Of a stretch of DNA of 64,000 nt, positions 1-64,000 are shown one piece after another. This stretch comes from an uncultured Clostridium sp. (GTDB lineage Bacteria > Bacillota > Clostridia > Lachnospirales > Lachnospiraceae). Within the stretch, counting starts at the first letter, position 1. Every line of letters begins with the position of its first letter. The notes under the pieces are model-generated. The model saw only the letters and a list, made by a program, of their open reading frames with translations. It did no database searches and was not told the origin of the DNA. A program made the position numbers and the translations under genes. The stretch spans positions 1 to 64,000 of the forward strand of contig CAMEIH010000007.1 of NCBI GenBank assembly GCA_945917985.1, written 5' to 3'.

Positions 1-636
1 CACCACATCAGCAATGCGAAAGGATCGGGAGATGTCAATTATGTGGTGCCCACTGCCAGCTCTGCAAGTGAGCTGGTGTATGATGTGATCGGTGATAAGA
101 GTGACATAGATGCAGATATTGCCAAAGCACTGTACATAGGGATCATTCATGATACAGGTGTGTTCCAGTATTCCAATACTTCACCCAAGACCATGAAGAT
201 TGCAGCAGAATTGATTTCCTATGGATTTGATTTCCCGGAATTGATAGACAAAACTTTTTATGAAAAGACCTATGTGCAGAATCAGATTTTGGGAAGGGCG
301 CTTCTTGAGAGTATCCTGTTTATGGATGGCAAGTGCATTGTCAGCATGATCGACAAAAAGACCATGGCATTTTACAATGCAGATTCTCATGATCTTGAAG
401 GGATCGTAAGCCAGCTTCGAAGCACCAAGGGAGTGGAATGCGCTATCTTCCTGTATCAGACAGATACGCTGGAATACAAAGTGAGCCTTCGCTCAAACGG
501 CGCAGTGGATGTGGCAAAGGTGGCTTCTTTCTTTGGAGGCGGTGGTCATGTCAGGGCTGCAGGTGTCACCATGCAGGACACCTTTTATGATATTGTCAAT
601 AATTTGTCTGCACAGATTGAAAAGCAGCTGAAATAA
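1..636 (+). CDS. nrnA: DHH-family phosphoesterase, NrnA-type (5' end outside window)
   Basis: C-terminal part of a bifunctional oligoribonuclease/pAp phosphatase that degrades 2-5 nt RNAs and recycles 3'-phosphoadenosine 5'-phosphate in the cytoplasm. The open frame runs in from base 1, beginning His-His-Ile-Ser, the tail of the DHH motif of the catalytic DHH domain. The DHHA1 domain ends with the substrate-binding GGGGH motif (FFGGGGHVRAAG) at about 540-575. The GTG at 43 is internal, not the start. It is followed 23 bases later by truB, matching the rbfA-nrnA-truB-ribF order of many Firmicutes. The upstream part of the gene is missing only because of the window edge. Confidence 0.9.
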   Translation, partial: HHISNAKGSGDVNYVVPTASSASELVYDVIGDKSDIDADIAKALYIGIIHDTGVFQYSNTSPKTMKIAAELISYGFDFPELIDKTFYEKTYVQNQILGRALLESILFMDGKCIVSMIDKKTMAFYNADSHDLEGIVSQLRSTKGVECAIFLYQTDTLEYKVSLRSNGAVDVAKVASFFGGGGHVRAAGVTMQDTFYDIVNNLSAQIEKQLK

Positions 637-659
637 GACGAAAAGTACAGGTGAAAAAT

Positions 660-1577
660 ATGTACCACGGAATGATCAATGTATATAAGGAGAAGGGATT
701 TACTTCTCATGATGTGGTGGCCAAACTGCGCGGTATTTGCAAACAGAAAAAGATCGGACATACAGGAACCCTTGACCCGGATGCGGTGGGGGTTCTTCCT
801 GTTTGTCTTGGCTGTGCCACCAGGTTATGCGATATGCTCACAGATAAGGACAAAGAGTATGTGGCTGTCCTTCGGCTTGGAATTACTACAGATACCCAGG
901 ATGCGACCGGTAAAGTCCTTGCAGAAAAAGAAGTCTCGGTTTCGGAGGAGGAAGTTAGAGCGGTGATTGCTTCCTTTGAAGGAGAACAGCTTCAGATACC
1001 GCCGATGTATTCTGCGCTTAAGGTGAATGGAAAGAAACTGTATGAACTGGCAAGGGAAGGAAAAGAAATTGAAAGAAAGGCCCGCCCCATTGTCATTCAT
1101 GAAATCGAAATTCTTTCGGAAAACATGCCGGAATTTACGATCCGGGTAAAGTGTTCCAAAGGAACCTATATCAGGACGATCTGCCATGATATCGGGCAGA
1201 AGCTTTCCTGTGGTGGGGTTATGGTATCTTTAAAACGAACAAAAGTTGGAAACTTTGGTATAGAAGACGCTTACACACTGTCCCAGATAGAGGATATGGC
1301 AAAGGAAGGAAAACTTTGTGAGATTCTTCTGCCGGTGGAAAAGGTGTTTGAAAAGCTCCCGGAGATCAGAGTGAAAGAAACGGCAATGAAGGCACTATTG
1401 AATGGCAATCAGCTGAAAAAAGAGGAGATTCTGATGCTTTCGGATGAAGCTTTAAAAGCGGAGGAAGTGCGTGTGTACGGAGCTGATGGCAGATTCTACG
1501 GAGTCTATGGTTATCAGGAAGGCAGAAAACTTTTCTGCCCGATAAAAATGTTTTTCCCGGAGCAAACAGAAAGGTAG
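660..1577 (+). CDS. truB: tRNA pseudouridine(55) synthase TruB
   Basis: Converts U55 of the T-psi-C arm of tRNAs to pseudouridine. The N-terminus (INVYKEKGFTSHDVVAKLR) and the following KKIGHTGTLDPDAVGVLP segment carry the TruB signature with the catalytic Asp in GTLDPDA. About 305 residues, with an extra C-terminal PUA-like region typical of Firmicute TruB. A GTG at 651 would add three residues, but ATG 660 has AGGTG seven bases upstream, so I prefer it. It lies between nrnA and ribF and is probably cotranscribed with both. Confidence 0.93.
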   Translation: MYHGMINVYKEKGFTSHDVVAKLRGICKQKKIGHTGTLDPDAVGVLPVCLGCATRLCDMLTDKDKEYVAVLRLGITTDTQDATGKVLAEKEVSVSEEEVRAVIASFEGEQLQIPPMYSALKVNGKKLYELAREGKEIERKARPIVIHEIEILSENMPEFTIRVKCSKGTYIRTICHDIGQKLSCGGVMVSLKRTKVGNFGIEDAYTLSQIEDMAKEGKLCEILLPVEKVFEKLPEIRVKETAMKALLNGNQLKKEEILMLSDEALKAEEVRVYGADGRFYGVYGYQEGRKLFCPIKMFFPEQTER

Positions 1578-1585
1578 ATTGCGTT

Positions 1586-2518
1586 ATGCAGATTATAAAA
1601 GGCACAACAGAATTTCAGATAGAAGGCAAAAGCGCTATCGCCATCGGTAAATTTGACGGAATACACAGAGGTCATGTTAAACTGCTTGCGCATATTCTGG
1701 CAAAGAAAGCGGAGGGGTTAAAGGCTGTGGTGTTTACCTTTGATCCGCCGGCATCAGTCTTTTTTGGAAAGTCAGGGGACAAGGAACTTTCACCCTTGCA
1801 GGAAAAGAGAAAATTTTTTGAAAAGCTTGGTATCGATATTCTGGTGGAATTTCCCTTAAATCATGCGACGGCAGCCATAACAGCAGAAGATTTTATTGAA
1901 AATATTCTGGTGTTTCAGATGCATGCAGCTTATATTGCTGCGGGATGTGATCTCTCTTTTGGATATAAGGGAAAGGGAGATAAAGAGCTTTTGCAGAATC
2001 TTTCGACCGTATACGGTTACCGGACAGAGATTATCCCTAAGGTGACGGAGGGAGAGCGCGAAATCAGTTCTTCTTATGTCAGAGAAGAAGTGGAAACAGG
2101 GAATATGGAAACAGCGCAGAGACTTTTGGGAAGAGCATACAGTGTGACAGGTACTGTGGAGGAAGGAAGAAAACTGGGAAGAAGGATTGGAATGCCTACT
2201 TTAAACCTATATCCCAGGGAGGATAAGCTGCTTCCGCCCTATGGTGTTTATTTTACAAGAGTATTATTTGAAGAGAACATATATCGGGGAATCACCAATA
2301 TCGGTAAGAAGCCCACTGTAAATCAGACGGATGCGGTCAGCGTGGAAACATATCTCTATGATTTTAAAGAGAATGTGTACGGGCGGGAGATCACAGTGGA
2401 GCTTCTCCATTTCAAACGTCCGGAATACAAATTTGCAGGAATTGATGAACTCAAAAAACAGATGGAAGAAGATATTGCAGCAGGCAGACATTATCATGAA
2501 GAACACGCACTTTATTGA
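1586..2518 (+). CDS. ribF: Bifunctional riboflavin kinase / FAD synthetase
   Basis: Makes FMN and then FAD from riboflavin and ATP. The N-terminal FAD synthetase domain (about residues 1-180) has the nucleotidyltransferase motif GKFDGIHRGH and the later SSSYVRE segment. The C-terminal flavokinase domain (about 185-305) has GRRIGMPTLNL and the NIGKKPTV loop. At 310 residues it has normal family length. It begins eight bases after the truB stop and is the last gene of this cluster, since a strong independent promoter follows at 2542. Confidence 0.93.
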   Translation: MQIIKGTTEFQIEGKSAIAIGKFDGIHRGHVKLLAHILAKKAEGLKAVVFTFDPPASVFFGKSGDKELSPLQEKRKFFEKLGIDILVEFPLNHATAAITAEDFIENILVFQMHAAYIAAGCDLSFGYKGKGDKELLQNLSTVYGYRTEIIPKVTEGEREISSSYVREEVETGNMETAQRLLGRAYSVTGTVEEGRKLGRRIGMPTLNLYPREDKLLPPYGVYFTRVLFEENIYRGITNIGKKPTVNQTDAVSVETYLYDFKENVYGREITVELLHFKRPEYKFAGIDELKKQMEEDIAAGRHYHEEHALY

Positions 2519-2541
2519 CATGAAATGCCAGCAGATTTGAT

Positions 2542-2570
2542 TTGACAGGAATAAGGTCGCTTGTTATAAT
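2542..2570 (+). promoter_or_regulatory. Sigma-A promoter for the NlpC/P60 gene
   Basis: TTGACA at 2542-2547 and TATAAT at 2565-2570, separated by exactly 17 bases: a perfect vegetative consensus promoter. It lies in the ribF-NlpC gap, 64 bases before the TTG start. A short GTTAC/GTAAC inverted repeat (2574-2578 / 2585-2589) lies in the predicted leader. Confidence 0.85.
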
Positions 2571-2633
2571 AACGTTACGGATTTGTAACAAATTTGTAAT
2601 ATTTTATGCGACAAAAGTACTTGGAGGATGAAT

Positions 2634-3692
2634 TTGAAAAGGAATTTTATGTTTGGCATCTGTCTGCTGTGTGCAGGGATGGCTTTACAACAGCCGGTCA
2701 TGGCGGACGCAAAGGAAACGGTGATGGACGCCATATCGGATACAACTGATTATGAAGGATTACTTTCGGCAGGTGTGGGAGACTTATTTTCCAGCAAGCT
2801 GACAGAGGACCAGTATAAAGAGATTGCAAAGCAGGCAGAGGGAGCCAGATGGGGATACACAAATCTTGGAATCTGCAATGTGGAGGAAAACAATCTGAAT
2901 GTAAGACAGGAACCGGATGAAAACGGTAAGCTTGTCGGAAAACTCCCGAAGAATGCTGCCTGCGAGATTTTGGAAAGTGACGGAGAGTGGGCTTATATTT
3001 CTTCCGGGAAAGTGGAAGGATACGTGAAAGAAGAGTATCTTCTTTCCGGCTTCGGTGCGGAGCAGAAGGCAAAGGAAATGGCAAAGACGGTTGCCGTGTC
3101 TTCAGCCGATGCATTAAATATCAGAGAAGAGCCTAACACCGATGCCGAAATTGTAACTCAGGTTGCCCAGGGAGAGGAACTGGAAATCGCCGAAGTTATG
3201 GAAAACGGATGGATCAAGGTCTATCTGGATGATGAAGAGGTGTATGTTTCGGCGGATTATGTGGATGTAAAGTCAGATCTTGCCACAGCTATTACTATGA
3301 CAGAGCTTCTTTACGGACAGGGAGTATCGGATGTCAGGGTTGACCTGTGCCAGTATGCAAAACAGTTTCTGGGAAATCCTTATGTCTGGGGTGGCACCAG
3401 TCTGACGAAGGGTGCTGACTGTTCCGGTTTTGTTTTGAGCGTATTTAAAAAGTATGGAATCAGTCTTCCCCATTCATCCAGAACACAGGCAAATTGCGGC
3501 ACCAAGATCAGCGTATCGGAATTGCAGCCGGGAGATCTGGTGTTCTATGCAAAGGGCGGTACGATTAACCATGTGGCCATTTATATCGGTGGCGGACAGG
3601 TTATTCATGCCAGCAGCCCTAAAACAGGAATCAAGATTTCCAATTACAATTACAGAACACCGGCAAAGATGGTGAGAATTTTGCAAGACTAG
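2634..3692 (+). CDS. Secreted NlpC/P60 peptidoglycan endopeptidase with two SH3b domains
   Basis: Cell-wall hydrolase expected to cut gamma-D-Glu-diamino acid bonds in peptidoglycan peptides. After a signal peptide (hydrophobic FMFGICLLCAGMALQ, then VMADA) come two bacterial SH3 domains (about residues 80-135 and 155-210; each has an LN(V/I)R-EP motif) and a C-terminal NlpC/P60 domain. The catalytic Cys is in GADCSGF, with His in TINHVAIY and QVIHASS. Start choice: the in-frame ATG at 2628 directly abuts GGAGG (2623-2627), with zero spacing, whereas TTG 2634 sits six bases downstream, so TTG is more credible. It is monocistronic, with a consensus promoter before it and a terminator after. Confidence 0.9.
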   Translation: MKRNFMFGICLLCAGMALQQPVMADAKETVMDAISDTTDYEGLLSAGVGDLFSSKLTEDQYKEIAKQAEGARWGYTNLGICNVEENNLNVRQEPDENGKLVGKLPKNAACEILESDGEWAYISSGKVEGYVKEEYLLSGFGAEQKAKEMAKTVAVSSADALNIREEPNTDAEIVTQVAQGEELEIAEVMENGWIKVYLDDEEVYVSADYVDVKSDLATAITMTELLYGQGVSDVRVDLCQYAKQFLGNPYVWGGTSLTKGADCSGFVLSVFKKYGISLPHSSRTQANCGTKISVSELQPGDLVFYAKGGTINHVAIYIGGGQVIHASSPKTGIKISNYNYRTPAKMVRILQD

Positions 3693-3732
3693 TAGAAAAA
3701 AGAGAAATGTATCTTGTGGTATATGGCAAACA

Positions 3733-3765
3733 AAAAGCAGGGAATAGATAAATTTCCCTGCTTTT
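3733..3765. terminator. Bidirectional terminator between convergent genes
   Basis: Perfect 12-bp inverted repeat, AAAAGCAGGGAA (3733-3744) and TTCCCTGCTTTT (3754-3765), with a 9-base loop. A-rich and T-rich ends serve both strands. It separates the NlpC/P60 gene from the convergent chemoreceptor gene. Confidence 0.85.
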
Positions 3766-3786
3766 ATAATTGGTCTGACTTTTTTA

Positions 3787-5058
3787 TCAATGAAATTGGG
3801 ATAGTAAAGCTTTTATTGTTTCAGACAGATCGGAAAGTCTGCCGGCATGGTCTGCAAGTGTTTCGGCAGTGGAACTGAGCTCTTCGGAAGAAGCGGTCAC
3901 TTCTTCTGTGGATGCAGCACTCTCCTGAGCAGAAGCAGAGAGATTCTCTACTTCCGCAGCTACCTTTTTATCTGCGAGAGTGAGTTTTGACAGGTAATCG
4001 GAAATGCTGTTCACCTCTGCAGCGGCTTTCGTGATATTTTCATTTAAACTGATAAACAACTGATAGGTTTCCTTAATATCCTGATTCTGATCATTGATCA
4101 CGGACTGCACTCTCTGCATGCTGGCAACTGTCTTGTCGGATTCCGATAAAAGATTTTTGATGTTGGCATCGATTGTTTTGACGGAATTGCTGGATTGCTC
4201 TGCAAGATTTTTGATCTGCTCGGCAACAACGGCAAATCCTTTGCCCTGTTCTCCGGCTCTGGCAGCTTCAATGCTGGCGTTTAAGGCAAGAAGATTGGTT
4301 TCCGTTGCGATGGAGGAGATAAATTCCGCAGCGGTACCGATTTCAAGAGAAGCCTGATGAGTGCTTTCTGTCTGTTTCACAATGGTTTCAATCTCCTGCA
4401 TTGTGACATCGGCATTGGCGTCCAGATTATGTACAAGTGCCTGGCCTTTATTGCTGGAATCCTGAATCTCATCCATAAAAGCTTTGAAATTCTGTGTACT
4501 TTTAAGAGAATTGTCGGCCATGGATTTGATCTGATTCATTTCTTCCGTAATGCTCTGCGTGGAAGAAGCTTCTGAGGAAATCCCTTCTGAAATATCCGAC
4601 ATGGCGGATGCAAGGCTTTCGGAGACGGAAGTGGTATTGTCTGTCATGGATGATAAGCTGCCGGCTGTTTCCGAAAGAGCAGCAGCAGATTCATTCATAT
4701 GAGTCACGATTTCGGTAAGAGATTTTTTTAATAGGATAGCATTTTTGGCAAGAGTGCCGGCTTCATCTTTTTGCAGCGCAGCTCTTTCGCTGAAAGGAGC
4801 ATTCAGGTCACCTTCTGCCAGAGCTTCCAAGCCGTTTGAAACATTTTTGATGGATTTGGTCAATATGGTTGCAATAAGAATAACAATTGCAAAAGTAATC
4901 ACAAGAGTGATTGCTCCGACGCGGATAAGGGGAAGCAGCATAACCTCCCGGGCTTCCGGGTAATCTTTTAAATACAGAATGGTAAGTAAAATGGATTCGG
5001 CCGTGACCAGTGTCACGGGCAGTAGTGACAAGATTAAAATCTTTCCTCGTATTTTCAT
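3787..5058 (-). CDS. Methyl-accepting chemotaxis protein with minimal extracellular part
   Basis: Chemoreceptor that controls CheA kinase. About 423 residues from ATG 5058 (AAGGA seven bases upstream). An upstream in-frame ATG at 5109 would add a 17-residue leader without a good ribosome site. Two membrane segments lie close together in the first 65 residues, joined by a short loop of about 10-15 residues, then a HAMP region and a long methyl-accepting coiled coil. The signalling hairpin tip is canonical ([20 protein letters not shown], then [11 protein letters not shown]). No periplasmic-type sensor domain is present, so it probably senses through the membrane, the HAMP region or a partner protein. 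No other chemotaxis gene is nearby. Confidence 0.92.
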
Positions 5059-5144
5059 GATTTCATCCTTCCCAAATAGAAAATAATAGTATAAGATACA
5101 TATAACCATACAAGATTATATTTATAAATTGATAATAGCATATT

Positions 5145-5152
5145 TTGTCGAA
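5145..5152 (+). promoter_or_regulatory. Candidate Spo0A box (TTGTCGAA)
   Basis: An exact match to the 8-base 0A box, 87 bases upstream of the chemoreceptor start. It overlaps a possible minus-strand -35 (TCGACA) with a TTTATA -10 seventeen bases further. A match of this length is expected about twice by chance in a window of this size, so support is weak. Confidence 0.3.
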
Positions 5153-5206
5153 AAATGCTTTGTAAAACAATTGTAAAAGAGATTGTAAAAGAGATATATT
5201 TCAGGC

Positions 5207-5235
5207 TTTACATGGATGCTAAAGTATGTTATTAT
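5207..5235 (+). promoter_or_regulatory. Promoter of rpsO-pnp
   Basis: TTTACA (5207-5212), a 17-base spacer and TATTAT (5230-5235), about 92 bases upstream of rpsO. Good sigma-A match. The transcript would start near 5242 and include the structured leader at 5254-5300. Confidence 0.75.
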
Positions 5236-5253
5236 CATAAAGTATGAATTTCA

Positions 5254-5300
5254 GCCAAGGCTCAACTTTAGGACACTCCAACCGGGGCTTAGCCTTAGGC
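5254..5300 (+). promoter_or_regulatory. Possible S15 autoregulatory leader hairpin
   Basis: GCCAAGGCT (5254-5262) pairs with AGCCTTAGGC (5291-5300) through nine base pairs with one bulged A, enclosing about 28 bases. It sits just upstream of the rpsO ribosome site (AAGGAGGAG at 5312-5320). In several Gram-positives S15 binds its own leader mRNA. The position and a multi-stem potential fit that, but binding by S15 is inference. Confidence 0.4.
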
Positions 5301-5326
5301 GGTTTTAAATTAAGGAGGAGAAATCA

Positions 5327-5593
5327 ATGATTTCAAAGGAAAAGAAAGCAGCAATTATGAAAGAGTACGCTACCTGTGAGAACGATACAGGTTCACCTGA
5401 AGTACAGGTTGCAGTACTGACAGCAAGAATCCAGGAACTTACCGAGCATTTAAAGAACCATCCCAAGGATAATCATTCCAGAAGAGGTATGTTCAAAATG
5501 GTAGGTCAGAGACGTGGTTTACTTGATTATCTTAAGAAGAAAGATATCGAAAGATACCGTGCTCTGATTGAGAAGCTGGGATTAAGAAAGTAA
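5327..5593 (+). CDS. rpsO: 30S ribosomal protein S15
   Basis: Primary 16S rRNA-binding protein of the small-subunit platform. 88 residues, the normal length, with the S15 signature [19 protein letters not shown] and the terminal [17 protein letters not shown] strong site, AAGGAGG, lies about nine bases before the ATG. It is followed by a hairpin terminator and then pnp, the conserved rpsO-pnp pair. Confidence 0.98.
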
Positions 5594-5604
5594 TTTCAAT
5601 TATT

Positions 5605-5645
5605 AAGGCGGAGCTGGCTGAAGAGATTCGGCTTCTCCGCCTTTT
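5605..5645 (+). terminator. Terminator/attenuator between rpsO and pnp
   Basis: AAGGCGGAG (5605-5613) pairs with CTCCGCCTT (5635-5643), followed by TT. An inner GCTGAA/TTCGGC stem extends the hairpin. In other bacteria the rpsO-pnp gap is a terminator or RNase processing site with partial read-through. Confidence 0.75.
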
Positions 5646-5701
5646 AATACAATAAGCTGTTTTACAGCTGGTAAGAAGAGAAAAGAAGAAGGAGAAGGAT
5701 T

Positions 5702-7783
5702 ATGTACAAGACATTTTCAATGGAGCTTGCCGGACGTACCCTTAGTGTGGACATTAACCGTGTCGGTAAGCAGGCAAATGGATGCGCATTCATGCACTAT
5801 GGTGAAACCACTGTTTTATCTACGGCAACAGCATCCGACAAACCGAGAGACGGAATCGATTTTTTCCCTTTAAGCGTAGAGTATGAAGAAAAATTATACG
5901 CTGTAGGAAAGATCCCGGGAGGATTTAATAAGAGAGAAGGAAAGGCAAGTGAAAATGCCATCCTTACAAGCCGTGTCATTGACAGACCTATGCGTCCTCT
6001 GTTCCCCAAGGATTACAGAAATGATGTTACTTTAAACAATATGGTTATGAGCGTTGATCCTGCATGTCGCCCTGAACTTGTGGCTATGCTCGGTGCAGCG
6101 ATTGCAACCTGCATTTCCGATATCCCTTTTGATGGCCCCTGTGCCATGACTCAGGTAGGTATGATTGACGGGGAACTGGTCATCAACCCTTCCCAGGAGC
6201 AGTGGAAGATCGGTGATCTGAACCTTACCGTTGCATCCACCAGAGAAAAGGTGATCATGATCGAGGCAGGTGCCAATGAAATTCCGGAAGCAACCATGAT
6301 CGAGGCTATTTATAAAGCACATGAGGTGAATCAGACTATCATCGCCTTTATCGACCAGATTGTAGCAGAGGTTGGCAAGAAGAAACATGAGTACACAAGC
6401 TGTGCCGTTCCGGAAGAACTGTTTGCTGCAATCAAGGAGATTGTTCCTCCGGCAGAGATGGAAGAGGCAGTCTTCACGGATGAAAAGCAGGTTCGCGAAG
6501 AGAATATCAGAGTGATCACAGAGAAGCTGGAAGAGGCTTTTGCAGATAATGAAGAGTGGCTGGCTATTCTGGGAGAGGCAATCTATCAGTACCAAAAGAA
6601 GACAGTCCGCAAGATGATCTTAAAGGATCACAAGCGCCCTGATGGACGTGAGATTACACAGATTCGTCCGCTGGCTGCTGAGGTGGATATTATCCCCAGA
6701 GTACACGGCTCTGCTATGTTTACCCGTGGACAGACCCAGATCTGTACATTGGCTCCTCTGTCAGACCAGCAGAAGATTGACGGTCTTGATGAGAATGAAG
6801 TGAGCAAGCGTTACATGCATCATTATAATTTCCCTGCATATTCTGTAGGAGAGACCAAGGTTTCAAGAGGACCCGGAAGAAGAGAAATCGGTCACGGCGC
6901 ATTGGCAGAGAGAGCACTGATTCCTGTGCTTCCCTCCGAGGATGAATTCCCCTATGCAATCCGTACGGTATCAGAGACGTTTGAATCAAACGGTTCCACA
7001 TCCATGGCATCCACCTGTGCTTCCTGTATGTCACTTATGGCTGCAGGTGTTCCCATCAAAAAGATGGTGGCAGGTATTTCCTGTGGTCTTGTTACCGGCG
7101 ATACAGATGACGATTTTGTACTGCTTACCGATATCCAGGGTCTTGAGGACTTCTTTGGTGATATGGACTTTAAGGTAACCGGTACCACAGAAGGTATTAC
7201 TGCAATCCAGATGGATATTAAGATCCACGGTCTTACAAGACCTATCGTGGAGGGTGCCATCGCCAGATGTCGTGAGGCAAGACTCTTTATTATGGAGAAC
7301 TGCATGAAGAAAGCCATTGCAGAGCCTCGTAAAGAGGTTGGACCTTACGCACCCAAGATCATTTCTATTCAGATTGATCCTGAAAAGATTGGTGATGTAG
7401 TAGGACAGCGCGGAAAGACCATCAACGAGATCATTGCACGTACCGGTGTTAAGATTGACATTACCGATGACGGAAAGGTATCTGTATGCGGTACCGATCC
7501 GGCTATGATGGATAAGGCGGTTGAGTATATTAAGACCATCGTTACCGATTATCAGGAAGGGCAGATTTTCAAGGGCATTGTAGTCAGCATCAAAGAATTT
7601 GGCGCTTTTGTGGAATTTGCTCCCGGCAAGGAAGGTATGGTTCACATTTCCAAGATCGCAAAGGAAAGAATCAACCGTGTAGAGGATGTACTTACCCTTG
7701 GAGACAAGGTAACCGTTGTATGCCTCGGCAAGGACAAGATGGGAAGAATGAGCTTTTCTATGAAAGACGTGGCGCAGCAGTGA
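5702..7783 (+). CDS. pnp: Polyribonucleotide nucleotidyltransferase (PNPase)
   Basis: Phosphorolytic 3'-5' exoribonuclease of mRNA decay. 693 residues with the full domain order: RNase PH domain 1 (GKIPGGFNKREG), an alpha-helical linker, RNase PH domain 2 (catalytic region GDTDDDFVLLTDIQGLEDFF), a KH domain with GQRG loop (EKIGDVVGQRGKTINEI, about residue 560) and an S1 domain (FKGIVVSIKEFGAFVEF). It starts with ATG after GAAGGAGAAGG and ends before a strong terminator. Read-through from the rpsO promoter is likely. Confidence 0.98.
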   Translation: MYKTFSMELAGRTLSVDINRVGKQANGCAFMHYGETTVLSTATASDKPRDGIDFFPLSVEYEEKLYAVGKIPGGFNKREGKASENAILTSRVIDRPMRPLFPKDYRNDVTLNNMVMSVDPACRPELVAMLGAAIATCISDIPFDGPCAMTQVGMIDGELVINPSQEQWKIGDLNLTVASTREKVIMIEAGANEIPEATMIEAIYKAHEVNQTIIAFIDQIVAEVGKKKHEYTSCAVPEELFAAIKEIVPPAEMEEAVFTDEKQVREENIRVITEKLEEAFADNEEWLAILGEAIYQYQKKTVRKMILKDHKRPDGREITQIRPLAAEVDIIPRVHGSAMFTRGQTQICTLAPLSDQQKIDGLDENEVSKRYMHHYNFPAYSVGETKVSRGPGRREIGHGALAERALIPVLPSEDEFPYAIRTVSETFESNGSTSMASTCASCMSLMAAGVPIKKMVAGISCGLVTGDTDDDFVLLTDIQGLEDFFGDMDFKVTGTTEGITAIQMDIKIHGLTRPIVEGAIARCREARLFIMENCMKKAIAEPRKEVGPYAPKIISIQIDPEKIGDVVGQRGKTINEIIARTGVKIDITDDGKVSVCGTDPAMMDKAVEYIKTIVTDYQEGQIFKGIVVSIKEFGAFVEFAPGKEGMVHISKIAKERINRVEDVLTLGDKVTVVCLGKDKMGRMSFSMKDVAQQ

Positions 7784-7791
7784 GTCAAACA

Positions 7792-7822
7792 CTCAGAATT
7801 CATGCTTGCATGAAATTCTGAG
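7792..7822 (+). other. Hairpin after pnp
   Basis: CTCAGAATTCATGC (7792-7805) and GCATGAAATTCTGAG (7808-7822) form a stem with a 2-base gap as loop and one bulge. There is no T-tract, so it is more likely a 3'-end stabilising or processing structure in front of the terminator at 7836. Confidence 0.55.
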
Positions 7823-7835
7823 CGCCTTATAGGGG

Positions 7836-7867
7836 AAAGGACAGAACGAAAGTTCTGTCCTTTTTTT
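7836..7867 (+). terminator. Intrinsic terminator of rpsO-pnp
   Basis: GGACAGAAC (7839-7847), a GAAA tetraloop, GTTCTGTCC (7852-7860) and then seven T: a textbook factor-independent terminator. Confidence 0.92.
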
Positions 7868-7896
7868 GTCATATCTGAATTCTTCTTTCATATATT
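7868..7896 (+). promoter_or_regulatory. Sigma-E-like promoter of the spoIIIA operon
   Basis: GTCATATC (7868-7875) and CATATATT (7889-7896) with a 13-base gap resemble the sporulation sigma-E pattern (about ATATT, then CATACA-T). They lie immediately after the pnp terminator and 28 bases upstream of spoIIIAA. In Bacillus this operon is sigma-E driven in the mother cell. No sigma-A promoter is evident here. Confidence 0.6.
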
Positions 7897-7923
7897 GAGA
7901 TAAGAGGTCAAAAGGAGGCAGCT

Positions 7924-8859
7924 ATGAAGGAAGAACAGGTCTTAAATATTTTTCCAAACCGTATCAGGGAACGTTTTCAAAAGACAGCAAAAAGAGTGGA
8001 CGAACTCCGGGAAATCCGTCTTGCAGCAGAGCTGCCTGTCAGGGTGATCTGCGGAAGGAAAGAATTGTTCTTAAACCAGACAGGGGAACTGTCGGAAATC
8101 ATCGGCACAGACTGTTGGTACATCCATGCAGGTGAAATGGAACAGATTCTCAACCATATCTGTAATTATTCCCGCTATGCATATGAAGAGGATATCAGGA
8201 GAGGCTTTATTACGGTACCCGGCGGTCACAGGATAGGAGTGGCGGGACAGGTTATTTTAAACGAGAACGGAACCGTCAGGAATATGAAATATATCCGCTA
8301 TATGAACATTCGTATCTCTCATGAAATCATCGGTGCTGCGGATACTCTGATGCCGCTTATCCATGAAGACGGAAAGCTGATGAATACGCTTCTGATCGGG
8401 CCGCCGTGCAGCGGCAAAACAACTATGCTTAGAGACCTGATCAGACAGATATCAAACGGAAGCAAGTGGGCAAGGGGACAACAGGTAGGAGTAATAGACG
8501 AACGGTCGGAGATTGCCGGATCTTATATGGGAATGCCGGGCAATCATCTTGGTATTCGTACGGATATTCTGGATGGTTGTCCGAAGGATCAGGGCATTAT
8601 GATGCTGATCCGGTCTATGGCACCGGAAGTGATAGCGGTTGACGAGATCGGGAGCAGCATGGACATGCAGTCGGTCAGAGCAGCATGGCAATGCGGGTGC
8701 AGAATGATCGCAACCATACACGGAGATTCCATGGAGGATGTATACCGTCACGGAATAGACAAACGAGGCTTTGAAAGATATGTTTTTCTGGGGAGAAATG
8801 GAGGGGGCTTCGGACTGGTGGAAGTGCGATCCGCGGAAGGGGAGATGAAACATGCTTAA
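7924..8859 (+). CDS. spoIIIAA: Stage III sporulation protein AA (ATPase)
   Basis: Secretion-type ATPase powering the SpoIIIA-SpoIIQ channel that links mother cell and forespore after engulfment. 311 residues with Walker A GPPCSGKTT (about residue 160) and Walker B VIAVDEIGS. Related to type II/IV secretion ATPases. ATG follows AAAGGAGG at 7912-7919. First gene of the eight-gene operon, overlapping spoIIIAB by eight bases, so the two are translationally coupled. Confidence 0.96.
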   Translation: MKEEQVLNIFPNRIRERFQKTAKRVDELREIRLAAELPVRVICGRKELFLNQTGELSEIIGTDCWYIHAGEMEQILNHICNYSRYAYEEDIRRGFITVPGGHRIGVAGQVILNENGTVRNMKYIRYMNIRISHEIIGAADTLMPLIHEDGKLMNTLLIGPPCSGKTTMLRDLIRQISNGSKWARGQQVGVIDERSEIAGSYMGMPGNHLGIRTDILDGCPKDQGIMMLIRSMAPEVIAVDEIGSSMDMQSVRAAWQCGCRMIATIHGDSMEDVYRHGIDKRGFERYVFLGRNGGGFGLVEVRSAEGEMKHA

Positions 8860-9370
8860 AGGAGCGGGAGCGGTTCTTTTGATGCTTGGGTCCTGTGGAT
8901 TTGCCTTAAGTATCTGCCGGGAACGAAACAGGAGATTACAGCTTTTAAAGGAGATGCGGGAGATGTTCCGGCTTTTGCAAAATGAGATCTGTTATACGGC
9001 TCTGCCTTTACCTGAAATTTTGAAGCTTGTGGGAGAAAAGGTGAATGCGCCTTTAGGAAAAGCGCTTCTTTTGACAGCGGAGCATATGAGGCTTGAAAAC
9101 GGTGAGGAATTTCGAACCGTATGGGAAGAGGAGATGAAAGAAATGTTGAAGGAAACTTCCCTGACGGCGCAGCAGAAGCAGCTTCTGATCAATTTCCCGG
9201 AATGCATGGGGATGAACGAAAGTACAGGACAAGCAAACGCGCTTAACCGCTATATAGAAGAACTGGAGTTGATGATCGCAGTACAGCGAGAAGAAGAAAA
9301 GAGCAAAAACAAAGTAATTATGAGCCTTGGAATTGCAGCCGGACTTTTTATGGTCATTATTTTGCTGTAG
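8852..9370 (+). CDS. spoIIIAB: Stage III sporulation protein AB
   Basis: Mother-cell membrane component of the SpoIIIA channel, related to GspF-type platform proteins. 172 residues with an N-terminal hydrophobic segment (AVLLMLGSCGFALSI), a helical middle part (RRLQLLKEMREMFRLLQNEI), and a C-terminal membrane helix (VIMSLGIAAGLFMVIILL). Its start overlaps the spoIIIAA end. Confidence 0.93.
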   Translation: MLKGAGAVLLMLGSCGFALSICRERNRRLQLLKEMREMFRLLQNEICYTALPLPEILKLVGEKVNAPLGKALLLTAEHMRLENGEEFRTVWEEEMKEMLKETSLTAQQKQLLINFPECMGMNESTGQANALNRYIEELELMIAVQREEEKSKNKVIMSLGIAAGLFMVIILL

Positions 9371-9391
9371 CAGGGGATAGGAGCAGAAACT

Positions 9392-9586
9392 ATGGAAGTG
9401 AGTCTGATTTTTAAAATAGCTGCAGTGGGAATACTTGTTACCATTTTAAGTCAGATATTAAAGCACAGTGGCAGGGAAGAGCATGCCTTTCTGATCAGCC
9501 TTGCCGGACTGATACTGGTACTGACCTGGATATTGCCTTATATTTATGACCTTTTTGCGATGATTCAGGAATTGTTCAGTTTTTAA
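9392..9586 (+). CDS. spoIIIAC: Stage III sporulation protein AC
   Basis: Small two-helix membrane protein of 64 residues, the usual size. The first helix is IFKIAAVGILVTILSQIL, then a charged turn (KHSGREEHA) and a second helix (FLISLAGLILVLTWIL). Third gene of the operon, 21 bases after spoIIIAB. It is thought to form part of the channel platform together with SpoIIIAD. Confidence 0.95.
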   Translation: MEVSLIFKIAAVGILVTILSQILKHSGREEHAFLISLAGLILVLTWILPYIYDLFAMIQELFSF

Positions 9587-9597
9587 GGGGGCTTTTT

Positions 9598-9984
9598 ATG
9601 GAAATGGTAAGAATAGGAATCCTGGGAGTTGCGGGAGTCATGATAGCTCTGCAGTTTAAAACAGTGAAACCGGAAATCAGTCTGTATATAGGATTTGCCG
9701 TCTGTATTGTTATCTTTACTTTTTCCGTGAACGGAATGATGCAGATCCTTTCGAAAATGGAAGAATTGCAGAAATATATCAGTGGGAGTGATTCCTATTT
9801 TACACTGCTGTTTAAAGCGGTAGGTATTACCTATATCAGCGAGTTTTGCGCTTCCATCTGCAAGGATGCCGGATACGGGGCGGTGGCGGGTCAGATAGAG
9901 ATATTCGGTAAACTGACAGTTCTCTTTATGGGAATGCCGGTGCTGATGGCAGTAATAGAAAATATCAGTTCTATTGCGGGATGA
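9598..9984 (+). CDS. spoIIIAD: Stage III sporulation protein AD
   Basis: 128-residue membrane protein with about four helices, homologous in its first half to SpoIIIAC. The conserved ITYISEFCASICKDAGYGAVAG-type segment lies near residues 80-100. The ATG is 11 bases after the spoIIIAC stop, with GGGGG before it. Part of the SpoIIIA trans-envelope complex. Confidence 0.94.
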   Translation: MEMVRIGILGVAGVMIALQFKTVKPEISLYIGFAVCIVIFTFSVNGMMQILSKMEELQKYISGSDSYFTLLFKAVGITYISEFCASICKDAGYGAVAGQIEIFGKLTVLFMGMPVLMAVIENISSIAG

Positions 9985-9999
9985 GATGAGGAGGCAGGA

Positions 10000-11055
10000 A
10001 TGGATTCCTATATCTGTGCGCAGATGAGTCAATATGATCTGCAGAAAATGCAGGAAGGGTTTGCAAATTTGTTCCCGGGATATGACATTGACATGAATGA
10101 ACTGTTTCTTATGATCATGCAGGGAAAAGTGGGCAGCGCCGTGAGAATGTTTTTTGAGGGAATAATGGAAGGAATAAAAGGAGAGATGGGAGGAATGAGG
10201 TCGGTGATGATCACCATTATCGTGATCGGAATCGTTTCTGCCCTGTTTTCCAGTTTCTCGGATATTTTTGCGGGACAGCAGGTATCCCAGGTAGGGTTTT
10301 ATTTTCTTTATCTGTTCCTGATCGCCGTGCTGACCAAGGCGTTCGTCTATGTTTCGGAGATTGCTGTAGGTACCATTGAAAATGTGGTTATTTTCGTTAA
10401 GCTGTTTATTCCTACCTGGTTTATGGCCGTGGGGGCCGCATCGGGAACGGCAACAGCGGGAGTATATTATCAGGTAATGCTGCTGGCAGCGTATCTGATA
10501 GAAAGCTTTCTCCTTTCGGCAGTCATCCCCTTTGTGTACAGCTATGTTGTGCTGGCGCTTCTCAACGGAATCTGGGCGGAGGAAAGACTGACACTGCTTC
10601 TTGATTTTATGAAAAAGGGAGTGGAAATAGCATTAAAGATCACCATGGGCGCAATTACATCCTTTAGTCTGGTACAGGCAGTGATCGTTCCGGTTTTGGA
10701 TGAACTGAAAATATCATCTTTTCGGAAAGCGGTATCCTATGTGCCGGGAATCGGAAACGTGGCAGAAGGCGTGACGGAGCTTGTGATCGGATCTGCTGTT
10801 TTGATCAAGAACAGTCTCGGGGTCCTGCTTCTTGTGCTGCTTTTGCTTGCATGCGTGATACCGCTTCTTAAGATTCTGATGGTGGCGGGACTTGTAAAGC
10901 TGGGAGCGGCAATAACGGGAATTATCAGTGATAAAAGGATCTCCGGCTGCAGCGACAGAGTGGGGGAGGGCTGCTTTTTACTTTTCCGATGTGTATTTAC
11001 AGCAGCTGCATTGTTCATCATCGTGGTTGCCATAGTGGCCTATGGGGTGAGATGA
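10000..11055 (+). CDS. spoIIIAE: Stage III sporulation protein AE
   Basis: Polytopic membrane protein, 351 residues, with several long hydrophobic helices from about residue 70 onward. The conserved SpoIIIAE core includes SYVPGIGNVAEGVTELVIGSAVLIKNSLG. It probably forms a membrane pore part of the feeding channel. GATGAGGAGG lies directly upstream of the ATG. Confidence 0.95.
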   Translation: MDSYICAQMSQYDLQKMQEGFANLFPGYDIDMNELFLMIMQGKVGSAVRMFFEGIMEGIKGEMGGMRSVMITIIVIGIVSALFSSFSDIFAGQQVSQVGFYFLYLFLIAVLTKAFVYVSEIAVGTIENVVIFVKLFIPTWFMAVGAASGTATAGVYYQVMLLAAYLIESFLLSAVIPFVYSYVVLALLNGIWAEERLTLLLDFMKKGVEIALKITMGAITSFSLVQAVIVPVLDELKISSFRKAVSYVPGIGNVAEGVTELVIGSAVLIKNSLGVLLLVLLLLACVIPLLKILMVAGLVKLGAAITGIISDKRISGCSDRVGEGCFLLFRCVFTAAALFIIVVAIVAYGVR

Positions 11056-11058
11056 GGA

Positions 11059-11619
11059 ATGATAGAAATCATAAAAGAAATTGGAATTTTTATTGTGATC
11101 GCACAGGCACTTCTTTACTTTGTACCGGGAGAAGCCTATGCAAAATATGTGAAAGTAGTGATAGGGATAGCCATGATTGCCAAGCTGGCGGACCCGGTTC
11201 TTTCTCTTTTTACGGATAATACCACGGATGCTCTTCTTGAGGAAGCACTTCACCAATCCTTTTCTTTTGCAGAGCAGCCGGAGAGCGGTTTCTATGACCA
11301 TACGGAAGAAAACGGACAGGAATTCCTGTTAAATGCGATAGAGGAGGAGCTTGCAAAAAGATTAAAGGAAAATCCCGTTAAAGGATATGAGGTGCAGGAT
11401 GTTCTTGTGCAGGAAAACGCTTCCGGTGAAATACAGGGAATCCTGATAACTGTTTCTGTATGCAGTGGGGAAAAGGCAGAGATTCAGATAGAAAAGGTTA
11501 TGATAAATCAGGAAAAAGAAGGAAAGACATTGGCAAAAGAGGAGGATGAGAGGCTGAAAGATTACTATGGAACAATACTGGAAATACCACCGGAACAGAT
11601 AGAGATCTGTCTGAGATAA
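11059..11619 (+). CDS. spoIIIAF: Stage III sporulation protein AF
   Basis: 186 residues: two N-terminal membrane helices (IIKEIGIFIVIAQALLYFV and KVVIGIAMIAKLADPVLSLF) followed by a soluble domain that in the family resembles ring-building motifs of secretion systems. It starts three bases after spoIIIAE. A dispersed repeat copy (11621-11657) lies in the 60-base gap before spoIIIAG. Confidence 0.92.
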   Translation: MIEIIKEIGIFIVIAQALLYFVPGEAYAKYVKVVIGIAMIAKLADPVLSLFTDNTTDALLEEALHQSFSFAEQPESGFYDHTEENGQEFLLNAIEEELAKRLKENPVKGYEVQDVLVQENASGEIQGILITVSVCSGEKAEIQIEKVMINQEKEGKTLAKEEDERLKDYYGTILEIPPEQIEICLR

Positions 11620-11620
11620 C

Positions 11621-11657
11621 CAAACGCCGACACGCTTTGCGAGCCGTCTTATTGGAC
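11621..11657. repeat. Dispersed intergenic element, copy A
   Basis: A 37-base stretch between spoIIIAF and spoIIIAG matching 23975-24011 (between nadK and argR) at about 30 of 37 positions. Shared core: CCGACA, then TTGCGAG, TTAT and GGAC. It contains a GAC/GTC inverted pair and a CCGA/TTGG outer pair, so it may fold as a short hairpin. Confidence 0.5.
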
Positions 11658-11679
11658 AAAGAAAGGAACCGGTGAAGAT

Positions 11680-12309
11680 ATGGAAGAAAAAAAGAAGAAA
11701 GCTCTTGATTTTACAAGATTGAAAAAAGAAAATTTTGTTGTCATTTTTCTGATTGGAATTTTGTTTCTCATCATAGCCTGGCCCACACAAAAGAATCAGG
11801 AGGAGGGAACCAAGTCCGGAATAACGGACATGGTAAGCGGTACAATAGGAACAAAGGAAGAAAACTACTCTTCCGTGACAGGAGTGCCCGGTAATGATTC
11901 GGAAAAGGATTACAGGGAATCCCTGGAAAGTACTCTGGAAGAACTTCTGTCCTCCATGGAGGGGGCAGGGAAAGTGAAGGTCATGATTACATTGCAGTCC
12001 TCGGGGGAAAGCATTGTTGAGAAAGATATGGTTTCTTCCAGAAGTTCCTCTACGGAGGTGGATTCTGCGGGAGGAAGCAGAAATACTGCAGATGTTTCGG
12101 ATTCGGAAGAAACGGTGTATACGGGTGGAACCGGCAAAGAGGATACTCCGTTTGTAAAGAAGATAATCTATCCGAAGATTGAAGGGGTGGTGGTCTGTGC
12201 ACAGGGGGGAGGAAATGCAACTGTAAATAAAAATATAACAGAAGCAATTCAGGCATTATTCGGTATAGATGTACATAAAATTAAAGTAATCAAAATGAGT
12301 TCCAGATAA
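11680..12309 (+). CDS. spoIIIAG: Stage III sporulation protein AG
   Basis: 209 residues: a cytoplasmic basic N-terminus, one membrane helix (NFVVIFLIGILFLIIAW), a low-complexity Ser/Gly/Glu region, and a C-terminal ring-building domain (VVVCAQGGGNATVNKNITEAI). In Bacillus it forms a large ring in the intermembrane space. The gap to spoIIIAF is unusual for this operon and contains the repeat above. Confidence 0.94.
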   Translation: MEEKKKKALDFTRLKKENFVVIFLIGILFLIIAWPTQKNQEEGTKSGITDMVSGTIGTKEENYSSVTGVPGNDSEKDYRESLESTLEELLSSMEGAGKVKVMITLQSSGESIVEKDMVSSRSSSTEVDSAGGSRNTADVSDSEETVYTGGTGKEDTPFVKKIIYPKIEGVVVCAQGGGNATVNKNITEAIQALFGIDVHKIKVIKMSSR

Positions 12310-12323
12310 AGGAGACTTAAGCT

Positions 12324-13055
12324 TTGAAAAATATGGTGAAAAAGAATCAAATTATGATCACGGCACTGGCAATTATGATTGCGGTGGCTGGTTACCTGAA
12401 CTTTGCGGGAACCAAGATTACGGATGAGGAAATTATGACAACAGGAGCCGATTCTGCGGTGATTTCAAATGGAATCTCTGAGGTGACAGATGATACGGAT
12501 GTGGCAGCTATGTTTGAAATATCGGATGAGGATATGGAACAGGCAGAAAGCTATGATATTGAAAGCATGGATTCTGAAGTGATCACTGACCAGGAAAATT
12601 ATCTTGAGGAATCCATGGAAGATACCATGGCTGAAATGACAGAGGAACAGATTCCTGAGACGGGAACACCGGGAGAGGCCGTATTTACTACTTCTGAGAA
12701 CGTGGATACCTTATCGGGAGCAAAGCTTATGAAAGAGCAGGTACGCGCAAAAAATAAAGAAACTTTACTTGAAATAATCAACAATGTAAATATCAGTGAA
12801 GAACAGAAGCAGGAAGCCATTGATGGTATGATTGCTTTGACTGATATCGCTGAAAAGGAAACTGCAGCAGAAATTTTACTGGAAGCAAAGGGATTTGATG
12901 ATGTGGTGGTCAGCATTACGGACGGTATGGTGGATGTAGTCGTAAACACGGCGGAGTTATCTGAGGCACAGCGCGCCCAGATTGAGGATATTGTGGTACG
13001 GAAAACAGGGATTTCAGCAGAAAATATTGTGATCAGCACTACTACAGAAGGATAA
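12324..13055 (+). CDS. spoIIIAH: Stage III sporulation protein AH
   Basis: 243 residues. A membrane helix near the N-terminus, a long acidic stretch rich in Asp/Glu/Met (about 35-110), and a C-terminal YscJ/FliF-like domain (EILLEAKGFDDVVVSITDGMVDVVVNTAELS) that pairs with SpoIIQ of the forespore. Start is TTG 12324, nine bases after GGAG. ATG 12333 is an alternative with 18-base spacing. Last gene of the operon. Confidence 0.92.
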   Translation: MKNMVKKNQIMITALAIMIAVAGYLNFAGTKITDEEIMTTGADSAVISNGISEVTDDTDVAAMFEISDEDMEQAESYDIESMDSEVITDQENYLEESMEDTMAEMTEEQIPETGTPGEAVFTTSENVDTLSGAKLMKEQVRAKNKETLLEIINNVNISEEQKQEAIDGMIALTDIAEKETAAEILLEAKGFDDVVVSITDGMVDVVVNTAELSEAQRAQIEDIVVRKTGISAENIVISTTTEG

Positions 13056-13100
13056 AATGTGGTATCCTATACTGGTATACAGAAAGAGAGGGATACGTAA

Positions 13101-14252
13101 ATGAAAAGAGTTTTTTTGATCGTGCTTGACAGTGTGGGAATCGGAGCCATGGATGACGCAGCAGAATTTGGAGATGCAGGATGCAATACTTTAAAGTCGG
13201 CTTCCGGGAGCTCCTGTTTCCATATGCCCAATATGGAAAAACTGGGATTGTTTAACATTGACGGAATAGATTGGAAACAGGGAACAAAAGATCCACTTGC
13301 GGTTTACGGAAGAATGAAGGAGGCATCAAGGGGCAAGGATACAACCATCGGACATTGGGAAATTGCGGGAATTATTTCTGAAAATCCATTGCCGGTCTAT
13401 CCGAATGGATTTCCTGAGGAGATTTTAAAACCTTTTCGTGAAATGACGGGACGGGGGGTCCTGTGTAACAAACCCTATTCTGGGACTGAAGTGATAAAGG
13501 ATTACGGGGATGAACACGTAAAGACAGGAGATTTGATCGTCTATACTTCCGCGGACAGTGTTTTCCAGATCGCTGCGCATGAGGATGTTGTTCCTGTGGA
13601 AACCTTATACAGTTACTGTGAGATGGCCAGAAATCTGCTCACGGGCAAACACAGCGTGGGCAGAGTGATCGCCAGGCCCTTTACGGGAACAAGCGGCAAC
13701 TATACCCGTACTCCAAGGCGCCATGACTATTCGCTTCTGCCGCCCGCAAAAACGATGCTGGATCTGATAAAGGCAGCGGGAAAAGAAGTGATCGGCGTGG
13801 GAAAGATCAGGGATATTTTTGCAGGTCAGGGTATTACTTCCTACACCTACACCAAAGGAAATACGGAGGGAATTCAGAAGACCCTTGCGTATATGGATCA
13901 GGATTTTGAGGGACTCTGTTTTGTAAATCTTGTAGATTATGATATGCTTTACGGACACAGAAACGATATTGAAGGTTACGGAAGAGCACTTACGGAATTT
14001 GACGAGGCCCTTCCTGCAATGCTGGCAAAACTGAAGGATGACGATGTGCTGATGATCACGGCAGATCACGGCTGCGATCCGGGCTACACATCGTCCACGG
14101 ATCATTCCAGAGAGTATACACCTTTTATCATGTATGGGAAGAAAATCAGCCCTGTGAATCTGGGGACGAGAGAAACCTTTGCAGATATAGGGGCAACTGT
14201 GTTAAAATGTTTAGATGTGCCGGGTAAGATAGCAGGGACACCGGTGATATAA
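13101..14252 (+). CDS. deoB: Phosphopentomutase
   Basis: Interconverts ribose-1-phosphate (or deoxyribose-1-phosphate) and the 5-phosphate in nucleoside salvage. 383 residues. Alkaline-phosphatase-fold metal sites are visible: DSVGIGAMDDAAEFGD at the N-terminus, KDTTIGHWE in the middle (the phosphorylated Thr) and ITADHGCDP plus STDHSREYTP near the end. GAGAGGGA lies upstream of the ATG. The gene stands alone between the spoIIIA operon and prfC, without other deo genes. Confidence 0.95.
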   Translation: MKRVFLIVLDSVGIGAMDDAAEFGDAGCNTLKSASGSSCFHMPNMEKLGLFNIDGIDWKQGTKDPLAVYGRMKEASRGKDTTIGHWEIAGIISENPLPVYPNGFPEEILKPFREMTGRGVLCNKPYSGTEVIKDYGDEHVKTGDLIVYTSADSVFQIAAHEDVVPVETLYSYCEMARNLLTGKHSVGRVIARPFTGTSGNYTRTPRRHDYSLLPPAKTMLDLIKAAGKEVIGVGKIRDIFAGQGITSYTYTKGNTEGIQKTLAYMDQDFEGLCFVNLVDYDMLYGHRNDIEGYGRALTEFDEALPAMLAKLKDDDVLMITADHGCDPGYTSSTDHSREYTPFIMYGKKISPVNLGTRETFADIGATVLKCLDVPGKIAGTPVI

Positions 14253-14283
14253 AATACAGGAAGATGATTTGGAGGAACTATAC

Positions 14284-15876
14284 GTGGGAAATTATGACCA
14301 GGAAATAAACAGAAGGCGTACCTTTGCCATTATATCGCACCCCGATGCGGGAAAAACCACTCTCACCGAGAAATTTCTATTATATGGCGGCGCCATTAAT
14401 CTGGCAGGAAGTGTGAAGGGAAAGGCAACCGCCAGACATGCGGTCTCTGACTGGATGGAAATTGAGAAGGAAAGAGGTATTTCTGTTACTTCCTCTGTGC
14501 TTCAATTTGAATATGACGGATTCTGTATCAATATTCTGGATACACCGGGACATCAGGACTTCTCGGAGGATACCTACCGGACTCTGATGGCAGCGGATTC
14601 CGCAGTCATGGTTATTGATGCCTCTAAAGGTGTGGAAGCCCAGACAAGAAAGCTGTTTAAGGTCTGTGTGATGCGCAAAATACCGATCTTTACTTTCATC
14701 AATAAAATGGACCGGGATGCCAATGATACCTTTGAACTTCTGGATGAGATCGAAAAGGAGCTTGGAATCGCTACCTGCCCTGTCAACTGGCCTATCGGAT
14801 CCGGCAAACGGTTTAAAGGCGTTTATGACAGAAAAAAGGAATGTGTGATCACATTCTCTGATACGGAGAAGGGAACAAAGGAAGGAGAGACAACGATCAT
14901 TCCTGTTTCCGAAGAAGAAAAGCTGTTATCGGTCATCGGAGAAGAGGCAAAAGATACACTTTTTGAGGAAATTGAACTTTTGGATGGCGCCAGTGCGGAA
15001 TTTGACCTCGAAAAGGTGCAGGCAGGGGAGCTTACACCTGTATTTTTCGGTTCCGCTCTGACGAATTTCGGCGTGGAATTCTTTTTACAGCATTTCCTTG
15101 AGATGACGACCACACCCCTTCCGAGAAAGTCTGATATCGGTTTGATTTCTCCTACGGAAAACGAGTTTTCAGCGTTTGTTTTTAAAATTCAGGCAAATAT
15201 GAATAAGGCACACAGAGACAGAATTGCATTTATGCGAATCTGTTCAGGAAAATACGAAGCCAGTATGGAAGTAAAGCATGTGCAGGGGGGAAAAGTAATG
15301 AGACTTTCCCAGCCCCAGCAGATCATGGCCAGTGAGAGAAAAATTCTGGAAGAAGCATATGCGGGGGATATTATCGGTGTGTTCGATCCCGGTATTTTTT
15401 CTATCGGGGATACGCTTTGCATGCCGAAAGAGCAGTTTAAGTATGAGGGAATCCCTACCTTTGCACCGGAGCATTTTGCCAGAGTAAGACAGATTGATAC
15501 CATGAAAAGAAAGCAGTTCGTCAAGGGAATCACCCAGATTGCTCAGGAGGGTGCAATTCAGATTTTTCAGGAATTCAACACCGGTATGGAAGAAATCATT
15601 GTAGGCGTTGTGGGTGTACTGCAGTTTGATGTGCTAAAGTACAGACTGGAAAATGAATATAATGTGGAGATCAAATTGGAACCTCTGCCCTATGAGCATA
15701 TCAGGTGGATTGAAAATAAAGATATTGATCTGACAAAGCTGACAGGTACTTCCGATATGAAGAAAATAAAGGATTTAAAAGGAAACCCGTTACTGTTGTT
15801 TATCAATGCATGGAGTATAGGTATGACCTTAGACAGGAACAAAGACCTTGTACTTTCTGAGTTTGGACGTGATTAA
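14284..15876 (+). CDS. prfC: Peptide chain release factor 3
   Basis: GTPase that recycles RF1/RF2 after termination. About 530 residues. The N-terminal G domain shows HPDAGKTTL (G1), DTPGHQDF (G3) and INKMDRD (G4), followed by RF3 domains II and III. The start is GTG 14284, seven bases after GGAGGA (14271-14276). The longer in-frame TTG at 14269 overlaps that ribosome site. The stop codon is directly followed by the ATG of the lipoprotein gene. Confidence 0.95.
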   Translation: MGNYDQEINRRRTFAIISHPDAGKTTLTEKFLLYGGAINLAGSVKGKATARHAVSDWMEIEKERGISVTSSVLQFEYDGFCINILDTPGHQDFSEDTYRTLMAADSAVMVIDASKGVEAQTRKLFKVCVMRKIPIFTFINKMDRDANDTFELLDEIEKELGIATCPVNWPIGSGKRFKGVYDRKKECVITFSDTEKGTKEGETTIIPVSEEEKLLSVIGEEAKDTLFEEIELLDGASAEFDLEKVQAGELTPVFFGSALTNFGVEFFLQHFLEMTTTPLPRKSDIGLISPTENEFSAFVFKIQANMNKAHRDRIAFMRICSGKYEASMEVKHVQGGKVMRLSQPQQIMASERKILEEAYAGDIIGVFDPGIFSIGDTLCMPKEQFKYEGIPTFAPEHFARVRQIDTMKRKQFVKGITQIAQEGAIQIFQEFNTGMEEIIVGVVGVLQFDVLKYRLENEYNVEIKLEPLPYEHIRWIENKDIDLTKLTGTSDMKKIKDLKGNPLLLFINAWSIGMTLDRNKDLVLSEFGRD

Positions 15877-17067
15877 ATGAAGAACAAATGGATTCTTCCG
15901 GTTCTGACAGCGGTTGTCCTGCTTTCGGGCTGTGGAGGTACTACATCTGATTTTGAAAATGTTCCCGAAGTGACAATAGAAGAGCAGCCTGAAGAGGAAA
16001 AAATTCCTGACTCATCTGAGATGCCCTCTAACATGGCTGAAAACCTAAAGAAGAAACAGACGGGACATTTCTATTTTGATCAACTGAATAGTGAAGAGCA
16101 GACGATTTATGTTGAAATTCTGAATATACTCCAGGATTTTCAGGATGGAGTTGCTTTATCGTGTCTGGAAACGGATAAGATTGAAAGAGCGTTTCAGTAT
16201 GTACTCAACGATCATCCGGAAATTTTTTACGTGGAAGGATATACTTTCACCAGATATACCCTGGGCGAGGAAGTAAAGAAAATTACGTTTTCCGGTACCT
16301 ATAACATGGAGCAGGAAGAGGCAAAGCAGAGGCAGCTTCAGATAGAGGAATATGCGAAGGAATGTCTTTCGGGTATTACGAATGACATGGATCAGTATGA
16401 GACTGTAAAATATATCTATGAGTATATTATCGGGCGGACGGAGTATGATGCCGGGGCTCCCGACAATCAGAATATCTGCTCGGTGTTTATCGGCGGACGG
16501 AGTGTGTGTCAGGGATATGCCAAGGCAACCCAGTATCTGCTCAGTGAGGCAGGGATTGAAGCTACGCTGGTAATGGGACGTGTTTTTGGCGGAGAAGGAC
16601 ATGCCTGGAATCTTGTAAAGCTTGACGGAAACTGGTATTTTGTGGATACCACCTGGGGAGATGCTTCTTATCAGATCGTGGAAGGCGGCGCAGAAGATTT
16701 TAAGGGAAGTATTCCTCCCATAAATTATGATTATCTCTGTGTTTCCACATCCCAGCTTCTGAGAACCCACACCATTGATGAGGGGGCGGCCATTCCCGTT
16801 TGTGACAGCATGGAGGATAATTACTATGTGCGGGAAGGCAGATATTTTACGGAGGTTGACAAGGAAAAGCTGACACAGCTGTTTGAAAAGGCCTATGCTG
16901 AGGAGGATCATTATATTACTCTGAAATGTGACTCGGAAGAAGTGTACCTTGAGATGGTGAAATATCTGATCGAGGAACAGGGGATTTTCAAATATCTGAA
17001 TAATGGGGAAGGAGCCGTGTCTTATGCGGAGAACGAGGAGCAGATGAGCCTGAGCTTCTGGCTGTAA
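15877..17067 (+). CDS. Transglutaminase-like lipoprotein
   Basis: Surface lipoprotein of 396 residues. The signal peptide ends in a lipobox (VVLLSGCGG, Cys 19 or so), followed by an acidic linker. A transglutaminase-like cysteine-peptidase-fold domain spans about 150-270, with a probable triad: Cys in [11 protein letters not shown], His in GEGHAWNLV, Asp in FVDTTWGD. The target is unknown; the family includes peptidases and cell-wall acting enzymes. Its ATG abuts the prfC stop, so it may be translated by reinitiation after prfC. It has no ribosome site of its own except within the prfC end. Confidence 0.85.
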
Positions 17068-17153
17068 ATTTTACCTGTTTAGGCTATGCAAAAACTTCAA
17101 TTTTTGGTATGATAAAACAATAGATAATTGATAGATAAGAAAGGAAAATTATC

Positions 17154-17537
17154 ATGGAAAAGACATTGGAACAGAACACATATGTATTACAGGAAGATGA
17201 CGACTTAGGCACAGTGAAGATCGCTGATGATGTAGTTGCATCAATCGCCGGTATTGCAGCCACGGAGGTAGAAGGTGTGGTTTCCATGGCAGGCAACATT
17301 GGCAATGAGTTAAAGAGCAAGATGGGTGTGAAGAACCTGGCGAAAGGTGTAAAGGTGGAAGTGATCGGCAAGAGTGTGAAGGCTGATATCGCACTGATTG
17401 TTGAGTATGGTTACAGTATTCCGGCTATCTCTCAGAAGGTTCAGGAAAAAGTAAAATCCACAATCGAGAACATGACAGGACTCACCGTTACAGATGTCAA
17501 TATCCGTATTGCGGGCGTAAATATGATAAAGAACTGA
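17154..17537 (+). CDS. Asp23/Gls24 family envelope stress protein
   Basis: 127-residue cytoplasmic protein of the Asp23/Gls24 (YloU/AmaP-partner) family. Conserved features: VKIADDVVASIAGIAATEVEGV, then GVKVEVIGKSVKADIALIVEYG and NMTGLTVTDVNIRIAGV. Members accumulate at the membrane under envelope stress in Staphylococcus; a sporulation or housekeeping role in Clostridia is unclear. ATG after AAGAAAGGA. It starts the nusB-xseA-xseB-ispA-dxs run, a standard Firmicute arrangement. Confidence 0.93.
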   Translation: MEKTLEQNTYVLQEDDDLGTVKIADDVVASIAGIAATEVEGVVSMAGNIGNELKSKMGVKNLAKGVKVEVIGKSVKADIALIVEYGYSIPAISQKVQEKVKSTIENMTGLTVTDVNIRIAGVNMIKN

Positions 17538-17556
17538 TAACAGGCAGGATAAATCC

Positions 17557-17955
17557 ATGAGCAGAAGAGAACTGAGAGAGCAGATATTTAAACTGCTGTT
17601 TCGTATAGAATTTAATGCAAAAGAAGAGATGCAGGAGCAGGTGGGACTCTTCTTTGAAGAAGAGGAAAATCAGGCAGATGTGGCAGATACAGCCTATATT
17701 ACCGAGAAGTTTCAGAAGGTTTATGACAAACTGGAGGAAATTGACACCGCCCTGAATGAAAAAGTGGAAGGCTGGAATACCGGTCGTATGGGAAAGGTAG
17801 ATCTGACGGTCCTTCGTCTTGCTGTCTATGAGATCATGTTTGATGAGGAGATTCCCACCGGTGTTGCAATCAACGAAGCGGTGGAACTTGCCAAGAAGTT
17901 CGGGCAGGACACATCGCCTTCCTTTGTCAACGGCGTGCTGGCTAAATTTGCGTAA
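17557..17955 (+). CDS. nusB: Transcription antitermination factor NusB
   Basis: RNA-binding partner of NusE/S10 in rRNA antitermination. 132 residues, all helical. Signature parts are SRRELREQIFKLLFRIEF at the start and DLTVLRLAVYEIMFDEEIPTGVAINEAVELAKKFG and SPSFVNGVLAKFA at the end. It is followed by xseA after a 14-base gap. Confidence 0.96.
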   Translation: MSRRELREQIFKLLFRIEFNAKEEMQEQVGLFFEEEENQADVADTAYITEKFQKVYDKLEEIDTALNEKVEGWNTGRMGKVDLTVLRLAVYEIMFDEEIPTGVAINEAVELAKKFGQDTSPSFVNGVLAKFA

Positions 17956-17969
17956 GGTGGCTTTTTTTC

Positions 17970-19163
17970 ATGCAGAATGTATATACCGTCGGTCAGATAA
18001 ATTCCTATATTAAAAATATGTTCTCCCAGGATTTCTTATTGCAGAGCCTTTCCGTCAAAGGGGAAGTCAGCAACTGTAAATATCATTCCTCGGGACATAT
18101 TTATTTTACGCTGAAAGATGGAAAAGGAACAATCTCCTGTGTGATGTTTGCAGGAAACCGTTCCGGTCTTGCATTCCGGCTTCAGGAAGGAATGCAGGTA
18201 GTCGTGCAGGGCACTGTGGATGTATATGAGAGAGACGGCAAGTATCAGCTGTATGCAAAGAGCATAGAGCAGGATGGTGCCGGTGCTCTGTATGAAAAAT
18301 TTGAACAACTGAAAAAAGAACTCAGTGAGCTCGGCATGTTTGCTCCGGAGTACAAGAAGCCGATCCCCAAATACAGCAAAACCATCGGAGTGGTAACGGC
18401 CCCCACGGGAGCTGCAGTGAGAGATATCATCAATATTGCCACGAGGAGAAATCCCTATGTGCAGATCATTCTTTATCCGGCCATTGTGCAGGGGGATGCG
18501 GCACCGCAGAGCATTATTAACGGTATTCGTGCTTTGGAACAAAAACAGGTGGATGTGATGATCGTGGGTCGGGGCGGAGGCTCTATCGAAGATCTCTGGG
18601 CGTTTAACGAGGAATGTGTGGCACAGGCAGTCTTTGACTGCAGTATTCCCATTATTTCTGCAGTGGGTCATGAAACAGATACCACGATTATCGATTATGT
18701 GGCGGATCTTCGCGCACCGACACCGTCTGCCGCAGCAGAACTTGCGGTATTTGATGTAATGCTCACTATGCAGAAAATAAAGGAACAGGAAAACATCTTA
18801 AACAGGCTGATCAAAAATAAAATAGAATGGAACAAAATCCGTTTGCAGACGTATCAGGCCAAGATCAAAATGAATTCTCCCCTGGGAAAGATCAGGGAGA
18901 AGAAGACATGGCTCCTTAATCTGGAGGACAAGCTTACGGGAGCCATGAACGGACAGATCGCGGAAAAGCGTCACAGACTGGAGATTTATATAGAAAAATT
19001 AAAGGGACTGTCTCCTCTGGACAAGCTGAATCAGGGCTTTTCCTATGTGTCGGATGAAGAGGGAAGAACGGTAACGGATGTTACAAAGGTTCATATTGGG
19101 GACAGACTGCAGATTTATGTAAAGAACGGAAAACTATCCGCTGCTGTTACGGGAAAGGAATAA
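17970..19163 (+). CDS. xseA: Exodeoxyribonuclease VII large subunit
   Basis: Catalytic subunit of the single-strand-specific exonuclease VII. 397 residues: an N-terminal OB fold (YTVGQINSYIKNMF, GHIYFTLKDGKGTISCVMF) and a catalytic core with GVVTAPTGAAVRDI, VGRGGGSIEDLWAFNEE and AVGHETDTTIIDYVADLRAPTPSAAAE, then coiled coil. xseB begins three bases after its stop region. Confidence 0.97.
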   Translation: MQNVYTVGQINSYIKNMFSQDFLLQSLSVKGEVSNCKYHSSGHIYFTLKDGKGTISCVMFAGNRSGLAFRLQEGMQVVVQGTVDVYERDGKYQLYAKSIEQDGAGALYEKFEQLKKELSELGMFAPEYKKPIPKYSKTIGVVTAPTGAAVRDIINIATRRNPYVQIILYPAIVQGDAAPQSIINGIRALEQKQVDVMIVGRGGGSIEDLWAFNEECVAQAVFDCSIPIISAVGHETDTTIIDYVADLRAPTPSAAAELAVFDVMLTMQKIKEQENILNRLIKNKIEWNKIRLQTYQAKIKMNSPLGKIREKKTWLLNLEDKLTGAMNGQIAEKRHRLEIYIEKLKGLSPLDKLNQGFSYVSDEEGRTVTDVTKVHIGDRLQIYVKNGKLSAAVTGKE

Positions 19164-19166
19164 TTT

Positions 19167-19379
19167 ATGAAGGAAGAAGAAACCTTTAATCTGGAAGAAG
19201 CTTTTTTAAAGCTGGAGGAAACCATAGCAGATCTGGAAAGAGAAGACATTACGCTTGAGCAGTCCTTTAAGGAGTATCAGAAAGGAATGGAGCTCCTTAA
19301 GAAATGTAATGAAACCATAGATAAAGTAGAGAAAAAGGTCCTTGTTTTAAACGAGAATGGTGAGACAGATGAATTTTAA
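19167..19379 (+). CDS. xseB: Exodeoxyribonuclease VII small subunit
   Basis: 70-residue helical subunit that coats the XseA coiled coil. Motif FLKLEETIADLEREDITLEQSFKEYQKGMELLKKCN. Its 3' end overlaps the ispA start by eleven bases, indicating coupled translation. Confidence 0.95.
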   Translation: MKEEETFNLEEAFLKLEETIADLEREDITLEQSFKEYQKGMELLKKCNETIDKVEKKVLVLNENGETDEF

Positions 19380-20271
19380 TGAGGAATTGCAGAAAAAAAC
19401 AGAACAGATTGAGATAGTGATCAGAAAGTATCTTCCTAAGGAGGAGGGCTATCAGAAGACGGTGCTTCAGGCCATGAATTACAGTGTGCTGGCAGGAGGA
19501 AAGCGCCTGCGCCCTATGCTGATGGAAGAGAGCTTTCGCCTTTTTCATGGACAGGGAGATGTGATAGAGCCCTTTATGGCAGCTCTGGAGATGATACATA
19601 ATTATTCTCTTGTGCATGACGATCTTCCGGCTATGGATAATGACGAATATCGCAGAGGACGCAAAACCACATGGACGGTTTATGGTGACGGTATGGCAGT
19701 GCTTGCCGGAGATGGACTTTTAAATCTGGCTTTTGAGACAGCCGCCGGGGCTTTCTCTTATGCAAAGGATTTTGAGACTTCAGGGAAGATAGCAAGGGCA
19801 ATACAGATTCTTGGAGCAAAATCGGGTGTACGGGGAATGATTGGCGGACAGACCGCTGATATTGAAGCGGAAGACGGAAAGAATACGCTCACGGAAGAAC
19901 TTCTATTGTTTATCCATGAAAATAAGACCGCAGCACTGATACAGGCCGCATTTATGATTGGAGCCGTTCTGGCGGGAGCAGATGAACAAGCGGTGGCCAA
20001 AATGGAGAAAGCAGCTTACAATATTGGAATTGCTTTTCAGATACAGGATGATATCCTGGATGTTACAAGTACCACAGAGATTCTTGGAAAGCCGGTTGGC
20101 AGCGATGAAAAGAATCACAAGCTCACCTATGTGACATTGAAGGGACTTGCCGAATCTAAGAAAGAGGTGGCAAGGCTCTCGGAAGAAGCGATTGCTATCT
20201 TAAGTTCTTTTGAAAATAAAAACGAATTTTTACTTCAGCTGGTAACATCACTGATAAACAGAGAAAAATAG
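19369..20271 (+). CDS. ispA: Polyprenyl (farnesyl) diphosphate synthase
   Basis: Condenses isopentenyl and dimethylallyl diphosphates to C15/C20 prenyl diphosphate. About 300 residues. First Asp-rich motif DDLPAMDNDEYRRG and second motif DDILD (QIQDDILDVTSTTE), plus YSVLAGGKRLRPML. The start is ATG 19369, which gives the usual MNFNEEL N-terminus and has GGTGAG upstream. ATG 19357 is a less likely alternative. The DxxxxD spacing of the first motif is the bacterial short-chain type. It precedes dxs, giving a small isoprenoid pair. Confidence 0.94.
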   Translation: MNFNEELQKKTEQIEIVIRKYLPKEEGYQKTVLQAMNYSVLAGGKRLRPMLMEESFRLFHGQGDVIEPFMAALEMIHNYSLVHDDLPAMDNDEYRRGRKTTWTVYGDGMAVLAGDGLLNLAFETAAGAFSYAKDFETSGKIARAIQILGAKSGVRGMIGGQTADIEAEDGKNTLTEELLLFIHENKTAALIQAAFMIGAVLAGADEQAVAKMEKAAYNIGIAFQIQDDILDVTSTTEILGKPVGSDEKNHKLTYVTLKGLAESKKEVARLSEEAIAILSSFENKNEFLLQLVTSLINREK

Positions 20272-20301
20272 AAATTCGACTGAAGAAAAGAAGGTATTTA
20301 T

Positions 20302-22158
20302 ATGTTGCTCGACAATATTAATAAGGTGAATGACATTAAAAAAATTGCACCTGAAGATTATCCGGCACTGGCAGAGGAAATCCGTCAGTTTCTGATTGAA
20401 AAGATTTCAAAGACGGGAGGGCATCTGGGGTCAAATCTTGGTGCGGTGGAACTTACCATGGCACTGCATCTTTCTTTTAATTTGCCGGAAGACAAGATCA
20501 TATGGGATGTGGGACACCAGTCTTACACGCATAAACTGCTCACAGGAAGAAGAGAAGGCTTTGAAAATTTGCGTAAATACGGTGGCATGAGTGGCTTCCC
20601 CAAGAGAAAGGAAAGCGACTGTGACTGCTTTGATACGGGACACAGTTCCACTTCCATTTCGGCAGGGCTTGGACTTGTCAAAGCCAGAGACATTCAGGGA
20701 CAGAAGCACAGTGTGATCTCTGTGATCGGTGACGGTTCATTAACCGGTGGCATGGCTTATGAAGCACTGAACAATGCAGCCAAGCTGGAAACCAATTTTA
20801 TTATTGTGATCAATGACAATAATATGTCAATCTCTGAAAATGTAGGAGGAATATCCAAATACCTGAATAATATTCGTACAGCAGATACCTATCTTGATAT
20901 TAAGGAAGGTGTTTATAATACATTAAAAGAAATGCCGAAAGGTAATAAGGTTGTGGAAGGCATTCGAAAGGCCAAAAGCAGTTTCAAACAGCTGGTGGTG
21001 CCCGGGATGTTCTTCGAAGACATGGGAATCACCTATCTGGGACCTGTTGACGGTCATAATATTTCTGCTATGCTTCGCATGTTCCAGGAAGCAAAGCGTG
21101 TGAGAAATACGGTAATTGTCCATGTGATCACCCAGAAGGGCAAGGGATTTGAACCGGCAGAGCGCCATCCCGCAAGATTCCATGGGGCAGAGCCTTTCGA
21201 TATTGAGACGGGGCTTCCCACAAAACCGAGAACCACTGCCAATTATACGGATATCTTTTCAACGGTTATGTGCAAATTGGGAGCAAGGGACGAAAAGGTG
21301 GTGGCGATCACTGCAGCCATGCCTGACGGAACGGGGCTGAAACGTTTCAGGAACATGTATCCTGACAGATTTTTTGATGTGGGAATTGCGGAGGAACATG
21401 CGGTTACTTTTGCCGCAGGTCTTGCTGCAGGAGGATTGAAACCGGTAGTTGCCATTTATTCTTCTTTCCTGCAAAGAGCTTATGACCAGATCATTCATGA
21501 TGTCTGTATTCAGAATCTGCCTGTGGTATTTGCCATAGACAGGGCAGGACTTGTTGGAAGTGACGGTGAGACCCATCAGGGTATTTTTGACCTCTCCTAT
21601 TTGTCCTCTATTCCCGGTATGCATGTAATGGCACCCAAAAACAAATGGGAGCTTTCCGATATGCTGAAATTTGCGCTTAGTCTGAATGCACCTGTAGCTC
21701 TTCGTTATCCCAGGGGAGAGGCTTATGCCGGACTCCAGGAATACAGAATGCCCATAGAACTCGGAAAGGCGGAGGCTATTTATCTGGAGAATGAGATCTG
21801 TCTCATGGCAGTAGGCAGTATGGTAAAAACGGCGGTTGAAGTGCGGAAGCGTCTCCATGAAGAAGGTTTTTCCTGCAGTGTGATCAATGCGAGGTTTGTG
21901 AAACCCATTGATGAAAATGCAGTAGAATATGCGGCCAGACACCACAGACTTCTTGTTACCATGGAGGAGAATGTGGCAAGCGGAGGCTTTGGTGAAAAGG
22001 TAAGAGAATATTTTGACGGTCTTACAACAGACTGCAAACTGATTAATATAGCAATTCCGGATGAGTATGTAGAGCATGGCAATGTGGATCTTTTGAAAAA
22101 AGAAATCGGAATTGATGATGAAAGTATTACAAATGTGATTTTGGCAGAGATGCAGTAG
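20302..22158 (+). CDS. dxs: 1-deoxy-D-xylulose-5-phosphate synthase
   Basis: Thiamine-diphosphate enzyme for the first step of the MEP isoprenoid route. 618 residues. GHLGSNLGAVELT and WDVGHQSYTHKLLTGR at the N-terminus; ThDP site GDGSLTGGMAYEALN with NDNNMSIS; the transketolase pyrimidine-binding domain contains FDVGIAEEHAVTFAAGLA. It follows ispA by 30 bases in the conserved ispA-dxs-tlyA-nadK-argR-recN order. Confidence 0.98.
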   Translation: MLLDNINKVNDIKKIAPEDYPALAEEIRQFLIEKISKTGGHLGSNLGAVELTMALHLSFNLPEDKIIWDVGHQSYTHKLLTGRREGFENLRKYGGMSGFPKRKESDCDCFDTGHSSTSISAGLGLVKARDIQGQKHSVISVIGDGSLTGGMAYEALNNAAKLETNFIIVINDNNMSISENVGGISKYLNNIRTADTYLDIKEGVYNTLKEMPKGNKVVEGIRKAKSSFKQLVVPGMFFEDMGITYLGPVDGHNISAMLRMFQEAKRVRNTVIVHVITQKGKGFEPAERHPARFHGAEPFDIETGLPTKPRTTANYTDIFSTVMCKLGARDEKVVAITAAMPDGTGLKRFRNMYPDRFFDVGIAEEHAVTFAAGLAAGGLKPVVAIYSSFLQRAYDQIIHDVCIQNLPVVFAIDRAGLVGSDGETHQGIFDLSYLSSIPGMHVMAPKNKWELSDMLKFALSLNAPVALRYPRGEAYAGLQEYRMPIELGKAEAIYLENEICLMAVGSMVKTAVEVRKRLHEEGFSCSVINARFVKPIDENAVEYAARHHRLLVTMEENVASGGFGEKVREYFDGLTTDCKLINIAIPDEYVEHGNVDLLKKEIGIDDESITNVILAEMQ

Positions 22159-22187
22159 TTATCTTTGCAGGAAGATTGGAATATCGA

Positions 22188-23072
22188 ATGAAAGAGCGAT
22201 TGGACGTATTACTTGTTCAGGAGGGTTATGCGGCTTCCAGGGAAAAAGCAAAGGCTATTATTATGGCCGGAGATGTTTTTGTGGATGGCCAGCGTGAAGA
22301 TAAAGCAGGAACCACCTTTGATCCTTCCAAAATCAAATTGGAAGTTCGGGGCAGTACATTGCCTTACGTGAGCCGGGGAGGCTTAAAGCTTGAGAAAGCG
22401 ATCAGACAGTTTGGATTACTCCTTTCGGATAAGATCTGTATGGATATCGGGGCATCCACCGGAGGATTTACAGACTGTATGCTTCAAAACGGAGCAAAAA
22501 AGGTGTATTCCGTAGATGTAGGCCACGGTCAGCTTGACTGGAAACTACGAAATGACAAAAGAGTGGTCTGCATGGAAAAAACAAATTTCCGCTATATGGT
22601 GCCGGAAGATATTGAGGATGAACCGGATTTTGCATCGGTAGATGTATCCTTTATTTCACTGACAAAGATCCTGTTGCCTGCAAGGGCGCTTTTAAAGGAC
22701 GATGGTGAAATGGTATGCCTGATCAAGCCGCAGTTTGAAGCCGGAAAAGAGAAGGTAGGGAAAAAGGGAGTCGTAAAGGAGCCTGCCGTGCATGAGGAAG
22801 TGATAGGGAAGGTCATTGATTTTGCGGATTTTCTTGGTTTTGAAATTCTTCATCTTGATTTTTCTCCTATTAAGGGGCCTGAAGGCAATATCGAGTATCT
22901 GGTGCATCTTCGCAAAAACAGTCAAAAGACATTGCACACAATGGATCTGACGGAGTCGGAAGCGGAAAAACAGTTAAAGAGCATAATAGAAGGGAAAAAC
23001 GGTTATTCCTCTTCACAGGAAATGACAAACCTTGTAGTAAGAACAGTGCAGCTGGCTCATGAGGAGTTGTAG
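22188..23072 (+). CDS. tlyA: TlyA-family rRNA 2'-O-methyltransferase / S4-domain protein
   Basis: About 294 residues. N-terminal S4 RNA-binding domain (RLDVLLVQEGYAASREKAKAII) and an FtsJ-like methyltransferase domain with the SAM motif DIGASTGGFTDCMLQNGAKKVY, then VDVSFISLTKIL and LIKPQFEAG. The family methylates rRNA riboses in actinobacteria; the activity in Clostridia is inferred. Start ATG 22188 (GGA seven bases upstream); the in-frame TTG at 22176 is too close to its ribosome site. Overlaps the longest nadK frame. Confidence 0.9.
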   Translation: MKERLDVLLVQEGYAASREKAKAIIMAGDVFVDGQREDKAGTTFDPSKIKLEVRGSTLPYVSRGGLKLEKAIRQFGLLLSDKICMDIGASTGGFTDCMLQNGAKKVYSVDVGHGQLDWKLRNDKRVVCMEKTNFRYMVPEDIEDEPDFASVDVSFISLTKILLPARALLKDDGEMVCLIKPQFEAGKEKVGKKGVVKEPAVHEEVIGKVIDFADFLGFEILHLDFSPIKGPEGNIEYLVHLRKNSQKTLHTMDLTESEAEKQLKSIIEGKNGYSSSQEMTNLVVRTVQLAHEEL

Positions 23073-23079
23073 CTTAGAG

Positions 23080-23961
23080 ATGAATATGGAAAAGAATAAT
23101 CAAATGTCTGATTTTTATATTATTACGAATCAGTCTAAAGATCCGAATTTTGAGGTGACGCACAGAATCAGGGATTATCTTGTAGGCTGTGGCAAGACCT
23201 GCAGAATTCAGGAGCAGGGTCCAAAGAAAGTTGGCAAAGGCTATACGGACAGTAATCTGGTAAACGAAAACGTGGATTGTGTTCTTGTCCTGGGCGGAGA
23301 TGGTACTATGCTCCAGGCGGCTGCAGATCTGGCAGATCTTACAGTTCCGTTTTTGGGTATCAATCTTGGCACTTTGGGTTTTTTGGCAGAAGTGAATAAG
23401 GATGACATCGAAGGTGCTTTGTCAAAGCTGATCGCAGGGGAATTTGAAATCGAAAAGCGTATGATGCTGGCAGGGTATGTCTATGATCTTACCGGATCTG
23501 AACCAAAGGATGTTACAAGGGCATTAAATGATATCGTCATTACAAGAAAAGGAAGCTTGCAGATTATTACTTTTACCATAAGCGTAAACGGGCAGTTCCT
23601 TCACAGGTACAGTGCGGATGGAATTATTGTGGCGACGCCTACCGGTTCTACCGGTTATAATCTTTCGGCGGGAGGCCCGGTGGTGGATCCTAAGGCGGAG
23701 ATCATGGTGATTTCTCCCATTTGTCCTCATTCTATGCAGCACAACAGTATTGTACTTTCACCGGAGGATGAGGTTACTATTACTATTGAAGAAGGACATG
23801 ATGGTGTCCGGCAGGAAGTGGAGGCAATTTTTGATGGAAGTCACAGAGTGACGCTTCGTACCGGCGACAGGATTGTAATGAAACGTTCCGAGAAAACAAC
23901 GGGGATCGTTAAGCTGAACAAGGTCAGCTTTCTGGAGAGCCTTCACAATAAGATGGCATAA
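23080..23961 (+). CDS. nadK: NAD kinase
   Basis: Phosphorylates NAD to NADP. About 293 residues. The diagnostic GGDGTML motif (LVLGGDGTMLQAA), LGTLGFLAEV, NDIVITR and the glycine-rich TPTGSTGYNLSAGG segment are all present. Several in-frame ATGs exist (23059, 23080, 23086). GAGGAG at 23061-23066 favours 23080; 23059 would overlap the tlyA end. Confidence 0.95.
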   Translation: MNMEKNNQMSDFYIITNQSKDPNFEVTHRIRDYLVGCGKTCRIQEQGPKKVGKGYTDSNLVNENVDCVLVLGGDGTMLQAAADLADLTVPFLGINLGTLGFLAEVNKDDIEGALSKLIAGEFEIEKRMMLAGYVYDLTGSEPKDVTRALNDIVITRKGSLQIITFTISVNGQFLHRYSADGIIVATPTGSTGYNLSAGGPVVDPKAEIMVISPICPHSMQHNSIVLSPEDEVTITIEEGHDGVRQEVEAIFDGSHRVTLRTGDRIVMKRSEKTTGIVKLNKVSFLESLHNKMA

Positions 23962-23974
23962 TCTGAATGAAAAT

Positions 23975-24011
23975 CAAACACCGACAAGCCTTGCGAGTCG
24001 AATTATCGGAC
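23975..24011. repeat. Dispersed intergenic element, copy B
   Basis: Second copy of the 37-base element at 11621-11657, here between nadK and argR. CCGA (23981-23984) and TCGG (24006-24009) form complementary ends, with CGAC/GTCG nested inside. In both copies the element begins within about 15 bases of a stop codon. Confidence 0.5.
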
Positions 24012-24028
24012 TGGGATTGGAAGAGAGA

Positions 24029-24481
24029 ATGAAAAAGAGCAGACATCAGAAAATTAAAGAACTGGTTGAAGAATATGAAATTGAGACGCAGGAGGAACTG
24101 GCAGACAGACTTAAGGAGGCCGGTTATGCTGTTACGCAGGCAACTGTGTCAAGAGATATCAGGGAACTGAAGCTCTCTAAGATTTCTACGGGAAGCGGGA
24201 AACAGAAATATACGATCCTCATTCACAATGATCATTATTTAAGCGATAAGTATATCAGAGTGTTAAAGGATGGTTTTGTTTCCATGGATAGGGCCCAGAA
24301 TATTCTTGTGGTGAAAACAGTATCCGGGATGGCAATGGCCGTTGCGGCGGCTATTGACGCCATGAAGCTGAAAGAGATTGTTGGCTCCATTGCAGGTGAC
24401 GATACGATTATGATGGCAGTGCGCTCAACGGAAGATACGGAAATTGTAATGAATAAGATACAGAGTGTATTAGAGGAATAA
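24029..24481 (+). CDS. argR: Arginine repressor ArgR
   Basis: Arginine-responsive regulator, hexameric when arginine is bound. About 150 residues: winged-helix N-terminus (KIKELVEEYEIETQEELADRL, VTQATVSRDIRELKL) and a C-terminal oligomerisation/arginine domain ending AGDDTIMMAVRSTEDTEIV, with the GDDT motif. Start ATG 24029 with GGAAGAG upstream; TTG 24017 is an alternative. Its place before recN is a widely conserved Firmicute synteny; no arg biosynthesis genes are in the window. Confidence 0.94.
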   Translation: MKKSRHQKIKELVEEYEIETQEELADRLKEAGYAVTQATVSRDIRELKLSKISTGSGKQKYTILIHNDHYLSDKYIRVLKDGFVSMDRAQNILVVKTVSGMAMAVAAAIDAMKLKEIVGSIAGDDTIMMAVRSTEDTEIVMNKIQSVLEE

Positions 24482-24522
24482 CCCATTTTCCTTCGGAAAA
24501 AAAGAAGGGTAGGATTAGATAA

Positions 24523-26202
24523 ATGCTTGAAAGTTTACATGTAAAAAATTTGGCATTGATCGATGAAGCAGAAGTAGATTTTACAAAGGGACTTAATATA
24601 TTAACGGGTGAAACGGGTGCCGGTAAATCCATCATTATCGGTTCCATCAATTTGGCTCTTGGCGCGAAAGCAGATAAGGAATATATCAGAACCGGTGCTG
24701 ACTATGCACTGGTGGAGCTTGTGTTTTCTTTAAATGAAAAGCAGAGAGAAATTCTAAAGGAGATGGATCTTCCGGAAGAAGACGGTATACTGATTCTGCA
24801 GCGAAAGATCATGGCAGGACGCAGTGTCTGTAAGATAAACGGCGAGACTGTCAGCAGCGGACAACTGAAAGCACTTTCCGGTTTTCTGTTGGATATGTAC
24901 GGACAGCATGAGCACCAATCCCTTTTGAAAGCATCCAAACACAAGGAACTGCTTGACGATTATGCTGGAAGCAGTGTGACAGAATTAAAGAAAGAGCTGA
25001 AAGAGCGTTATAGAAGCTATAAGCGGGATGAGGAGGAACTTTCCTCCAATCAGCTTGATGAGAATGCCAGAAACCGGGAGACAGATCTTTTGTCCTATGA
25101 AGTGAATGAAATTGAGGCGGCAGCTCTCGTCCCGGGAGAGGATGAAGAACTGGAAAAACGATATCGCAGAATGAGCAATGCAAGGCGGATGAAAGAGACT
25201 GTGACGCTTGTTCACGGTTTGACCGGTTATGAGGATGACGGGAGTGCGGGGGAGACAATCGGAAGGGCACTTCGGGAACTGAAAAACATCATAAGCTTTG
25301 ATGAAGAGATCAGCCCTCTTCTTGATCAGCTTTCCGATATTGATAATTTATTAAATGATTTTAACCGTTCCCTGTCAGATTACAGAGAAAGCCTGGAATT
25401 TGACGAAGAAGAATTCCAAAAGACACAGGAGCGCCTGAATGTTTTAAACCATTTAAAAGGAAAATACGGCGGAACCATTGAATCAGTTTTACAGTCATAT
25501 GAGGATAAGAAAAAGCGACTTAGTCAGCTTGAGAGCTATGAAGAATATTTGGCGTTTCTACAGGCAAAATTGCAAAAAGAGAAGAGTGAGCTTCTTTCTA
25601 ACTGCAGCCGGCTGTCTGGGCTTCGGGCGGAAGCTGCAGGTGAACTGTCTTTGAAGCTTTCTGCAGCAATGGAAGATTTGAATTTTATTGATGTTGATTT
25701 TTCCATAGAAGTGGAACCCGAGGAACAACATGTTTCAGAGGACGGTTATGATAAAATCACTTTTATGATTTCCACCAACCCGGGAGAAAAGAAAAAACCC
25801 CTTGCAGAGATTGCCAGCGGCGGTGAACTTTCCAGGATCATGCTTGCATTTAAAACCGTATTTGCGGATGAAGAGGGAACAGATACACTGATCTTCGATG
25901 AGATTGATACGGGAATCAGTGGCAAGACGGCATGGAAGGTATCAGAGAAGCTTGGAAAGCTTGCCGGTGGACATCAGATTATCTGCATTACCCATCTGCC
26001 CCAGATTGCTGCCATGGCCGATTCTCATTACCTGATCGAAAAGCAGGTGAAGCAGGAGAGAACAGTCACAGACATCAAGAGGCTTTCAGAGGAAGAGAGT
26101 ATTTCGGAGCTTGCAAGGCTTTTAGGAAGCGGAAGTGTGACAGAGGCTGTTATGACAAATGCCCGTGAAATGAGGGATATGGCTCAAAAAACCAAGAATT
26201 GA
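24523..26202 (+). CDS. recN: DNA repair protein RecN
   Basis: SMC-like ATPase acting early in double-strand break repair. 559 residues: Walker A GETGAGKSIIIGSINLALG at the N-terminus, a central coiled coil, and the C-terminal half with the SGGELSRIMLAFK signature, Walker B DTLIFDEIDTGISG and ITHLPQIAAMAD. No clear LexA box was seen directly upstream. A terminator follows at 26233. Confidence 0.97.
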   Translation: MLESLHVKNLALIDEAEVDFTKGLNILTGETGAGKSIIIGSINLALGAKADKEYIRTGADYALVELVFSLNEKQREILKEMDLPEEDGILILQRKIMAGRSVCKINGETVSSGQLKALSGFLLDMYGQHEHQSLLKASKHKELLDDYAGSSVTELKKELKERYRSYKRDEEELSSNQLDENARNRETDLLSYEVNEIEAAALVPGEDEELEKRYRRMSNARRMKETVTLVHGLTGYEDDGSAGETIGRALRELKNIISFDEEISPLLDQLSDIDNLLNDFNRSLSDYRESLEFDEEEFQKTQERLNVLNHLKGKYGGTIESVLQSYEDKKKRLSQLESYEEYLAFLQAKLQKEKSELLSNCSRLSGLRAEAAGELSLKLSAAMEDLNFIDVDFSIEVEPEEQHVSEDGYDKITFMISTNPGEKKKPLAEIASGGELSRIMLAFKTVFADEEGTDTLIFDEIDTGISGKTAWKVSEKLGKLAGGHQIICITHLPQIAAMADSHYLIEKQVKQERTVTDIKRLSEEESISELARLLGSGSVTEAVMTNAREMRDMAQKTKN

Positions 26203-26226
26203 CAAAATAAAAAAATATGATTTCCA

Positions 26227-26233
26227 CATACTA
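26227..26233 (+). promoter_or_regulatory. Possible forespore (sigma-F/G) -10 element of spoIVB
   Basis: CATACTA fits the CAT..TA pattern of sigma-F/G -10 boxes; spoIVB is forespore-expressed in Bacillus. A convincing -35 is not visible, and a start near 26240 would lie inside the terminator stem, which would then not fold in the spoIVB transcript. Confidence 0.3.
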
Positions 26234-26265
26234 AAAGAGACATACGTTTGTATGCCTCTTTTTTT
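26233..26265 (+). terminator. Terminator after recN
   Basis: AAAGAG-A-CATAC (26234-26245) and GTATG-C-CTCTTT (26250-26261) form an 11-bp stem with one mismatch and a GTTT loop, followed by a run of T to 26265. It ends the asp23-recN gene run. Confidence 0.85.
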
Positions 26266-26296
26266 CATAAAAACATGGATAAAAGGATGTGAAAAT

Positions 26297-27598
26297 TTGG
26301 AGCGGATAGAGAATTTAAATAGTGAAAAGGTAGGCGTTTACAGGACTGTTTTATATATCATATTGAGCTTTGGAATCTTACTTACCCTTGCATCTGCTTA
26401 CTACTGTATGTGGTGCAGAGTGCCGTCTACCATCATGGTAAAGGCGGGTGTGGATCAGACCATTGATTTCAGGATGCCTGCGTCCGGAGAAATCTATAAA
26501 GATGCGGTGCAGGCAAGCAGCCAGGCGAAGAGCAATCTGGATACGGAAAGTCTGGTTATCGATTTCAGCACCCCTGTGACCGTGAAGGCGAACCAGATCG
26601 ACAGTTACAAAATGCAGGTGAAGCTGTTCGGCGTAATTCCTTTAAAAAATGTGGATGTTGAGGTGATTCAGGACATACGCTTAAAGCCTGCCGGCATTCC
26701 CATAGGAATTTATATCAAAACGGAAGGCGTACTTGTGGTGGGAATCGGAGAATTCGAAGGAGAGGACGGACAGACATACAGCCCTGCAAAATATATATTG
26801 AAGACAGGAGATTATATTCTGGAAATGAATGATGAGGAGATTACGGAAAAAAAGCAGTTGATGGAAAAAATTGGATGCTGTGAGGGACAGGACGTTATCT
26901 TCAAGATCAGGCGGGGAGAGGAAGAATTATATGTGATGGCAAAGCCCCAGTTAAATGAAAACGGGGAATATAAAATGGGGATTTGGATTCGTGATAATGC
27001 CCAGGGGGTGGGAACCATGACTTATGTGGATGAAAACGGTCATTTTGGCGCTCTCGGTCATGGCATCAATGATGTAGACACCAGTACGCTCATGACCCTT
27101 AAAAGTGGTACTCTGTATCATACAGAAATTATAGGTATCACGAGAGGAAGCAACGGGTCTCCCGGAGAGCTTACCGGGTTCATTGAATATGATGACAGCA
27201 ACATCATGGGAACTATCACGGAAAATACAACGAATGGAATTTTTGGCATTTGTTCGCAGAAAACAGTGGAGAGCAGTCTTTATGATTATATGCCCATAGG
27301 CTTAAAGCAGGAAATTGAAAAGGGACCTGCGAAGATCATTTGTTCCATTGGCGATGAAGCGAAAGTATATGATGTGGAGATTACGGATATCAATCTTCAG
27401 AATGACAATATCAATCGGGGGATCGTGTTGAAGATCACAGACCCGGAGCTTCTCTCTGCCACGGGAGGCATCGTTCAGGGAATGAGCGGAAGTCCCATCA
27501 TCCAGAACGGCAAGATCGTGGGTGCCGTAACCCATGTTCTTGTGCAGGACTCCACGAAAGGGTATGGGATTTTTATAGAAAACATGCTTTCTCATTGA
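26297..27598 (+). CDS. spoIVB: SpoIVB serine peptidase (S55)
   Basis: Forespore-secreted protease that triggers sigma-K activation by cutting SpoIVFA. About 433 residues: one N-terminal membrane segment (VLYIILSFGILLTLASAYY), a PDZ domain (about 140-230) and the S55 peptidase domain with His in FGALGHGINDVDTS and Ser in GMSGSPIIQNGKIVGAVTH. The longest frame from ATG 26252 begins inside the upstream terminator, so I prefer TTG 26297, nine bases after AAGGA. spo0A, its usual downstream neighbour, is absent here. Confidence 0.93.
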   Translation: MERIENLNSEKVGVYRTVLYIILSFGILLTLASAYYCMWCRVPSTIMVKAGVDQTIDFRMPASGEIYKDAVQASSQAKSNLDTESLVIDFSTPVTVKANQIDSYKMQVKLFGVIPLKNVDVEVIQDIRLKPAGIPIGIYIKTEGVLVVGIGEFEGEDGQTYSPAKYILKTGDYILEMNDEEITEKKQLMEKIGCCEGQDVIFKIRRGEEELYVMAKPQLNENGEYKMGIWIRDNAQGVGTMTYVDENGHFGALGHGINDVDTSTLMTLKSGTLYHTEIIGITRGSNGSPGELTGFIEYDDSNIMGTITENTTNGIFGICSQKTVESSLYDYMPIGLKQEIEKGPAKIICSIGDEAKVYDVEITDINLQNDNINRGIVLKITDPELLSATGGIVQGMSGSPIIQNGKIVGAVTHVLVQDSTKGYGIFIENMLSH

Positions 27599-27619
27599 TT
27601 CGGGTATAAAGGGATATGT

Positions 27620-27647
27620 AAAAGCTGCTTTACAAAAGGCAGCTTTT
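27620..27647 (+). terminator. Terminator after spoIVB
   Basis: AAAAGCTGCTT (27620-27630) and AGGCAGCTTTT (27637-27647) pair with one G-T wobble around a 6-base loop, ending in TTTT. Confidence 0.75.
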
Positions 27648-27661
27648 ATGCTATAAAAATA

Positions 27662-27677
27662 TTGAATAATAATTCAA
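27662..27677. promoter_or_regulatory. Palindrome, possible TetR operator
   Basis: TTGAATAATAATTCAA is an inverted repeat (6-base arms, 4-base centre), 66 bases before the preferred TetR-family start. Autoregulation through such a site is common in the family; here it is inference. Confidence 0.35.
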
Positions 27678-27742
27678 TGAATAATAGTTCGATTGTTGCA
27701 GCCTATATAAAAGAAAATATACGAAAGGAAGCGAAACGGAAA

Positions 27743-28324
27743 ATGGGAGTCAGACAGGAGCAGAAGGAACAACGCAGACAGGAGATTTTGTATGCAGCCC
27801 TTGATCTTTTCGTGACAAAGGGGTATGCGGCTACGAAAATTTCCGATATTGCACAGCGCGTTTCCATGAGCGTGGGACTTATGTTCCACTATTTTGAATC
27901 AAAGGAAAAGCTGTATGAGGAACTGGTAAGAATGGGACTTGCAGGAACTGCTTATCCCGCGGCCCAGAATTGCGAAAGGGCAATCGATTTTTTTGCACAG
28001 TTTACGGAAGCATTGTTTACTGCCATGAAGGAGCAGCCCTATATTGCCAAAATGTTTGTTCTCATGGCAAATGCCCAGAGAAGTGAAGGTACGCCGGAGT
28101 ATATAAGGGAGATTGCACTGAAAGTAAATACCATAGAGCAGTTTGTACCGATTATCGAGATGGGGCAGAAGGAAGGAAGTATCAGAGAGGGAAATCCCCT
28201 GGCACTTTCCAATGCCTTCTGGTGCAGTATTCAGGGCATCGCGGAGCAGTATGCAGCCCATCCGGAAACAGAACTGCCGGAGAGTGCATGGATCGTTGAC
28301 ATTGTAAGGAGGAAAAATGAATGA
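27743..28324 (+). CDS. TetR/AcrR family transcriptional regulator
   Basis: About 193 residues from ATG 27743. The helix-turn-helix is complete: ILYAALDLFVTKGYAATKISDIAQRVSMSVGLMFHYFESKEKLYEEL (split here as ILYAALDLFVTKGY, ISDIAQRVSMSVG and FHYFESKEKLYEEL). The C-terminal ligand domain is unremarkable. The upstream frame to TTG 27662 would run through the palindrome and encodes a polar leader, so it is disfavoured. The stop overlaps the start of the oxidoreductase gene (ATGA), so the two form an operon and the regulator probably controls it. Confidence 0.88.
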   Translation: MGVRQEQKEQRRQEILYAALDLFVTKGYAATKISDIAQRVSMSVGLMFHYFESKEKLYEELVRMGLAGTAYPAAQNCERAIDFFAQFTEALFTAMKEQPYIAKMFVLMANAQRSEGTPEYIREIALKVNTIEQFVPIIEMGQKEGSIREGNPLALSNAFWCSIQGIAEQYAAHPETELPESAWIVDIVRRKNE

Positions 28325-29793
28325 AAAAGGTTGTGATCATAGGGGCCGGTATCTCCGGTCTCACCGCCGGAATTTATTTGCAGAAAGCCGGAATTCAGAC
28401 TGAAATTTATGAGAAAAATCAGGTTCCGGGAGGACAGTGTACCGGTTGGAAAAGAGAGGGATACTTTATCGATAACTGCATCCACTGGCTGACAGGGACA
28501 AGAGAGGGAAGCGGCCTTAATGAACTCTGGAAGGAAGTTAGGGCTTTGGGACAGGAGGTAGAACTGTACCATAAAGAAAAATTTTACACCTCAGAGCTTG
28601 ACGGGGAGACTCTTACCTTGTGGAGAGATAAGGAGCGGACAAGACAGGAATTGCTTGCACTGTCCCCGGAGGATCAGGATGAGATCAATAAGCTGATGGA
28701 TGCGGTTTTGCTTGCTGAGAGTATGACCGTGCCGGTGGAGAAGCCCTTCGACATGATGAATCCCATGGAATTTATGAAGCTTGGCATGTCCATGGCGGAT
28801 ATGGGTAAGGTCATGAAACAGTATGGAAAAATGGATATCACGGAATTGGCAGAACGTTTTCATCATCCGCTCATCAGACAGGCACTTATCGATTATATGC
28901 CGCCGGGGTATCAGGCATACGCCTTTGTGGTTTCTTATGCTACGGTGACGGGTGGAAACGGTGATATTCCGCGAGGCGGTTCGCTTAAGATGGTACTGCG
29001 GATGGTAAAAAGATATGAAGAACTCGGAGGAAGGCTCCACACAGGAACAGAGGCAGAAAAGGTGCTGGTAAACGGAAAAAGAGCAGAAGGAATCCGGCTT
29101 GTAAACGGAGATACGGTGGAAGCCGACTATGTGATCTGTGCAGGTGATGTGAGTCATACCTTTGGAAGACTTCTTGATGAAGCATATATGCCAAAGCAGT
29201 TCCGCAAGCTTTATCAGGAACGGGAACTGTATCCCGTGATCAGTGGTTTCCATGTGGCATTCGGCATTGAAGGCAGTCTCCCGGATGCAAAAGAAACGAA
29301 CGTGTTCTCTTGCCGTCCCGTTACCATCGGTACAAGTGTTGCAAGGAGGATGAGCATTAACAATTACTCTTATGAGCCTGACTTTGCGCCGGAGGGACAT
29401 ACGGTTCTGCAGAGTAATTTTGTCCAGACAGAGGAAGATTATGCGTATTGGATGAGGCTGCATGAGGATAAGGAAGCGTATGAGAGCAAAAAAAGAGAGC
29501 TCTCGGAAGAAATTTTGCAAAGGCTTCTTGACAGGTATCCCGATCTGGCAGGAAAGGTAAAGATCCTGGATGTGTGGACGCCTGCCACCTATTATCGTTA
29601 CTGCTATGCCTATCACGGTGCCTATATGGGATTTATTGAGACAAAAAAGGCAAAGAACCACAACATACCGGGAAAAGTAAAAGGACTTTCCAATGTGATG
29701 CTTGCGAGTCAGTGGCTGATGGGTGCAGGCGGACTTCCCACAGCAGCGGCTATGGGGAAATTTGCCTCACAGAGAATACTGTCATTGCGGTAA
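28321..29793 (+). CDS. FAD-dependent oxidoreductase, phytoene desaturase/CrtI-like
   Basis: 490 residues. The N-terminal dinucleotide-binding motif IIGAGISGLTAGIYLQKAG and GGQCTGWKREGYFIDN are those of the amine oxidase/carotenoid desaturase superfamily. A C-terminal FAD segment is GAGGLPTAAAMGKFA. The substrate is unknown. No carotenoid or other pathway genes flank it; clostridial homologues of this type are common and mostly uncharacterised. AAGGAGG lies just upstream of its ATG, within the TetR end. Confidence 0.82.
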   Translation: MKKVVIIGAGISGLTAGIYLQKAGIQTEIYEKNQVPGGQCTGWKREGYFIDNCIHWLTGTREGSGLNELWKEVRALGQEVELYHKEKFYTSELDGETLTLWRDKERTRQELLALSPEDQDEINKLMDAVLLAESMTVPVEKPFDMMNPMEFMKLGMSMADMGKVMKQYGKMDITELAERFHHPLIRQALIDYMPPGYQAYAFVVSYATVTGGNGDIPRGGSLKMVLRMVKRYEELGGRLHTGTEAEKVLVNGKRAEGIRLVNGDTVEADYVICAGDVSHTFGRLLDEAYMPKQFRKLYQERELYPVISGFHVAFGIEGSLPDAKETNVFSCRPVTIGTSVARRMSINNYSYEPDFAPEGHTVLQSNFVQTEEDYAYWMRLHEDKEAYESKKRELSEEILQRLLDRYPDLAGKVKILDVWTPATYYRYCYAYHGAYMGFIETKKAKNHNIPGKVKGLSNVMLASQWLMGAGGLPTAAAMGKFASQRILSLR

Positions 29794-29888
29794 ATAGTTT
29801 CAGAATTACGTTGCTATAGTGATAGTAGTCAAAGGGCGTGTGTAATATAATCAAACCATCAGGTGGAATGCTGTAGGAAGGAGAGGGA

Positions 29889-30806
29889 ATGAGTGAGAAA
29901 AAAGCAAACTATCATTATCCGAAATATTCGGATATACCGGATATAAAAGAGGACGGCTCAGAAAATATCCGTTATGATAATCCTGATTTTCCGCTTTTTT
30001 GCAGACGCAATTTCTTTCCGGGAAAGATTATTTTTACGGGAATGACGATGCACTGGCACAGCGATGTGGAATTCGTATACATAAAAAAGGGGAGTACCTT
30101 CTATCAGTTTGCTGATCGTATTATTAAACTGAAAGAGGGAGAAGGAATCTTTATAAATGCAAGGCAGTTACATATGATCACAGCGGGAGATGAGGACTGT
30201 GAGCTTGACTGCGTTATTTTCCAGCCGATGATGCTCTGCTCCTCGAAGCATATAGAAAAAAAGTTTGTCTATCCCATAATTGCCAATCCATCTGTTCCGT
30301 ATGTGATACTGCATGAAAGTGTGACCTGGGAAAGGGAGGTGCTTACCAGGCTTACTAATCTTTATGAACTTTCATGTCAAAGGGATTGCGAACTCGAAAT
30401 GATGGCGGTTGTCTGTGATATCTGGAAGCTTTTGTATGACAATCTTCCAAGAAATGTATCAAAGAATAAGCAATATGATGGCGGCCTTGAGATTATGAAG
30501 AGGATGATTCTCTATATTCAGGAGCATTACAAGGAGAGAATCAACCTTGGTCAGCTCTGCAGAGAGGGAGGAGTAAGCAGAACAGCATGTACAAAGCTCT
30601 TTCAAAAATATGTAAATGTGACTCCCATCGATTATGTAAGACATTACCGCATCGCAAAGAGCATAGAGCTTTTGCAGGGCACCGACAAGACAATAACTGA
30701 GATTGCCTATGAAACAGGCTTCTCGGGGACAAGTTTTTATGCAAAAACGTTTAAAAAAATTACGGGGATAACACCAAGGCAGCTGAGAAAAGGAGGAAAA
30801 ATATGA
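29889..30806 (+). CDS. AraC family transcriptional regulator with cupin sensor
   Basis: 305 residues: an N-terminal cupin-type effector domain (about 45-130; MHWHSDVEFVYIKKG) and a C-terminal double helix-turn-helix (INLGQLCREGGVSRTACTKLF and TITEIAYETGFSGTSFYAKTF, ITGITPRQLR). Probable sensor of a small carbohydrate or related compound. A TATAAT at 29846-29851 could be its -10, but the -35 is poor. Overlaps the next gene by four bases. Confidence 0.9.
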   Translation: MSEKKANYHYPKYSDIPDIKEDGSENIRYDNPDFPLFCRRNFFPGKIIFTGMTMHWHSDVEFVYIKKGSTFYQFADRIIKLKEGEGIFINARQLHMITAGDEDCELDCVIFQPMMLCSSKHIEKKFVYPIIANPSVPYVILHESVTWEREVLTRLTNLYELSCQRDCELEMMAVVCDIWKLLYDNLPRNVSKNKQYDGGLEIMKRMILYIQEHYKERINLGQLCREGGVSRTACTKLFQKYVNVTPIDYVRHYRIAKSIELLQGTDKTITEIAYETGFSGTSFYAKTFKKITGITPRQLRKGGKI

Positions 30807-31240
30807 TCATAAGAGAATTGAAGGAAACAGATATTCCGGCATGTGCCGATATTCTCTGCAGTGTTTATAACAATGAGTTGTGGATGTGCAGATGGACAAA
30901 GGAAGTAGCTGAGAGTTATCTGCAGGATTTTTTCGGGCACAGTAAGTTTGTGGGATATGTGGCACAGGAGGATTCTGCCATTATTGCCGGTCTGTTTGCC
31001 CACGAAAAGATATGGTGGAACAACAGTGAGGTGTTTATTGAGGAGATGTTCGTGATTCCGGAAAGACAGGGCTGCGGGATCGGAACAGCGCTTCTTAAGG
31101 AAGTAGAAAAATATATAGAGGAAAAGCATCTTGCAGGGATCACTCTGTCCACAAACAAATATGCTCCGGCGCCAAAGTTCTATGAGAAAAACGGATTTGT
31201 GAATTGTGAGCATGTCATGTTTATGGCAAAAGAGTTGTAG
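30803..31240 (+). CDS. GNAT family N-acetyltransferase
   Basis: 145 residues. The acetyl-CoA motif is EMFVIPERQGCGIGTALLKEVEKY (here QGCGIGTAL is the Q/R-x-x-G-x-G/A core). C-terminal FYEKNGF is typical of the fold. ATGA overlap with the AraC gene and AAGGAGG in front of the start imply cotranscription. The substrate cannot be told from sequence. Confidence 0.88.
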   Translation: MIIRELKETDIPACADILCSVYNNELWMCRWTKEVAESYLQDFFGHSKFVGYVAQEDSAIIAGLFAHEKIWWNNSEVFIEEMFVIPERQGCGIGTALLKEVEKYIEEKHLAGITLSTNKYAPAPKFYEKNGFVNCEHVMFMAKEL

Positions 31241-31274
31241 TGTGATATGAAATCAGACAAAACGTGAACTGCGG

Positions 31275-32018
31275 TCATTTGCAGGACAGCTTTCTGATTG
31301 CACTTATAACGCCGAACAGAAGCAGGATAGGGAGACATACAGACGATACAAGTGCTGCATATTCCGCAAATTTACCGTCACCCTTTGTATAGGCATGGTT
31401 GAGAAAAGGGATTCCGAGCACGATTACAAAATACCAGAAAGCAGGAACAAGATAATGCAGGTTTCTGCTTTTTTTCTGTCTGCCGGAAGATTTCACAAAA
31501 TAGGCATCTGTCAGATGATAAATTATGAGAAGAGATGCAAAGTACGTCGCAGTGCCGATGGCGGTGTGCAGAGCATTTTGTGTAAGGTAGCGGCTAAAAC
31601 CTGTCTGCCCCAGAAAAAGAGGAATATAAATGGACAGGATGATCCTCAGTACGTTCACGAAAACGGTCAGCACATAGGAGACAGGAAAGCTTAAGGATGT
31701 CCAGAGGAAGCCGCGTTCCGTGCGGTGTGCAAAGGAAAAAATAAGCATGGTGATGAGAATGATAAGGAACCGGACACCGCTGCAGGATGGCGCAATCACA
31801 TATTTCAGACTGTGGTTTACATAGCCCATGCCAGGCTCATGGGAAAAGGGAATACCGGTCATAAGTGTCACAAGCCGCGCTGTGGGGCCAAGAATCCATT
31901 GCAAAGCTTCACAGGAAGCCTCCGCATAAAAAAGTTTCAGAAAGAGGAGAGTGAGAATCCCCATAAGATAATAGATACTATTTTTTTGAACGATTTCTTT
32001 CAGCTTATATAAATTCAT
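31275..32018 (-). CDS. Exosortase-family membrane cysteine protease/transpeptidase
   Basis: About 247 residues with some seven to eight membrane helices. It has the exosortase catalytic layout in the right order and topology: Cys79 in APSCSGVRFL, Arg125 in NVLRIILSIYIP, His151 in QNALHTAIG. Exosortases cut proteins carrying a C-terminal motif-helix-basic tail and are mostly known from Gram-negatives and cyanobacteria, with some Firmicute classes. It follows the VIT-VWA gene by 48 bases on the same strand. ATG 32018 has an AGAGG site six bases upstream; GTG 32021 is adjacent. I do not know the exact subclass. Confidence 0.82.
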   Translation of the reverse strand: MNLYKLKEIVQKNSIYYLMGILTLLFLKLFYAEASCEALQWILGPTARLVTLMTGIPFSHEPGMGYVNHSLKYVIAPSCSGVRFLIILITMLIFSFAHRTERGFLWTSLSFPVSYVLTVFVNVLRIILSIYIPLFLGQTGFSRYLTQNALHTAIGTATYFASLLIIYHLTDAYFVKSSGRQKKSRNLHYLVPAFWYFVIVLGIPFLNHAYTKGDGKFAEYAALVSSVCLPILLLFGVISAIRKLSCK

Positions 32019-32066
32019 CACAAACCTCTTTCTTTTTATGCTTAGATAACAAAATCAAAACAACTG

Positions 32067-34088
32067 TCAGGCAATTTTACTGCGGCGTTTTCGGTGACGC
32101 AGCCCGCCGATCAGCATGATACCGATGAGAGCAACCACGAGAATCATGTCTGCCGGTTCCGAATAAGCACGATAACCACCGCCTACGGAAAGATTGGATA
32201 CCTGAAGGGGCAGAGGAAGAGCCTGGTCCACATCAGTGCTATTTCCTTCCGGGTTGCGAATCTCCTCCACCACTGCGATAAAGGAGGTGTAGGGTGTCAT
32301 GATGCTGTAGGTAATCCCGATCTGCGTTACTTCTTCCTTTACGGAGGGATCATCCTTGCTGTAGCCGTAATCCATCAGCCGTTCAAGCCGCATTCTCGCC
32401 CATAGATAGCGGATGGCATCCCCTTTTTCATAGGTTGTGACATCCTCCACCTTAATTTCCTGCGCATAATCGTCCTTTCCCTTTTTCCCGGTTATGGTGA
32501 TGGTTCCTTTGGGTTCCCCTTTCCATTTCCCGAAAAGTACAATGGGTTTTTGGGCAAACAAAGTGGAGGGAACGGAGGGCTCCACATCATACACTTCAAA
32601 GCCGTCATAGGCAACCTGAATATCTGTGAGAAGGGGAGACTGAATATAGGTGCGGAAACGGTCTGCGGTAGCGGCTGCATCCTCAGCATCTGTGACAATA
32701 AAGGATTCTCCGAGACCGGCTGTTGCGATTCCTTTGATCAGGTATTCATTTACCGCGTTGCCGATGCCGAAGGAGAAGAAGCTTGCCTTGTCCATGTTAT
32801 CATTGATGATATCAAAGGCATTCTGCTCGCCGGAGACATAACCGTCTGTGATCACCACAATGCTTCTGGCAATATTATGCTTGGAGGGAATGGCAACAGC
32901 ATCCTCCAGGGCAGGGGAGAGGGAGGTTCCGCCGTAGCCCTCCTGTTTGTCGATAAGATTCAATGCTTTCTTTATGTTTTCCTCTGTGGCAGGCACGGAT
33001 TTTTTCGACATCTGAACCGAGGAACCGGAAAAGAGAATCAGGTTAAAGGAATCCTCTTCCCGGAGATTGGAAACAAGATCCCGGATCAGAATCTTGGCGG
33101 TATCAAGAGGGTAGCCGTTCATGGAGCCGGATACATCCAGAACAAAAATGTACTCCCGTCTGGTGATCTCCTCCGGCTCGAAGCGTTCCGGCGGCTGTAC
33201 TGTCAGCATAAAGTAATTTTCATCGCTTCCTTCGCTGAGCATAAGACCGCTCCGGATATCCTCTCCGTTCAGCTTGTATTTTAAGATGAAATCACGGTTC
33301 CCGGCATAATCTTCAGGATTAGCGAGAGTAACCTGTGCGGAGGATTCTCCGCTTTTTACGATATTGATTTCATGAGACTTGCAGCCTAGGTCCGTGATCG
33401 GCACACCGGTGGAGAGATTGACGGTTATGTTATATGTATTATTTGGGGTTTTGCCATCAGGCAGATAAGGAGTTCCCACGAAATGATTGTGGTCGTCGGA
33501 AGCATCCTCGGAAGCACTCATATAGCGCGGTCCCACTACTGTGGGGAAAACAAATTCATAAGTGCCTTCACAGGGCGTGATCAGTTGGGTATAGTGGAGT
33601 TCAATCTTTGCAGTGTCGCCCGGCATGATATTGGCAACATCCATAGTAAACACATTGGGACGCTGTTCTTCCAGAAGAGAGGCGCTTTTTCCCTCACTTT
33701 TGGCCTGTTCGAATTCCTGCTTTGCTTCTTCCCGCTCCTTGATCCTGGCGGTGACCATGTGATTGCCGATCTGCATGGTCATGCCGTGGACAGTGACATC
33801 GGAAGATGCAGGGAAAACATATCTGGCATTGATGGGATTTTCTCCTTCATTTGCATAGGTCTGGTTCACAAAGATCTCCGCAATCATGCCGTTAATATTT
33901 ACCGTTACATCCGTCCCCTTTAACGGAAAGCGATCCACGGAGGAATCACTGCTCTCCACAATAAAGTAGGGTGCTGATATGCTGTCTTCATCCTCGGACG
34001 TTTCCTCCTTGGCGCATACCACAGGAGCGGATGAGACAAAAACAAGTAATGCAAGAAGCATACACAGACATTTCCTTTTCTTTTTCAT
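32067..34088 (-). CDS. Secreted VIT and VWA domain protein with C-terminal sorting-type tail
   Basis: 673 residues. Signal peptide (LLALLVFVSSAPVVCA), VIT domain (about 40-185; INARYVFPASSDVTVHGM), then a von Willebrand A domain with a complete MIDAS start Asp318-Val-Ser-Gly-Ser322 and later FITDG-type VVITDGYVSG. The end is Ser-Glu-Pro-Ala-Asp (643-647), a 16-residue hydrophobic helix and RHRKRRSKIA. That layout (short motif, helix, basic tail) is that of exosortase substrates, and the exosortase gene is next door. VIT-protein/exosortase pairs are known in Bacteroidetes (XrtN systems). Likely surface protein; ligand unknown. Confidence 0.88.
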   Translation of the reverse strand: MKKKRKCLCMLLALLVFVSSAPVVCAKEETSEDEDSISAPYFIVESSDSSVDRFPLKGTDVTVNINGMIAEIFVNQTYANEGENPINARYVFPASSDVTVHGMTMQIGNHMVTARIKEREEAKQEFEQAKSEGKSASLLEEQRPNVFTMDVANIMPGDTAKIELHYTQLITPCEGTYEFVFPTVVGPRYMSASEDASDDHNHFVGTPYLPDGKTPNNTYNITVNLSTGVPITDLGCKSHEINIVKSGESSAQVTLANPEDYAGNRDFILKYKLNGEDIRSGLMLSEGSDENYFMLTVQPPERFEPEEITRREYIFVLDVSGSMNGYPLDTAKILIRDLVSNLREEDSFNLILFSGSSVQMSKKSVPATEENIKKALNLIDKQEGYGGTSLSPALEDAVAIPSKHNIARSIVVITDGYVSGEQNAFDIINDNMDKASFFSFGIGNAVNEYLIKGIATAGLGESFIVTDAEDAAATADRFRTYIQSPLLTDIQVAYDGFEVYDVEPSVPSTLFAQKPIVLFGKWKGEPKGTITITGKKGKDDYAQEIKVEDVTTYEKGDAIRYLWARMRLERLMDYGYSKDDPSVKEEVTQIGITYSIMTPYTSFIAVVEEIRNPEGNSTDVDQALPLPLQVSNLSVGGGYRAYSEPADMILVVALIGIMLIGGLRHRKRRSKIA

Positions 34089-34139
34089 ATTCGTTTACCT
34101 CGTTTGCTTTTTTGAAGTTTTACTTCCTGACATTAAAAT

Positions 34140-34168
34140 ACAATACCCATGCATCAAAGTAGCATCAA
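34140..34168 (-). promoter_or_regulatory. Candidate promoter of the VIT-VWA/exosortase operon
   Basis: Reading the minus strand: TTGATG (34168-34163), 17 bases, TATTGT (34145-34140). Each hexamer matches consensus at four of six positions. The -35 lies within the first two units of the direct-repeat array at 34151-34211. Confidence 0.5.
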
Positions 34169-34211
34169 AGTTGTAACCATTTTGCATCATTTTTGCATCA
34201 AAGTTGCATCA
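34151..34211. repeat. Array of six 11-bp-spaced GCATCA units (response-regulator-type box)
   Basis: GCATCA occurs at 34151, 34162, 34184, 34195 and 34206, with a degenerate unit GTAACC at 34173. All six are in exact 11-base register, i.e. on one face of the helix. Direct repeats with 11-base period are the pattern of PhoB/PhoP/OmpR-family sites. The array lies between two divergent promoters and ends four bases before the plus-strand -35. No response regulator gene is in the window. Confidence 0.7.
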
Positions 34212-34215
34212 TAAA

Positions 34216-34244
34216 TTGACAGGTGAAAGGATAGCGGATAAACT
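34216..34244 (+). promoter_or_regulatory. Promoter of the MFS-led four-gene operon
   Basis: TTGACA (34216-34221), 17 bases, TAAACT (34239-34244). Predicted start near 34251, 37 bases before the preferred ATG at 34288. The repeat array abuts the -35 on its upstream side, a position suited to activation. Confidence 0.7.
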
Positions 34245-34287
34245 GAATATGGTACAAAAAAGCAACCCAGGTGAGAGGAACAGACAG

Positions 34288-35352
34288 ATGAACGGGCAAA
34301 GAGCAGTAACGGTAATTTACGGAATACTTCATTTCTTTGTAGATTTCTGTTGTGCTTTTTTTCTCCTTGGTATGCTGTCAGAAAGTGAAAATTTATATCT
34401 TTATTTTTTGATATACAATTTCTGTGCTTTTGCTTTACAGATGCCTTTCGGACTTCTGGCAGACAGATGGAAAAGGAACAACCTTGTTGCCGCATCAGGC
34501 TGTCTTCTGACCGCGATGATTCCGCTTATCTATGGAGTGACCGGAATGCGGCACGGCTTTGGTGCTGAGATGAGCGCTGTTGTTCTCACAGGACTTGGCA
34601 ACTGCCTGTTTCATGTTGGCGGTGGCATTGAAATATTGGAAAAAGGCAGGGATAAACTGACGCCGCTCGGTATTTTTGTGTCTCCCGGAGCCATAGGAAT
34701 CTTCCTTGGCAGTTTGCTGGGAAAAGCGGATGTGGTGCCGTATGCATTTCCTTATCTTATTTTATTGGTTGGCACGGGCTTGCTGCTGTATCGGTCAAAA
34801 GAGATGTATGGCGGCGTTCCCGACGGGAATAAGTCATCGGTGACGGAAGTTGTGACCTTTCCTGGAAAATCATGCCTGATTGCGCTGTTTTGCTTCTTTT
34901 TTGTGGTGATCTTGAGATCCCATCTTGGCATGGTATACAGCTTTCCATGGAAAAAAGAGATTTCGGGCGGGATCCTTGGGCTTATGGGAGTAGTGTTTGG
35001 CAAGGCTGCGGGAGGTGTTCTGGCTGACAAATTCGGAGTGCAAAAGACAATACTGTTTTCCATGGTTTTCGCCATGCTTTGTTTTTGCTTTTCCGGTCAT
35101 ATGATTTTCGGTGTGCTGGGACTTTTCTTTTTTAATATGACCATGCCCATCACCCTTTATCTGGCAGCAGATATTCTTGAAAGAAACAGAGGGTTTGCGT
35201 TCGGGATTCTGACATTTGCCATTTTTATTGGATACCTTCCGGCTTATTTTGGCTATTGTACCTGCACACCGGCGCTTTTTGCGGGGATTGGTTTTTGTTC
35301 CCTGATTTTACTGGAAGCAGGTTATGGATTAATGAGGAAAAAACATGAATGA
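34288..35352 (+). CDS. MFS-type membrane transporter
   Basis: About 354 residues, almost entirely hydrophobic, with roughly ten or more helices (e.g. VIYGILHFFVDFCCAFFLLGML, then ALQMPFGLLADRWKRNN). The loop GLLADRWKR after the second or third helix is the MFS cytoplasmic motif A. Substrate unknown; I cannot place the subfamily. Start ATG 34288 has GAGAGGA eight bases upstream; the longer frame from 34204 begins inside the repeat array. The stop overlaps the next gene by eight bases. Confidence 0.8.
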   Translation: MNGQRAVTVIYGILHFFVDFCCAFFLLGMLSESENLYLYFLIYNFCAFALQMPFGLLADRWKRNNLVAASGCLLTAMIPLIYGVTGMRHGFGAEMSAVVLTGLGNCLFHVGGGIEILEKGRDKLTPLGIFVSPGAIGIFLGSLLGKADVVPYAFPYLILLVGTGLLLYRSKEMYGGVPDGNKSSVTEVVTFPGKSCLIALFCFFFVVILRSHLGMVYSFPWKKEISGGILGLMGVVFGKAAGGVLADKFGVQKTILFSMVFAMLCFCFSGHMIFGVLGLFFFNMTMPITLYLAADILERNRGFAFGILTFAIFIGYLPAYFGYCTCTPALFAGIGFCSLILLEAGYGLMRKKHE

Positions 35353-35659
35353 ACTGTTTCTTAAGCTTGTCATCTCTCTGCTTTTGACTCTGGTTACGGA
35401 ATTTCCGATGGCATTTCTCTTTCAGGCAAGGGGAAAAGATCTGCTTTTGGTTTTCCTTGTCAATATTCTCACCAATCCTGCGGTCGTGCTGGTCTCCACA
35501 CTGACAGGTGACAGAATTTTTGTGCAGATAATACTGGAAGTGATAGCGGTTTTGGCAGAAGGCTTTTATTACAACAAATACAGTATCTATATGAGGAAAG
35601 GATTCTTATGCTCTTTCTGTTGCAATCTGGTGTCTTATGGAGTCGGATTGCTGCTTTGA
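35345..35659 (+). CDS. Small integral membrane protein of unknown function
   Basis: 104 residues with about three to four hydrophobic helices (LKLVISLLLTLVTEFPMAFLF, LLLVFLVNILTNPAVVLVSTL, IILEVIAVLAEGFYY, FCCNLVSYGVGLLL). I do not recognise the family. It starts inside the end of the MFS gene and has GAGGAAAAAAC before it, so it is translationally coupled. Its position suggests a partner of the transporter or of the anchored protein that follows. Confidence 0.72.
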   Translation: MNELFLKLVISLLLTLVTEFPMAFLFQARGKDLLLVFLVNILTNPAVVLVSTLTGDRIFVQIILEVIAVLAEGFYYNKYSIYMRKGFLCSFCCNLVSYGVGLLL

Positions 35660-35683
35660 CTATAAGAAACGGAGGAAAAGAAA

Positions 35684-36541
35684 ATGAGAAAACGATATTT
35701 GCCCATGCTGATATTTATTATTGGAGTGCTTGCGATATATCCTTCCCTGACTTCCAGGGCAGATGCGATCTGGGAGCCTTTCGGAGACTTTTATGAGCAG
35801 CACTGGGAAGAGTGTGAGACGTCAAATGAAAGTTACCTGACCAACAGTAAAGAGGGCTTTGTGACTGTCTATGAATCTCCACTATCCGGAAAAGAAGTGG
35901 CAAAGATTAAAAACGGAAAGGCAGTATATATTGGCTGCGTATGGAAGGATCAGAAAGGGAAACTCTGGGGAGCAGTGGATTTGTCCGGCTTTGAACAGGA
36001 AGAAGGAGAAATAGTGGATAAGGAAGCCGGCAGCGGCTGGGCGCTTATGGAGAATTTTGCGGAGATTTACAACGAGGGCGATTTTCGGGCGGAACACAGG
36101 AATGAGTTTAAAAAGTATGCCGGAGAACTGGATGATTATGAGATAAAAAATGAAATCATGATATGGACTTATCCCGGCTCCGAAGAGCTCCGCAATACCA
36201 TCTCCGAATACTGGGATGAGAATGAAGTCCCCGCATATGAATACCTCTATACGGACGAGGGCGGACTCAGGTGGACTTATATCGGATACTATTATGGAAT
36301 GAAGGGCTGGGTTTGTGTGGATGACCCGGAAAACAGAAATCTGAAAACAAGTTATGGGCCGGGCGAAAAAAAGCAGGAACTTTATCCTGTCAAAACGCCG
36401 GACGGAGAGCTTCATGTGACACTGAAAAATCCTGCTGACGGAAGTCTGAAAATAGTGGTGATCGCGGTAGCGGCGGTTGTCCTTGTAACGGTCATACTGA
36501 TTCCGGTCATTTTCGGGAAGAAGAGAGGAAAAAGAAAATGA
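35684..36541 (+). CDS. Secreted protein with SH3-like region and C-terminal membrane anchor
   Basis: 285 residues. Signal peptide (PMLIFIIGVLAIYPSLTSRADA), then a segment resembling bacterial SH3 (GFVTVYESPLSGKEVAKIKNGKAVYIG... shown in part as VTVYESPLSGKEVAKI) and a second aromatic-rich part (LRWTYIGYYYGMKGWVCVDD). It ends with Asn-Pro-Ala-Asp (249-252), a long hydrophobic helix and GKKRGKRK. The Pro-Ala-Asp before the last helix is shared with the VIT-VWA protein across the divergent promoter. A clear GGAGGAAAAG ribosome site precedes the ATG. Possible second exosortase substrate; could equally be a simple anchored protein. Confidence 0.75.
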   Translation: MRKRYLPMLIFIIGVLAIYPSLTSRADAIWEPFGDFYEQHWEECETSNESYLTNSKEGFVTVYESPLSGKEVAKIKNGKAVYIGCVWKDQKGKLWGAVDLSGFEQEEGEIVDKEAGSGWALMENFAEIYNEGDFRAEHRNEFKKYAGELDDYEIKNEIMIWTYPGSEELRNTISEYWDENEVPAYEYLYTDEGGLRWTYIGYYYGMKGWVCVDDPENRNLKTSYGPGEKKQELYPVKTPDGELHVTLKNPADGSLKIVVIAVAAVVLVTVILIPVIFGKKRGKRK

Positions 36542-37584
36542 GATATCCTGAGTTTTTAAAGAAAAACGGAACCATCGGATTTGTGGCGCCTTCCTTTGGA
36601 TGCAGTATAGAGCCTTACAGATCCGCTTTTGAGAATGCAAAGAAAAAATGGGAGGCAGCAGGTTATCACCTTGACCTTGGCCCCAATTGCTATGCGGATG
36701 ATGGGGTTGGAATCAGCAATACGCCGGAGAAATGCGGGGAGGAACTGACAGCATATTATATCAGTGAAAAAAATGACTGCCTGATCTCCTGCGGTGGCGG
36801 TGAGCTGATGTGCGAAATCTTAAATTATGTGGATTTTGAAGCGGTAAAAAAGGCGAAACCCAAGTGGTATATGGGCTATTCCGACAATACCAATATGACC
36901 TTTCTTTTGACCACGCTCTGTGATACAGCTTCTATTTACGGTCCCTGTGCAGCTTCCTTTGGTATGGAGCCATGGCATCCCTCCATCACGGATGCTTTTG
37001 ATCTGTTGAAAGGGGAAAAACTGTCCTTTGAGAGCTATGGTATGTGGGAGAAGGAGAGCCTGAAGGATGAGGAACATCCCCTTCTTCCCTACAACTGTAC
37101 AGAACCGCTTTCTATCAAAATGTTTGCACCGGATGCGCAGGGTGTTCTGAAAAGAACGGAAGAAGCCGTGGTGGAAGGAAGACTGTTGGGAGGTTGCATG
37201 GACTGCCTTGTGAATTTTCTTGGGACAAAATTTGACAAGGTAAGAGATTTTACAGAGAACTATAAGGAGGACGGGATCATCTGGTTTCTGGAGGCCTGTG
37301 ATCTGAATGTGTTTTCGATAAGGCGGGCTATGTGGCAGATGGAAAATGCAGGCTGGTTTTCCAACGTAAAGGGGTTCCTTATCGGCAGGCCCTTAAACGG
37401 AGAGTCAATGATGAATCTTGATCATCTGGATGCAGTGCTTTCCGTCGCGGAAAAATACCATGTTCCGGTAATTATGGATGCGGATCTGGGACATTTGTCA
37501 CCTACCATGCCGCTGATCACGGGAAGTATGGCGAAAATAGAAGGGCGCAAAGGGAAGATAAAGGTAACAATGGAGCTGAAATAG
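36538..37584 (+). CDS. S66 family peptidase (LD-carboxypeptidase / MccF-like)
   Basis: 348 residues. The family trims the terminal D-Ala from L,D-bonds of murein tetrapeptides or cleaves microcin-C-type acyl-adenylates. GTIGFVAPSFG at the N-terminus, CLISCGGGE and the nucleophile Ser115 in MGYSDNTNMTF, with the Glu/His part near LEACDLN and MDADLGHLSPTMPLITGS. No signal peptide, so it acts in the cytoplasm. ATGA overlap with the preceding gene makes it the last member of the four-gene operon. Confidence 0.9.
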   Translation: MRYPEFLKKNGTIGFVAPSFGCSIEPYRSAFENAKKKWEAAGYHLDLGPNCYADDGVGISNTPEKCGEELTAYYISEKNDCLISCGGGELMCEILNYVDFEAVKKAKPKWYMGYSDNTNMTFLLTTLCDTASIYGPCAASFGMEPWHPSITDAFDLLKGEKLSFESYGMWEKESLKDEEHPLLPYNCTEPLSIKMFAPDAQGVLKRTEEAVVEGRLLGGCMDCLVNFLGTKFDKVRDFTENYKEDGIIWFLEACDLNVFSIRRAMWQMENAGWFSNVKGFLIGRPLNGESMMNLDHLDAVLSVAEKYHVPVIMDADLGHLSPTMPLITGSMAKIEGRKGKIKVTMELK

Positions 37585-37618
37585 GCGTAAACTGGGAGTA
37601 TTTGACGACGGATGACAG

Positions 37619-37647
37619 TTGAATGGGCGTTTCATGTTTCTTATAAT
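37619..37647 (+). promoter_or_regulatory. Promoter of the Spo0A-like gene
   Basis: TTGAAT (37619-37624), 17 bases, TATAAT (37642-37647), 40 bases before the ATG at 37687. It indicates independent vegetative transcription of the receiver-less Spo0A-type gene. Confidence 0.7.
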
Positions 37648-37686
37648 GTTTTCGTAGCAAGATTTGAAAAATATGGAGGAATTGTG

Positions 37687-38208
37687 ATGGAACAGCTTAA
37701 TTTAACTGCGATAAAGGATACGGATAAGGTATATCAGATTCTGGATGACCTGATTTCCATGAACAGGGAATTCCAGATTATGATCACTGTACCATCAGGA
37801 AGCAAATCATCAGAGAGAAAAAAAAGGGAACAGGAGAGTAAGGAGAAGAAGCTTACTTTTGACCTTGAAAAGGACGTAACGGATATGATCCATGAAATCG
37901 GTGTGCCGGCTCATATTAAGGGATATCAGTACTTAAGAGAAGCAATCATGATGTCGGTGGAGGATCCGGATATGCTTGGCTCCATAACAAAAGTGCTTTA
38001 CCCTACTATTGCAAAGAGGTATCAGACCACTTCAAGCCGAGTGGAGAGAGCCATCAGACATGCCATAGAGGTGGCCTGGAACAGAGGAAAAATGGAAACA
38101 CTGGATAATCTCTTCGGATATACCATAAGTACAGGAAAAGGAAAGCCTACCAATTCTGAGTTCATTGCCCTGATCGCAGACAGAATCAGGCTGCAATATA
38201 AGAAATAA
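37687..38208 (+). CDS. Spo0A C-terminal DNA-binding domain protein lacking the receiver
   Basis: About 173 residues. From about residue 60 to the end it is a full Spo0A effector domain: [40 protein letters not shown] (recognition helix), [20 protein letters not shown] and [18 protein letters not shown]. The usual phosphoacceptor receiver domain is missing; instead there are about 55 residues with a Lys/Glu-rich linker. ATG 37687 has GGAGGA six bases upstream, so the short form is genuine, not a missed start: the longer frame reaches only 37612. It may act constitutively or compete with full-length Spo0A encoded elsewhere. Confidence 0.88.
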
Positions 38209-38258
38209 AGATAAAATAACAGATGCGCAGGACGAGTTTTTCCAAATTCTCTCTTTCA

Positions 38259-38287
38259 TTGATAAGGTTTATGTTGTATACTATTAT
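38259..38287 (+). promoter_or_regulatory. Promoter of glgA
   Basis: TTGATA (38259-38264), 17 bases, TATTAT (38282-38287), 27 bases before the start codon. Good sigma-A match. Confidence 0.7.
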
Positions 38288-38313
38288 CTAAGAATAATAT
38301 TGGAGGGTTTGTG

Positions 38314-39759
38314 ATGAAAAAAATTCTTTTTGTCGCATCAGAGGGTGTACCATTTATTAAGACGGGAGGACTTGCCGATGTTGTAGGTTCCCTTCCCAAA
38401 TGTATTGACAAGCGATATTTTGATGTGAGAGTAGTCCTTCCCAAATATACCTGCATGAGACAGGAAATGAAGGATAAGCTCAGTTATGTAACTCATTTTT
38501 ACATGGATTTTCATTGGAAAAATGAGTATGTCGGTGTCCTGTATGCCGAGGTGGACGGAGTAAAATATTATTTCATAGATAATGAGAGCTTTTTTAACGG
38601 CTTTAAGCCCTATAGTGACAATGCCCTGTTTGAAATTGAGAAATATGCTTTTTTTTCAAAGGCAGCCTTGTCCATTCTTCCGGTGATCGATTTCAGACCT
38701 GATATCATTCACTGCCATGACTGGCAGACAGGTCTCATCCCGGTATATTTAAAAGAACGTTTCCAGGGAAGCGATTTTTATCGGGGCATTAAATCCATTA
38801 TGACCATTCACAACCTGAAATTCCAGGGGAAATGGAGTGTAAAGGAAGTAAAGGATATCACGGGCCTTCCCGACTATTACTTTACACCCGATAAGCTGGA
38901 AGCCTACAAGGATGCCAACCTGTTAAAGGGCGGTATTGTGTATGCAGATGCGATCACTACCGTGAGCCCTACATACGCAGAAGAGATCAAGACACCTTTT
39001 TACGGAGAAAATCTGGATGGCCTGCTTCGTGCCAGAAGTCATGACCTTCGCGGTATCATAAACGGAATCGATACGGATGATTTCAATCCTGAAACGGATA
39101 AGAATATTGAGTACAATTACAATGCCATGAACTTCCGCAAGGAAAAAATCAAAAACAAGCGCGCACTTCAGGCGGAGCTTGGGCTGGAGCAGGATGATAG
39201 GAAGTTTATGATCGGCATTGTGTCGAGACTGACAGATCAGAAGGGCTTTGATCTGATCGCTTATATTATGGATGAACTCTGCCAGAGCAATGTGCAGATT
39301 GTGGTACTCGGCACCGGTGAGGAGCGCTATGAAAATATGTTCCGCCATTTCGACTGGAAGTACAATAATAAAGTGTCGGCCAATATCTATTATTCCGATG
39401 CCTTATCCCATAAGATCTACGCGGCAAGTGATGCATTCCTGATGCCGTCTCTGTTTGAACCCTGCGGTTTAAGCCAGCTGATGAGCCTCCGCTACGGAAC
39501 TGTGCCGATTGTCAGGGAAACAGGCGGATTAAAGGATACGGTGCAGCCTTACAACGAGTATGAGAGCACCGGTACCGGATTTTCCTTTACCAATTATAAT
39601 GCACATGAGATGCTTGGAACCATCTATTATGCAGAGAAGATCTTTTATGAGAAGAAGCGGGAATGGAACAAGATTGTTGACCGTGCCATGGCTGCTGACT
39701 TCTCCTGGAATGTATCCGCGAAAAAATATCAGGAAATGTATGACTGGCTAATCGGATAA
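38314..39759 (+). CDS. glgA: Glycogen synthase (ADP-glucose, GT5)
   Basis: Elongates alpha-1,4-glucan from ADP-glucose. 481 residues. KTGGLADVVGSLPK near the N-terminus binds the nucleotide sugar; IHCHDWQTGL and MTIHNLKFQG are typical of GT5; the C-terminal half has IVSRLTDQKGFDLI and PSLFEPCGLSQL with the E-x7-E-type site. ATG 38314 lies seven bases after GGAGG; GTG 38311 is too close. It stands alone, without glgB, glgC or glgP, which must be elsewhere. Confidence 0.96.
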   Translation: MKKILFVASEGVPFIKTGGLADVVGSLPKCIDKRYFDVRVVLPKYTCMRQEMKDKLSYVTHFYMDFHWKNEYVGVLYAEVDGVKYYFIDNESFFNGFKPYSDNALFEIEKYAFFSKAALSILPVIDFRPDIIHCHDWQTGLIPVYLKERFQGSDFYRGIKSIMTIHNLKFQGKWSVKEVKDITGLPDYYFTPDKLEAYKDANLLKGGIVYADAITTVSPTYAEEIKTPFYGENLDGLLRARSHDLRGIINGIDTDDFNPETDKNIEYNYNAMNFRKEKIKNKRALQAELGLEQDDRKFMIGIVSRLTDQKGFDLIAYIMDELCQSNVQIVVLGTGEERYENMFRHFDWKYNNKVSANIYYSDALSHKIYAASDAFLMPSLFEPCGLSQLMSLRYGTVPIVRETGGLKDTVQPYNEYESTGTGFSFTNYNAHEMLGTIYYAEKIFYEKKREWNKIVDRAMAADFSWNVSAKKYQEMYDWLIG

Positions 39760-39790
39760 ATGATACGGAATATTTTGGAGCGTAACACAA

Positions 39791-41533
39791 ATGCCTCAAA
39801 GCAAAAAAAATGATGGAATGATTATGCAGGCGGGGATTCTGGCTGTGGCCGGAATCATCGTCCGCATTATCGGACTTCTATATAACAGTCCGATGGCAGT
39901 CATTCTCGGAGATGAAGGAATCGGATATTACAATATGGCGTACAATGCTTATACCATTGTGCTTTTAATATCTTCCTACAGCATTCCTTCCGCCATTTCC
40001 AAAGTGATTGCCCAGAAACTTGCGGCAAAAGAATATCGAAATGCGCATCGAATTTTTAAATGTGCGCTGATTTATGTGCTGGTAGTAGGTGGTATTGCCA
40101 GCTTATTTGTGTTTTTCGGGGCAGGCTTGCTGGTGCAGGTAGAGTATGCCGTGCTTCCCCTTAAAGTGTTGGCTCCTACTATCTTTTTCAGTGGCATTTT
40201 AGGTGTTCTGAGGGGCTATTTCCAGGCTCACAGATCCATGGTGCAGACGTCCCTGTCACAGATCGTGGAGCAGATTTTAAATGCTGTTTTCAGCATTCTG
40301 ATGGCATATTTACTGACCAAGGCCATGAGCAGCAGACCGGAGAGCGAGCAGCTTTCCTATGGAGCAGCCGGAGGAGCCATCGGTACCGGTGTCGGTGTGC
40401 TGACGGCGCTTCTCTTTATGCTTGGCATGTATGCGCTGAATCGCAAGATGATTCTCAGGAGGGTGAAGAGGGACAGAACTCCTTTTGATGATTCTTATGG
40501 GGAAGTGCTGAAAATGATCATTATGGTAGTGACGCCGTTTATCTTAAGCACTTTTATCTATAATGCCAATGTATTTATCAATCAGACCATTTATGAAAAT
40601 ATCTTAATGAGACAGAAAAACCTTGCAGATACGCTGATTGCATCCCAGATGGGGATTGCGGGAAAAGCGGTTAAGATCTCCAATATTCCCATTGCTCTTG
40701 CCTCTGCCATGGCGACGGCTCTGATCCCCGGAATCTCCAGTGATTTTGCGAGAAGAGATTTGGATGGAGTCAAGGGGAAAGTGGCAAAATCCATGAAGGT
40801 GACCATGCTGATCGCTATCCCTGCAGCAGTGGGGATCGGTGTCCTTGCAAAGCCTATTATGTGGGTTTTGTATCCTCAGAAATCCTCCATTGATCTGTCG
40901 TCGGCTTTGCTTTCCGTACTGGCAGTGAGTGTGGTGTTTTATTCTATGTCTACACTATCCAATGCGGTGCTGCAGTCTATCGGTAAATTAAACAGTCCTC
41001 TCATCAATGCGGCGTTGGCTCTGACTATACAGTCCGGTGCTTTGGCAGCTATGTTACTGTTCCTGGATGAATCATATGCGCCCTATTACTATATTATTGC
41101 AATGGCATGTTATTCCCTGCTGATCAGTATTTTTAACGGTATTTCCATCCGGAAAAATCTGAGATACAGACAGGAGATGGGGAATACTTTTTTAAAACCC
41201 TTCCTTTCCGCAGCAGTGATGGGAGTGGTAGCATTCGGTGTTTATCATGGACTGTATGCACTTCTCCCTGTCAATATTCTGGCGCTTTTTGTGGCTGTGG
41301 TGGTGGCGGTCATCGTTTACTTTGTATTGGTGATCCGCATGGGAGCCATGACGGAGGAGGAGCTTTCCGGCATGCCGAAGGGAAAAATGCTTGTAAAAAT
41401 TGCAAGAAAACTGCATATTATGAAAGAAATGCGGGATGACTATGATGGATTTGGCGAAATGGATGATTCTGATGACTTCGATAGAAAAGAAGTGCCTGAT
41501 ATAGAGGATGATGATTACTGGCTTGATGATTAA
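39791..41533 (+). CDS. MOP-superfamily polysaccharide/lipid flippase (SpoVB/MurJ-like)
   Basis: 580 residues with about 14 membrane helices. The N-terminal part (GILAVAGIIVRIIGLLYNSPM, GDEGIGYYNMAYNAYTIVLL) is that of the stage V sporulation protein B / MurJ group, which flips lipid-linked wall precursors. The C-terminus is a long acidic tail (DDYDGFGEMDDSDDFD). Which lipid it moves, and whether in sporulation or growth, cannot be decided. Transcription from the glgA promoter is possible (31-base gap). Confidence 0.88.
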   Translation: MPQSKKNDGMIMQAGILAVAGIIVRIIGLLYNSPMAVILGDEGIGYYNMAYNAYTIVLLISSYSIPSAISKVIAQKLAAKEYRNAHRIFKCALIYVLVVGGIASLFVFFGAGLLVQVEYAVLPLKVLAPTIFFSGILGVLRGYFQAHRSMVQTSLSQIVEQILNAVFSILMAYLLTKAMSSRPESEQLSYGAAGGAIGTGVGVLTALLFMLGMYALNRKMILRRVKRDRTPFDDSYGEVLKMIIMVVTPFILSTFIYNANVFINQTIYENILMRQKNLADTLIASQMGIAGKAVKISNIPIALASAMATALIPGISSDFARRDLDGVKGKVAKSMKVTMLIAIPAAVGIGVLAKPIMWVLYPQKSSIDLSSALLSVLAVSVVFYSMSTLSNAVLQSIGKLNSPLINAALALTIQSGALAAMLLFLDESYAPYYYIIAMACYSLLISIFNGISIRKNLRYRQEMGNTFLKPFLSAAVMGVVAFGVYHGLYALLPVNILALFVAVVVAVIVYFVLVIRMGAMTEEELSGMPKGKMLVKIARKLHIMKEMRDDYDGFGEMDDSDDFDRKEVPDIEDDDYWLDD

Positions 41534-41551
41534 ATAAAAATAAAGTATAAA
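41523..41551 (+). promoter_or_regulatory. Candidate promoter of the coat-protein pair
   Basis: TTGATG (41523-41528), 17 bases, TATAAA (41546-41551), overlapping the last codons of the flippase gene. A start near 41558 would coincide with the 5' arm of the hairpin that covers the ribosome site. A sporulation sigma factor may be used instead; I cannot tell. Confidence 0.45.
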
Positions 41552-41556
41552 AATAA

Positions 41557-41604
41557 ACCTCCCGGAAATACTACCACTGTAAGTGAATCATATTTTCAGG
41601 AGGT
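41557..41604 (+). other. Hairpin covering the ribosome binding site of the 61-aa gene
   Basis: 41557-41570 pairs with 41591-41604 over 14 positions (one C-A mismatch, one G-T), 20-base loop. The AGGAGG at 41598-41603 is wholly in the 3' arm. The T-run after it (41606-41610) means it might also end transcripts of the flippase gene. Confidence 0.55.
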
Positions 41605-41610
41605 ATTTTT

Positions 41611-41796
41611 ATGGCCAGTTTATCAGAACTTGAATTACAGAATCTCCGCCATTTGATCGGCGGCTATGACACCACCCATTGCAAAATGAAGGAATATGCC
41701 GGGGAAGCGACTGATCCCAAGATCAAGCAGTTTTTTGAAAAAGGTGCAAAGTCTGCGATGGACAACAAAAATCAGCTGATGAAGTTTTTGCAGTAG
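41611..41796 (+). CDS. Small helical protein, spore-coat associated (putative)
   Basis: 61 residues, soluble and helical (SELELQNLRHLIGGYDTTHCKMKEYA). It resembles the short partner proteins encoded directly before CotF-like genes in Lachnospiraceae; that link is from context rather than a firm motif. The His/Cys pair (TTHCKM) is notable. A hairpin covers its ribosome site. The next gene starts 12 bases after its stop. Confidence 0.7.
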   Translation: MASLSELELQNLRHLIGGYDTTHCKMKEYAGEATDPKIKQFFEKGAKSAMDNKNQLMKFLQ

Positions 41797-41808
41797 GAGG
41801 GATGGAAG

Positions 41809-42069
41809 ATGCAGTTAAATGAAAAGACAATGGTAGCAGATACTTTGGCGGGAATCAACGGAGAGCTGGTGCGCTTCGGCGAGATGATTCCGCAGACGGA
41901 AAACAAGGAGTTAAAGCAGACCTTAAAACAATTTCGAAATGCCTGTGAGCAGTCTCAGGAGGAGATCTATCAGCTGGCAAGAGAAAAATCCTATTATGTG
42001 CCAGCATCCAAGGCAACACAGGAAGAGATCGATCATGTAAAGAGCCTGTTTACGGAAGGCACTCTTTAG
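41809..42069 (+). CDS. CotF-like spore coat protein
   Basis: 86 residues, short relative to Bacillus CotF (about 160). The opening MQLNEKTMVADTLAGINGELV, the central helix (LKQTLKQFRNACEQSQEEIYQLAREKSYY) and the terminal VPASKATQEEI correspond to the coat F domain, which has a ferritin-like helical fold. GGAGGGATGGAAG precedes the ATG. Likely co-expressed with the 61-residue protein, and probably late in the mother cell. Confidence 0.78.
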   Translation: MQLNEKTMVADTLAGINGELVRFGEMIPQTENKELKQTLKQFRNACEQSQEEIYQLAREKSYYVPASKATQEEIDHVKSLFTEGTL

Positions 42070-42091
42070 GCAGATTCAGAAAAGGTATCAG

Positions 42092-42127
42092 ATAAGGGAC
42101 CGGTGTATGAACCGATCCCTTATTTTT
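42092..42127. terminator. Bidirectional terminator between coat genes and rqcH
   Basis: ATAAGGGA-C-CGGT (42092-42104) and ACCG-A-TCCCTTAT (42111-42122), then TTTTT. Serves both the coat pair (plus) and the convergent rqcH (minus). Confidence 0.85.
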
Positions 42128-42149
42128 AACCTATATTATCATCCGTTCT

Positions 42150-43901
42150 TTACAACTGCTGTATCTTTGAAATATCCGTGTCGATCATCATGGAGTAGTT
42201 GGTATAGTACACCACAAATCCGGGTTTGCTGCCGTTTGGCTTTTTCACATTTTTCTTTTGCAGATAGTCAACTTCCACCTTTTCCTGGTCACGGCCTTTG
42301 GAGTAATAGGCGGCAAGTCTCGCGGCTTCCTCGAAGGTGGTATCGGGAAGTTCCTCACCGTTCGTCTTTACCACAACATGGGAGCCGGGAATTCCTTTGG
42401 CGTGAAACCACCAGTCATTTCCCGTGGCAAACTTAAAGGTGAGCTCATCGTTCTGGTAATTGTTTTTTCCTACATAGATATGGAAGCCGTCGCTGCTGAT
42501 ATAGTGGAAAGGACGGCTGGTGACCTTGACTTTTTTGGTACCGCCTTTTCTGCGGATATAACCGCTCTCGATCAGTTCTTCCCTGATCTGGGTGAGATCC
42601 TCCTCAAGCAATGCGATATCAAGGGCTGTCTGAATGGATTCCAGATGATCGATCTCTTCCTTTACTTCCAGTGTGAGAGTGGAAAGCGCCTCGTAGGTTC
42701 GCTTCAGCTTTCCGTATTTCTCGAAATATTTTTTTGCATTTTCCGAGGCGGAAAGAAGTGGGTCAAGAGGGACGGTGATCATCTCTCCGGTATAGTAATT
42801 AAGCGCTTCCATGGATTTGGCACCGGGGGCAACGTTGTAGCCGTAGGTGTTGAGAAGTTCCCCGTAGACCTTGTACTTGTCCTTCTTTTCGGTATCCTGC
42901 ATCTGCTTGAGCTGCAGGTTATATTTTTTGATGTTGCGCTCAAGAGCAGTCTGTACGATCCTGCGAAGATCGGAAGATTTCTGGCGAATGCGGGTAATCT
43001 GATTTTTTTGGGCATAGTACTGTTCAAGGAGAGCGGAAATGGAGGTAAATTCCATCCTGTTGTCGCCGGAAAAGGAGAGAAGCGGCAAAGCCGCAAACTC
43101 TGCCGGAGCACCGTTTTCATAGACAATGACGGGTTCGAAATTTCCTCCCTTCACTCTTTTCATCACAGAGTCAAAGGCTTCATATAATTGCATGAGCTGC
43201 GCTTCCCCATCTGGAGTTTCCCTGAAAACAGCGGTAGAAGAGTCCCCGTCCATGCGGCCCTCCGCGCAGATTTCGTTTGCAATCACAGGGGATAAGCCTG
43301 TATAGGAAGAATAGAGCGCTTTAAAAACAGGCATGGATTTATCCGTAATGAGGGATTTGAAGCTTTCATATGTTGTGGTGAGCGGATCCGCTTTATCCTG
43401 CGTTAAAGGGATAAAATAGTCTCTGCCCGGAAGGACCTCCCTGACAGAACTTACCATGCCGGAAATATGCTTGATGCTGTCAATGATTTTATTATCCTCA
43501 TTGATAAAAATGATATTGCTGTGTTTACCCATGATTTCCACTACAAGTGTTTTTTTACAGAGATCACCCATCTCGTCCAGATGCTCAATATGAATCCGGA
43601 CAATACGCTCCAGGCCGGGCTGGGTAATATCCGTGATCCTGCCATTTTGCAGATGCTTTCGAAGAAGCATACAAAAACCGGGAGCTGTCATTGGACTTTG
43701 CTTATTTGCTTCCGTGAGGTAGATAAGGGGAAGGGATGCACCCGCTGAGAGAAACAGTCTCTTCTGACCTCCGTCAGTCGTTTTTATGGTAAGCAGCAAC
43801 TCGTCACTTTCCGGCTGGGCGATTTTGTAGATGCGCCCGCCAAGCAGATTCTCTTTGAGTTCCTTCACGACGGCTGCCACAGTAATTCCGTCAAATGCCA
43901 T
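42150..43901 (-). CDS. rqcH: Rqc2/RqcH-family NFACT protein (ribosome quality control)
   Basis: 583 residues. Binds obstructed 50S subunits and directs C-terminal alanine tailing of stalled peptides; formerly called fibronectin-binding protein A (FbpA). Domain order NFACT-N (start MAFDGITVAAVVKELKENL), HhH, long coiled coil, and NFACT-R (FHYISSDGFHIYVGKNNYQNDELTF, DWWFHAKGIPGSHVVVK). At the position of the conserved Asp-Arg pair of NFACT-N it has Glu98-Arg99 (PGLERIVRI). Monocistronic, convergent with the coat genes and divergent from yicC. Confidence 0.93.
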   Translation of the reverse strand: MAFDGITVAAVVKELKENLLGGRIYKIAQPESDELLLTIKTTDGGQKRLFLSAGASLPLIYLTEANKQSPMTAPGFCMLLRKHLQNGRITDITQPGLERIVRIHIEHLDEMGDLCKKTLVVEIMGKHSNIIFINEDNKIIDSIKHISGMVSSVREVLPGRDYFIPLTQDKADPLTTTYESFKSLITDKSMPVFKALYSSYTGLSPVIANEICAEGRMDGDSSTAVFRETPDGEAQLMQLYEAFDSVMKRVKGGNFEPVIVYENGAPAEFAALPLLSFSGDNRMEFTSISALLEQYYAQKNQITRIRQKSSDLRRIVQTALERNIKKYNLQLKQMQDTEKKDKYKVYGELLNTYGYNVAPGAKSMEALNYYTGEMITVPLDPLLSASENAKKYFEKYGKLKRTYEALSTLTLEVKEEIDHLESIQTALDIALLEEDLTQIREELIESGYIRRKGGTKKVKVTSRPFHYISSDGFHIYVGKNNYQNDELTFKFATGNDWWFHAKGIPGSHVVVKTNGEELPDTTFEEAARLAAYYSKGRDQEKVEVDYLQKKNVKKPNGSKPGFVVYYTNYSMMIDTDISKIQQL

Positions 43902-43976
43902 TTTTGTGTCTCCTTTTTATGCTGAACTTTTTCTTCCTATATCATATCGCATATTTCCTTTTCAAACAAGCAAACC

Positions 43977-44005
43977 TTGACGTTTTTCTATACTTAGCCT
44001 ATAAT
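43977..44005 (+). promoter_or_regulatory. Promoter of yicC-remA-gmk-rpoZ
   Basis: TTGACG (43977-43982), 17 bases, TATAAT (44000-44005), 71 bases upstream of yicC. Near-consensus sigma-A promoter. Confidence 0.82.
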
Positions 44006-44076
44006 ATTATGGAATACGCAGACTGGGGGAAAAAGGTGCTGCGCATTTAAGTTGGAAGGTACAAAGGAGTAATAGC

Positions 44077-44955
44077 ATGATTAAAAGTATGACCGGCTTC
44101 GGCAGATGCGAAGTACAGGAGGGTGACCGTAAGATTACGGTGGAAATGAAATCGGTAAATCACAGATATCTGGATGTTACCATCAAAATGCCCAAGAAGC
44201 TGAATTTTTTTGAAGCAGCAATCAGAAGTGAACTGAAAAATTATATTCAGAGAGGTAAAGTTGATATCTTTATTACATATGAGGATTTTACGGAGTCCAA
44301 TGTATGTGTGAAGTACAACAAAGAACTTGCAGCTGAATATATGAACTATCTGAATAAGATGGCAGAGGATTTTTCCCTTGATAATGATATCAGGGTATCG
44401 AGCCTTGCAAGATTTCCTGAAATCCTTACGATGGAGGAGCAGACTATTGACGAGGAAGAACTCTGGCAGCTTCTGGATAAGGCAATCAAAGGTGCAGCGG
44501 AAGGATTTGTGGAAACCAGGATCAAAGAGGGTGAACACCTTCGTGATGATCTTCTTGATAAGCTTGATAATATGCTTAAGAATGTAGATTTTATCACAGA
44601 GCGTTCTCCGAAGATTATCGAGGAGTACAGACAGAGGCTGGAAGAGAAAGTCAGGGAGCTGTTAGAGGATACCAAGGTTGACGAGAACAGGCTCCTGACA
44701 GAAGTGACCATCTTTGCAGATAAGGTTTGTGTGGATGAAGAACTAGTTCGTCTGCGCAGTCATATTGAGACCACCCGGGATACTTTGATCGCAGGCGGAA
44801 GTATCGGGCGAAAGCTTGACTTTATCGCACAGGAGATGAACAGAGAGGCAAATACGATCCTGTCTAAGTCAAATGATCTCGAAATTTCCAATCATGCCAT
44901 AGAACTGAAGACAGAGATTGAGAAGGTAAGAGAACAGATTCAGAATATCGAATAG
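44077..44955 (+). CDS. YicC-family endoribonuclease
   Basis: 292 residues. Starts [16 protein letters not shown] and has the conserved [16 protein letters not shown] segment and the C-terminal DUF1732 part ([26 protein letters not shown]). The E. coli relative is an endoribonuclease acting on a small RNA. It heads the conserved Firmicute order yicC-remA-gmk-rpoZ. ATG after AAAGGAG. The remA start follows within 11 bases. Confidence 0.93.
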
Positions 44956-44966
44956 TGGGGATAGCA

Positions 44967-45227
44967 TTGAATAAATTGATTCATATTGGGTTTGGCAACA
45001 TTGTAAATGCAGGTAAGATCATTGCCATCGTCAGTCCTGATTCCGCACCGGTAAAGAGAATGGTGCAGCGGGCCAGAGAGGATGGCAGCGCCATCGATGC
45101 CACGCAGGGGAGAAAAACAAAAGCCGTATTGGTAATGGAGAACAGCCAGCTTGTATTATCTGCACTGCTGCCGGAAACCATTGCCCAGAGAGCGCAGGCG
45201 GAAGGTAAAGATGAAGATGAGACGTAA
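44967..45227 (+). CDS. remA: Extracellular matrix regulator RemA (DUF370)
   Basis: DNA-binding regulator of biofilm matrix and osmoprotection genes in Bacillus. About 86 residues: [43 protein letters not shown] and [15 protein letters not shown] 44967 yields the family's usual N-terminus and has GGGG six bases upstream; GTG 44955 overlaps the yicC stop. Its end overlaps gmk. Confidence 0.94.
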
Positions 45228-45843
45228 GGGAATTTTAATCGTAGTTTCCGGTTTCTCGGGAGTCGGAAAAGGAACGCTGATGAAACAGCTTGTACATTCC
45301 TATGACAATTATGCTCTGTCGATTTCCATGACAACAAGACAGCCGAGACCCGGTGAAAGTGACGGGAAAGAATATTTCTTTGTGAGCAGAGAGGTCTTTG
45401 AAAAGACAATCGCTGAAAATGGCCTGATCGAATATGCCAATTACTGTGGCAATTATTACGGAACGCCAAAAGAATATGTGGAAAAGCAGCTGGAAAAGGG
45501 AAAGGATGTGATCCTTGAAATTGAGATTCAGGGAGCCCTGAAGGTCAGGGAACAGTTCCCTACGGCACTCCTTTTGTTTGTAATGCCGCCAAGTGCACAG
45601 GAGCTTAAGAAACGCCTTGAGGGAAGAGGAACGGAAACCGAAGAGGTGATTGCTAAGCGGCTTAAGCGTGCCACGGAGGAAGCGGAAGGAATTGAAAATT
45701 ACGATTTTATCGTAATCAATGATAAGCTTGAAGAATGCGTGAAAGAAATGCATGGTCTGATACTGGCAGCCCATGAAACACCTGACAGAAATCAGGAATT
45801 TATCGATAATATGAGAAAGGAACTGGAAGCCTTTGTAAAATAG
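45211..45843 (+). CDS. gmk: Guanylate kinase
   Basis: Phosphorylates GMP to GDP. About 210 residues: P-loop [14 protein letters not shown], then [34 protein letters not shown] and [11 protein letters not shown]. The start ATG 45211 lies inside the remA end, with AAGG five bases upstream; ATG 45217 is possible. Translationally coupled to remA. Confidence 0.96.
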
Positions 45844-45869
45844 GTTTTCCTTAAGGAAAGGAGAAAATT

Positions 45870-46103
45870 ATGTTACATCCATCTTATTCAGATTTAATGA
45901 AAGTAGTAAACAGTGAAGTGGAACCCGGTGAAGCACCTGTGGTAAACAGCAGATACTCTATTGTGATGGCAACTTCAAAGCGCGCAAGACAGATTATTGC
46001 AGGAGACGAACCTCTGGTAAACGTAAAGGACAGCAAGCCCTTATCCATTGCGGTGGAGGAACTGAATCAGGGAAAGATCAAAATTCTTTCCGACGAAGAA
46101 TAA
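45870..46103 (+). CDS. rpoZ: RNA polymerase omega subunit
   Basis: 77 residues. Omega signature: RYSIVMATSKRARQI, with KPLSIAVEELNQGKIKI at the end. AAGGAG before ATG. Fourth gene of the yicC operon. A GCGGCC/GGCCGC inverted repeat lies in the 96-base gap to rimO, without a strong T-run. Confidence 0.95.
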   Translation: MLHPSYSDLMKVVNSEVEPGEAPVVNSRYSIVMATSKRARQIIAGDEPLVNVKDSKPLSIAVEELNQGKIKILSDEE

Positions 46104-46199
46104 AAGGCGGATGCCGCGTCCCGCGGTATATCTTTGCTAAGAAGAAAAGGCGGCCGGGTACGTGGGCCGCTGTTTCACTATATATAGAAAGGTAGCGAT

Positions 46200-47537
46200 A
46201 TGAATATATTTTTTGTATCCCTGGGCTGTGACAAGAACCTTGTGGACTCAGAGGTCATGCTCGGCATGCTGAGAGAAAAGGGATATTGTTTTACCGATGA
46301 TGAGACACAGGCGGATGCTGTTGTCATCAATACCTGCTGTTTTATCAATGATGCCAAGGAGGAGAGCATTAACACCATCCTTGAAATGGCAGAGCTGAAA
46401 AAGAGCGGCAGGCTGAAAGCACTGATTGTGACAGGATGTCTGGCACAGCGTTATCAGGAAGAAATCCAGTCGGAAATTGAGGAAGTGGATGCCATCATAG
46501 GTACATCTGCCATAGAAACAATTGTTGAGACCCTGGAGGAGGTTCTTGCAGGAAAACATAATAATCACATTGAATCTCTTGACAAGGCACCCCTTGGCGG
46601 AAAGGAACGCGTGGTCACCACCGGAGGGTATTATTCTTACCTTAAGATTGCGGAAGGCTGTAATAAGCATTGCACCTACTGTATCATTCCCAAAGTGCGT
46701 GGCAATTACAGAAGCGTTCCCATGGAAAAGCTTCTTGCGGAGGCTGCGCAGCTTGCAAAGAAGGGTGTAAAAGAACTGATTCTGGTCGCCCAGGAGACCA
46801 CGCTTTACGGCACCGACCTGTACGGCGAAAAGAAATTACCTGTACTTTTACATGAGCTGTGCAGAATAGAGGGACTTGAATGGATCAGGATTCTCTACTG
46901 TTATCCTGAGGAGATCACGGAGGAGCTGATACAGACCATTAAGGAAGAACCCAAGATCTGTCATTATCTCGATATTCCTATTCAGAGTGGCAGCGACCGC
47001 ATTTTAAAACTGATGGGGAGAAGAACGAACACCGATCAGATCCGTAATATGATCAGCAAGCTTAGAAGGGAAATACCGGATATCTGTATCCGCACCACCT
47101 TTATCACGGGCTTCCCCACAGAGACGGAGGAAGATTTCACAGATACCATGGAGTTTATCAACGAGATGGAATTTGACCGTCTCGGAGTGTTTACCTATTC
47201 ACCGGAGGAGGACACACCTGCAGCAAATATGGATGGGCAGGTGGAAGAGGAAGTCAAGGTAAGACGACAGGAAGAAATGATGGAGCTTCAGCAGGAAATT
47301 GCCTTTGAAGCTGCAGAGAATATGAAGGGCAGAATCCTGAAAGTGATGATTGAAGGAAAGCTTACGGATGAGGATGCCTATGTGGCAAGAACTTATAAGG
47401 ATGCTCCCGGCGTGGACGGATATCTGTTTGTCAATACGGACTGGTCCCTGATGAGTGGGGATTTTGTGACTGTCAGGGTAGCCGGAGCAGGCGGGTATGA
47501 TCTTGTCGGAGAAATTGTTGAAGAAAAAGAAGAATAG
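46200..47537 (+). CDS. rimO: Ribosomal protein S12 methylthiotransferase RimO
   Basis: Radical-SAM enzyme that methylthiolates Asp89 of ribosomal protein S12. 445 residues: N-terminal MTTase domain with three iron-sulphur Cys (SLGCDKNLVDSE, INTCCFINDAKEES, VTGCLAQRY), radical SAM motif CNKHCTYCIIP, and a C-terminal TRAM domain. The DKNLVDSE motif distinguishes RimO from MiaB. The stop overlaps the longest pgsA frame. Confidence 0.96.
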   Translation: MNIFFVSLGCDKNLVDSEVMLGMLREKGYCFTDDETQADAVVINTCCFINDAKEESINTILEMAELKKSGRLKALIVTGCLAQRYQEEIQSEIEEVDAIIGTSAIETIVETLEEVLAGKHNNHIESLDKAPLGGKERVVTTGGYYSYLKIAEGCNKHCTYCIIPKVRGNYRSVPMEKLLAEAAQLAKKGVKELILVAQETTLYGTDLYGEKKLPVLLHELCRIEGLEWIRILYCYPEEITEELIQTIKEEPKICHYLDIPIQSGSDRILKLMGRRTNTDQIRNMISKLRREIPDICIRTTFITGFPTETEEDFTDTMEFINEMEFDRLGVFTYSPEEDTPAANMDGQVEEEVKVRRQEEMMELQQEIAFEAAENMKGRILKVMIEGKLTDEDAYVARTYKDAPGVDGYLFVNTDWSLMSGDFVTVRVAGAGGYDLVGEIVEEKEE

Positions 47538-47548
47538 TGGAGGAAAGT

Positions 47549-48082
47549 ATGAATCTGCCAAATAAACTCACCATATTTCGTGTCATTTTAATCCCGTTTT
47601 TTATTATTGCATTGCTGGTTCCCGGGATACCGGCAGGCAACTGGATCGCCCTTGCCATATTTATTGTAGCGAGCCTTACGGATCTTCTGGATGGCAAGAT
47701 TGCGAGAAAATATAATCTGGTTACGAATTTCGGTAAATTCATGGATCCCCTTGCTGACAAGCTTCTGGTGTGCTCTGCACTGATCTGCCTTGTGGAGCTT
47801 TCCAGGATTCCTTCCTGGATGGTGGTGATCATCATTGCAAGGGAATTTACCATCAGCGGCTTCAGGCTGATTGCGGCGGACAACGGCGTTGTGATCGCTG
47901 CAAGCTACTGGGGAAAATTTAAGACCACCTTCCAGATGATTGCAGTCTGCCTTATGATTGCAAACATTTCGGCTCTCAGCCTTTTGACCACTGTCATCAC
48001 ATGGATTGCGGTTATTCTTACAGTGGTATCTCTTGTAGATTATCTGGTCAAGAATAAGGATGTTATGAAGGAGACAAAATAA
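47549..48082 (+). CDS. pgsA: CDP-diacylglycerol-glycerol-3-phosphate 3-phosphatidyltransferase
   Basis: Makes phosphatidylglycerol phosphate, the precursor of phosphatidylglycerol and cardiolipin. 177 residues, about four helices. CDP-alcohol phosphotransferase motif (DLLDGKIARKYNLVTNFGKFMDPLADK, of the D-G-x2-A-R-x8-G-x3-D-x3-D form). Start ATG 47549 (NLPNKLTIFRV), with GGAGGA upstream. Overlaps pncC by one base. Confidence 0.95.
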   Translation: MNLPNKLTIFRVILIPFFIIALLVPGIPAGNWIALAIFIVASLTDLLDGKIARKYNLVTNFGKFMDPLADKLLVCSALICLVELSRIPSWMVVIIIAREFTISGFRLIAADNGVVIAASYWGKFKTTFQMIAVCLMIANISALSLLTTVITWIAVILTVVSLVDYLVKNKDVMKETK

Positions 48083-48564
48083 TGAGTCCGGAAGAGGAAG
48101 CAGTGCAGATTTTAATGGAAAAGGGCTATGACATCACAACGGCAGAGTCCTGTACAGGCGGTATGATAGCCTCGACTCTCATCAATGTTTCCGGTATTTC
48201 CGAAATTTACAGGGAAGGCTATATCACTTATGCCAATGAGGCAAAGCATAAGCTTCTCGGCGTAAAAGAAGAAACGCTGAAAGCTTACGGAGCCGTCAGT
48301 GAGCAGACTGCATATGAAATGGCACTCGGTGCAGCAAAGGCCGCAGATGCAAAAGTTTCTCTGGCGGTAACGGGAATTGCAGGACCGGGAGGCGGAACAA
48401 AGGAGAAACCGGTAGGACTTGTATACATCGGATGCTGCATTGACGGCAAGGTGAACGTTTTGAGAAACCTGTTTCAGGGAGACCGTTTGTCTGTGAGAAA
48501 GCAGGCAACAGCGCGGGCACTTGAGCTTTTGCTGGAATGCCTGAAAAATGAAAAACAGGTTTGA
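48082..48564 (+). CDS. pncC: Nicotinamide-nucleotide amidohydrolase (CinA C-terminal family)
   Basis: 160 residues, consisting only of the CinA C-terminal domain. Deamidates NMN to nicotinate mononucleotide. TAESCTGGMIASTLINVSG contains the catalytic Ser/Lys region; also ITYANEAKHKLLGV and AVTGIAGPGGGTKEKPVG. It lies between pgsA and the acidic anchored protein; in many Firmicutes cinA lies between pgsA and recA, consistent with recA 1.3 kb on. Here only the stand-alone domain is present. Confidence 0.92.
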   Translation: MSPEEEAVQILMEKGYDITTAESCTGGMIASTLINVSGISEIYREGYITYANEAKHKLLGVKEETLKAYGAVSEQTAYEMALGAAKAADAKVSLAVTGIAGPGGGTKEKPVGLVYIGCCIDGKVNVLRNLFQGDRLSVRKQATARALELLLECLKNEKQV

Positions 48565-48583
48565 AGATAAGTGAGGTAAGAAA

Positions 48584-49501
48584 ATGAAAAAAGGATGGAG
48601 TGCCGGCAAAATTATCGGAGTGATAGCGGGAGTTATTGCAGCTGTCATTATTTTGTGGATCGCGTTTATAGCCAGTATGTTTCAGCTTGTCGATTTTTTT
48701 GCGCAGATAGAGGAAGACAGTATCGATGAGTATGAATGGTCCTACGATTATGACGAGGATGATGCGGAGGATGAAGACCGGCAGGATGATCGCGGATATG
48801 ATGACAGAAGTGATGAGGATGATGACCGTTCCTCCGGAAACGGCGGAAATATCGGCGACGGAGAATATTATGATTTTGAAAATGCTATCCGTGAAGATCT
48901 TCCTTATCAGATAACAATACAGTCCTATGAAAAGGACGATTTCACATCCGAAAATGGCGGAAAAGCAGAGCTTTCCTTTGAGTATGCCGTGATAAGCGGT
49001 GATGTGCCCAATTCGGACGGAATCAACCGGATTCTGTATGAGGAAGTGAGTGAGGTGGAGGAACACATGGTTTCTTCTGCAGAGCTTCTCTCGGAGAATG
49101 ATGAATATCAGTATACGGGTACCTGCTATGTCACTTATATGTCGGAAGATGTCTTAAGTGTGGTCTATGTGGAATATGGATATCTGAATGATCAGTTTTT
49201 GGAAAGCTATGTGATTTCCATAAACTTTGACATGCAGACAGGAATGACCTTAAGCAATACCAATCTGGTAAATATGAATGACCAGTTTTCCATTGATTTC
49301 CGTGAAAGATGCGAAAAACAGAACGGAAGGATCAGTGGGCTTTCCGGCATGTCTGATCAGGAGATTACAGAATATCTCAGCAACAAGAATTCGCTGATCA
49401 TTTTTTATACACCGCTTGGAATGGAGATTGGGTTTAATTATTATGACGGATGGGTTACCGTAACCTACCAGGACTATGAAAAATTTGCAAAACAGTTTTA
49501 G
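48584..49501 (+). CDS. Membrane-anchored protein with acidic linker and DUF3298-like domain
   Basis: 305 residues. Short N-terminus, one membrane helix (IIGVIAGVIAAVIILWIAFIA), an Asp/Glu-rich linker (about 45-85) and an extracellular domain (about 100-305) that resembles the DUF4163/DUF3298 fold of PdaC and RsiV relatives; that match is by general feel (VEEHMVSSAELLSEND, NFDMQTGMTLSNTNLVN). No catalytic residues can be pointed to. ATG after GTGAGGTAAG. Last gene before the terminator at 49530. Confidence 0.7.
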   Translation: MKKGWSAGKIIGVIAGVIAAVIILWIAFIASMFQLVDFFAQIEEDSIDEYEWSYDYDEDDAEDEDRQDDRGYDDRSDEDDDRSSGNGGNIGDGEYYDFENAIREDLPYQITIQSYEKDDFTSENGGKAELSFEYAVISGDVPNSDGINRILYEEVSEVEEHMVSSAELLSENDEYQYTGTCYVTYMSEDVLSVVYVEYGYLNDQFLESYVISINFDMQTGMTLSNTNLVNMNDQFSIDFRERCEKQNGRISGLSGMSDQEITEYLSNKNSLIIFYTPLGMEIGFNYYDGWVTVTYQDYEKFAKQF

Positions 49502-49529
49502 ACTTTATTTTGTGATAGAAAGTGCAAAG

Positions 49530-49567
49530 AGAGAGCCAATTTTGAACAATTGGCTCTTTTCTTTTTC
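49530..49567 (+). terminator. Terminator before recA region
   Basis: GAGCCAATT (49533-49541) and AATTGGCTC (49548-49556) with a 6-base loop, then TTTTCTTTTT. Confidence 0.88.
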
Positions 49568-49804
49568 TTATAAAAGTGAAAGGGATATACTTTCTTTTGT
49601 TGCGGAAAAGAAATGAATGTGATACCATATTTTTATAAAAATCAGATACGGGCTGCCTTGACTGTATCGCCTGAAATTCTGCTTTGCATATCCGGCATCT
49701 TCTGCCACAAATCCAAAGCAAAAACAGGAAAAGAAGGGAGAGATGCCATTGAGGGAGTTTTAATGGACAGCTATAGTGTTATATTAAAAGAAAGTAAAAA
49801 GTAA
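49568..49804. other. Gap without a supported gene
   Basis: Between the terminator and the recA promoter. A 63-codon frame at 49613-49804 has no ribosome site and an irregular composition, and I do not regard it as a gene. No repeat or strong hairpin was seen. Confidence 0.5.
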
Positions 49805-49833
49805 TTGACAAATCTGAACATTTGTTTTATTCT
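49805..49833 (+). promoter_or_regulatory. recA promoter
   Basis: TTGACA (49805-49810), 17 bases, TATTCT (49828-49833), 42 bases before the recA start. A LexA-type site fills the spacer. Confidence 0.85.
49816..49827. promoter_or_regulatory. LexA box 1 (spacer of recA promoter)
   Basis: GAACATTTGTTT, one base off the Bacillus-type GAAC-N4-GTTC site, located between -35 and -10. Confidence 0.6.
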
Positions 49834-49840
49834 GTATACA

Positions 49841-49852
49841 GAACAAATGTTC
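49841..49852. promoter_or_regulatory. LexA box 2 (just downstream of recA -10)
   Basis: GAACAAATGTTC, a perfect GAAC-N4-GTTC SOS operator covering the expected transcription start. Repression by LexA is well established for recA in Firmicutes. Confidence 0.85.
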
Positions 49853-49874
49853 CTATCAAAAGGAGAAAGTATTT

Positions 49875-50909
49875 ATGGAAAGAGATGAAAAATTAAAAGC
49901 ACTTGATGCAGCACTCGGACAGATTGAGAAGCAGTTCGGGAAAGGTGCAGTCATGAAGCTTGGGGATCCGGCTGCACAGATGAATATAGAAACCATTCCT
50001 ACAGGTTCGTTAAGCCTTGATATTGCGCTTGGACTCGGTGGTATTCCCAAGGGCAGAGTGATCGAAATTTACGGTCCTGAGTCCAGTGGTAAGACCACGG
50101 TTACTCTTCACATGATCGCAGAAGTGCAAAAGAGCGGTGGTATTGCCGGATTTATTGATGCTGAACATGCTCTTGATCCTGTTTATGCCAAAAACATCGG
50201 TGTAGATGTAGATAACCTTTACATATCGCAGCCTGACAACGGAGAACAGGCATTGGAGATCACGGAGACCATGGTCCGTTCCGGTGCTCTTGATATTGTG
50301 GTTGTTGACTCTGTTGCAGCACTTGTTCCCAAGGCTGAAATCGATGGGGATATGGGAGACAGTCATGTAGGTCTGCAGGCAAGACTGATGTCTCAGGCAC
50401 TGCGTAAACTGACGGCGGTGATCAGCAAATCGAACTGTACCGTTGTGTTTATCAATCAGCTTCGTGAAAAAGTTGGTGTGATGTTCGGTAATCCGGAAAC
50501 CACAACAGGTGGCCGCGCTCTTAAGTTCTATTCCTCCGTCAGAATGGATGTGAGAAGAATAGAGTCCTTGAAGCAGGGGGGAGAGGTAATCGGTAACAGG
50601 ACCAGAGTAAAAGTGGTAAAGAACAAAATTGCTCCTCCGTTTAAAGAAGCGGAATTTGATATTATGTTTGGAGAGGGAATCTCTTATGAAGGTGATGTCC
50701 TCGATCTGGCTGCCAGCATTAATGTGATCAATAAGAGCGGTGCATGGTATGCGTATGAAGGAGAGAAAATCGGTCAGGGACGTGAAAATGCCAAGCTTTA
50801 TCTGAAGGACCATCCCGATGTCTGTGAGGAAGTGGCAGATAAGGTCAGAGCGCATTTCCACATTGGTGTATCACAGGATGATCCCGCAAATACAAAAGAG
50901 GAAGAATAG
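49875..50909 (+). CDS. recA: Recombinase RecA
   Basis: DNA strand-exchange ATPase and LexA co-protease. 344 residues: Walker [18 protein letters not shown], Walker [29 protein letters not shown] (in part [14 protein letters not shown]), and the loop [25 protein letters not shown] after AAAAGGAG. It is followed six bases later by recX, its modulator. Confidence 0.98.
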
Positions 50910-50914
50910 CAGTC

Positions 50915-51538
50915 ATGACAGTTACGAAGATAACTGAAATTTCCAAGTCAAAATTGAAAATTACAATTGATGAAGAGTTCGCCTTTGTTTTATACAAAGG
51001 CGAATTGCATCATTATCGGCTGCAGGAGGGAGAAGAGATCTCGGATGAGGTATATTCGGAAATCATGGAGGAAATTCTTCCTAAGAGAGCGAAGCTTCGC
51101 GCCATGAATCTTCTGAAGACGAGAGCATACACGGAAAAGCAGCTTACAGATAAACTGCGTGAAGGCGGTTATCCGGAAAGCATTATCGAGGATGCAATCA
51201 GTTACGTGATCTCTTACGGATATCTCAATGACAGATTCTATGCTGCCGATTACATAGAATATAATAAAGAGGTAAGGAGCAGAACACAGATTTTCAACGC
51301 TCTGATACAGAAGGGAATCCCGAAGGAAATTGTTGAAGAGGTATGGGAGGAAAATGTGCAGGAAGAGGGAATAGATCTCGAGCAGAAACAGATCCTCTCC
51401 TGGATGAAAAAGAAAAATTTTGATCCGGAAAAGGCTTCCTATGAGGAAAAACAGAAGTTTTCGGCATTTTTGTACAGAAAAGGTTTTCAAATCGACGCGA
51501 TCAGATGTGCACTTTTACTTGACATAACATCGATTTGA
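50915..51538 (+). CDS. recX: RecA regulator RecX
   Basis: 207 residues of helical repeats: MNLLKTRAYTEKQLTDKLREGGYPESIIEDAISYVISYGYLNDRFYA (seen as LLKTRAYTEKQLTDKL and YVISYGYLNDRFYA) is the RecX core. It inhibits RecA filament growth. Cotranscribed with recA under SOS control. Confidence 0.93.
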   Translation: MTVTKITEISKSKLKITIDEEFAFVLYKGELHHYRLQEGEEISDEVYSEIMEEILPKRAKLRAMNLLKTRAYTEKQLTDKLREGGYPESIIEDAISYVISYGYLNDRFYAADYIEYNKEVRSRTQIFNALIQKGIPKEIVEEVWEENVQEEGIDLEQKQILSWMKKKNFDPEKASYEEKQKFSAFLYRKGFQIDAIRCALLLDITSI

Positions 51539-51640
51539 GTTTAAAATTTAAGTGTTGTAAATTTGTTTTTAGAATGTTTACTACATACATTCTATATAGA
51601 TAAGCGTACAATGAAAATTTAATAAGGAGGTGCTCCTGTA

Positions 51641-53188
51641 ATGGTGCAAGTTTTGATTGCAGTAATCATTACTCTGATTGTCACTGCCTTGGTAGTATGG
51701 TTCCTTGCATCTGCATATCATAAGAAGGTATCAGAGGCTAAGATAGGAAGTGCAGAAGATAAGGCAAGAGAGATTATTGATGAGGCTTTGAAAACTGCTG
51801 AAACCAAGAAGCGCGAGGCTTTACTGGAAGTAAAGGAAGAATCAATTCGTACCAAGAACGAGTTGGACAAGGAAGTAAAGGAACGTCGTGCGGAGGCTCA
51901 GCGTTATGAACGCAGAGTTCAGCAGAAGGAAGAAGCAATCGATAAGAAATCAGATGCAATTGAGAAAAAGGAAGCAAATCTGGCTGCAAGGGAAGAGGAA
52001 CTTTCCAAGCAGAGAGAAGAGATTTCCAAGCTGAATGAGCAAAGATTACAGGAACTGGAACGAATCTCAGGTTTAACCTCCGAACAAGCAAAAGAGTATT
52101 TACTGAAAATTGTTGAAGATGAAGTGAAACATGAAACGGCTGTCATGATCAAAGAGATGGAGAGCCGTGCTAAGGAAGAAGCAGACAAGAAAGCAAAGGA
52201 ATATGTAGTTAACGCGATTCAGAAATGTGCAGCAGATCACGTGTCAGAGACTACTATTTCCGTTGTACAGCTTCCTAACGATGAGATGAAAGGAAGAATC
52301 ATCGGTCGAGAGGGCAGAAACATCAGAACTCTCGAAACACTGACAGGTGTTGATCTGATTATTGACGATACACCGGAAGCAGTTATTCTTTCCGGATTTG
52401 ATCCGATCCGTCGTGAGGTTGCAAGAATTGCCCTTGAAAAACTCATTGTAGATGGACGTATCCATCCTGCAAGAATTGAAGAGATGGTTGAAAAGGCGCA
52501 AAAAGAAGTAGAAGTTATGATCAAGGAAGAAGGAGAGGCTGCTACTCTGGAAGTTGGAGTACACGGCATTCATCCCGAACTTGTCAGACTGCTGGGTAAG
52601 ATGAAATTCAGAACCAGCTACGGCCAGAATGCATTAAAACATTCTATCGAGGTGGCACAGTTGTCAGGACTGCTTGCCGCAGAGATGGGACTTGATGTAA
52701 GAATGGCTAAGCGTGCAGGTTTACTGCATGATATTGGTAAGGCTGTTGACCATGAGATGGAAGGCTCCCATATACAGCTTGGTGTGGAACTTTGTAGAAA
52801 ATACAAGGAATCTGCCGTTGTTATTAATGCTGTGGAAGCACATCATGGCGATGTAGAGCCCCAGTCACTGATTGCATGTATTGTACAAGCTGCTGATACA
52901 ATATCCGCTGCAAGACCGGGTGCAAGAAGAGAGACGCTTGAAACCTATACAAGCAGACTCAAACAATTAGAAGATATCACAAACAATTTTAAAGGTGTAG
53001 ATAAGTCTTTTGCTATTCAGGCAGGTAGAGAGGTTCGTGTAATGGTAGTTCCGGATCAAATTTCTGATTCTGACATGGTACTGCTGGCACGTGATATTTC
53101 CAAGCAGATTGAAGCTGAACTGGAATATCCCGGACAGATTAAGGTCAATGTAATCAGAGAATCCCGCGTAATTGATTATGCAAAATAA
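51641..53188 (+). CDS. rny: Ribonuclease Y
   Basis: Membrane-anchored endoribonuclease starting bulk mRNA decay. 515 residues: N-terminal helix ([20 protein letters not shown]), coiled coil (about 35-200), KH domain ([18 protein letters not shown]) and HD domain ([22 protein letters not shown]). AAGGAGG lies upstream of the ATG. The 100-base gap from recX suggests its own promoter, though none stands out. Confidence 0.97.
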
Positions 53189-53205
53189 TGATTATTAAAA
53201 ATGAG

Positions 53206-53233
53206 AGGCGAATGGTTTTTCCATTCGCCTTTT
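53206..53233 (+). terminator. Terminator of rny
   Basis: AGGCGAATGG (53206-53215), TTTTT loop, CCATTCGCCT (53221-53230), then TTTC. Confidence 0.9.
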
Positions 53234-53246
53234 CTATTTTCTATAA

Positions 53247-53294
53247 AAACAGTTCAGCCGCGCCAATTCGCAAAGTCGCACCTGCCGGTGCTTT
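53247..53294 (+). repeat. 48-bp direct repeat, copy 1
   Basis: Starts AAACAGTTCAGCCGCGCCAA and ends GGTGCTTT. Matches copy 2 (53331-53378) at 45 of 48 positions; the copies start 84 bases apart. Confidence 0.8.
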
Positions 53295-53330
53295 TTGCTG
53301 TTTGCAGGCAACAGTGCAGCCGCTGCCCTT

Positions 53331-53378
53331 AAACAGTTCAGCCGCGCCAATTCGCAAAGCCGCACCTATCGGTGCTTT
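53331..53378 (+). repeat. 48-bp direct repeat, copy 2
   Basis: Same unit as 53247-53294 with three substitutions, all near the end of the unit. A GCTGC-TTC-GCAGC mini-hairpin follows it. Confidence 0.8.
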
Positions 53379-53432
53379 CCCGCTGCTTCGCAGCTAACTT
53401 TGCTCATTACGTGGCGCTCAGCTCATGCATAT

Positions 53433-53484
53433 GCACAAACCCAAAAATGTGCAAGCACATTTTGTGCTGTTTGCACATATGCAT
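53433..53484. repeat. Long hairpin within the repeat block
   Basis: Outer arms CATGCATATGCACAAAC and GTTTGCACATATGCATG pair over 17 positions with two mismatches; inner arms AAAATGTGC and GCACATTTT pair perfectly around an AA loop. Arms carry alternating purine-pyrimidine ATGCATATGCAC-type sequence. Confidence 0.65.
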
Positions 53485-53509
53485 GGCTGAACTGTTTTGA
53501 AAAAAGTAC

Positions 53510-53538
53510 TTGTAGTATTAGTCACTCTATAGTAAAAT
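53510..53538 (+). promoter_or_regulatory. Candidate promoter of the aminotransferase gene
   Basis: TTGTAG (53510-53515), 17 bases, TAAAAT (53533-53538). An imperfect palindrome (TTGGATTGTATAC / GTATACAATTATCCAA, 53551-53573) follows at the expected start of the RNA and could be an operator or leader hairpin. Confidence 0.5.
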
Positions 53539-53609
53539 AATACGTGGCGTTTGGATTGTATACAATTATCCAACGATACCGAGGAGCTGATTTAGGAGGA
53601 GAGTGCTGT

Positions 53610-54896
53610 ATGAAGGCATATAAGGAATTGAGCAAAGAAGAACTTCTTACTTTGAAAGAAGACTTGAACAAAGAATACGAAGAGGTCAAAGCAAAAGGTT
53701 TGAAACTTGATATGTCAAGAGGAAAGCCGGCGGCCTCCCAGCTTGATATGGAAATGGAATTTATGGATGTGCTTAACTCCGGGTCTGTATTGAAAACAGA
53801 AGCAGGCGTTGACTGCAGAAATTATGGTGTTCTGGAGGGTATTCCTGAAGCAAGAAAACTGATGGGAGACATGCTCGGTGTCTCTGCCGACCAGGTGATC
53901 GTCTGTGGAAATGCCAGCTTAACGATTATGTATGATACCATTGCCCGATCCATGATCTTTGGTGTTTTGGGAAGTACGCCCTGGTGTAAGCTCGATAAAG
54001 TAAAATTTTTGTGCCCGGTTCCGGGTTATGACAGACATTTTGCGATTACAGAGCAGTTTGGAATAGAAATGATCACTGTTCCGATGACAAAGACAGGACC
54101 GGATATGGATTTTGTTGAAAAGCTTGTCAGTGAGGACGAGGCGATAAAGGGAATCTGGTGTGTGCCCAAGTATTCCAATCCCCAGGGAATCACTTACTCT
54201 GATGAGACAGTAAAGAGATTTGCATCGTTAAAGCCTGCAGCAAAGGATTTCAGAATCTTCTGGGATAATGCCTACGTGATTCATGATCTGTATGAGGATA
54301 AGAGCGACAGCCTTCTCGATATCATTAGTGAATGTGAAAAGGCAGGAAATCCTGATATGGTGTATGAATTCTGCTCCACCTCAAAGGTGACTTTCCCCGG
54401 AGGCGGTATTGCGGCAGTTGCATCTTCCAAAGAGAACCTTGAATGGTTTAAGAAGACGATGACGATACAGACGATCGGATATGACAAGCTGAATCAGCTT
54501 CGCCATGTCAGATATTTTAAAGATATTGATGGCATGAAAGCGCATATGAAGAAGCATGCTGCCATCATGAGACCTAAGTTTGAAGCCGTTCTTGCAGTGC
54601 TTGACAGGGAGCTGACCGGGCTTGAGATCGGTTCCTGGGTGAAACCAAACGGAGGTTATTTCATTTCCTTTGATGCCCTTCCCGGCTGTGCAAAGGAGAT
54701 CGTAAGCAAATGTAAGGAGGCAGGAGTGACCCTGACAGGCGCAGGCGCTACCTATCCCTATAAGAAGGATCCGAATGACAGCAATATCCGTCTGGCACCT
54801 ACTTTCCCCACACCGGAAGAGCTTGCTGTTGCGGCAGATCTTTTCGTGCTTTGCGTGAAGCTTGTGAGTGTGGACAAATTGCTGGCAGAAAAGTAA
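53610..54896 (+). CDS. PLP-dependent aminotransferase, class I/II (aspartate-type)
   Basis: 428 residues. N-terminus LKLDMSRGKPAASQLDME and the body (CRNYGVLEGIPEARKLMGDM, CVPKYSNPQGITYSDETVKR, FWDNAYVIHDLYED) belong to the large aspartate-aminotransferase group seen in Corynebacterium AspT. The PLP lysine is in STSKVTFPGGG. Substrate specificity is inferred. Start ATG 53610 with AGGAGG upstream; the longer frame from 53544 runs through the palindrome. Confidence 0.88.
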   Translation: MKAYKELSKEELLTLKEDLNKEYEEVKAKGLKLDMSRGKPAASQLDMEMEFMDVLNSGSVLKTEAGVDCRNYGVLEGIPEARKLMGDMLGVSADQVIVCGNASLTIMYDTIARSMIFGVLGSTPWCKLDKVKFLCPVPGYDRHFAITEQFGIEMITVPMTKTGPDMDFVEKLVSEDEAIKGIWCVPKYSNPQGITYSDETVKRFASLKPAAKDFRIFWDNAYVIHDLYEDKSDSLLDIISECEKAGNPDMVYEFCSTSKVTFPGGGIAAVASSKENLEWFKKTMTIQTIGYDKLNQLRHVRYFKDIDGMKAHMKKHAAIMRPKFEAVLAVLDRELTGLEIGSWVKPNGGYFISFDALPGCAKEIVSKCKEAGVTLTGAGATYPYKKDPNDSNIRLAPTFPTPEELAVAADLFVLCVKLVSVDKLLAEK

Positions 54897-54941
54897 GAAA
54901 GCAGAGCCTGAAACAGTAGGGGCTGTCTGAAAGGATTAGGT

Positions 54942-55481
54942 ATGGAAGAGTTTAAGCGATTGTCCCGGGACCTGGTACAGAGAGGGGCTATCATCGATTA
55001 TTATCAGGACACCATTCAGGTGCCTAACGGCAATATTGTGAAATGGGATTTTATCAAGCATAACGGTGCGGCTGCAGTTGTTCCCGTAGATGACCGGGGA
55101 AGACTGATCATGGTGCGGCAGTACCGAAACGCGCTGGACCGCTATACACTGGAAATCCCTGCAGGCGGACTTGACGGACCGGATGAGCCTACGAAGGATG
55201 CGGCAGCAAGAGAACTGACAGAGGAGACCGGATACACCGCTGAAAAGCTGGAGTTTCTGCTTTCCGTAAGAACAACAGTTGCCTTTTGTAATGAGAAGAT
55301 CGATATCTATGTAGCCACCGGCTTAAAGCCCGGCAAACAGCATCTGGATGAGGATGAATATGTGGATGTAAAAGCTTATGACCTTGAAGAGCTGGTTCAG
55401 AAAATTCTGACCGGGGAGATCCAGGATTCCAAGACTGTTTCCGCAATTCTGGCCTATAAGGAAAAATACGTGAACAGGTAG
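54942..55481 (+). CDS. NUDIX hydrolase (ADP-ribose pyrophosphatase type)
   Basis: 179 residues. A complete NUDIX box, G-x5-E-x7-RE-x2-EE-x-G, spans GLDGPDEPTKDAAARELTEE and TGY. The N-terminal IIDYYQDTIQVPNGNIVKWDF is that of ADP-ribose hydrolases. Tandem after the aminotransferase (45-base gap). Its stop codon lies within the terminator stem. Confidence 0.93.
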   Translation: MEEFKRLSRDLVQRGAIIDYYQDTIQVPNGNIVKWDFIKHNGAAAVVPVDDRGRLIMVRQYRNALDRYTLEIPAGGLDGPDEPTKDAAARELTEETGYTAEKLEFLLSVRTTVAFCNEKIDIYVATGLKPGKQHLDEDEYVDVKAYDLEELVQKILTGEIQDSKTVSAILAYKEKYVNR

Positions 55482-55503
55482 TGCATATGCACTGCCTGTT
55501 TTT
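55473..55503 (+). terminator. Terminator overlapping the NUDIX stop codon
   Basis: AACAGG-T-AGTGCA (55473-55485) and TGCACT-G-CCTGTT, followed by TTT. The TAG stop at 55479-55481 is inside the 5' arm. Confidence 0.75.
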
Positions 55504-55563
55504 CATATATTGGATAAAGGCAGTCAGGCAGAGGCCGATTCAATATAAAAGCGGGGACAAAGA

Positions 55564-56169
55564 GTGTATCAGCAGGAAAAAAAGAAAATTTACAGAAAGT
55601 GGTTGCTTATTTTCGGACTTGGATTTTTTCTCGGAATTTTGATTATGAACTTTGGCAGTAACAGATTTCTTGCAGAGGGAGAACTTCTTGATATGACAAC
55701 GCTCGGAAGAATGCGTTATATGGAAATAGACGGTGGAAACTTTTTGAGATATGAACTTCCCCAAAGATTTAAATTGTTTTTGATGCTGCTTTTCTTTTCC
55801 ACCACCTGTTTCGGGATCGTTCTTGTTTATCTCTGCATTGCATGGCAGGGAATGCTCACGGGGATGCTCATGACTGCGGTCATCATTAAGTTTGGATGGA
55901 AAGGGATACTGGTAATCTTTGCAGGTATTTTTCCACAGCATTTTTTGTTTATTCCGGCGGCAGTCATGATGCTCTGCTGGTGTTGTCAGACCTGCAGCAC
56001 GTTATACTTTCCGGGCAAAAATATATGGTATTCTTATCACGATAAGGGAAAACAGTATCTCCATCAGGCGGGTATGCTGCTATGGATCTTTTTTATTGTG
56101 GCTATCGGCTGTATCATGGAATGCTATGTCAATCCCATTCTGGTATCGGATATCATTAAATTATTATAA
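55564..56169 (+). CDS. SpoIIM-like membrane protein (DUF95)
   Basis: 201 residues, about five helices (KWLLIFGLGFFLGILIMNF, FLMLLFFSTTCFGIVLVYLC, GMLTGMLMTAVIIKF). The central GILVIFAGIFPQHFLFIPA segment is the family hallmark. SpoIIM with SpoIID/SpoIIP drives septal peptidoglycan thinning at engulfment. The start is GTG 55564 with only GGGGAC upstream; no nearby ATG is better. It is not in an operon with other sporulation genes. Confidence 0.85.
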   Translation: MYQQEKKKIYRKWLLIFGLGFFLGILIMNFGSNRFLAEGELLDMTTLGRMRYMEIDGGNFLRYELPQRFKLFLMLLFFSTTCFGIVLVYLCIAWQGMLTGMLMTAVIIKFGWKGILVIFAGIFPQHFLFIPAAVMMLCWCCQTCSTLYFPGKNIWYSYHDKGKQYLHQAGMLLWIFFIVAIGCIMECYVNPILVSDIIKLL

Positions 56170-56201
56170 AAAAGCTTCCCTGCTTATGCAGAGAAGCTTT
56201 T
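56170..56201. terminator. Bidirectional terminator, SpoIIM-like / DAHP synthase
   Basis: AAAAGCTTC with CTGC (56170-56183), TTAT loop, GCAG with GAAGCTTTT (56188-56201): a 13-bp stem with one mismatch between convergent genes. Confidence 0.85.
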
Positions 56202-56213
56202 GCGTCAATAAAA

Positions 56214-57242
56214 TTATTCATAATCGGCAATATCATAAATCAACTGCTCGGAGGCTTCCCATCCAAGGCAGGCATCCGTGATGGATTTGCCGTACACACC
56301 GTCGCCCACTTTCTGGTTGCCCTCCACAAGATAGCTTTCCACCATCACACCCTTTACAAGGTTGTGGATATCGGGATTGAGCTGCCGGCTGTGCATCACT
56401 TCTTTTACAATTCTGACCTGCTGCTCATAATGCTTGGCGGAATTGCTGTGATTGGCATCAATAATCGTAGCGGGATTTTTTAAATCTCTTTCATTATATA
56501 AATTTAAAAGAAGATTCAGGTCTTCATAATGATAGTTTGCAAGATTCTGGCCATGCTTGCTGGTTGCACCCCGAAGAACGGTATGGGCAAGCTCGTTTCC
56601 GGTGGTGTTTACCTCCCAGCCTCTGTAAGTGAAGGTGTGGGGATGCTGGGCAGCGTAAACCGAGTTCAGCATTACCGTCAGGTCGCCGCTTGTAGGATTT
56701 TTCATGCCGGCAGGCACATCGAATCCGCTGACGGTCATTCGATGCTGCTGATCTTCAACAGAGCGGGCACCTATTGCAACATAGGAAAGGATATCGGAGA
56801 CATAGCGCCAGTTTTCGGGATAAAGCATTTCATCGGCTGCAGTTAATCCGGAAACATCCATGGCATGGATCTGCATCTTTCTCATGGCGATGAGCCCTGC
56901 GAGAAGATCGGGCTTTTTTTCCGGGTCAGGCTGATGCACGATCCCTTTGTATCCTTCGCCGGTTGTTCTGGGCTTATTGGTATATACTCTGGGAATCAGG
57001 ATCAGCTTGTCCTTTACCTTTTCGTTTACTTTGGCAAGACGGGTGACATATTCGCAGACAGCATCCTCGTTATCTGCGGAACAGGGACCGATGATCACGA
57101 GAAACTTGTTGCTTTTGCCGGTAATCACATCTCTGATTTCACGGTCTCTTTCTTCTTTTAATTTAGCCAGGTTCTCCGGAACAGGATATTGTGCCCTGAT
57201 TTCACTGGGAGTCGGTAATTTTTTGACGAATTCAAATGACAT
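56214..57242 (-). CDS. 3-deoxy-7-phosphoheptulonate synthase (type I alpha)
   Basis: First step of the shikimate route: PEP plus erythrose-4-phosphate. 342 residues, similar in length to AroF/AroG/AroH. LVIIGPCSADNEDAVCEY, the RVYTNKPRTTGEGYKG loop, AIGARSVEDQQHR, and GMKNPTSGDL are class signatures. No other aro genes are nearby. Feedback specificity cannot be read from sequence. Single gene, divergent from hisS. Confidence 0.95.
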   Translation of the reverse strand: MSFEFVKKLPTPSEIRAQYPVPENLAKLKEERDREIRDVITGKSNKFLVIIGPCSADNEDAVCEYVTRLAKVNEKVKDKLILIPRVYTNKPRTTGEGYKGIVHQPDPEKKPDLLAGLIAMRKMQIHAMDVSGLTAADEMLYPENWRYVSDILSYVAIGARSVEDQQHRMTVSGFDVPAGMKNPTSGDLTVMLNSVYAAQHPHTFTYRGWEVNTTGNELAHTVLRGATSKHGQNLANYHYEDLNLLLNLYNERDLKNPATIIDANHSNSAKHYEQQVRIVKEVMHSRQLNPDIHNLVKGVMVESYLVEGNQKVGDGVYGKSITDACLGWEASEQLIYDIADYE

Positions 57243-57271
57243 ACTGTTTTCCTCCTAAATAAACCGTGTCT

Positions 57272-57300
57272 ATTATAATATAGAAAAAATCAAAGCGCAA
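57272..57300 (-). promoter_or_regulatory. Promoter of DAHP synthase gene
   Basis: On the minus strand: TTGCGC (57300-57295), 17 bases, TATAAT (57277-57272). AGGAGG precedes the start codon. Confidence 0.75.
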
Positions 57301-57320
57301 GGAAAATCAAGGCGTAAGTC

Positions 57321-57349
57321 TTGCATTAGGCAGGGAAAAAGTGTAAAAT
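57321..57349 (+). promoter_or_regulatory. Promoter of hisS
   Basis: TTGCAT (57321-57326), 17 bases, TAAAAT (57344-57349), 40 bases before the ATG. No T-box leader can fit in this gap. Confidence 0.7.
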
Positions 57350-57388
57350 TGCATGAGTAACGAATTATAGGAAGAGGAGGCCGGCAAG

Positions 57389-58648
57389 ATGGCGCTTAGT
57401 AAGAAACCGGTAACAGGTATGAAGGATATTCTGCCTGAGGAAATGCAGATCAGAGATTATGTGATCAGTGTAATCAAAGAGACATATGGAAAATTCGGAT
57501 TTACTTCCATTGAGACTCCCTGCGTGGAAAATATTGAAAATTTGAGCAATAAGCAGGGCGGCGAAAATGAGAAGCTGATCTTTAAGATATTAAAAAGAGG
57601 AGAGAAGCTGAACCTAGAGACGGCAGAGTCGGAGAAGGATCTGGTAGATGGCGGACTTCGCTATGACCTGACAGTGCCCCTTGTGCGCTTTTATTCCAAC
57701 CATGCCAATGAGTTGCCTTCTCCTTTTAAGGCGCTTCAGATGGGAAATGTATGGCGTGCCGACAGACCCCAGAGAGGACGTTACCGCCAGTTCATGCAGT
57801 GCGATATTGATATCCTGGGAGAACCCTCCAATCTGGCGGAGATAGAGCTGATCCTGGCAACCACCACAACGCTTGGAAAGCTTGGATTTAAAAATTTCCA
57901 GATCAGAATCAACGAGAGAAGAATCCTGAAGGCTATGGCGGCCTACAGCGGATTCCCGGAGGAATCCTATGACAGTGTATTTATCACGCTCGACAAGATG
58001 GATAAGATCGGAATCTCAGGCGTGGAAGCTGAACTTCTGGAAAACGGCTTTGCAAAGGAGAGTGTCGACAAGTATCTTGCTCTGTTTAAGGGAATGGAGA
58101 ATACTTCCGACGGTCTTTCCTATCTTTCCGAAAAACTGGGAGATTTTCTGGATGAGGAAGTAAAGACGAGCCTTCAGGAGATTATGGAAAGCGTTGGTGC
58201 AACCAAGAGCTCTGATTTTGAACTGGTATTTGACCCTACTCTGGTGAGAGGTATGTCTTACTATACAGGTACCATTTTTGAGATTGCCATGCCGGAATTC
58301 GGCGGAAGCTGTGGCGGCGGAGGAAGATATGACAAGATGGTTGGCAAGTTTACCGGCAATGACGTACCGGCCTGTGGCTTTTCCATCGGCTTTGAGAGAA
58401 TCATTCTGCTTCTGATGGAGAGTGGCTTCAAGGTACCTTCCCAGCCAAAGAAGGTGGCCTATCTGATCGAGAAGGGGATTCCTTCGCAGGAACTTTGCAA
58501 GGTCATCGCACAGGCACAGGAGGAGAGAAAAGAGGGATTGCAGGTACTGGTAGTCCGCATGAACAAGAACAAGAAATTCCAGAAGGAGCAGCTCACCAAA
58601 GAGGGCTATACGGAATTTAAGGAATTTTACAAGAATCCTTTAAAATAA
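57389..58648 (+). CDS. hisS: Histidine-tRNA ligase
   Basis: Class II aminoacyl-tRNA synthetase. 419 residues: GMKDILPEE at the start, motif 2 (QMGNVWRADRPQRGRYRQFMQCDIDILG), the histidine loop LVRGMSYYTGTIFE, GGRYD and motif 3 (PACGFSIGFERI), then the anticodon-binding domain. GAGGAGG upstream of ATG. An HxxxH/HisZ-like paralogue is unlikely because motif 2 and the His loops are complete. Confidence 0.95.
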   Translation: MALSKKPVTGMKDILPEEMQIRDYVISVIKETYGKFGFTSIETPCVENIENLSNKQGGENEKLIFKILKRGEKLNLETAESEKDLVDGGLRYDLTVPLVRFYSNHANELPSPFKALQMGNVWRADRPQRGRYRQFMQCDIDILGEPSNLAEIELILATTTTLGKLGFKNFQIRINERRILKAMAAYSGFPEESYDSVFITLDKMDKIGISGVEAELLENGFAKESVDKYLALFKGMENTSDGLSYLSEKLGDFLDEEVKTSLQEIMESVGATKSSDFELVFDPTLVRGMSYYTGTIFEIAMPEFGGSCGGGGRYDKMVGKFTGNDVPACGFSIGFERIILLLMESGFKVPSQPKKVAYLIEKGIPSQELCKVIAQAQEERKEGLQVLVVRMNKNKKFQKEQLTKEGYTEFKEFYKNPLK

Positions 58649-58669
58649 ATTTGAAAGGGATTTATCAGA

Positions 58670-59395
58670 GTGATCCATTTATATTATGCAGATTTTTCTT
58701 CCGGGGATCCGGCCAAACTGATCCCGGAATACAGCAGTAAAATTGACACAGAACGATTGCAGAAGGTAATGCGCACCAAGGCTGACTCAGCCAAGGTGCG
58801 CAGTTTGATTGCGGGCTATTTGCTGCAGGTGGGGGTAAAGGGCTTTTTAAAAGAAAACAGGACCGGCAGAGCGGAGGCCTTTAAAACTCTTCCTGATGCA
58901 GAGGAGGTATTGCCTCTCCGGTATCGTTACACGGACCAGGGAAAGCCTTACCTTACGGATTATCCCGGCCTTTACTTTAATCTTTCCCATTCCGGCAATG
59001 TGGTGGTCTGCGCAGTGGCGGACTGCGAGATCGGCACGGATGTGCAGATTTACGGAAAGGGAAGAGAAGCTGTGGCAAAACGCTTTTTTACGGAAAAAGA
59101 GCAGAAAATGCTTCAGAGGGCAAAGAAAGAGGGAAGGTTTGAAGAAGTATTCTTTGCCCTTTGGAGCATTAAGGAGAGCTATCTGAAATACACAGGGCTT
59201 GGCATGAAAAAGGGGCTTGACTCCTTTGACATTGATTTTGACAGCCAAAGGATCATTGATTTATCCGGCGGGAAGGAAGCTGCAAAGCAGGTATTTTTCA
59301 GACAGATTTCCCTCCCAAACCTTTCAGAATATGCAGCCAGTGTGTGCTGCGGCTGCGAGAAGATGGAGATCCTGATTCATCAGGTACCCGTTTAA
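58670..59395 (+). CDS. 4'-phosphopantetheinyl transferase (Sfp type)
   Basis: 241 residues. Attaches the phosphopantetheine arm of CoA to carrier proteins of nonribosomal peptide, polyketide or fatty acid synthases. FNLSHSGNVVVCAV, CEIGTDVQ (metal-binding Asp) and FALWSIKESYLKYTGLGM (W-x2-KE-x3-K) are present. Start GTG 58670 with AAAGGGA nine bases upstream. No carrier-protein genes are in the window. It overlaps the AraC gene end by four bases, tail to tail. Confidence 0.92.
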   Translation: MIHLYYADFSSGDPAKLIPEYSSKIDTERLQKVMRTKADSAKVRSLIAGYLLQVGVKGFLKENRTGRAEAFKTLPDAEEVLPLRYRYTDQGKPYLTDYPGLYFNLSHSGNVVVCAVADCEIGTDVQIYGKGREAVAKRFFTEKEQKMLQRAKKEGRFEEVFFALWSIKESYLKYTGLGMKKGLDSFDIDFDSQRIIDLSGGKEAAKQVFFRQISLPNLSEYAASVCCGCEKMEILIHQVPV

Positions 59396-60291
59396 AGAAT
59401 ATGGGTGTCGCCTGTTCTGTTATGCTTTCGATATTCATTTGGCGTGCACCCCACAACCTTCTTAAACTGTCTGTTAAAATTGGACAGGTTGCTGTAACCG
59501 CAGCCAAAGGAAACCTCCGATATCATCTTGTCGGTGGAGGAGAGGGCATCACATGCCGCATTGATCCTCAGCTGTGTCAGATGCTCCATGGCGCCTACAC
59601 CAACGGCTTTCTTAAAGCATCCCATAAAATAGCTTTTACTTAAATGAACAAGGTCTGCAAGCTGTTCTACCGTGATATTTTCCCGGAAATTTTCCATCAT
59701 GAATTGAAGAGCGGGACGGATGAGCTCACTGTAGCTGATTTTCGTTTCTTCTCTGCTGGTGATGGCTTCGTCATTCTCCAGAAGCCAGAAAAACCGCAAA
59801 AGCTCGCTTTTTAGCAATAAATCTCCGGAGGGTTCATTACTTTTTGCGTAGGTAAAAATAAGGTCGGCAGAGCGCTTCAATTCATCATAATGGTTTCTGT
59901 TCCGGGAGACAGGCATATTGATTTTAATGTTTCCGTTGATAACGGGACGGATACATTCCGCGGTACAGCGGTCATTGCTGTTTGCACCCAGCATCACAGG
60001 GTGAAAAACAAGAGCAGTGTAAATCAGAGGGTTGTCCTGATAGGGGTAGGCAGCATGCAGCATGTTTGGCGGCATGACAAGAAGATCCCCTTCCCCTGCA
60101 ACAAATTTGTCGTCTCCGCAGATAAATTCTCCCTTTCCCTGTAAAATACAGTTGATCTCAAATTCCCGGTGCCAGTGCATGGGAACATTGTTGTAATATT
60201 CCGGAATGTGGCATTCATAACAGCTGTAAGGTATGTAAGTCGTACTGTGCTGTCTTTTTTCTTTTGTCTCTTTGCCCTGCATAGATTTCAT
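59392..60291 (-). CDS. AraC family transcriptional regulator
   Basis: 299 residues: cupin-like sensor (NVPMHWHREFEINCILQGKGEF) and C-terminal HTH pair (ITVEQLADLVHLSKSYFMGCFKKAVG, ISEVSFGCGYSNLSNFNRQFKKVVGCTPNEYRK as two motifs). Transcribed divergently from the GH31 gene, so it probably senses the sugar and activates that gene. ATG 60291 lies very close to AAAGGA; ATG 60282 would have better spacing. Confidence 0.9.
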   Translation of the reverse strand: MKSMQGKETKEKRQHSTTYIPYSCYECHIPEYYNNVPMHWHREFEINCILQGKGEFICGDDKFVAGEGDLLVMPPNMLHAAYPYQDNPLIYTALVFHPVMLGANSNDRCTAECIRPVINGNIKINMPVSRNRNHYDELKRSADLIFTYAKSNEPSGDLLLKSELLRFFWLLENDEAITSREETKISYSELIRPALQFMMENFRENITVEQLADLVHLSKSYFMGCFKKAVGVGAMEHLTQLRINAACDALSSTDKMISEVSFGCGYSNLSNFNRQFKKVVGCTPNEYRKHNRTGDTHIL

Positions 60292-60309
60292 TTCCTTTTG
60301 AAAGTATTA

Positions 60310-60376
60310 TAGTATCATTACATGATAGTATTATAGTAGTATATTCCCATAAATAATAGTATCATATCATTATAAT
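60310..60376. promoter_or_regulatory. AraC-type operator region and GH31 promoter
   Basis: TAGTATCAT occurs at 60310-60318 and 60357-60365, with ATGATAGTA in reverse at 60322-60330. TATAAT at 60371-60376 is a good -10 but has no matching -35 (60348-60353 reads CATAAA), as usual for activator-dependent promoters. The second repeat ends five bases before the -10. Confidence 0.5.
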
Positions 60377-60417
60377 GATCGGTTATCAAGAAAATAATAA
60401 TGTTTAGGAGGCTGGAT

Positions 60418-62439
60418 ATGAGATTTGAAAATGATCATGGTGCATTAGTATGCTACCATCAGGGCGAAACGCTCAGAATCGAGGCATGGGGCAAGGATTC
60501 CTTCCGTGTGCGTTCCTCGATGTTTTCCAAATTTACCGGAAATGACTGGGCACTCACAGAGGATGTACCGAAATGTGACACCAAGGTTACTGTGGAGGAG
60601 GAAGATCACTGGGTAGGTGACGGCACCATCGACAAGAAGGAAATTGCCACGATCGTAAACGGAAAGATCAAGGCAGTTGTCAATTTTGCAGGAATCATTT
60701 CTTTTTATAAGGATGACAAGCTTGTTTTGCGTGAGTATTTCCGTGCCTATGACGGAACACTCTCCAGAGAGAGCAGATGTCTCAAGGTTGTGAACCGTGA
60801 GTGGAAGGGTATTATCGGCGGAAGCGATTATTCCCTGAACCTGAAGTTTGAGAGCAATGACGGAGAGAAGATCTTCGGTATGGGTCAGTACCAGCAGTCC
60901 TGCATGGATCTGAAAGGCTGCGTACTGGAGCTGGCACAGCGCAATTCCCAGATTTCCGTTCCCTTTGCCGTTTCCTCTCTCGGATACGGATTTTTGTGGA
61001 ACAATCCGGCAGTGGGTCGTGTGACATTCGGCAAAAACTATACCGAGTGGATTGCAAGAGCAACCAAGGAGATGGATTACTGGATCACCGCCGCAGATAC
61101 ACCGAAGGCAATTCTTGAAAATTATACCTCCGTAACAGGACATGCCGATATGTTCCCCGAGGATCTGATGGGCTTATGGCAGTGTAAGCTTCGCTACAGA
61201 ACCCAGGATGAAGTTCTTACCGTGGCACGTCAGTATCAGAAGGAAGGAATCAAGATCGATCAGATTGTAATCGACTTCTTCCACTGGACCGTTCAGGGCG
61301 ACTGGAAATTCGATACAAAATATTGGCCCGATCCCAAGGCAATGGTAGATGAGCTGCACTCCATGGGCATCAAGGTGATTGTGTCCGTATGGCCTTCCGT
61401 TGACCGCAAGAGCGAGAACTTCGAACCCATGATGGAAAAGGGCCTGCTGATCAAGACAGAGCGCGGAGCTGCCCAGACCTACGATTATCAGGGCGACTGC
61501 GTGGAGATCGATCCTTTTAATCCCGAGACAAGAAAATATGTATGGGAAGTATGCAAGAAGAATTACTATGATTTCGGAATCGATGCCTTCTGGCTGGATA
61601 ACTCCGAGCCCGATTACGGCGTTTATGACTTTGAAAACTATCGTTACTGCGACGGTCCCGCACTGGAGATCAGCAATATGTACCCCCAGATGTACAGCCG
61701 TGTATTCTATGATGAGATGAGCAAGCTCGGAAAGCCTGTTGTCAACCTGCTTCGCTGTGCATGGGCAGGTTCCCAGAAGTACGGCAACGTGGTATGGTCC
61801 GGTGATGTTCCCAGTACTTTTGAGGCGTTTGCCGATCAGCTTCAGTGTGGTCTTAACATGGGTCTTGCAGGTATCCCCTGGTGGACAACAGATATCGGCG
61901 GTTTCATGACGGATGATGTGAATGATCCCGATTTCCGTCAGCTTCTGATCAGATGGTATCAGTTCGCTGTTTACTCTGCAGTGCTTCGTATGCACGGCGA
62001 CAGAGGACCTTACAATATTCCGCCTCTTGATGACAGAGACTGGGGCGGCGGATACTTACATACCGGTCAGCCCAATGAGCTTTGGAGCTATGGAGAAGAC
62101 AATTATGCAATTATGAAGAAATACTACGATATTCGTATCGCCATGCACGACTATATCAAGGGTCTGTATGAGGAAGCACATGTAAACGGTTCCCCTCTGA
62201 TCCGTACCATGTTCTATGAGTTCCCTGAGGATAATAAGTGCTGGGAGCTTCAGGATCAGTACATGTTCGGCGACAAATATCTGGTAGCGCCTATCTTACA
62301 TTTGAACCAGTTTGAGAGAGAAGTATATCTGCCTGCAGGCAAATGGAAGCTCACATCAGACGGAACAGTTTATGATGGAAGCTGCACGGTTACTGTAGCT
62401 GCACCCATCGAGTACATGCCTGTATTTGAGAGAGTGTAA
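60418..62439 (+). CDS. GH31 family glycosidase (alpha-xylosidase/alpha-glucosidase)
   Basis: 673 residues, YicI-like. N-terminal beta-sandwich, then the barrel with nucleophile Asp in FWLDNSEPDYG and the acid/base Asp in NVVWSGDVPSTFE. The pattern GLWQCKLRYRTQDEV and IDFFHWT fits alpha-xylosidases more than classical alpha-glucosidases, but activity is inferred. No signal peptide, so it acts on imported oligosaccharides. ATG 60418 is six bases after AGGAGG (60406-60411). Controlled most likely by the divergent AraC regulator. Confidence 0.93.
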   Translation: MRFENDHGALVCYHQGETLRIEAWGKDSFRVRSSMFSKFTGNDWALTEDVPKCDTKVTVEEEDHWVGDGTIDKKEIATIVNGKIKAVVNFAGIISFYKDDKLVLREYFRAYDGTLSRESRCLKVVNREWKGIIGGSDYSLNLKFESNDGEKIFGMGQYQQSCMDLKGCVLELAQRNSQISVPFAVSSLGYGFLWNNPAVGRVTFGKNYTEWIARATKEMDYWITAADTPKAILENYTSVTGHADMFPEDLMGLWQCKLRYRTQDEVLTVARQYQKEGIKIDQIVIDFFHWTVQGDWKFDTKYWPDPKAMVDELHSMGIKVIVSVWPSVDRKSENFEPMMEKGLLIKTERGAAQTYDYQGDCVEIDPFNPETRKYVWEVCKKNYYDFGIDAFWLDNSEPDYGVYDFENYRYCDGPALEISNMYPQMYSRVFYDEMSKLGKPVVNLLRCAWAGSQKYGNVVWSGDVPSTFEAFADQLQCGLNMGLAGIPWWTTDIGGFMTDDVNDPDFRQLLIRWYQFAVYSAVLRMHGDRGPYNIPPLDDRDWGGGYLHTGQPNELWSYGEDNYAIMKKYYDIRIAMHDYIKGLYEEAHVNGSPLIRTMFYEFPEDNKCWELQDQYMFGDKYLVAPILHLNQFEREVYLPAGKWKLTSDGTVYDGSCTVTVAAPIEYMPVFERV

Positions 62440-62500
62440 AACCGGAGGACAAGAGGCTTTGCACATCGTCCTGATAGACAAGATAATTAAATAACAAAAG

Positions 62501-62545
62501 AAGGCAGTTCCGCCGCCGCATATCGCAGTGGGGAACTGCCTTTTT
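62501..62545 (+). terminator. Terminator of GH31 gene
   Basis: GGCAGTTCC (62503-62511) and GGAACTGCC (62532-62540) around a 20-base loop, with AA before and TTTTT after. Confidence 0.85.
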
Positions 62546-62598
62546 GACATATGAAAAATTATATAGTACCATAATGACATTGGAAAATCCGTCACGGG

Positions 62599-63072
62599 AT
62601 GGGTAAGGCAAACAAAGATAAGGAAATGATTGATACCATGAAAAGACCGGTGGAAGTGATATTGCGAGGTGGCCAGTTTAAGCAGCTCACGGAGCAGGAG
62701 CTGTCAGAGCTCAGAAAAAAATACGATCTCAAAAGAATAGAACTCGAGGTGATTTATTTTTTGTCCATCTGCGGGGAGGAGGATACGGTGGTAAGTATCC
62801 ACGATTACCTGAATGCCAACAGGGGGCATATCTCCCAGACGGTTTTTACCCTCTGCGAGCGTGGATATGTGACCTCTGCGCAGGATCTTAAGGATCGGAG
62901 ATATACCCACTACAGCCTGACGGAAGAGGGAAAGAATATTGCGGCGCAGACAAAGCTTGTCTGGGACAAAATCATAAGCGATATGTTTGAAGGCATCTCC
63001 GAGGAGGATATCGAGACCTTCAAAAGGGTTTCCGTTAAGGTGAGCCAGAATATCAATAATAAATTAAAATAA
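62599..63072 (+). CDS. MarR-family winged-helix regulator
   Basis: 157 residues. Helices ELSELRKKYDLKRIELEVIYFL, the recognition part LNANRGHISQTVFTLCERGYV, and the wing QDLKDRRYTHYSLTEEG are typical of MarR. The ribosome site before ATG 62599 is weak; ATGs at 62629 and 62638 are alternatives. No clear target nearby. Confidence 0.85.
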   Translation: MGKANKDKEMIDTMKRPVEVILRGGQFKQLTEQELSELRKKYDLKRIELEVIYFLSICGEEDTVVSIHDYLNANRGHISQTVFTLCERGYVTSAQDLKDRRYTHYSLTEEGKNIAAQTKLVWDKIISDMFEGISEEDIETFKRVSVKVSQNINNKLK

Positions 63073-63103
63073 ACAAAATATTAAAAGAAAATAAAAAAAT
63101 GGA

Positions 63104-63152
63104 AAGCCTGTTGACCAATGTCATTAAGTTAACATTGCAAGAAGGCAGGCTC
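63104..63152. other. Nested inverted repeats before the transposase gene
   Basis: AGCCTG ... CAGGCT enclose CAATGT-CATTAAGTTA-ACATTG. This might be an insertion-sequence end or another terminator-like structure. A tiny 18-codon frame (63100-63156) runs through it; I do not claim it as a gene. Confidence 0.3.
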
Positions 63153-63163
63153 TAAAGAAACAT

Positions 63164-63194
63164 AGCAGGAAAGCGAATAGCTTTCCTGCTTTTT
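63164..63194. terminator. Terminator between MarR gene and transposase
   Basis: GCAGGAAAGC (63165-63174), GAATA loop, GCTTTCCTGC (63180-63189), then TTTTT. Confidence 0.85.
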
Positions 63195-63261
63195 CTGTAT
63201 TTATGATACACAAATAAGACAGATTCACATCTGCCTAAAATAATTATTCATTTCATGTGTT

Positions 63262-64000
63262 TTATGCTACTCTATAAAGGAAACCATGAAATATTTTTGC
63301 TGTTAGCTTTCGTTCCCGGTGCCTATCGGGTCTAATAGGAATAATGTTTCTTGCAATAATGGTTTCTAAATTGGGTGATGTTGTTTTTCCCTGATAGAAT
63401 AATCTACACATATGTGCCGCAACTGAAAAATTGGCTTTATAAGTGTATTTTCTTTGCTTCTTTTCAATGACTACGTGCGAGGTAATCATTTCTGCAAAGT
63501 TGTACATTATCAGATGTGCATAGATTTCTTGATGGATACACATCACCTTTTTTGAATGAAAATCAAGCATTCCAATCGTATACTTTAAGTCTCGAAAAGA
63601 TGTTTCAATTCCCCAGCGTGAAGAATAAAGTTCCTTCAGCTTATTGGGTGGATATTTATCTATATCTAAATTTGTGAGTACTGTTTCATATGAGTCATCA
63701 GATATTTTAAATCTTACAACTCTAAAATCGAGTTCATAATACTGTAGTGGATCGGATTTCCTGAGTTTTATATCTAAATAGTCAAAAGACGTACTGTGAG
63801 GAATCAATTTATAATGATTCTTATCTTTTATATATCGTTCTTTCATTTCGTTAGTTTGTTTTCTAGATAACTTAAGAGAAATCGGGACATCAAATACATC
63901 ACAAGGAGGAATTTCTAATCCATTTTTTATGCCATTAACGCCATCTTTTATGCGTATCAGAAAATACCATCCCTTTTCCTTTATATGAGCCATGTTGTTG
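63262..64000 (-). mobile_element. IS4-type DDE transposase, C-terminal part (cut by window edge)
   Basis: At least 246 residues open to the window end; the first ATG (63993) is internal, as the frame continues upstream with Asn-Asn. YSSRWGIETSFRDLKYTIGM carries the Y-x2-R-x3-E-x6-K signature of IS4-family transposases, with the catalytic Glu. The C-terminal part is intact to its stop. Terminal repeats could not be confirmed; the 3' side would lie between about 63100 and 63260. Confidence 0.85.

Follow-up and report, generated by a model that had tools for sequence, protein, structure and literature searches.

A predicted two-gene sorting system of exosortase K and a VIT-VWA protein in a gut clostridium and in three other phyla

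Exosortase K and Its Neighbour

A gut clostridium has two neighbouring genes, one for a membrane enzyme and the other for a single secreted, adhesion-like protein, whose tail the enzyme appears to trim and re-anchor. The genes code for exosortase K (XrtK) and for a VIT-VWA protein, and are found in the window, i.e., the whole analysed stretch of 64,000 nucleotides. We are confident that they make up a dedicated sorting system of exosortase K and one VIT-VWA substrate, in which the substrate is predicted to be cleaved. The computation assigned the enzyme to its family, and recovered conserved active-site residues, a conserved Glu-Pro-helix-basic tail of the substrate, and a one-to-one pairing over four phyla; the pair occurs in Lachnospiraceae as well as in Desulfobacterota, Acidobacteriota, and Myxococcota. 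Protein sorting by this route has been described for Gram-negative bacteria, and it seems to take place in Gram-positives too.

Both open reading frames lie on the minus strand, where the initial annotation had placed them (Table 1). The short gap between the VIT-VWA gene and xrtK is consistent with a single transcript; the spacing of 48 bases after the VIT-VWA stop, as first reported, is correct when counted to the ATG. An overlap, or a spacing of less than 80 bases, is found in 18 of 20 relatives, starts being taken from the longest reading frames, with L019 (158 bases) and L034 (260 bases) as the exceptions.

Table 1. Features of the xrtK/VIT-VWA locus, in positions of the window.
Feature	Coordinates	Strand	Remark
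xrtK, exosortase K, 248 aa from GTG 32021 (ATG alternative 32018)	31275..32021	-	
His152 codon, proposed catalytic histidine (LHTAIG)	31566..31568	-	invariant in 21/21 aligned VIT-linked XrtK
Arg126 codon, proposed catalytic arginine (NVLRI)	31644..31646	-	invariant in 21/21 aligned VIT-linked XrtK
Cys80 codon, proposed nucleophile (APSCSG)	31782..31784	-	invariant in 21/21 aligned VIT-linked XrtK
Intergenic gap, 45 bases (48 to ATG)	32022..32066	-	GA-rich before start
Secreted VIT-VWA protein, 673 aa, proposed sole substrate	32067..34088	-	
Basic cytoplasmic tail RHRKRRSKIA	32070..32099	-	sequence
C-terminal membrane helix, residues ~647-663	32100..32150	-	hydropathy
Ser-Glu-Pro motif, residues 643-645, proposed exosortase recognition site	32154..32162	-	
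D318-x-S320-x-S322 metal-ion-dependent adhesion site motif of VWA (with T388, D415)	33123..33137	-	
N-terminal signal sequence, ~residues 1-26 (end by eye)	34011..34088	-	basic start, hydrophobic run 8-24

The membrane protein had been taken for an exosortase from its residues, and a search against the Xrt models had been proposed as the check. The 248-aa protein scored 115 bits against exosortase K of NCBIfam (TIGR04287, cut-off 55), 45.5 bits against the exosortase/archaeosortase model TIGR04178 (cut-off 23), and 35.9 bits against PF09721, Exosortase_EpsH (cut-off 25.7), and was the sole PF09721 match in its genome. In the exosortase/archaeosortase superfamily a conserved Cys, Arg, and His, in this order, are catalytic. 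The same order is seen here in C80, R126, and H152, numbered from GTG 32021; counted from ATG 32018 they become 79, 125, and 151, the numbers under which the initial annotation had recognized them. These three, together with N123 and G156, are invariant in an alignment of the window enzyme with those of 20 other loci. All 21 aligned members match the XrtK model at E up to 0.001, and the ten Gram-negative relatives scanned all scored 92-125 bits on it, over the cut-off of 55. The core of XrtK is short, 163 positions versus 254 in the EpsH-type model. A C-terminal extension is present in 17 of 21 VIT-type members and absent in the three MSEP-type XrtK. A sequence search of the PDB with the enzyme matched no solved structure at E up to 1. 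Weak XrtK matches of 20-21 bits in three other genomes (G079, G415, G373) were rejected, as the reading frames were unlike exosortases.

The VIT-VWA Protein and Its Tail

The 673-aa product of the upstream gene contains a VIT domain (PF08487, 116.6 bits, residues 56-166) and a VWA domain (PF13768 VWA_3, 70.4 bits, residues 314-460). The residues D318, S320, S322, T388, and D415 of the latter, which we take to form the metal-ion-dependent adhesion site, are invariant in all 21 aligned substrates. The nearest solved relatives by sequence are PARP4 (profile positions 49-614), heavy chains H4 and H1 of the inter-alpha-trypsin inhibitor (in the VWA part), and an entry named "conserved protein". The protein shows the signal sequence, EP-type motif, helix, and basic tail of an exosortase substrate; its C-terminus reads SEPAD-MILVVALIGIMLIGGL-RHRKRRSKIA, and sequence and hydropathy agree with the earlier description of a secreted protein with this ending. 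Within its last 43 residues (631-673), E644 and P645 are the sole positions invariant in 21 homologues; they sit where the C-terminal helix begins, while position 643 is S, P, or A.

Linkage Across Genomes

A collection in which 84,980 species are represented by one genome each was scanned with peptide patterns drawn from an alignment of three enzymes (those of the window, G274, and G107). All three enzymes are VIT-linked, so the resulting set of loci favours the VIT-linked subclade. The patterns matched 48 times, and a relative of the enzyme is encoded at 21 of the matched loci. Although found with the enzyme alone, all 21 loci have VIT-VWA sequence immediately upstream in the same orientation. 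This count includes L035, where both genes are broken and which is absent from the two alignments (window and 20 loci); L034 and L035 are one genome, and L020 and L025 appear to repeat G274 and G107. Going by record titles, tree labels, or gene order, ten of the loci are clostridial (L017-L025, L027), among them the cultured [Clostridium] citroniae WAL-17108 (L021) and Lachnospiraceae bacterium CE91-St56 (L022), five are Desulfobacterota or unplaced deltaproteobacterial (L026, L028, L029, L034, L035), with an Olavius algarvensis symbiont as L026, four are from Myxococcota (L030, L033, L036, L037), and two from Acidobacteriota (L031, L032).

Genome samples searched with the profile models gave a similar linkage in the family of the window genome. 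XrtK passed its cut-off in three of 299 genomes of the family (G000, G107, and G274), all with VIT-VWA. The VIT-VWA model was matched at E up to 0.001 in 128 of the 299, but near full length (about 430 bits) only in three, which are exactly the three XrtK genomes; the next match had 78.8 bits and covered the VWA part alone. The coincidence of three and three has p = 2e-7, with kinship ignored. The co-occurrence across Lachnospiraceae, which the initial annotation had named as a point to be checked, is thus found, with enzyme and full-length VIT-VWA in the same three genomes. The pair is rare in the family and is absent from G264, the one other genome of the same genus in the sample. Among 247 Desulfobacterota genomes XrtK exceeded the cut-off in three, the centre of the sample (G705) included, and a VIT-VWA gene lies beside it in each; eleven further genomes had sub-cut-off XrtK matches of 19-26 bits, none of them among the 42 genomes with VIT-VWA.

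XrtK also has another partner. In the sample of the same phylum it was found in four of 398 genomes, i.e., G000 and three others, and in these three MSEP-CTERM adjoins XrtK and there is no VIT-VWA partner. When the window genome and the centre G705 are set aside, the XrtK genes found by profile over the cut-off have VIT-VWA as partner in four cases (G107, G274, G757, G723) versus MSEP-CTERM in three (G359, G625, G489). VIT-VWA is thus not the sole XrtK partner. The VIT-VWA protein, in turn, is very probably the dedicated partner of XrtK because of the linkage in 21 of 21 loci across phyla, the matched presence in the 299 genomes, and the tail that was seen only where the enzyme is present. Furthermore, the distance matrices of the two families agree (Mantel r 0.90, with none of 10,000 permutations as high), an agreement that shared ancestry alone could also yield. 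In the tree, a single VIT clade was unrejected (p-AU 0.079) and the MSEP branches are long; this value leaves such a clade of XrtK permitted rather than demonstrated, and the MSEP-type enzymes may lie beside the VIT-type or within it.

The Tail Follows the Enzyme

Desulfobacterota allowed the ends of VIT-VWA proteins with and without XrtK to be compared. VIT-VWA was matched at E up to 1e-60 in 42 of the 247 genomes with 44 matches, 30 of which were read as loci. The three proteins beside XrtK end in EP, helix, and basic residues, and all 27 without XrtK end otherwise. The same tail was absent from nine VIT-VWA proteins (E up to 1e-40) of eight other Bacillota genomes without XrtK. Among the proteins read, the VIT-VWA family carries the EP tail only next to XrtK.

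A scripted rule for the EP-helix-basic tail was run on the 401 reading frames of 34 fetched loci and passed 23, namely 20 VIT-VWA (the fragment of the broken copy in L035 and one gene counted twice included) and three MSEP-CTERM proteins, all beside an XrtK. None of the 378 other frames passed, three XrtK-linked VIT-VWA proteins with an off helix length among them. In the window the rule passed one of 59 frames, the 673-aa VIT-VWA protein. It passed 19 of the 21 aligned substrates, with L020 and L029 failing solely on helix length, and detected two of the three XrtK-linked proteins in the Desulfobacterota set, L156 being missed. The occurrence of the EP tail beside an exosortase is more than chance.

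These results bear on a different explanation of the gene order, in which the two genes share an operon for another reason, e.g., to sense envelope stress, and the tail serves only to anchor the protein in the membrane, uncut by XrtK. Pairing alone is no proof of enzyme and substrate, and regulators do accompany some of the pairs: over the NCBIfam cut-offs, the Desulfobacterota-type pair is followed by CreB alone in L034 and by CreB and CreC in L026, L028, L029, and L127. Yet the tail goes with XrtK and is missing in the homologues without it, among the proteins read, and the conservation is limited to Glu-Pro at the helix boundary, which a plain anchor would not need. We consider this explanation quite improbable. 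In the neighbour comparison of 22 loci, the clostridial ones had no two-component-like genes directly beside the pair.

Number of Substrates, and Sortases in the Same Genomes

The number of substrates was approached with a profile of the tail, 45 positions long. It gave a single significant match per genome in all 11 Lachnospiraceae genomes, the next best having E = 0.043. The window genome has one enzyme with one known substrate, at a completeness of 88.5%, so that a second substrate could be missing. The second tail match in this genome (E 0.059) was the end of a permease-like reading frame and was read as a transporter helix. PF09721 found the XrtK of the locus as the sole exosortase in nine of the 11 genomes, and found nothing in G694 and G704, where the known XrtK was missed too. 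The "few substrates" proposed at first are thereby narrowed to one known.

The initial annotation had further proposed that the system stands in place of LPXTG sorting. Some observations point that way: the LPXTG anchor PF00746 had no match over cut-off in the window genome (best 16 bits, cut-off 20), and G107 had no sortase match. However, sortase-domain matches were found in nine of the ten XrtK-bearing Lachnospiraceae genomes searched. Four are in the window genome, one of these a contig-edge fragment, and one sortase gene adjoins that of a surface protein, roughly 1,700 aa long, whose C-terminus consists of PKTGDP, a helix, and KKDKTVVVRPKKA. Since the genome also has sortases, one of them beside a PKTGD-tailed surface protein, the XrtK system is no LPXTG-type replacement; a replacement of sortase anchoring in the source organism is contradicted for the window genome and hardly credible.

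Comparison with Known Systems

The closest likeness is to XrtK with MSEP-CTERM (TIGR04287/TIGR04286), which has the same enzyme family by curated score and an adjacent partner. MSEP-CTERM lies beside XrtK in all three short-XrtK genomes, a pairing that is seen in genomes and is no criterion of the TIGR04287 model. XrtK probably reads Glu-Pro in both kinds of partner, because the MSEP-CTERM proteins of the three pairs read also end in Glu-Pro, a helix, and basic residues. The partners themselves differ: the one in the window, a VIT-VWA protein of 673 aa, bears a signal sequence, whereas the MSEP-CTERM protein has about 900 aa. No MSEP-CTERM protein over the cut-off of 150 bits was found in the 13 VIT-type genomes searched, i.e., the window genome and 12 others; two of the 13 had weak partial matches of 25-35 bits.

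The proteobacterial dedicated sortase system (sortase TIGR03784, target TIGR03788, two-component system TIGR03785/TIGR03787) has the same cargo family. The section of PMC3237569 on VIT-VWA proteins presents it as one enzyme with one adjacent substrate, as in XrtK/VIT-VWA. By its NCBIfam names it has a two-component pair of its own, and the Desulfobacterota-type XrtK loci are like it also in having a two-component system alongside; the regulators at these loci pass the CreB/CreC cut-offs, not those of TIGR03785/TIGR03787. The enzyme here is an exosortase and the tail EP, unlike the sortase and LPXTG of that system. TIGR03788 is matched by all 21 substrates below its cut-off of 551.65 (431.8 bits for the window protein; best of the 21, E 1.4e-134, about 450 bits), and the window protein has a SEP tail with no LPXTG, so that it falls outside the TIGR03788 targets, which have both cut-off score and LPXTG tail.

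VIT-VWA homologues ("vault protein") with GlyGly-CTERM, LPXTG (dedicated sortase), or PEP-CTERM tails are listed in the same section, which includes a PEP-CTERM case with an exosortase in Verrucomicrobium spinosum (PMC3237569). Neither XrtK nor an adjacent exosortase is mentioned there, whereas the pair described here has a dedicated XrtK next to its one known substrate, in a Gram-positive and in three other phyla.

XrtN is paired with a VIT protein in Bacteroidetes, and the likeness lies in the combination of an exosortase with a VIT protein. The XrtN model (TIGR04476) matched neither window protein at E up to 1, and one of the 21 enzyme members weakly (19.5 bits, cut-off 200); an assignment of the window pair to the XrtN system is, on these scores, not supported.

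Earlier known are XrtK with MSEP-CTERM, and VIT-VWA with sortase, rhombosortase, or exosortase tails. An exosortase in the phylum of the window is not in itself new, because NCBIfam holds XrtK with MSEP-CTERM and XrtK occurs in other members. The XrtK/VIT-VWA pairing appears to be new: neither the pairing, nor its four-phylum spread, nor its one-to-one form was found in our searches of the open-licence literature. PEP-CTERM was called Gram-negative only in a passage of Haft and Varghese, 2011 (PMC3237569), and a passage from 2025 still describes exosortases as found in Gram-negatives (PMC12188702). According to the former, PEP-CTERM proteins often number twenty or more in the species that have them (PMC3237569). 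The pair in the window genome is minimal: a short enzyme lies next to its one known substrate, and Glu-Pro is all that is strictly conserved in the signal. To our knowledge, what exosortases produce chemically is still largely unsettled; the destination of the cargo can be tested directly here, because few destinations are possible when the cell lacks an outer membrane. The comparison also presents one adhesin-like family that has more than once received tails suited to sorting enzymes of unrelated kinds.

Proposed Mechanism

By precedent from exosortases and archaeosortases, the VIT-VWA protein would be exported by Sec, lose its signal peptide, and stay held by the C-terminal helix. XrtK, with Cys80, Arg126, and His152 presumably near the outer face of the membrane, would cut at or next to Ser-Glu-Pro via Cys80 and free helix and tail. 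The same precedent suggests an acyl-enzyme step, by which the new C-terminus might be passed to an acceptor of the cell envelope (lipid or wall glycan); this transfer is the least certain part. The predicted outcome is a metal-binding, adhesin-like domain shown on a Gram-positive surface.

XrtK may instead be a plain endopeptidase: after cutting at SEP it would set the VIT-VWA domains free, or pass them on to a partner that binds them non-covalently, without transferring them to an acceptor. Around 22 loci (reading frames of at least 90 aa) no acceptor-synthesis or glycan gene recurs beside the pair, and what does recur in at least three loci are two-component, AraC, TetR, ABC transporter, and oxidoreductase genes (named by eye) and the gene order of close relatives. 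The short core of XrtK also speaks for this reading. Against it, a Cys/Arg/His set arranged in this way has been proposed to carry out transpeptidation in archaeosortases, and mere release would need just a signal-peptidase-like enzyme. We regard cleavage without transfer as possible, though somewhat doubtful.

Returning to cleavage followed by transfer, we put forward, tentatively, that XrtK/VIT-VWA may be a stand-alone and probably mobile display cassette, used with or without an outer membrane, that would place its adhesin covalently on lipid or glycan in the Gram-positive envelope. Such a cassette would be the exosortase counterpart of the dedicated sortase system. The human VIT-VWA proteins, the heavy chains of inter-alpha-trypsin inhibitor, undergo C-terminal cleavage and transfer to a glycan, and the cassette would echo this.

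Source Organism

The label "Clostridium" of the initial annotation is better given as Lachnospiraceae, because the nearest relative was a Lachnospiraceae MAG with 82% identity. "Spore-forming" is plausible, with two SpoVAC/SpoVAEB matches over cut-off in the genome. The GC content of the gene pair is 0.474, compared with a mean of 0.445 (sd 0.012) in windows of equal size.

Partners and C-termini of the XrtK systems

Short XrtK proteins (181-194 aa) from other genomes of the window's phylum are encoded adjacent to MSEP-CTERM proteins, and the tails of these partners likewise consist of Glu-Pro, then a helix, then a basic end. Many of the Desulfobacterota VIT-VWA proteins without XrtK (27 loci among L129-L158) carry a different C-terminal domain, and the VIT-VWA family therefore swaps its C-termini; by eye, that domain looks like a TonB-type C-terminal domain. 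In Desulfobacterota-type loci, CreBC two-component genes, scoring over NCBIfam cut-offs, follow the VIT-VWA/XrtK pair; in these loci, a response to envelope stress may thus be coupled to the surface protein. One XrtK reaches 369 aa, and the Desulfofustis PB-SRB1 genome holds an additional, broken copy of the pair.

Possible sortase-type tails and sporulation genes

The window's genome also encodes a protein of ~1,700 aa adjoined by a sortase gene, and its C-terminal end reads PKTGDP, helix, KKDKTVVVRPKKA. Another ORF of this genome has a KPQTGD tail followed by a weakly hydrophobic stretch and lysines, scoring 14.9 bits with the LPXTG anchor model PF00746, below cut-off. A run of ORFs in the window resembles, judged by eye, the spoIIIA sporulation operon.

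Coordinates of the features, within each fetched locus or the window
Locus	Position	Feature
L012	6607-9829	XrtK, ~900-aa MSEP-CTERM
L013	9777-13023	XrtK, ~900-aa MSEP-CTERM
L014	9475-12912	XrtK, ~900-aa MSEP-CTERM
L026	9084-11212	CreBC
L028	8750-10854	CreBC
L029	8805-10915	CreBC
L127	2495-4599	CreBC
L027	3002-4111	369-aa XrtK; long insertion between Cys and Arg blocks
L035	3180-6688	Fragments of both VIT-VWA and XrtK genes
L164 and L168 (contig G000:C18)	1-6234 (L164)	~1,700-aa protein, sortase
L160 (contig G000:C4)	1-1626	KPQTGD-tailed ORF
Window	7924-13055	spoIIIA-like run
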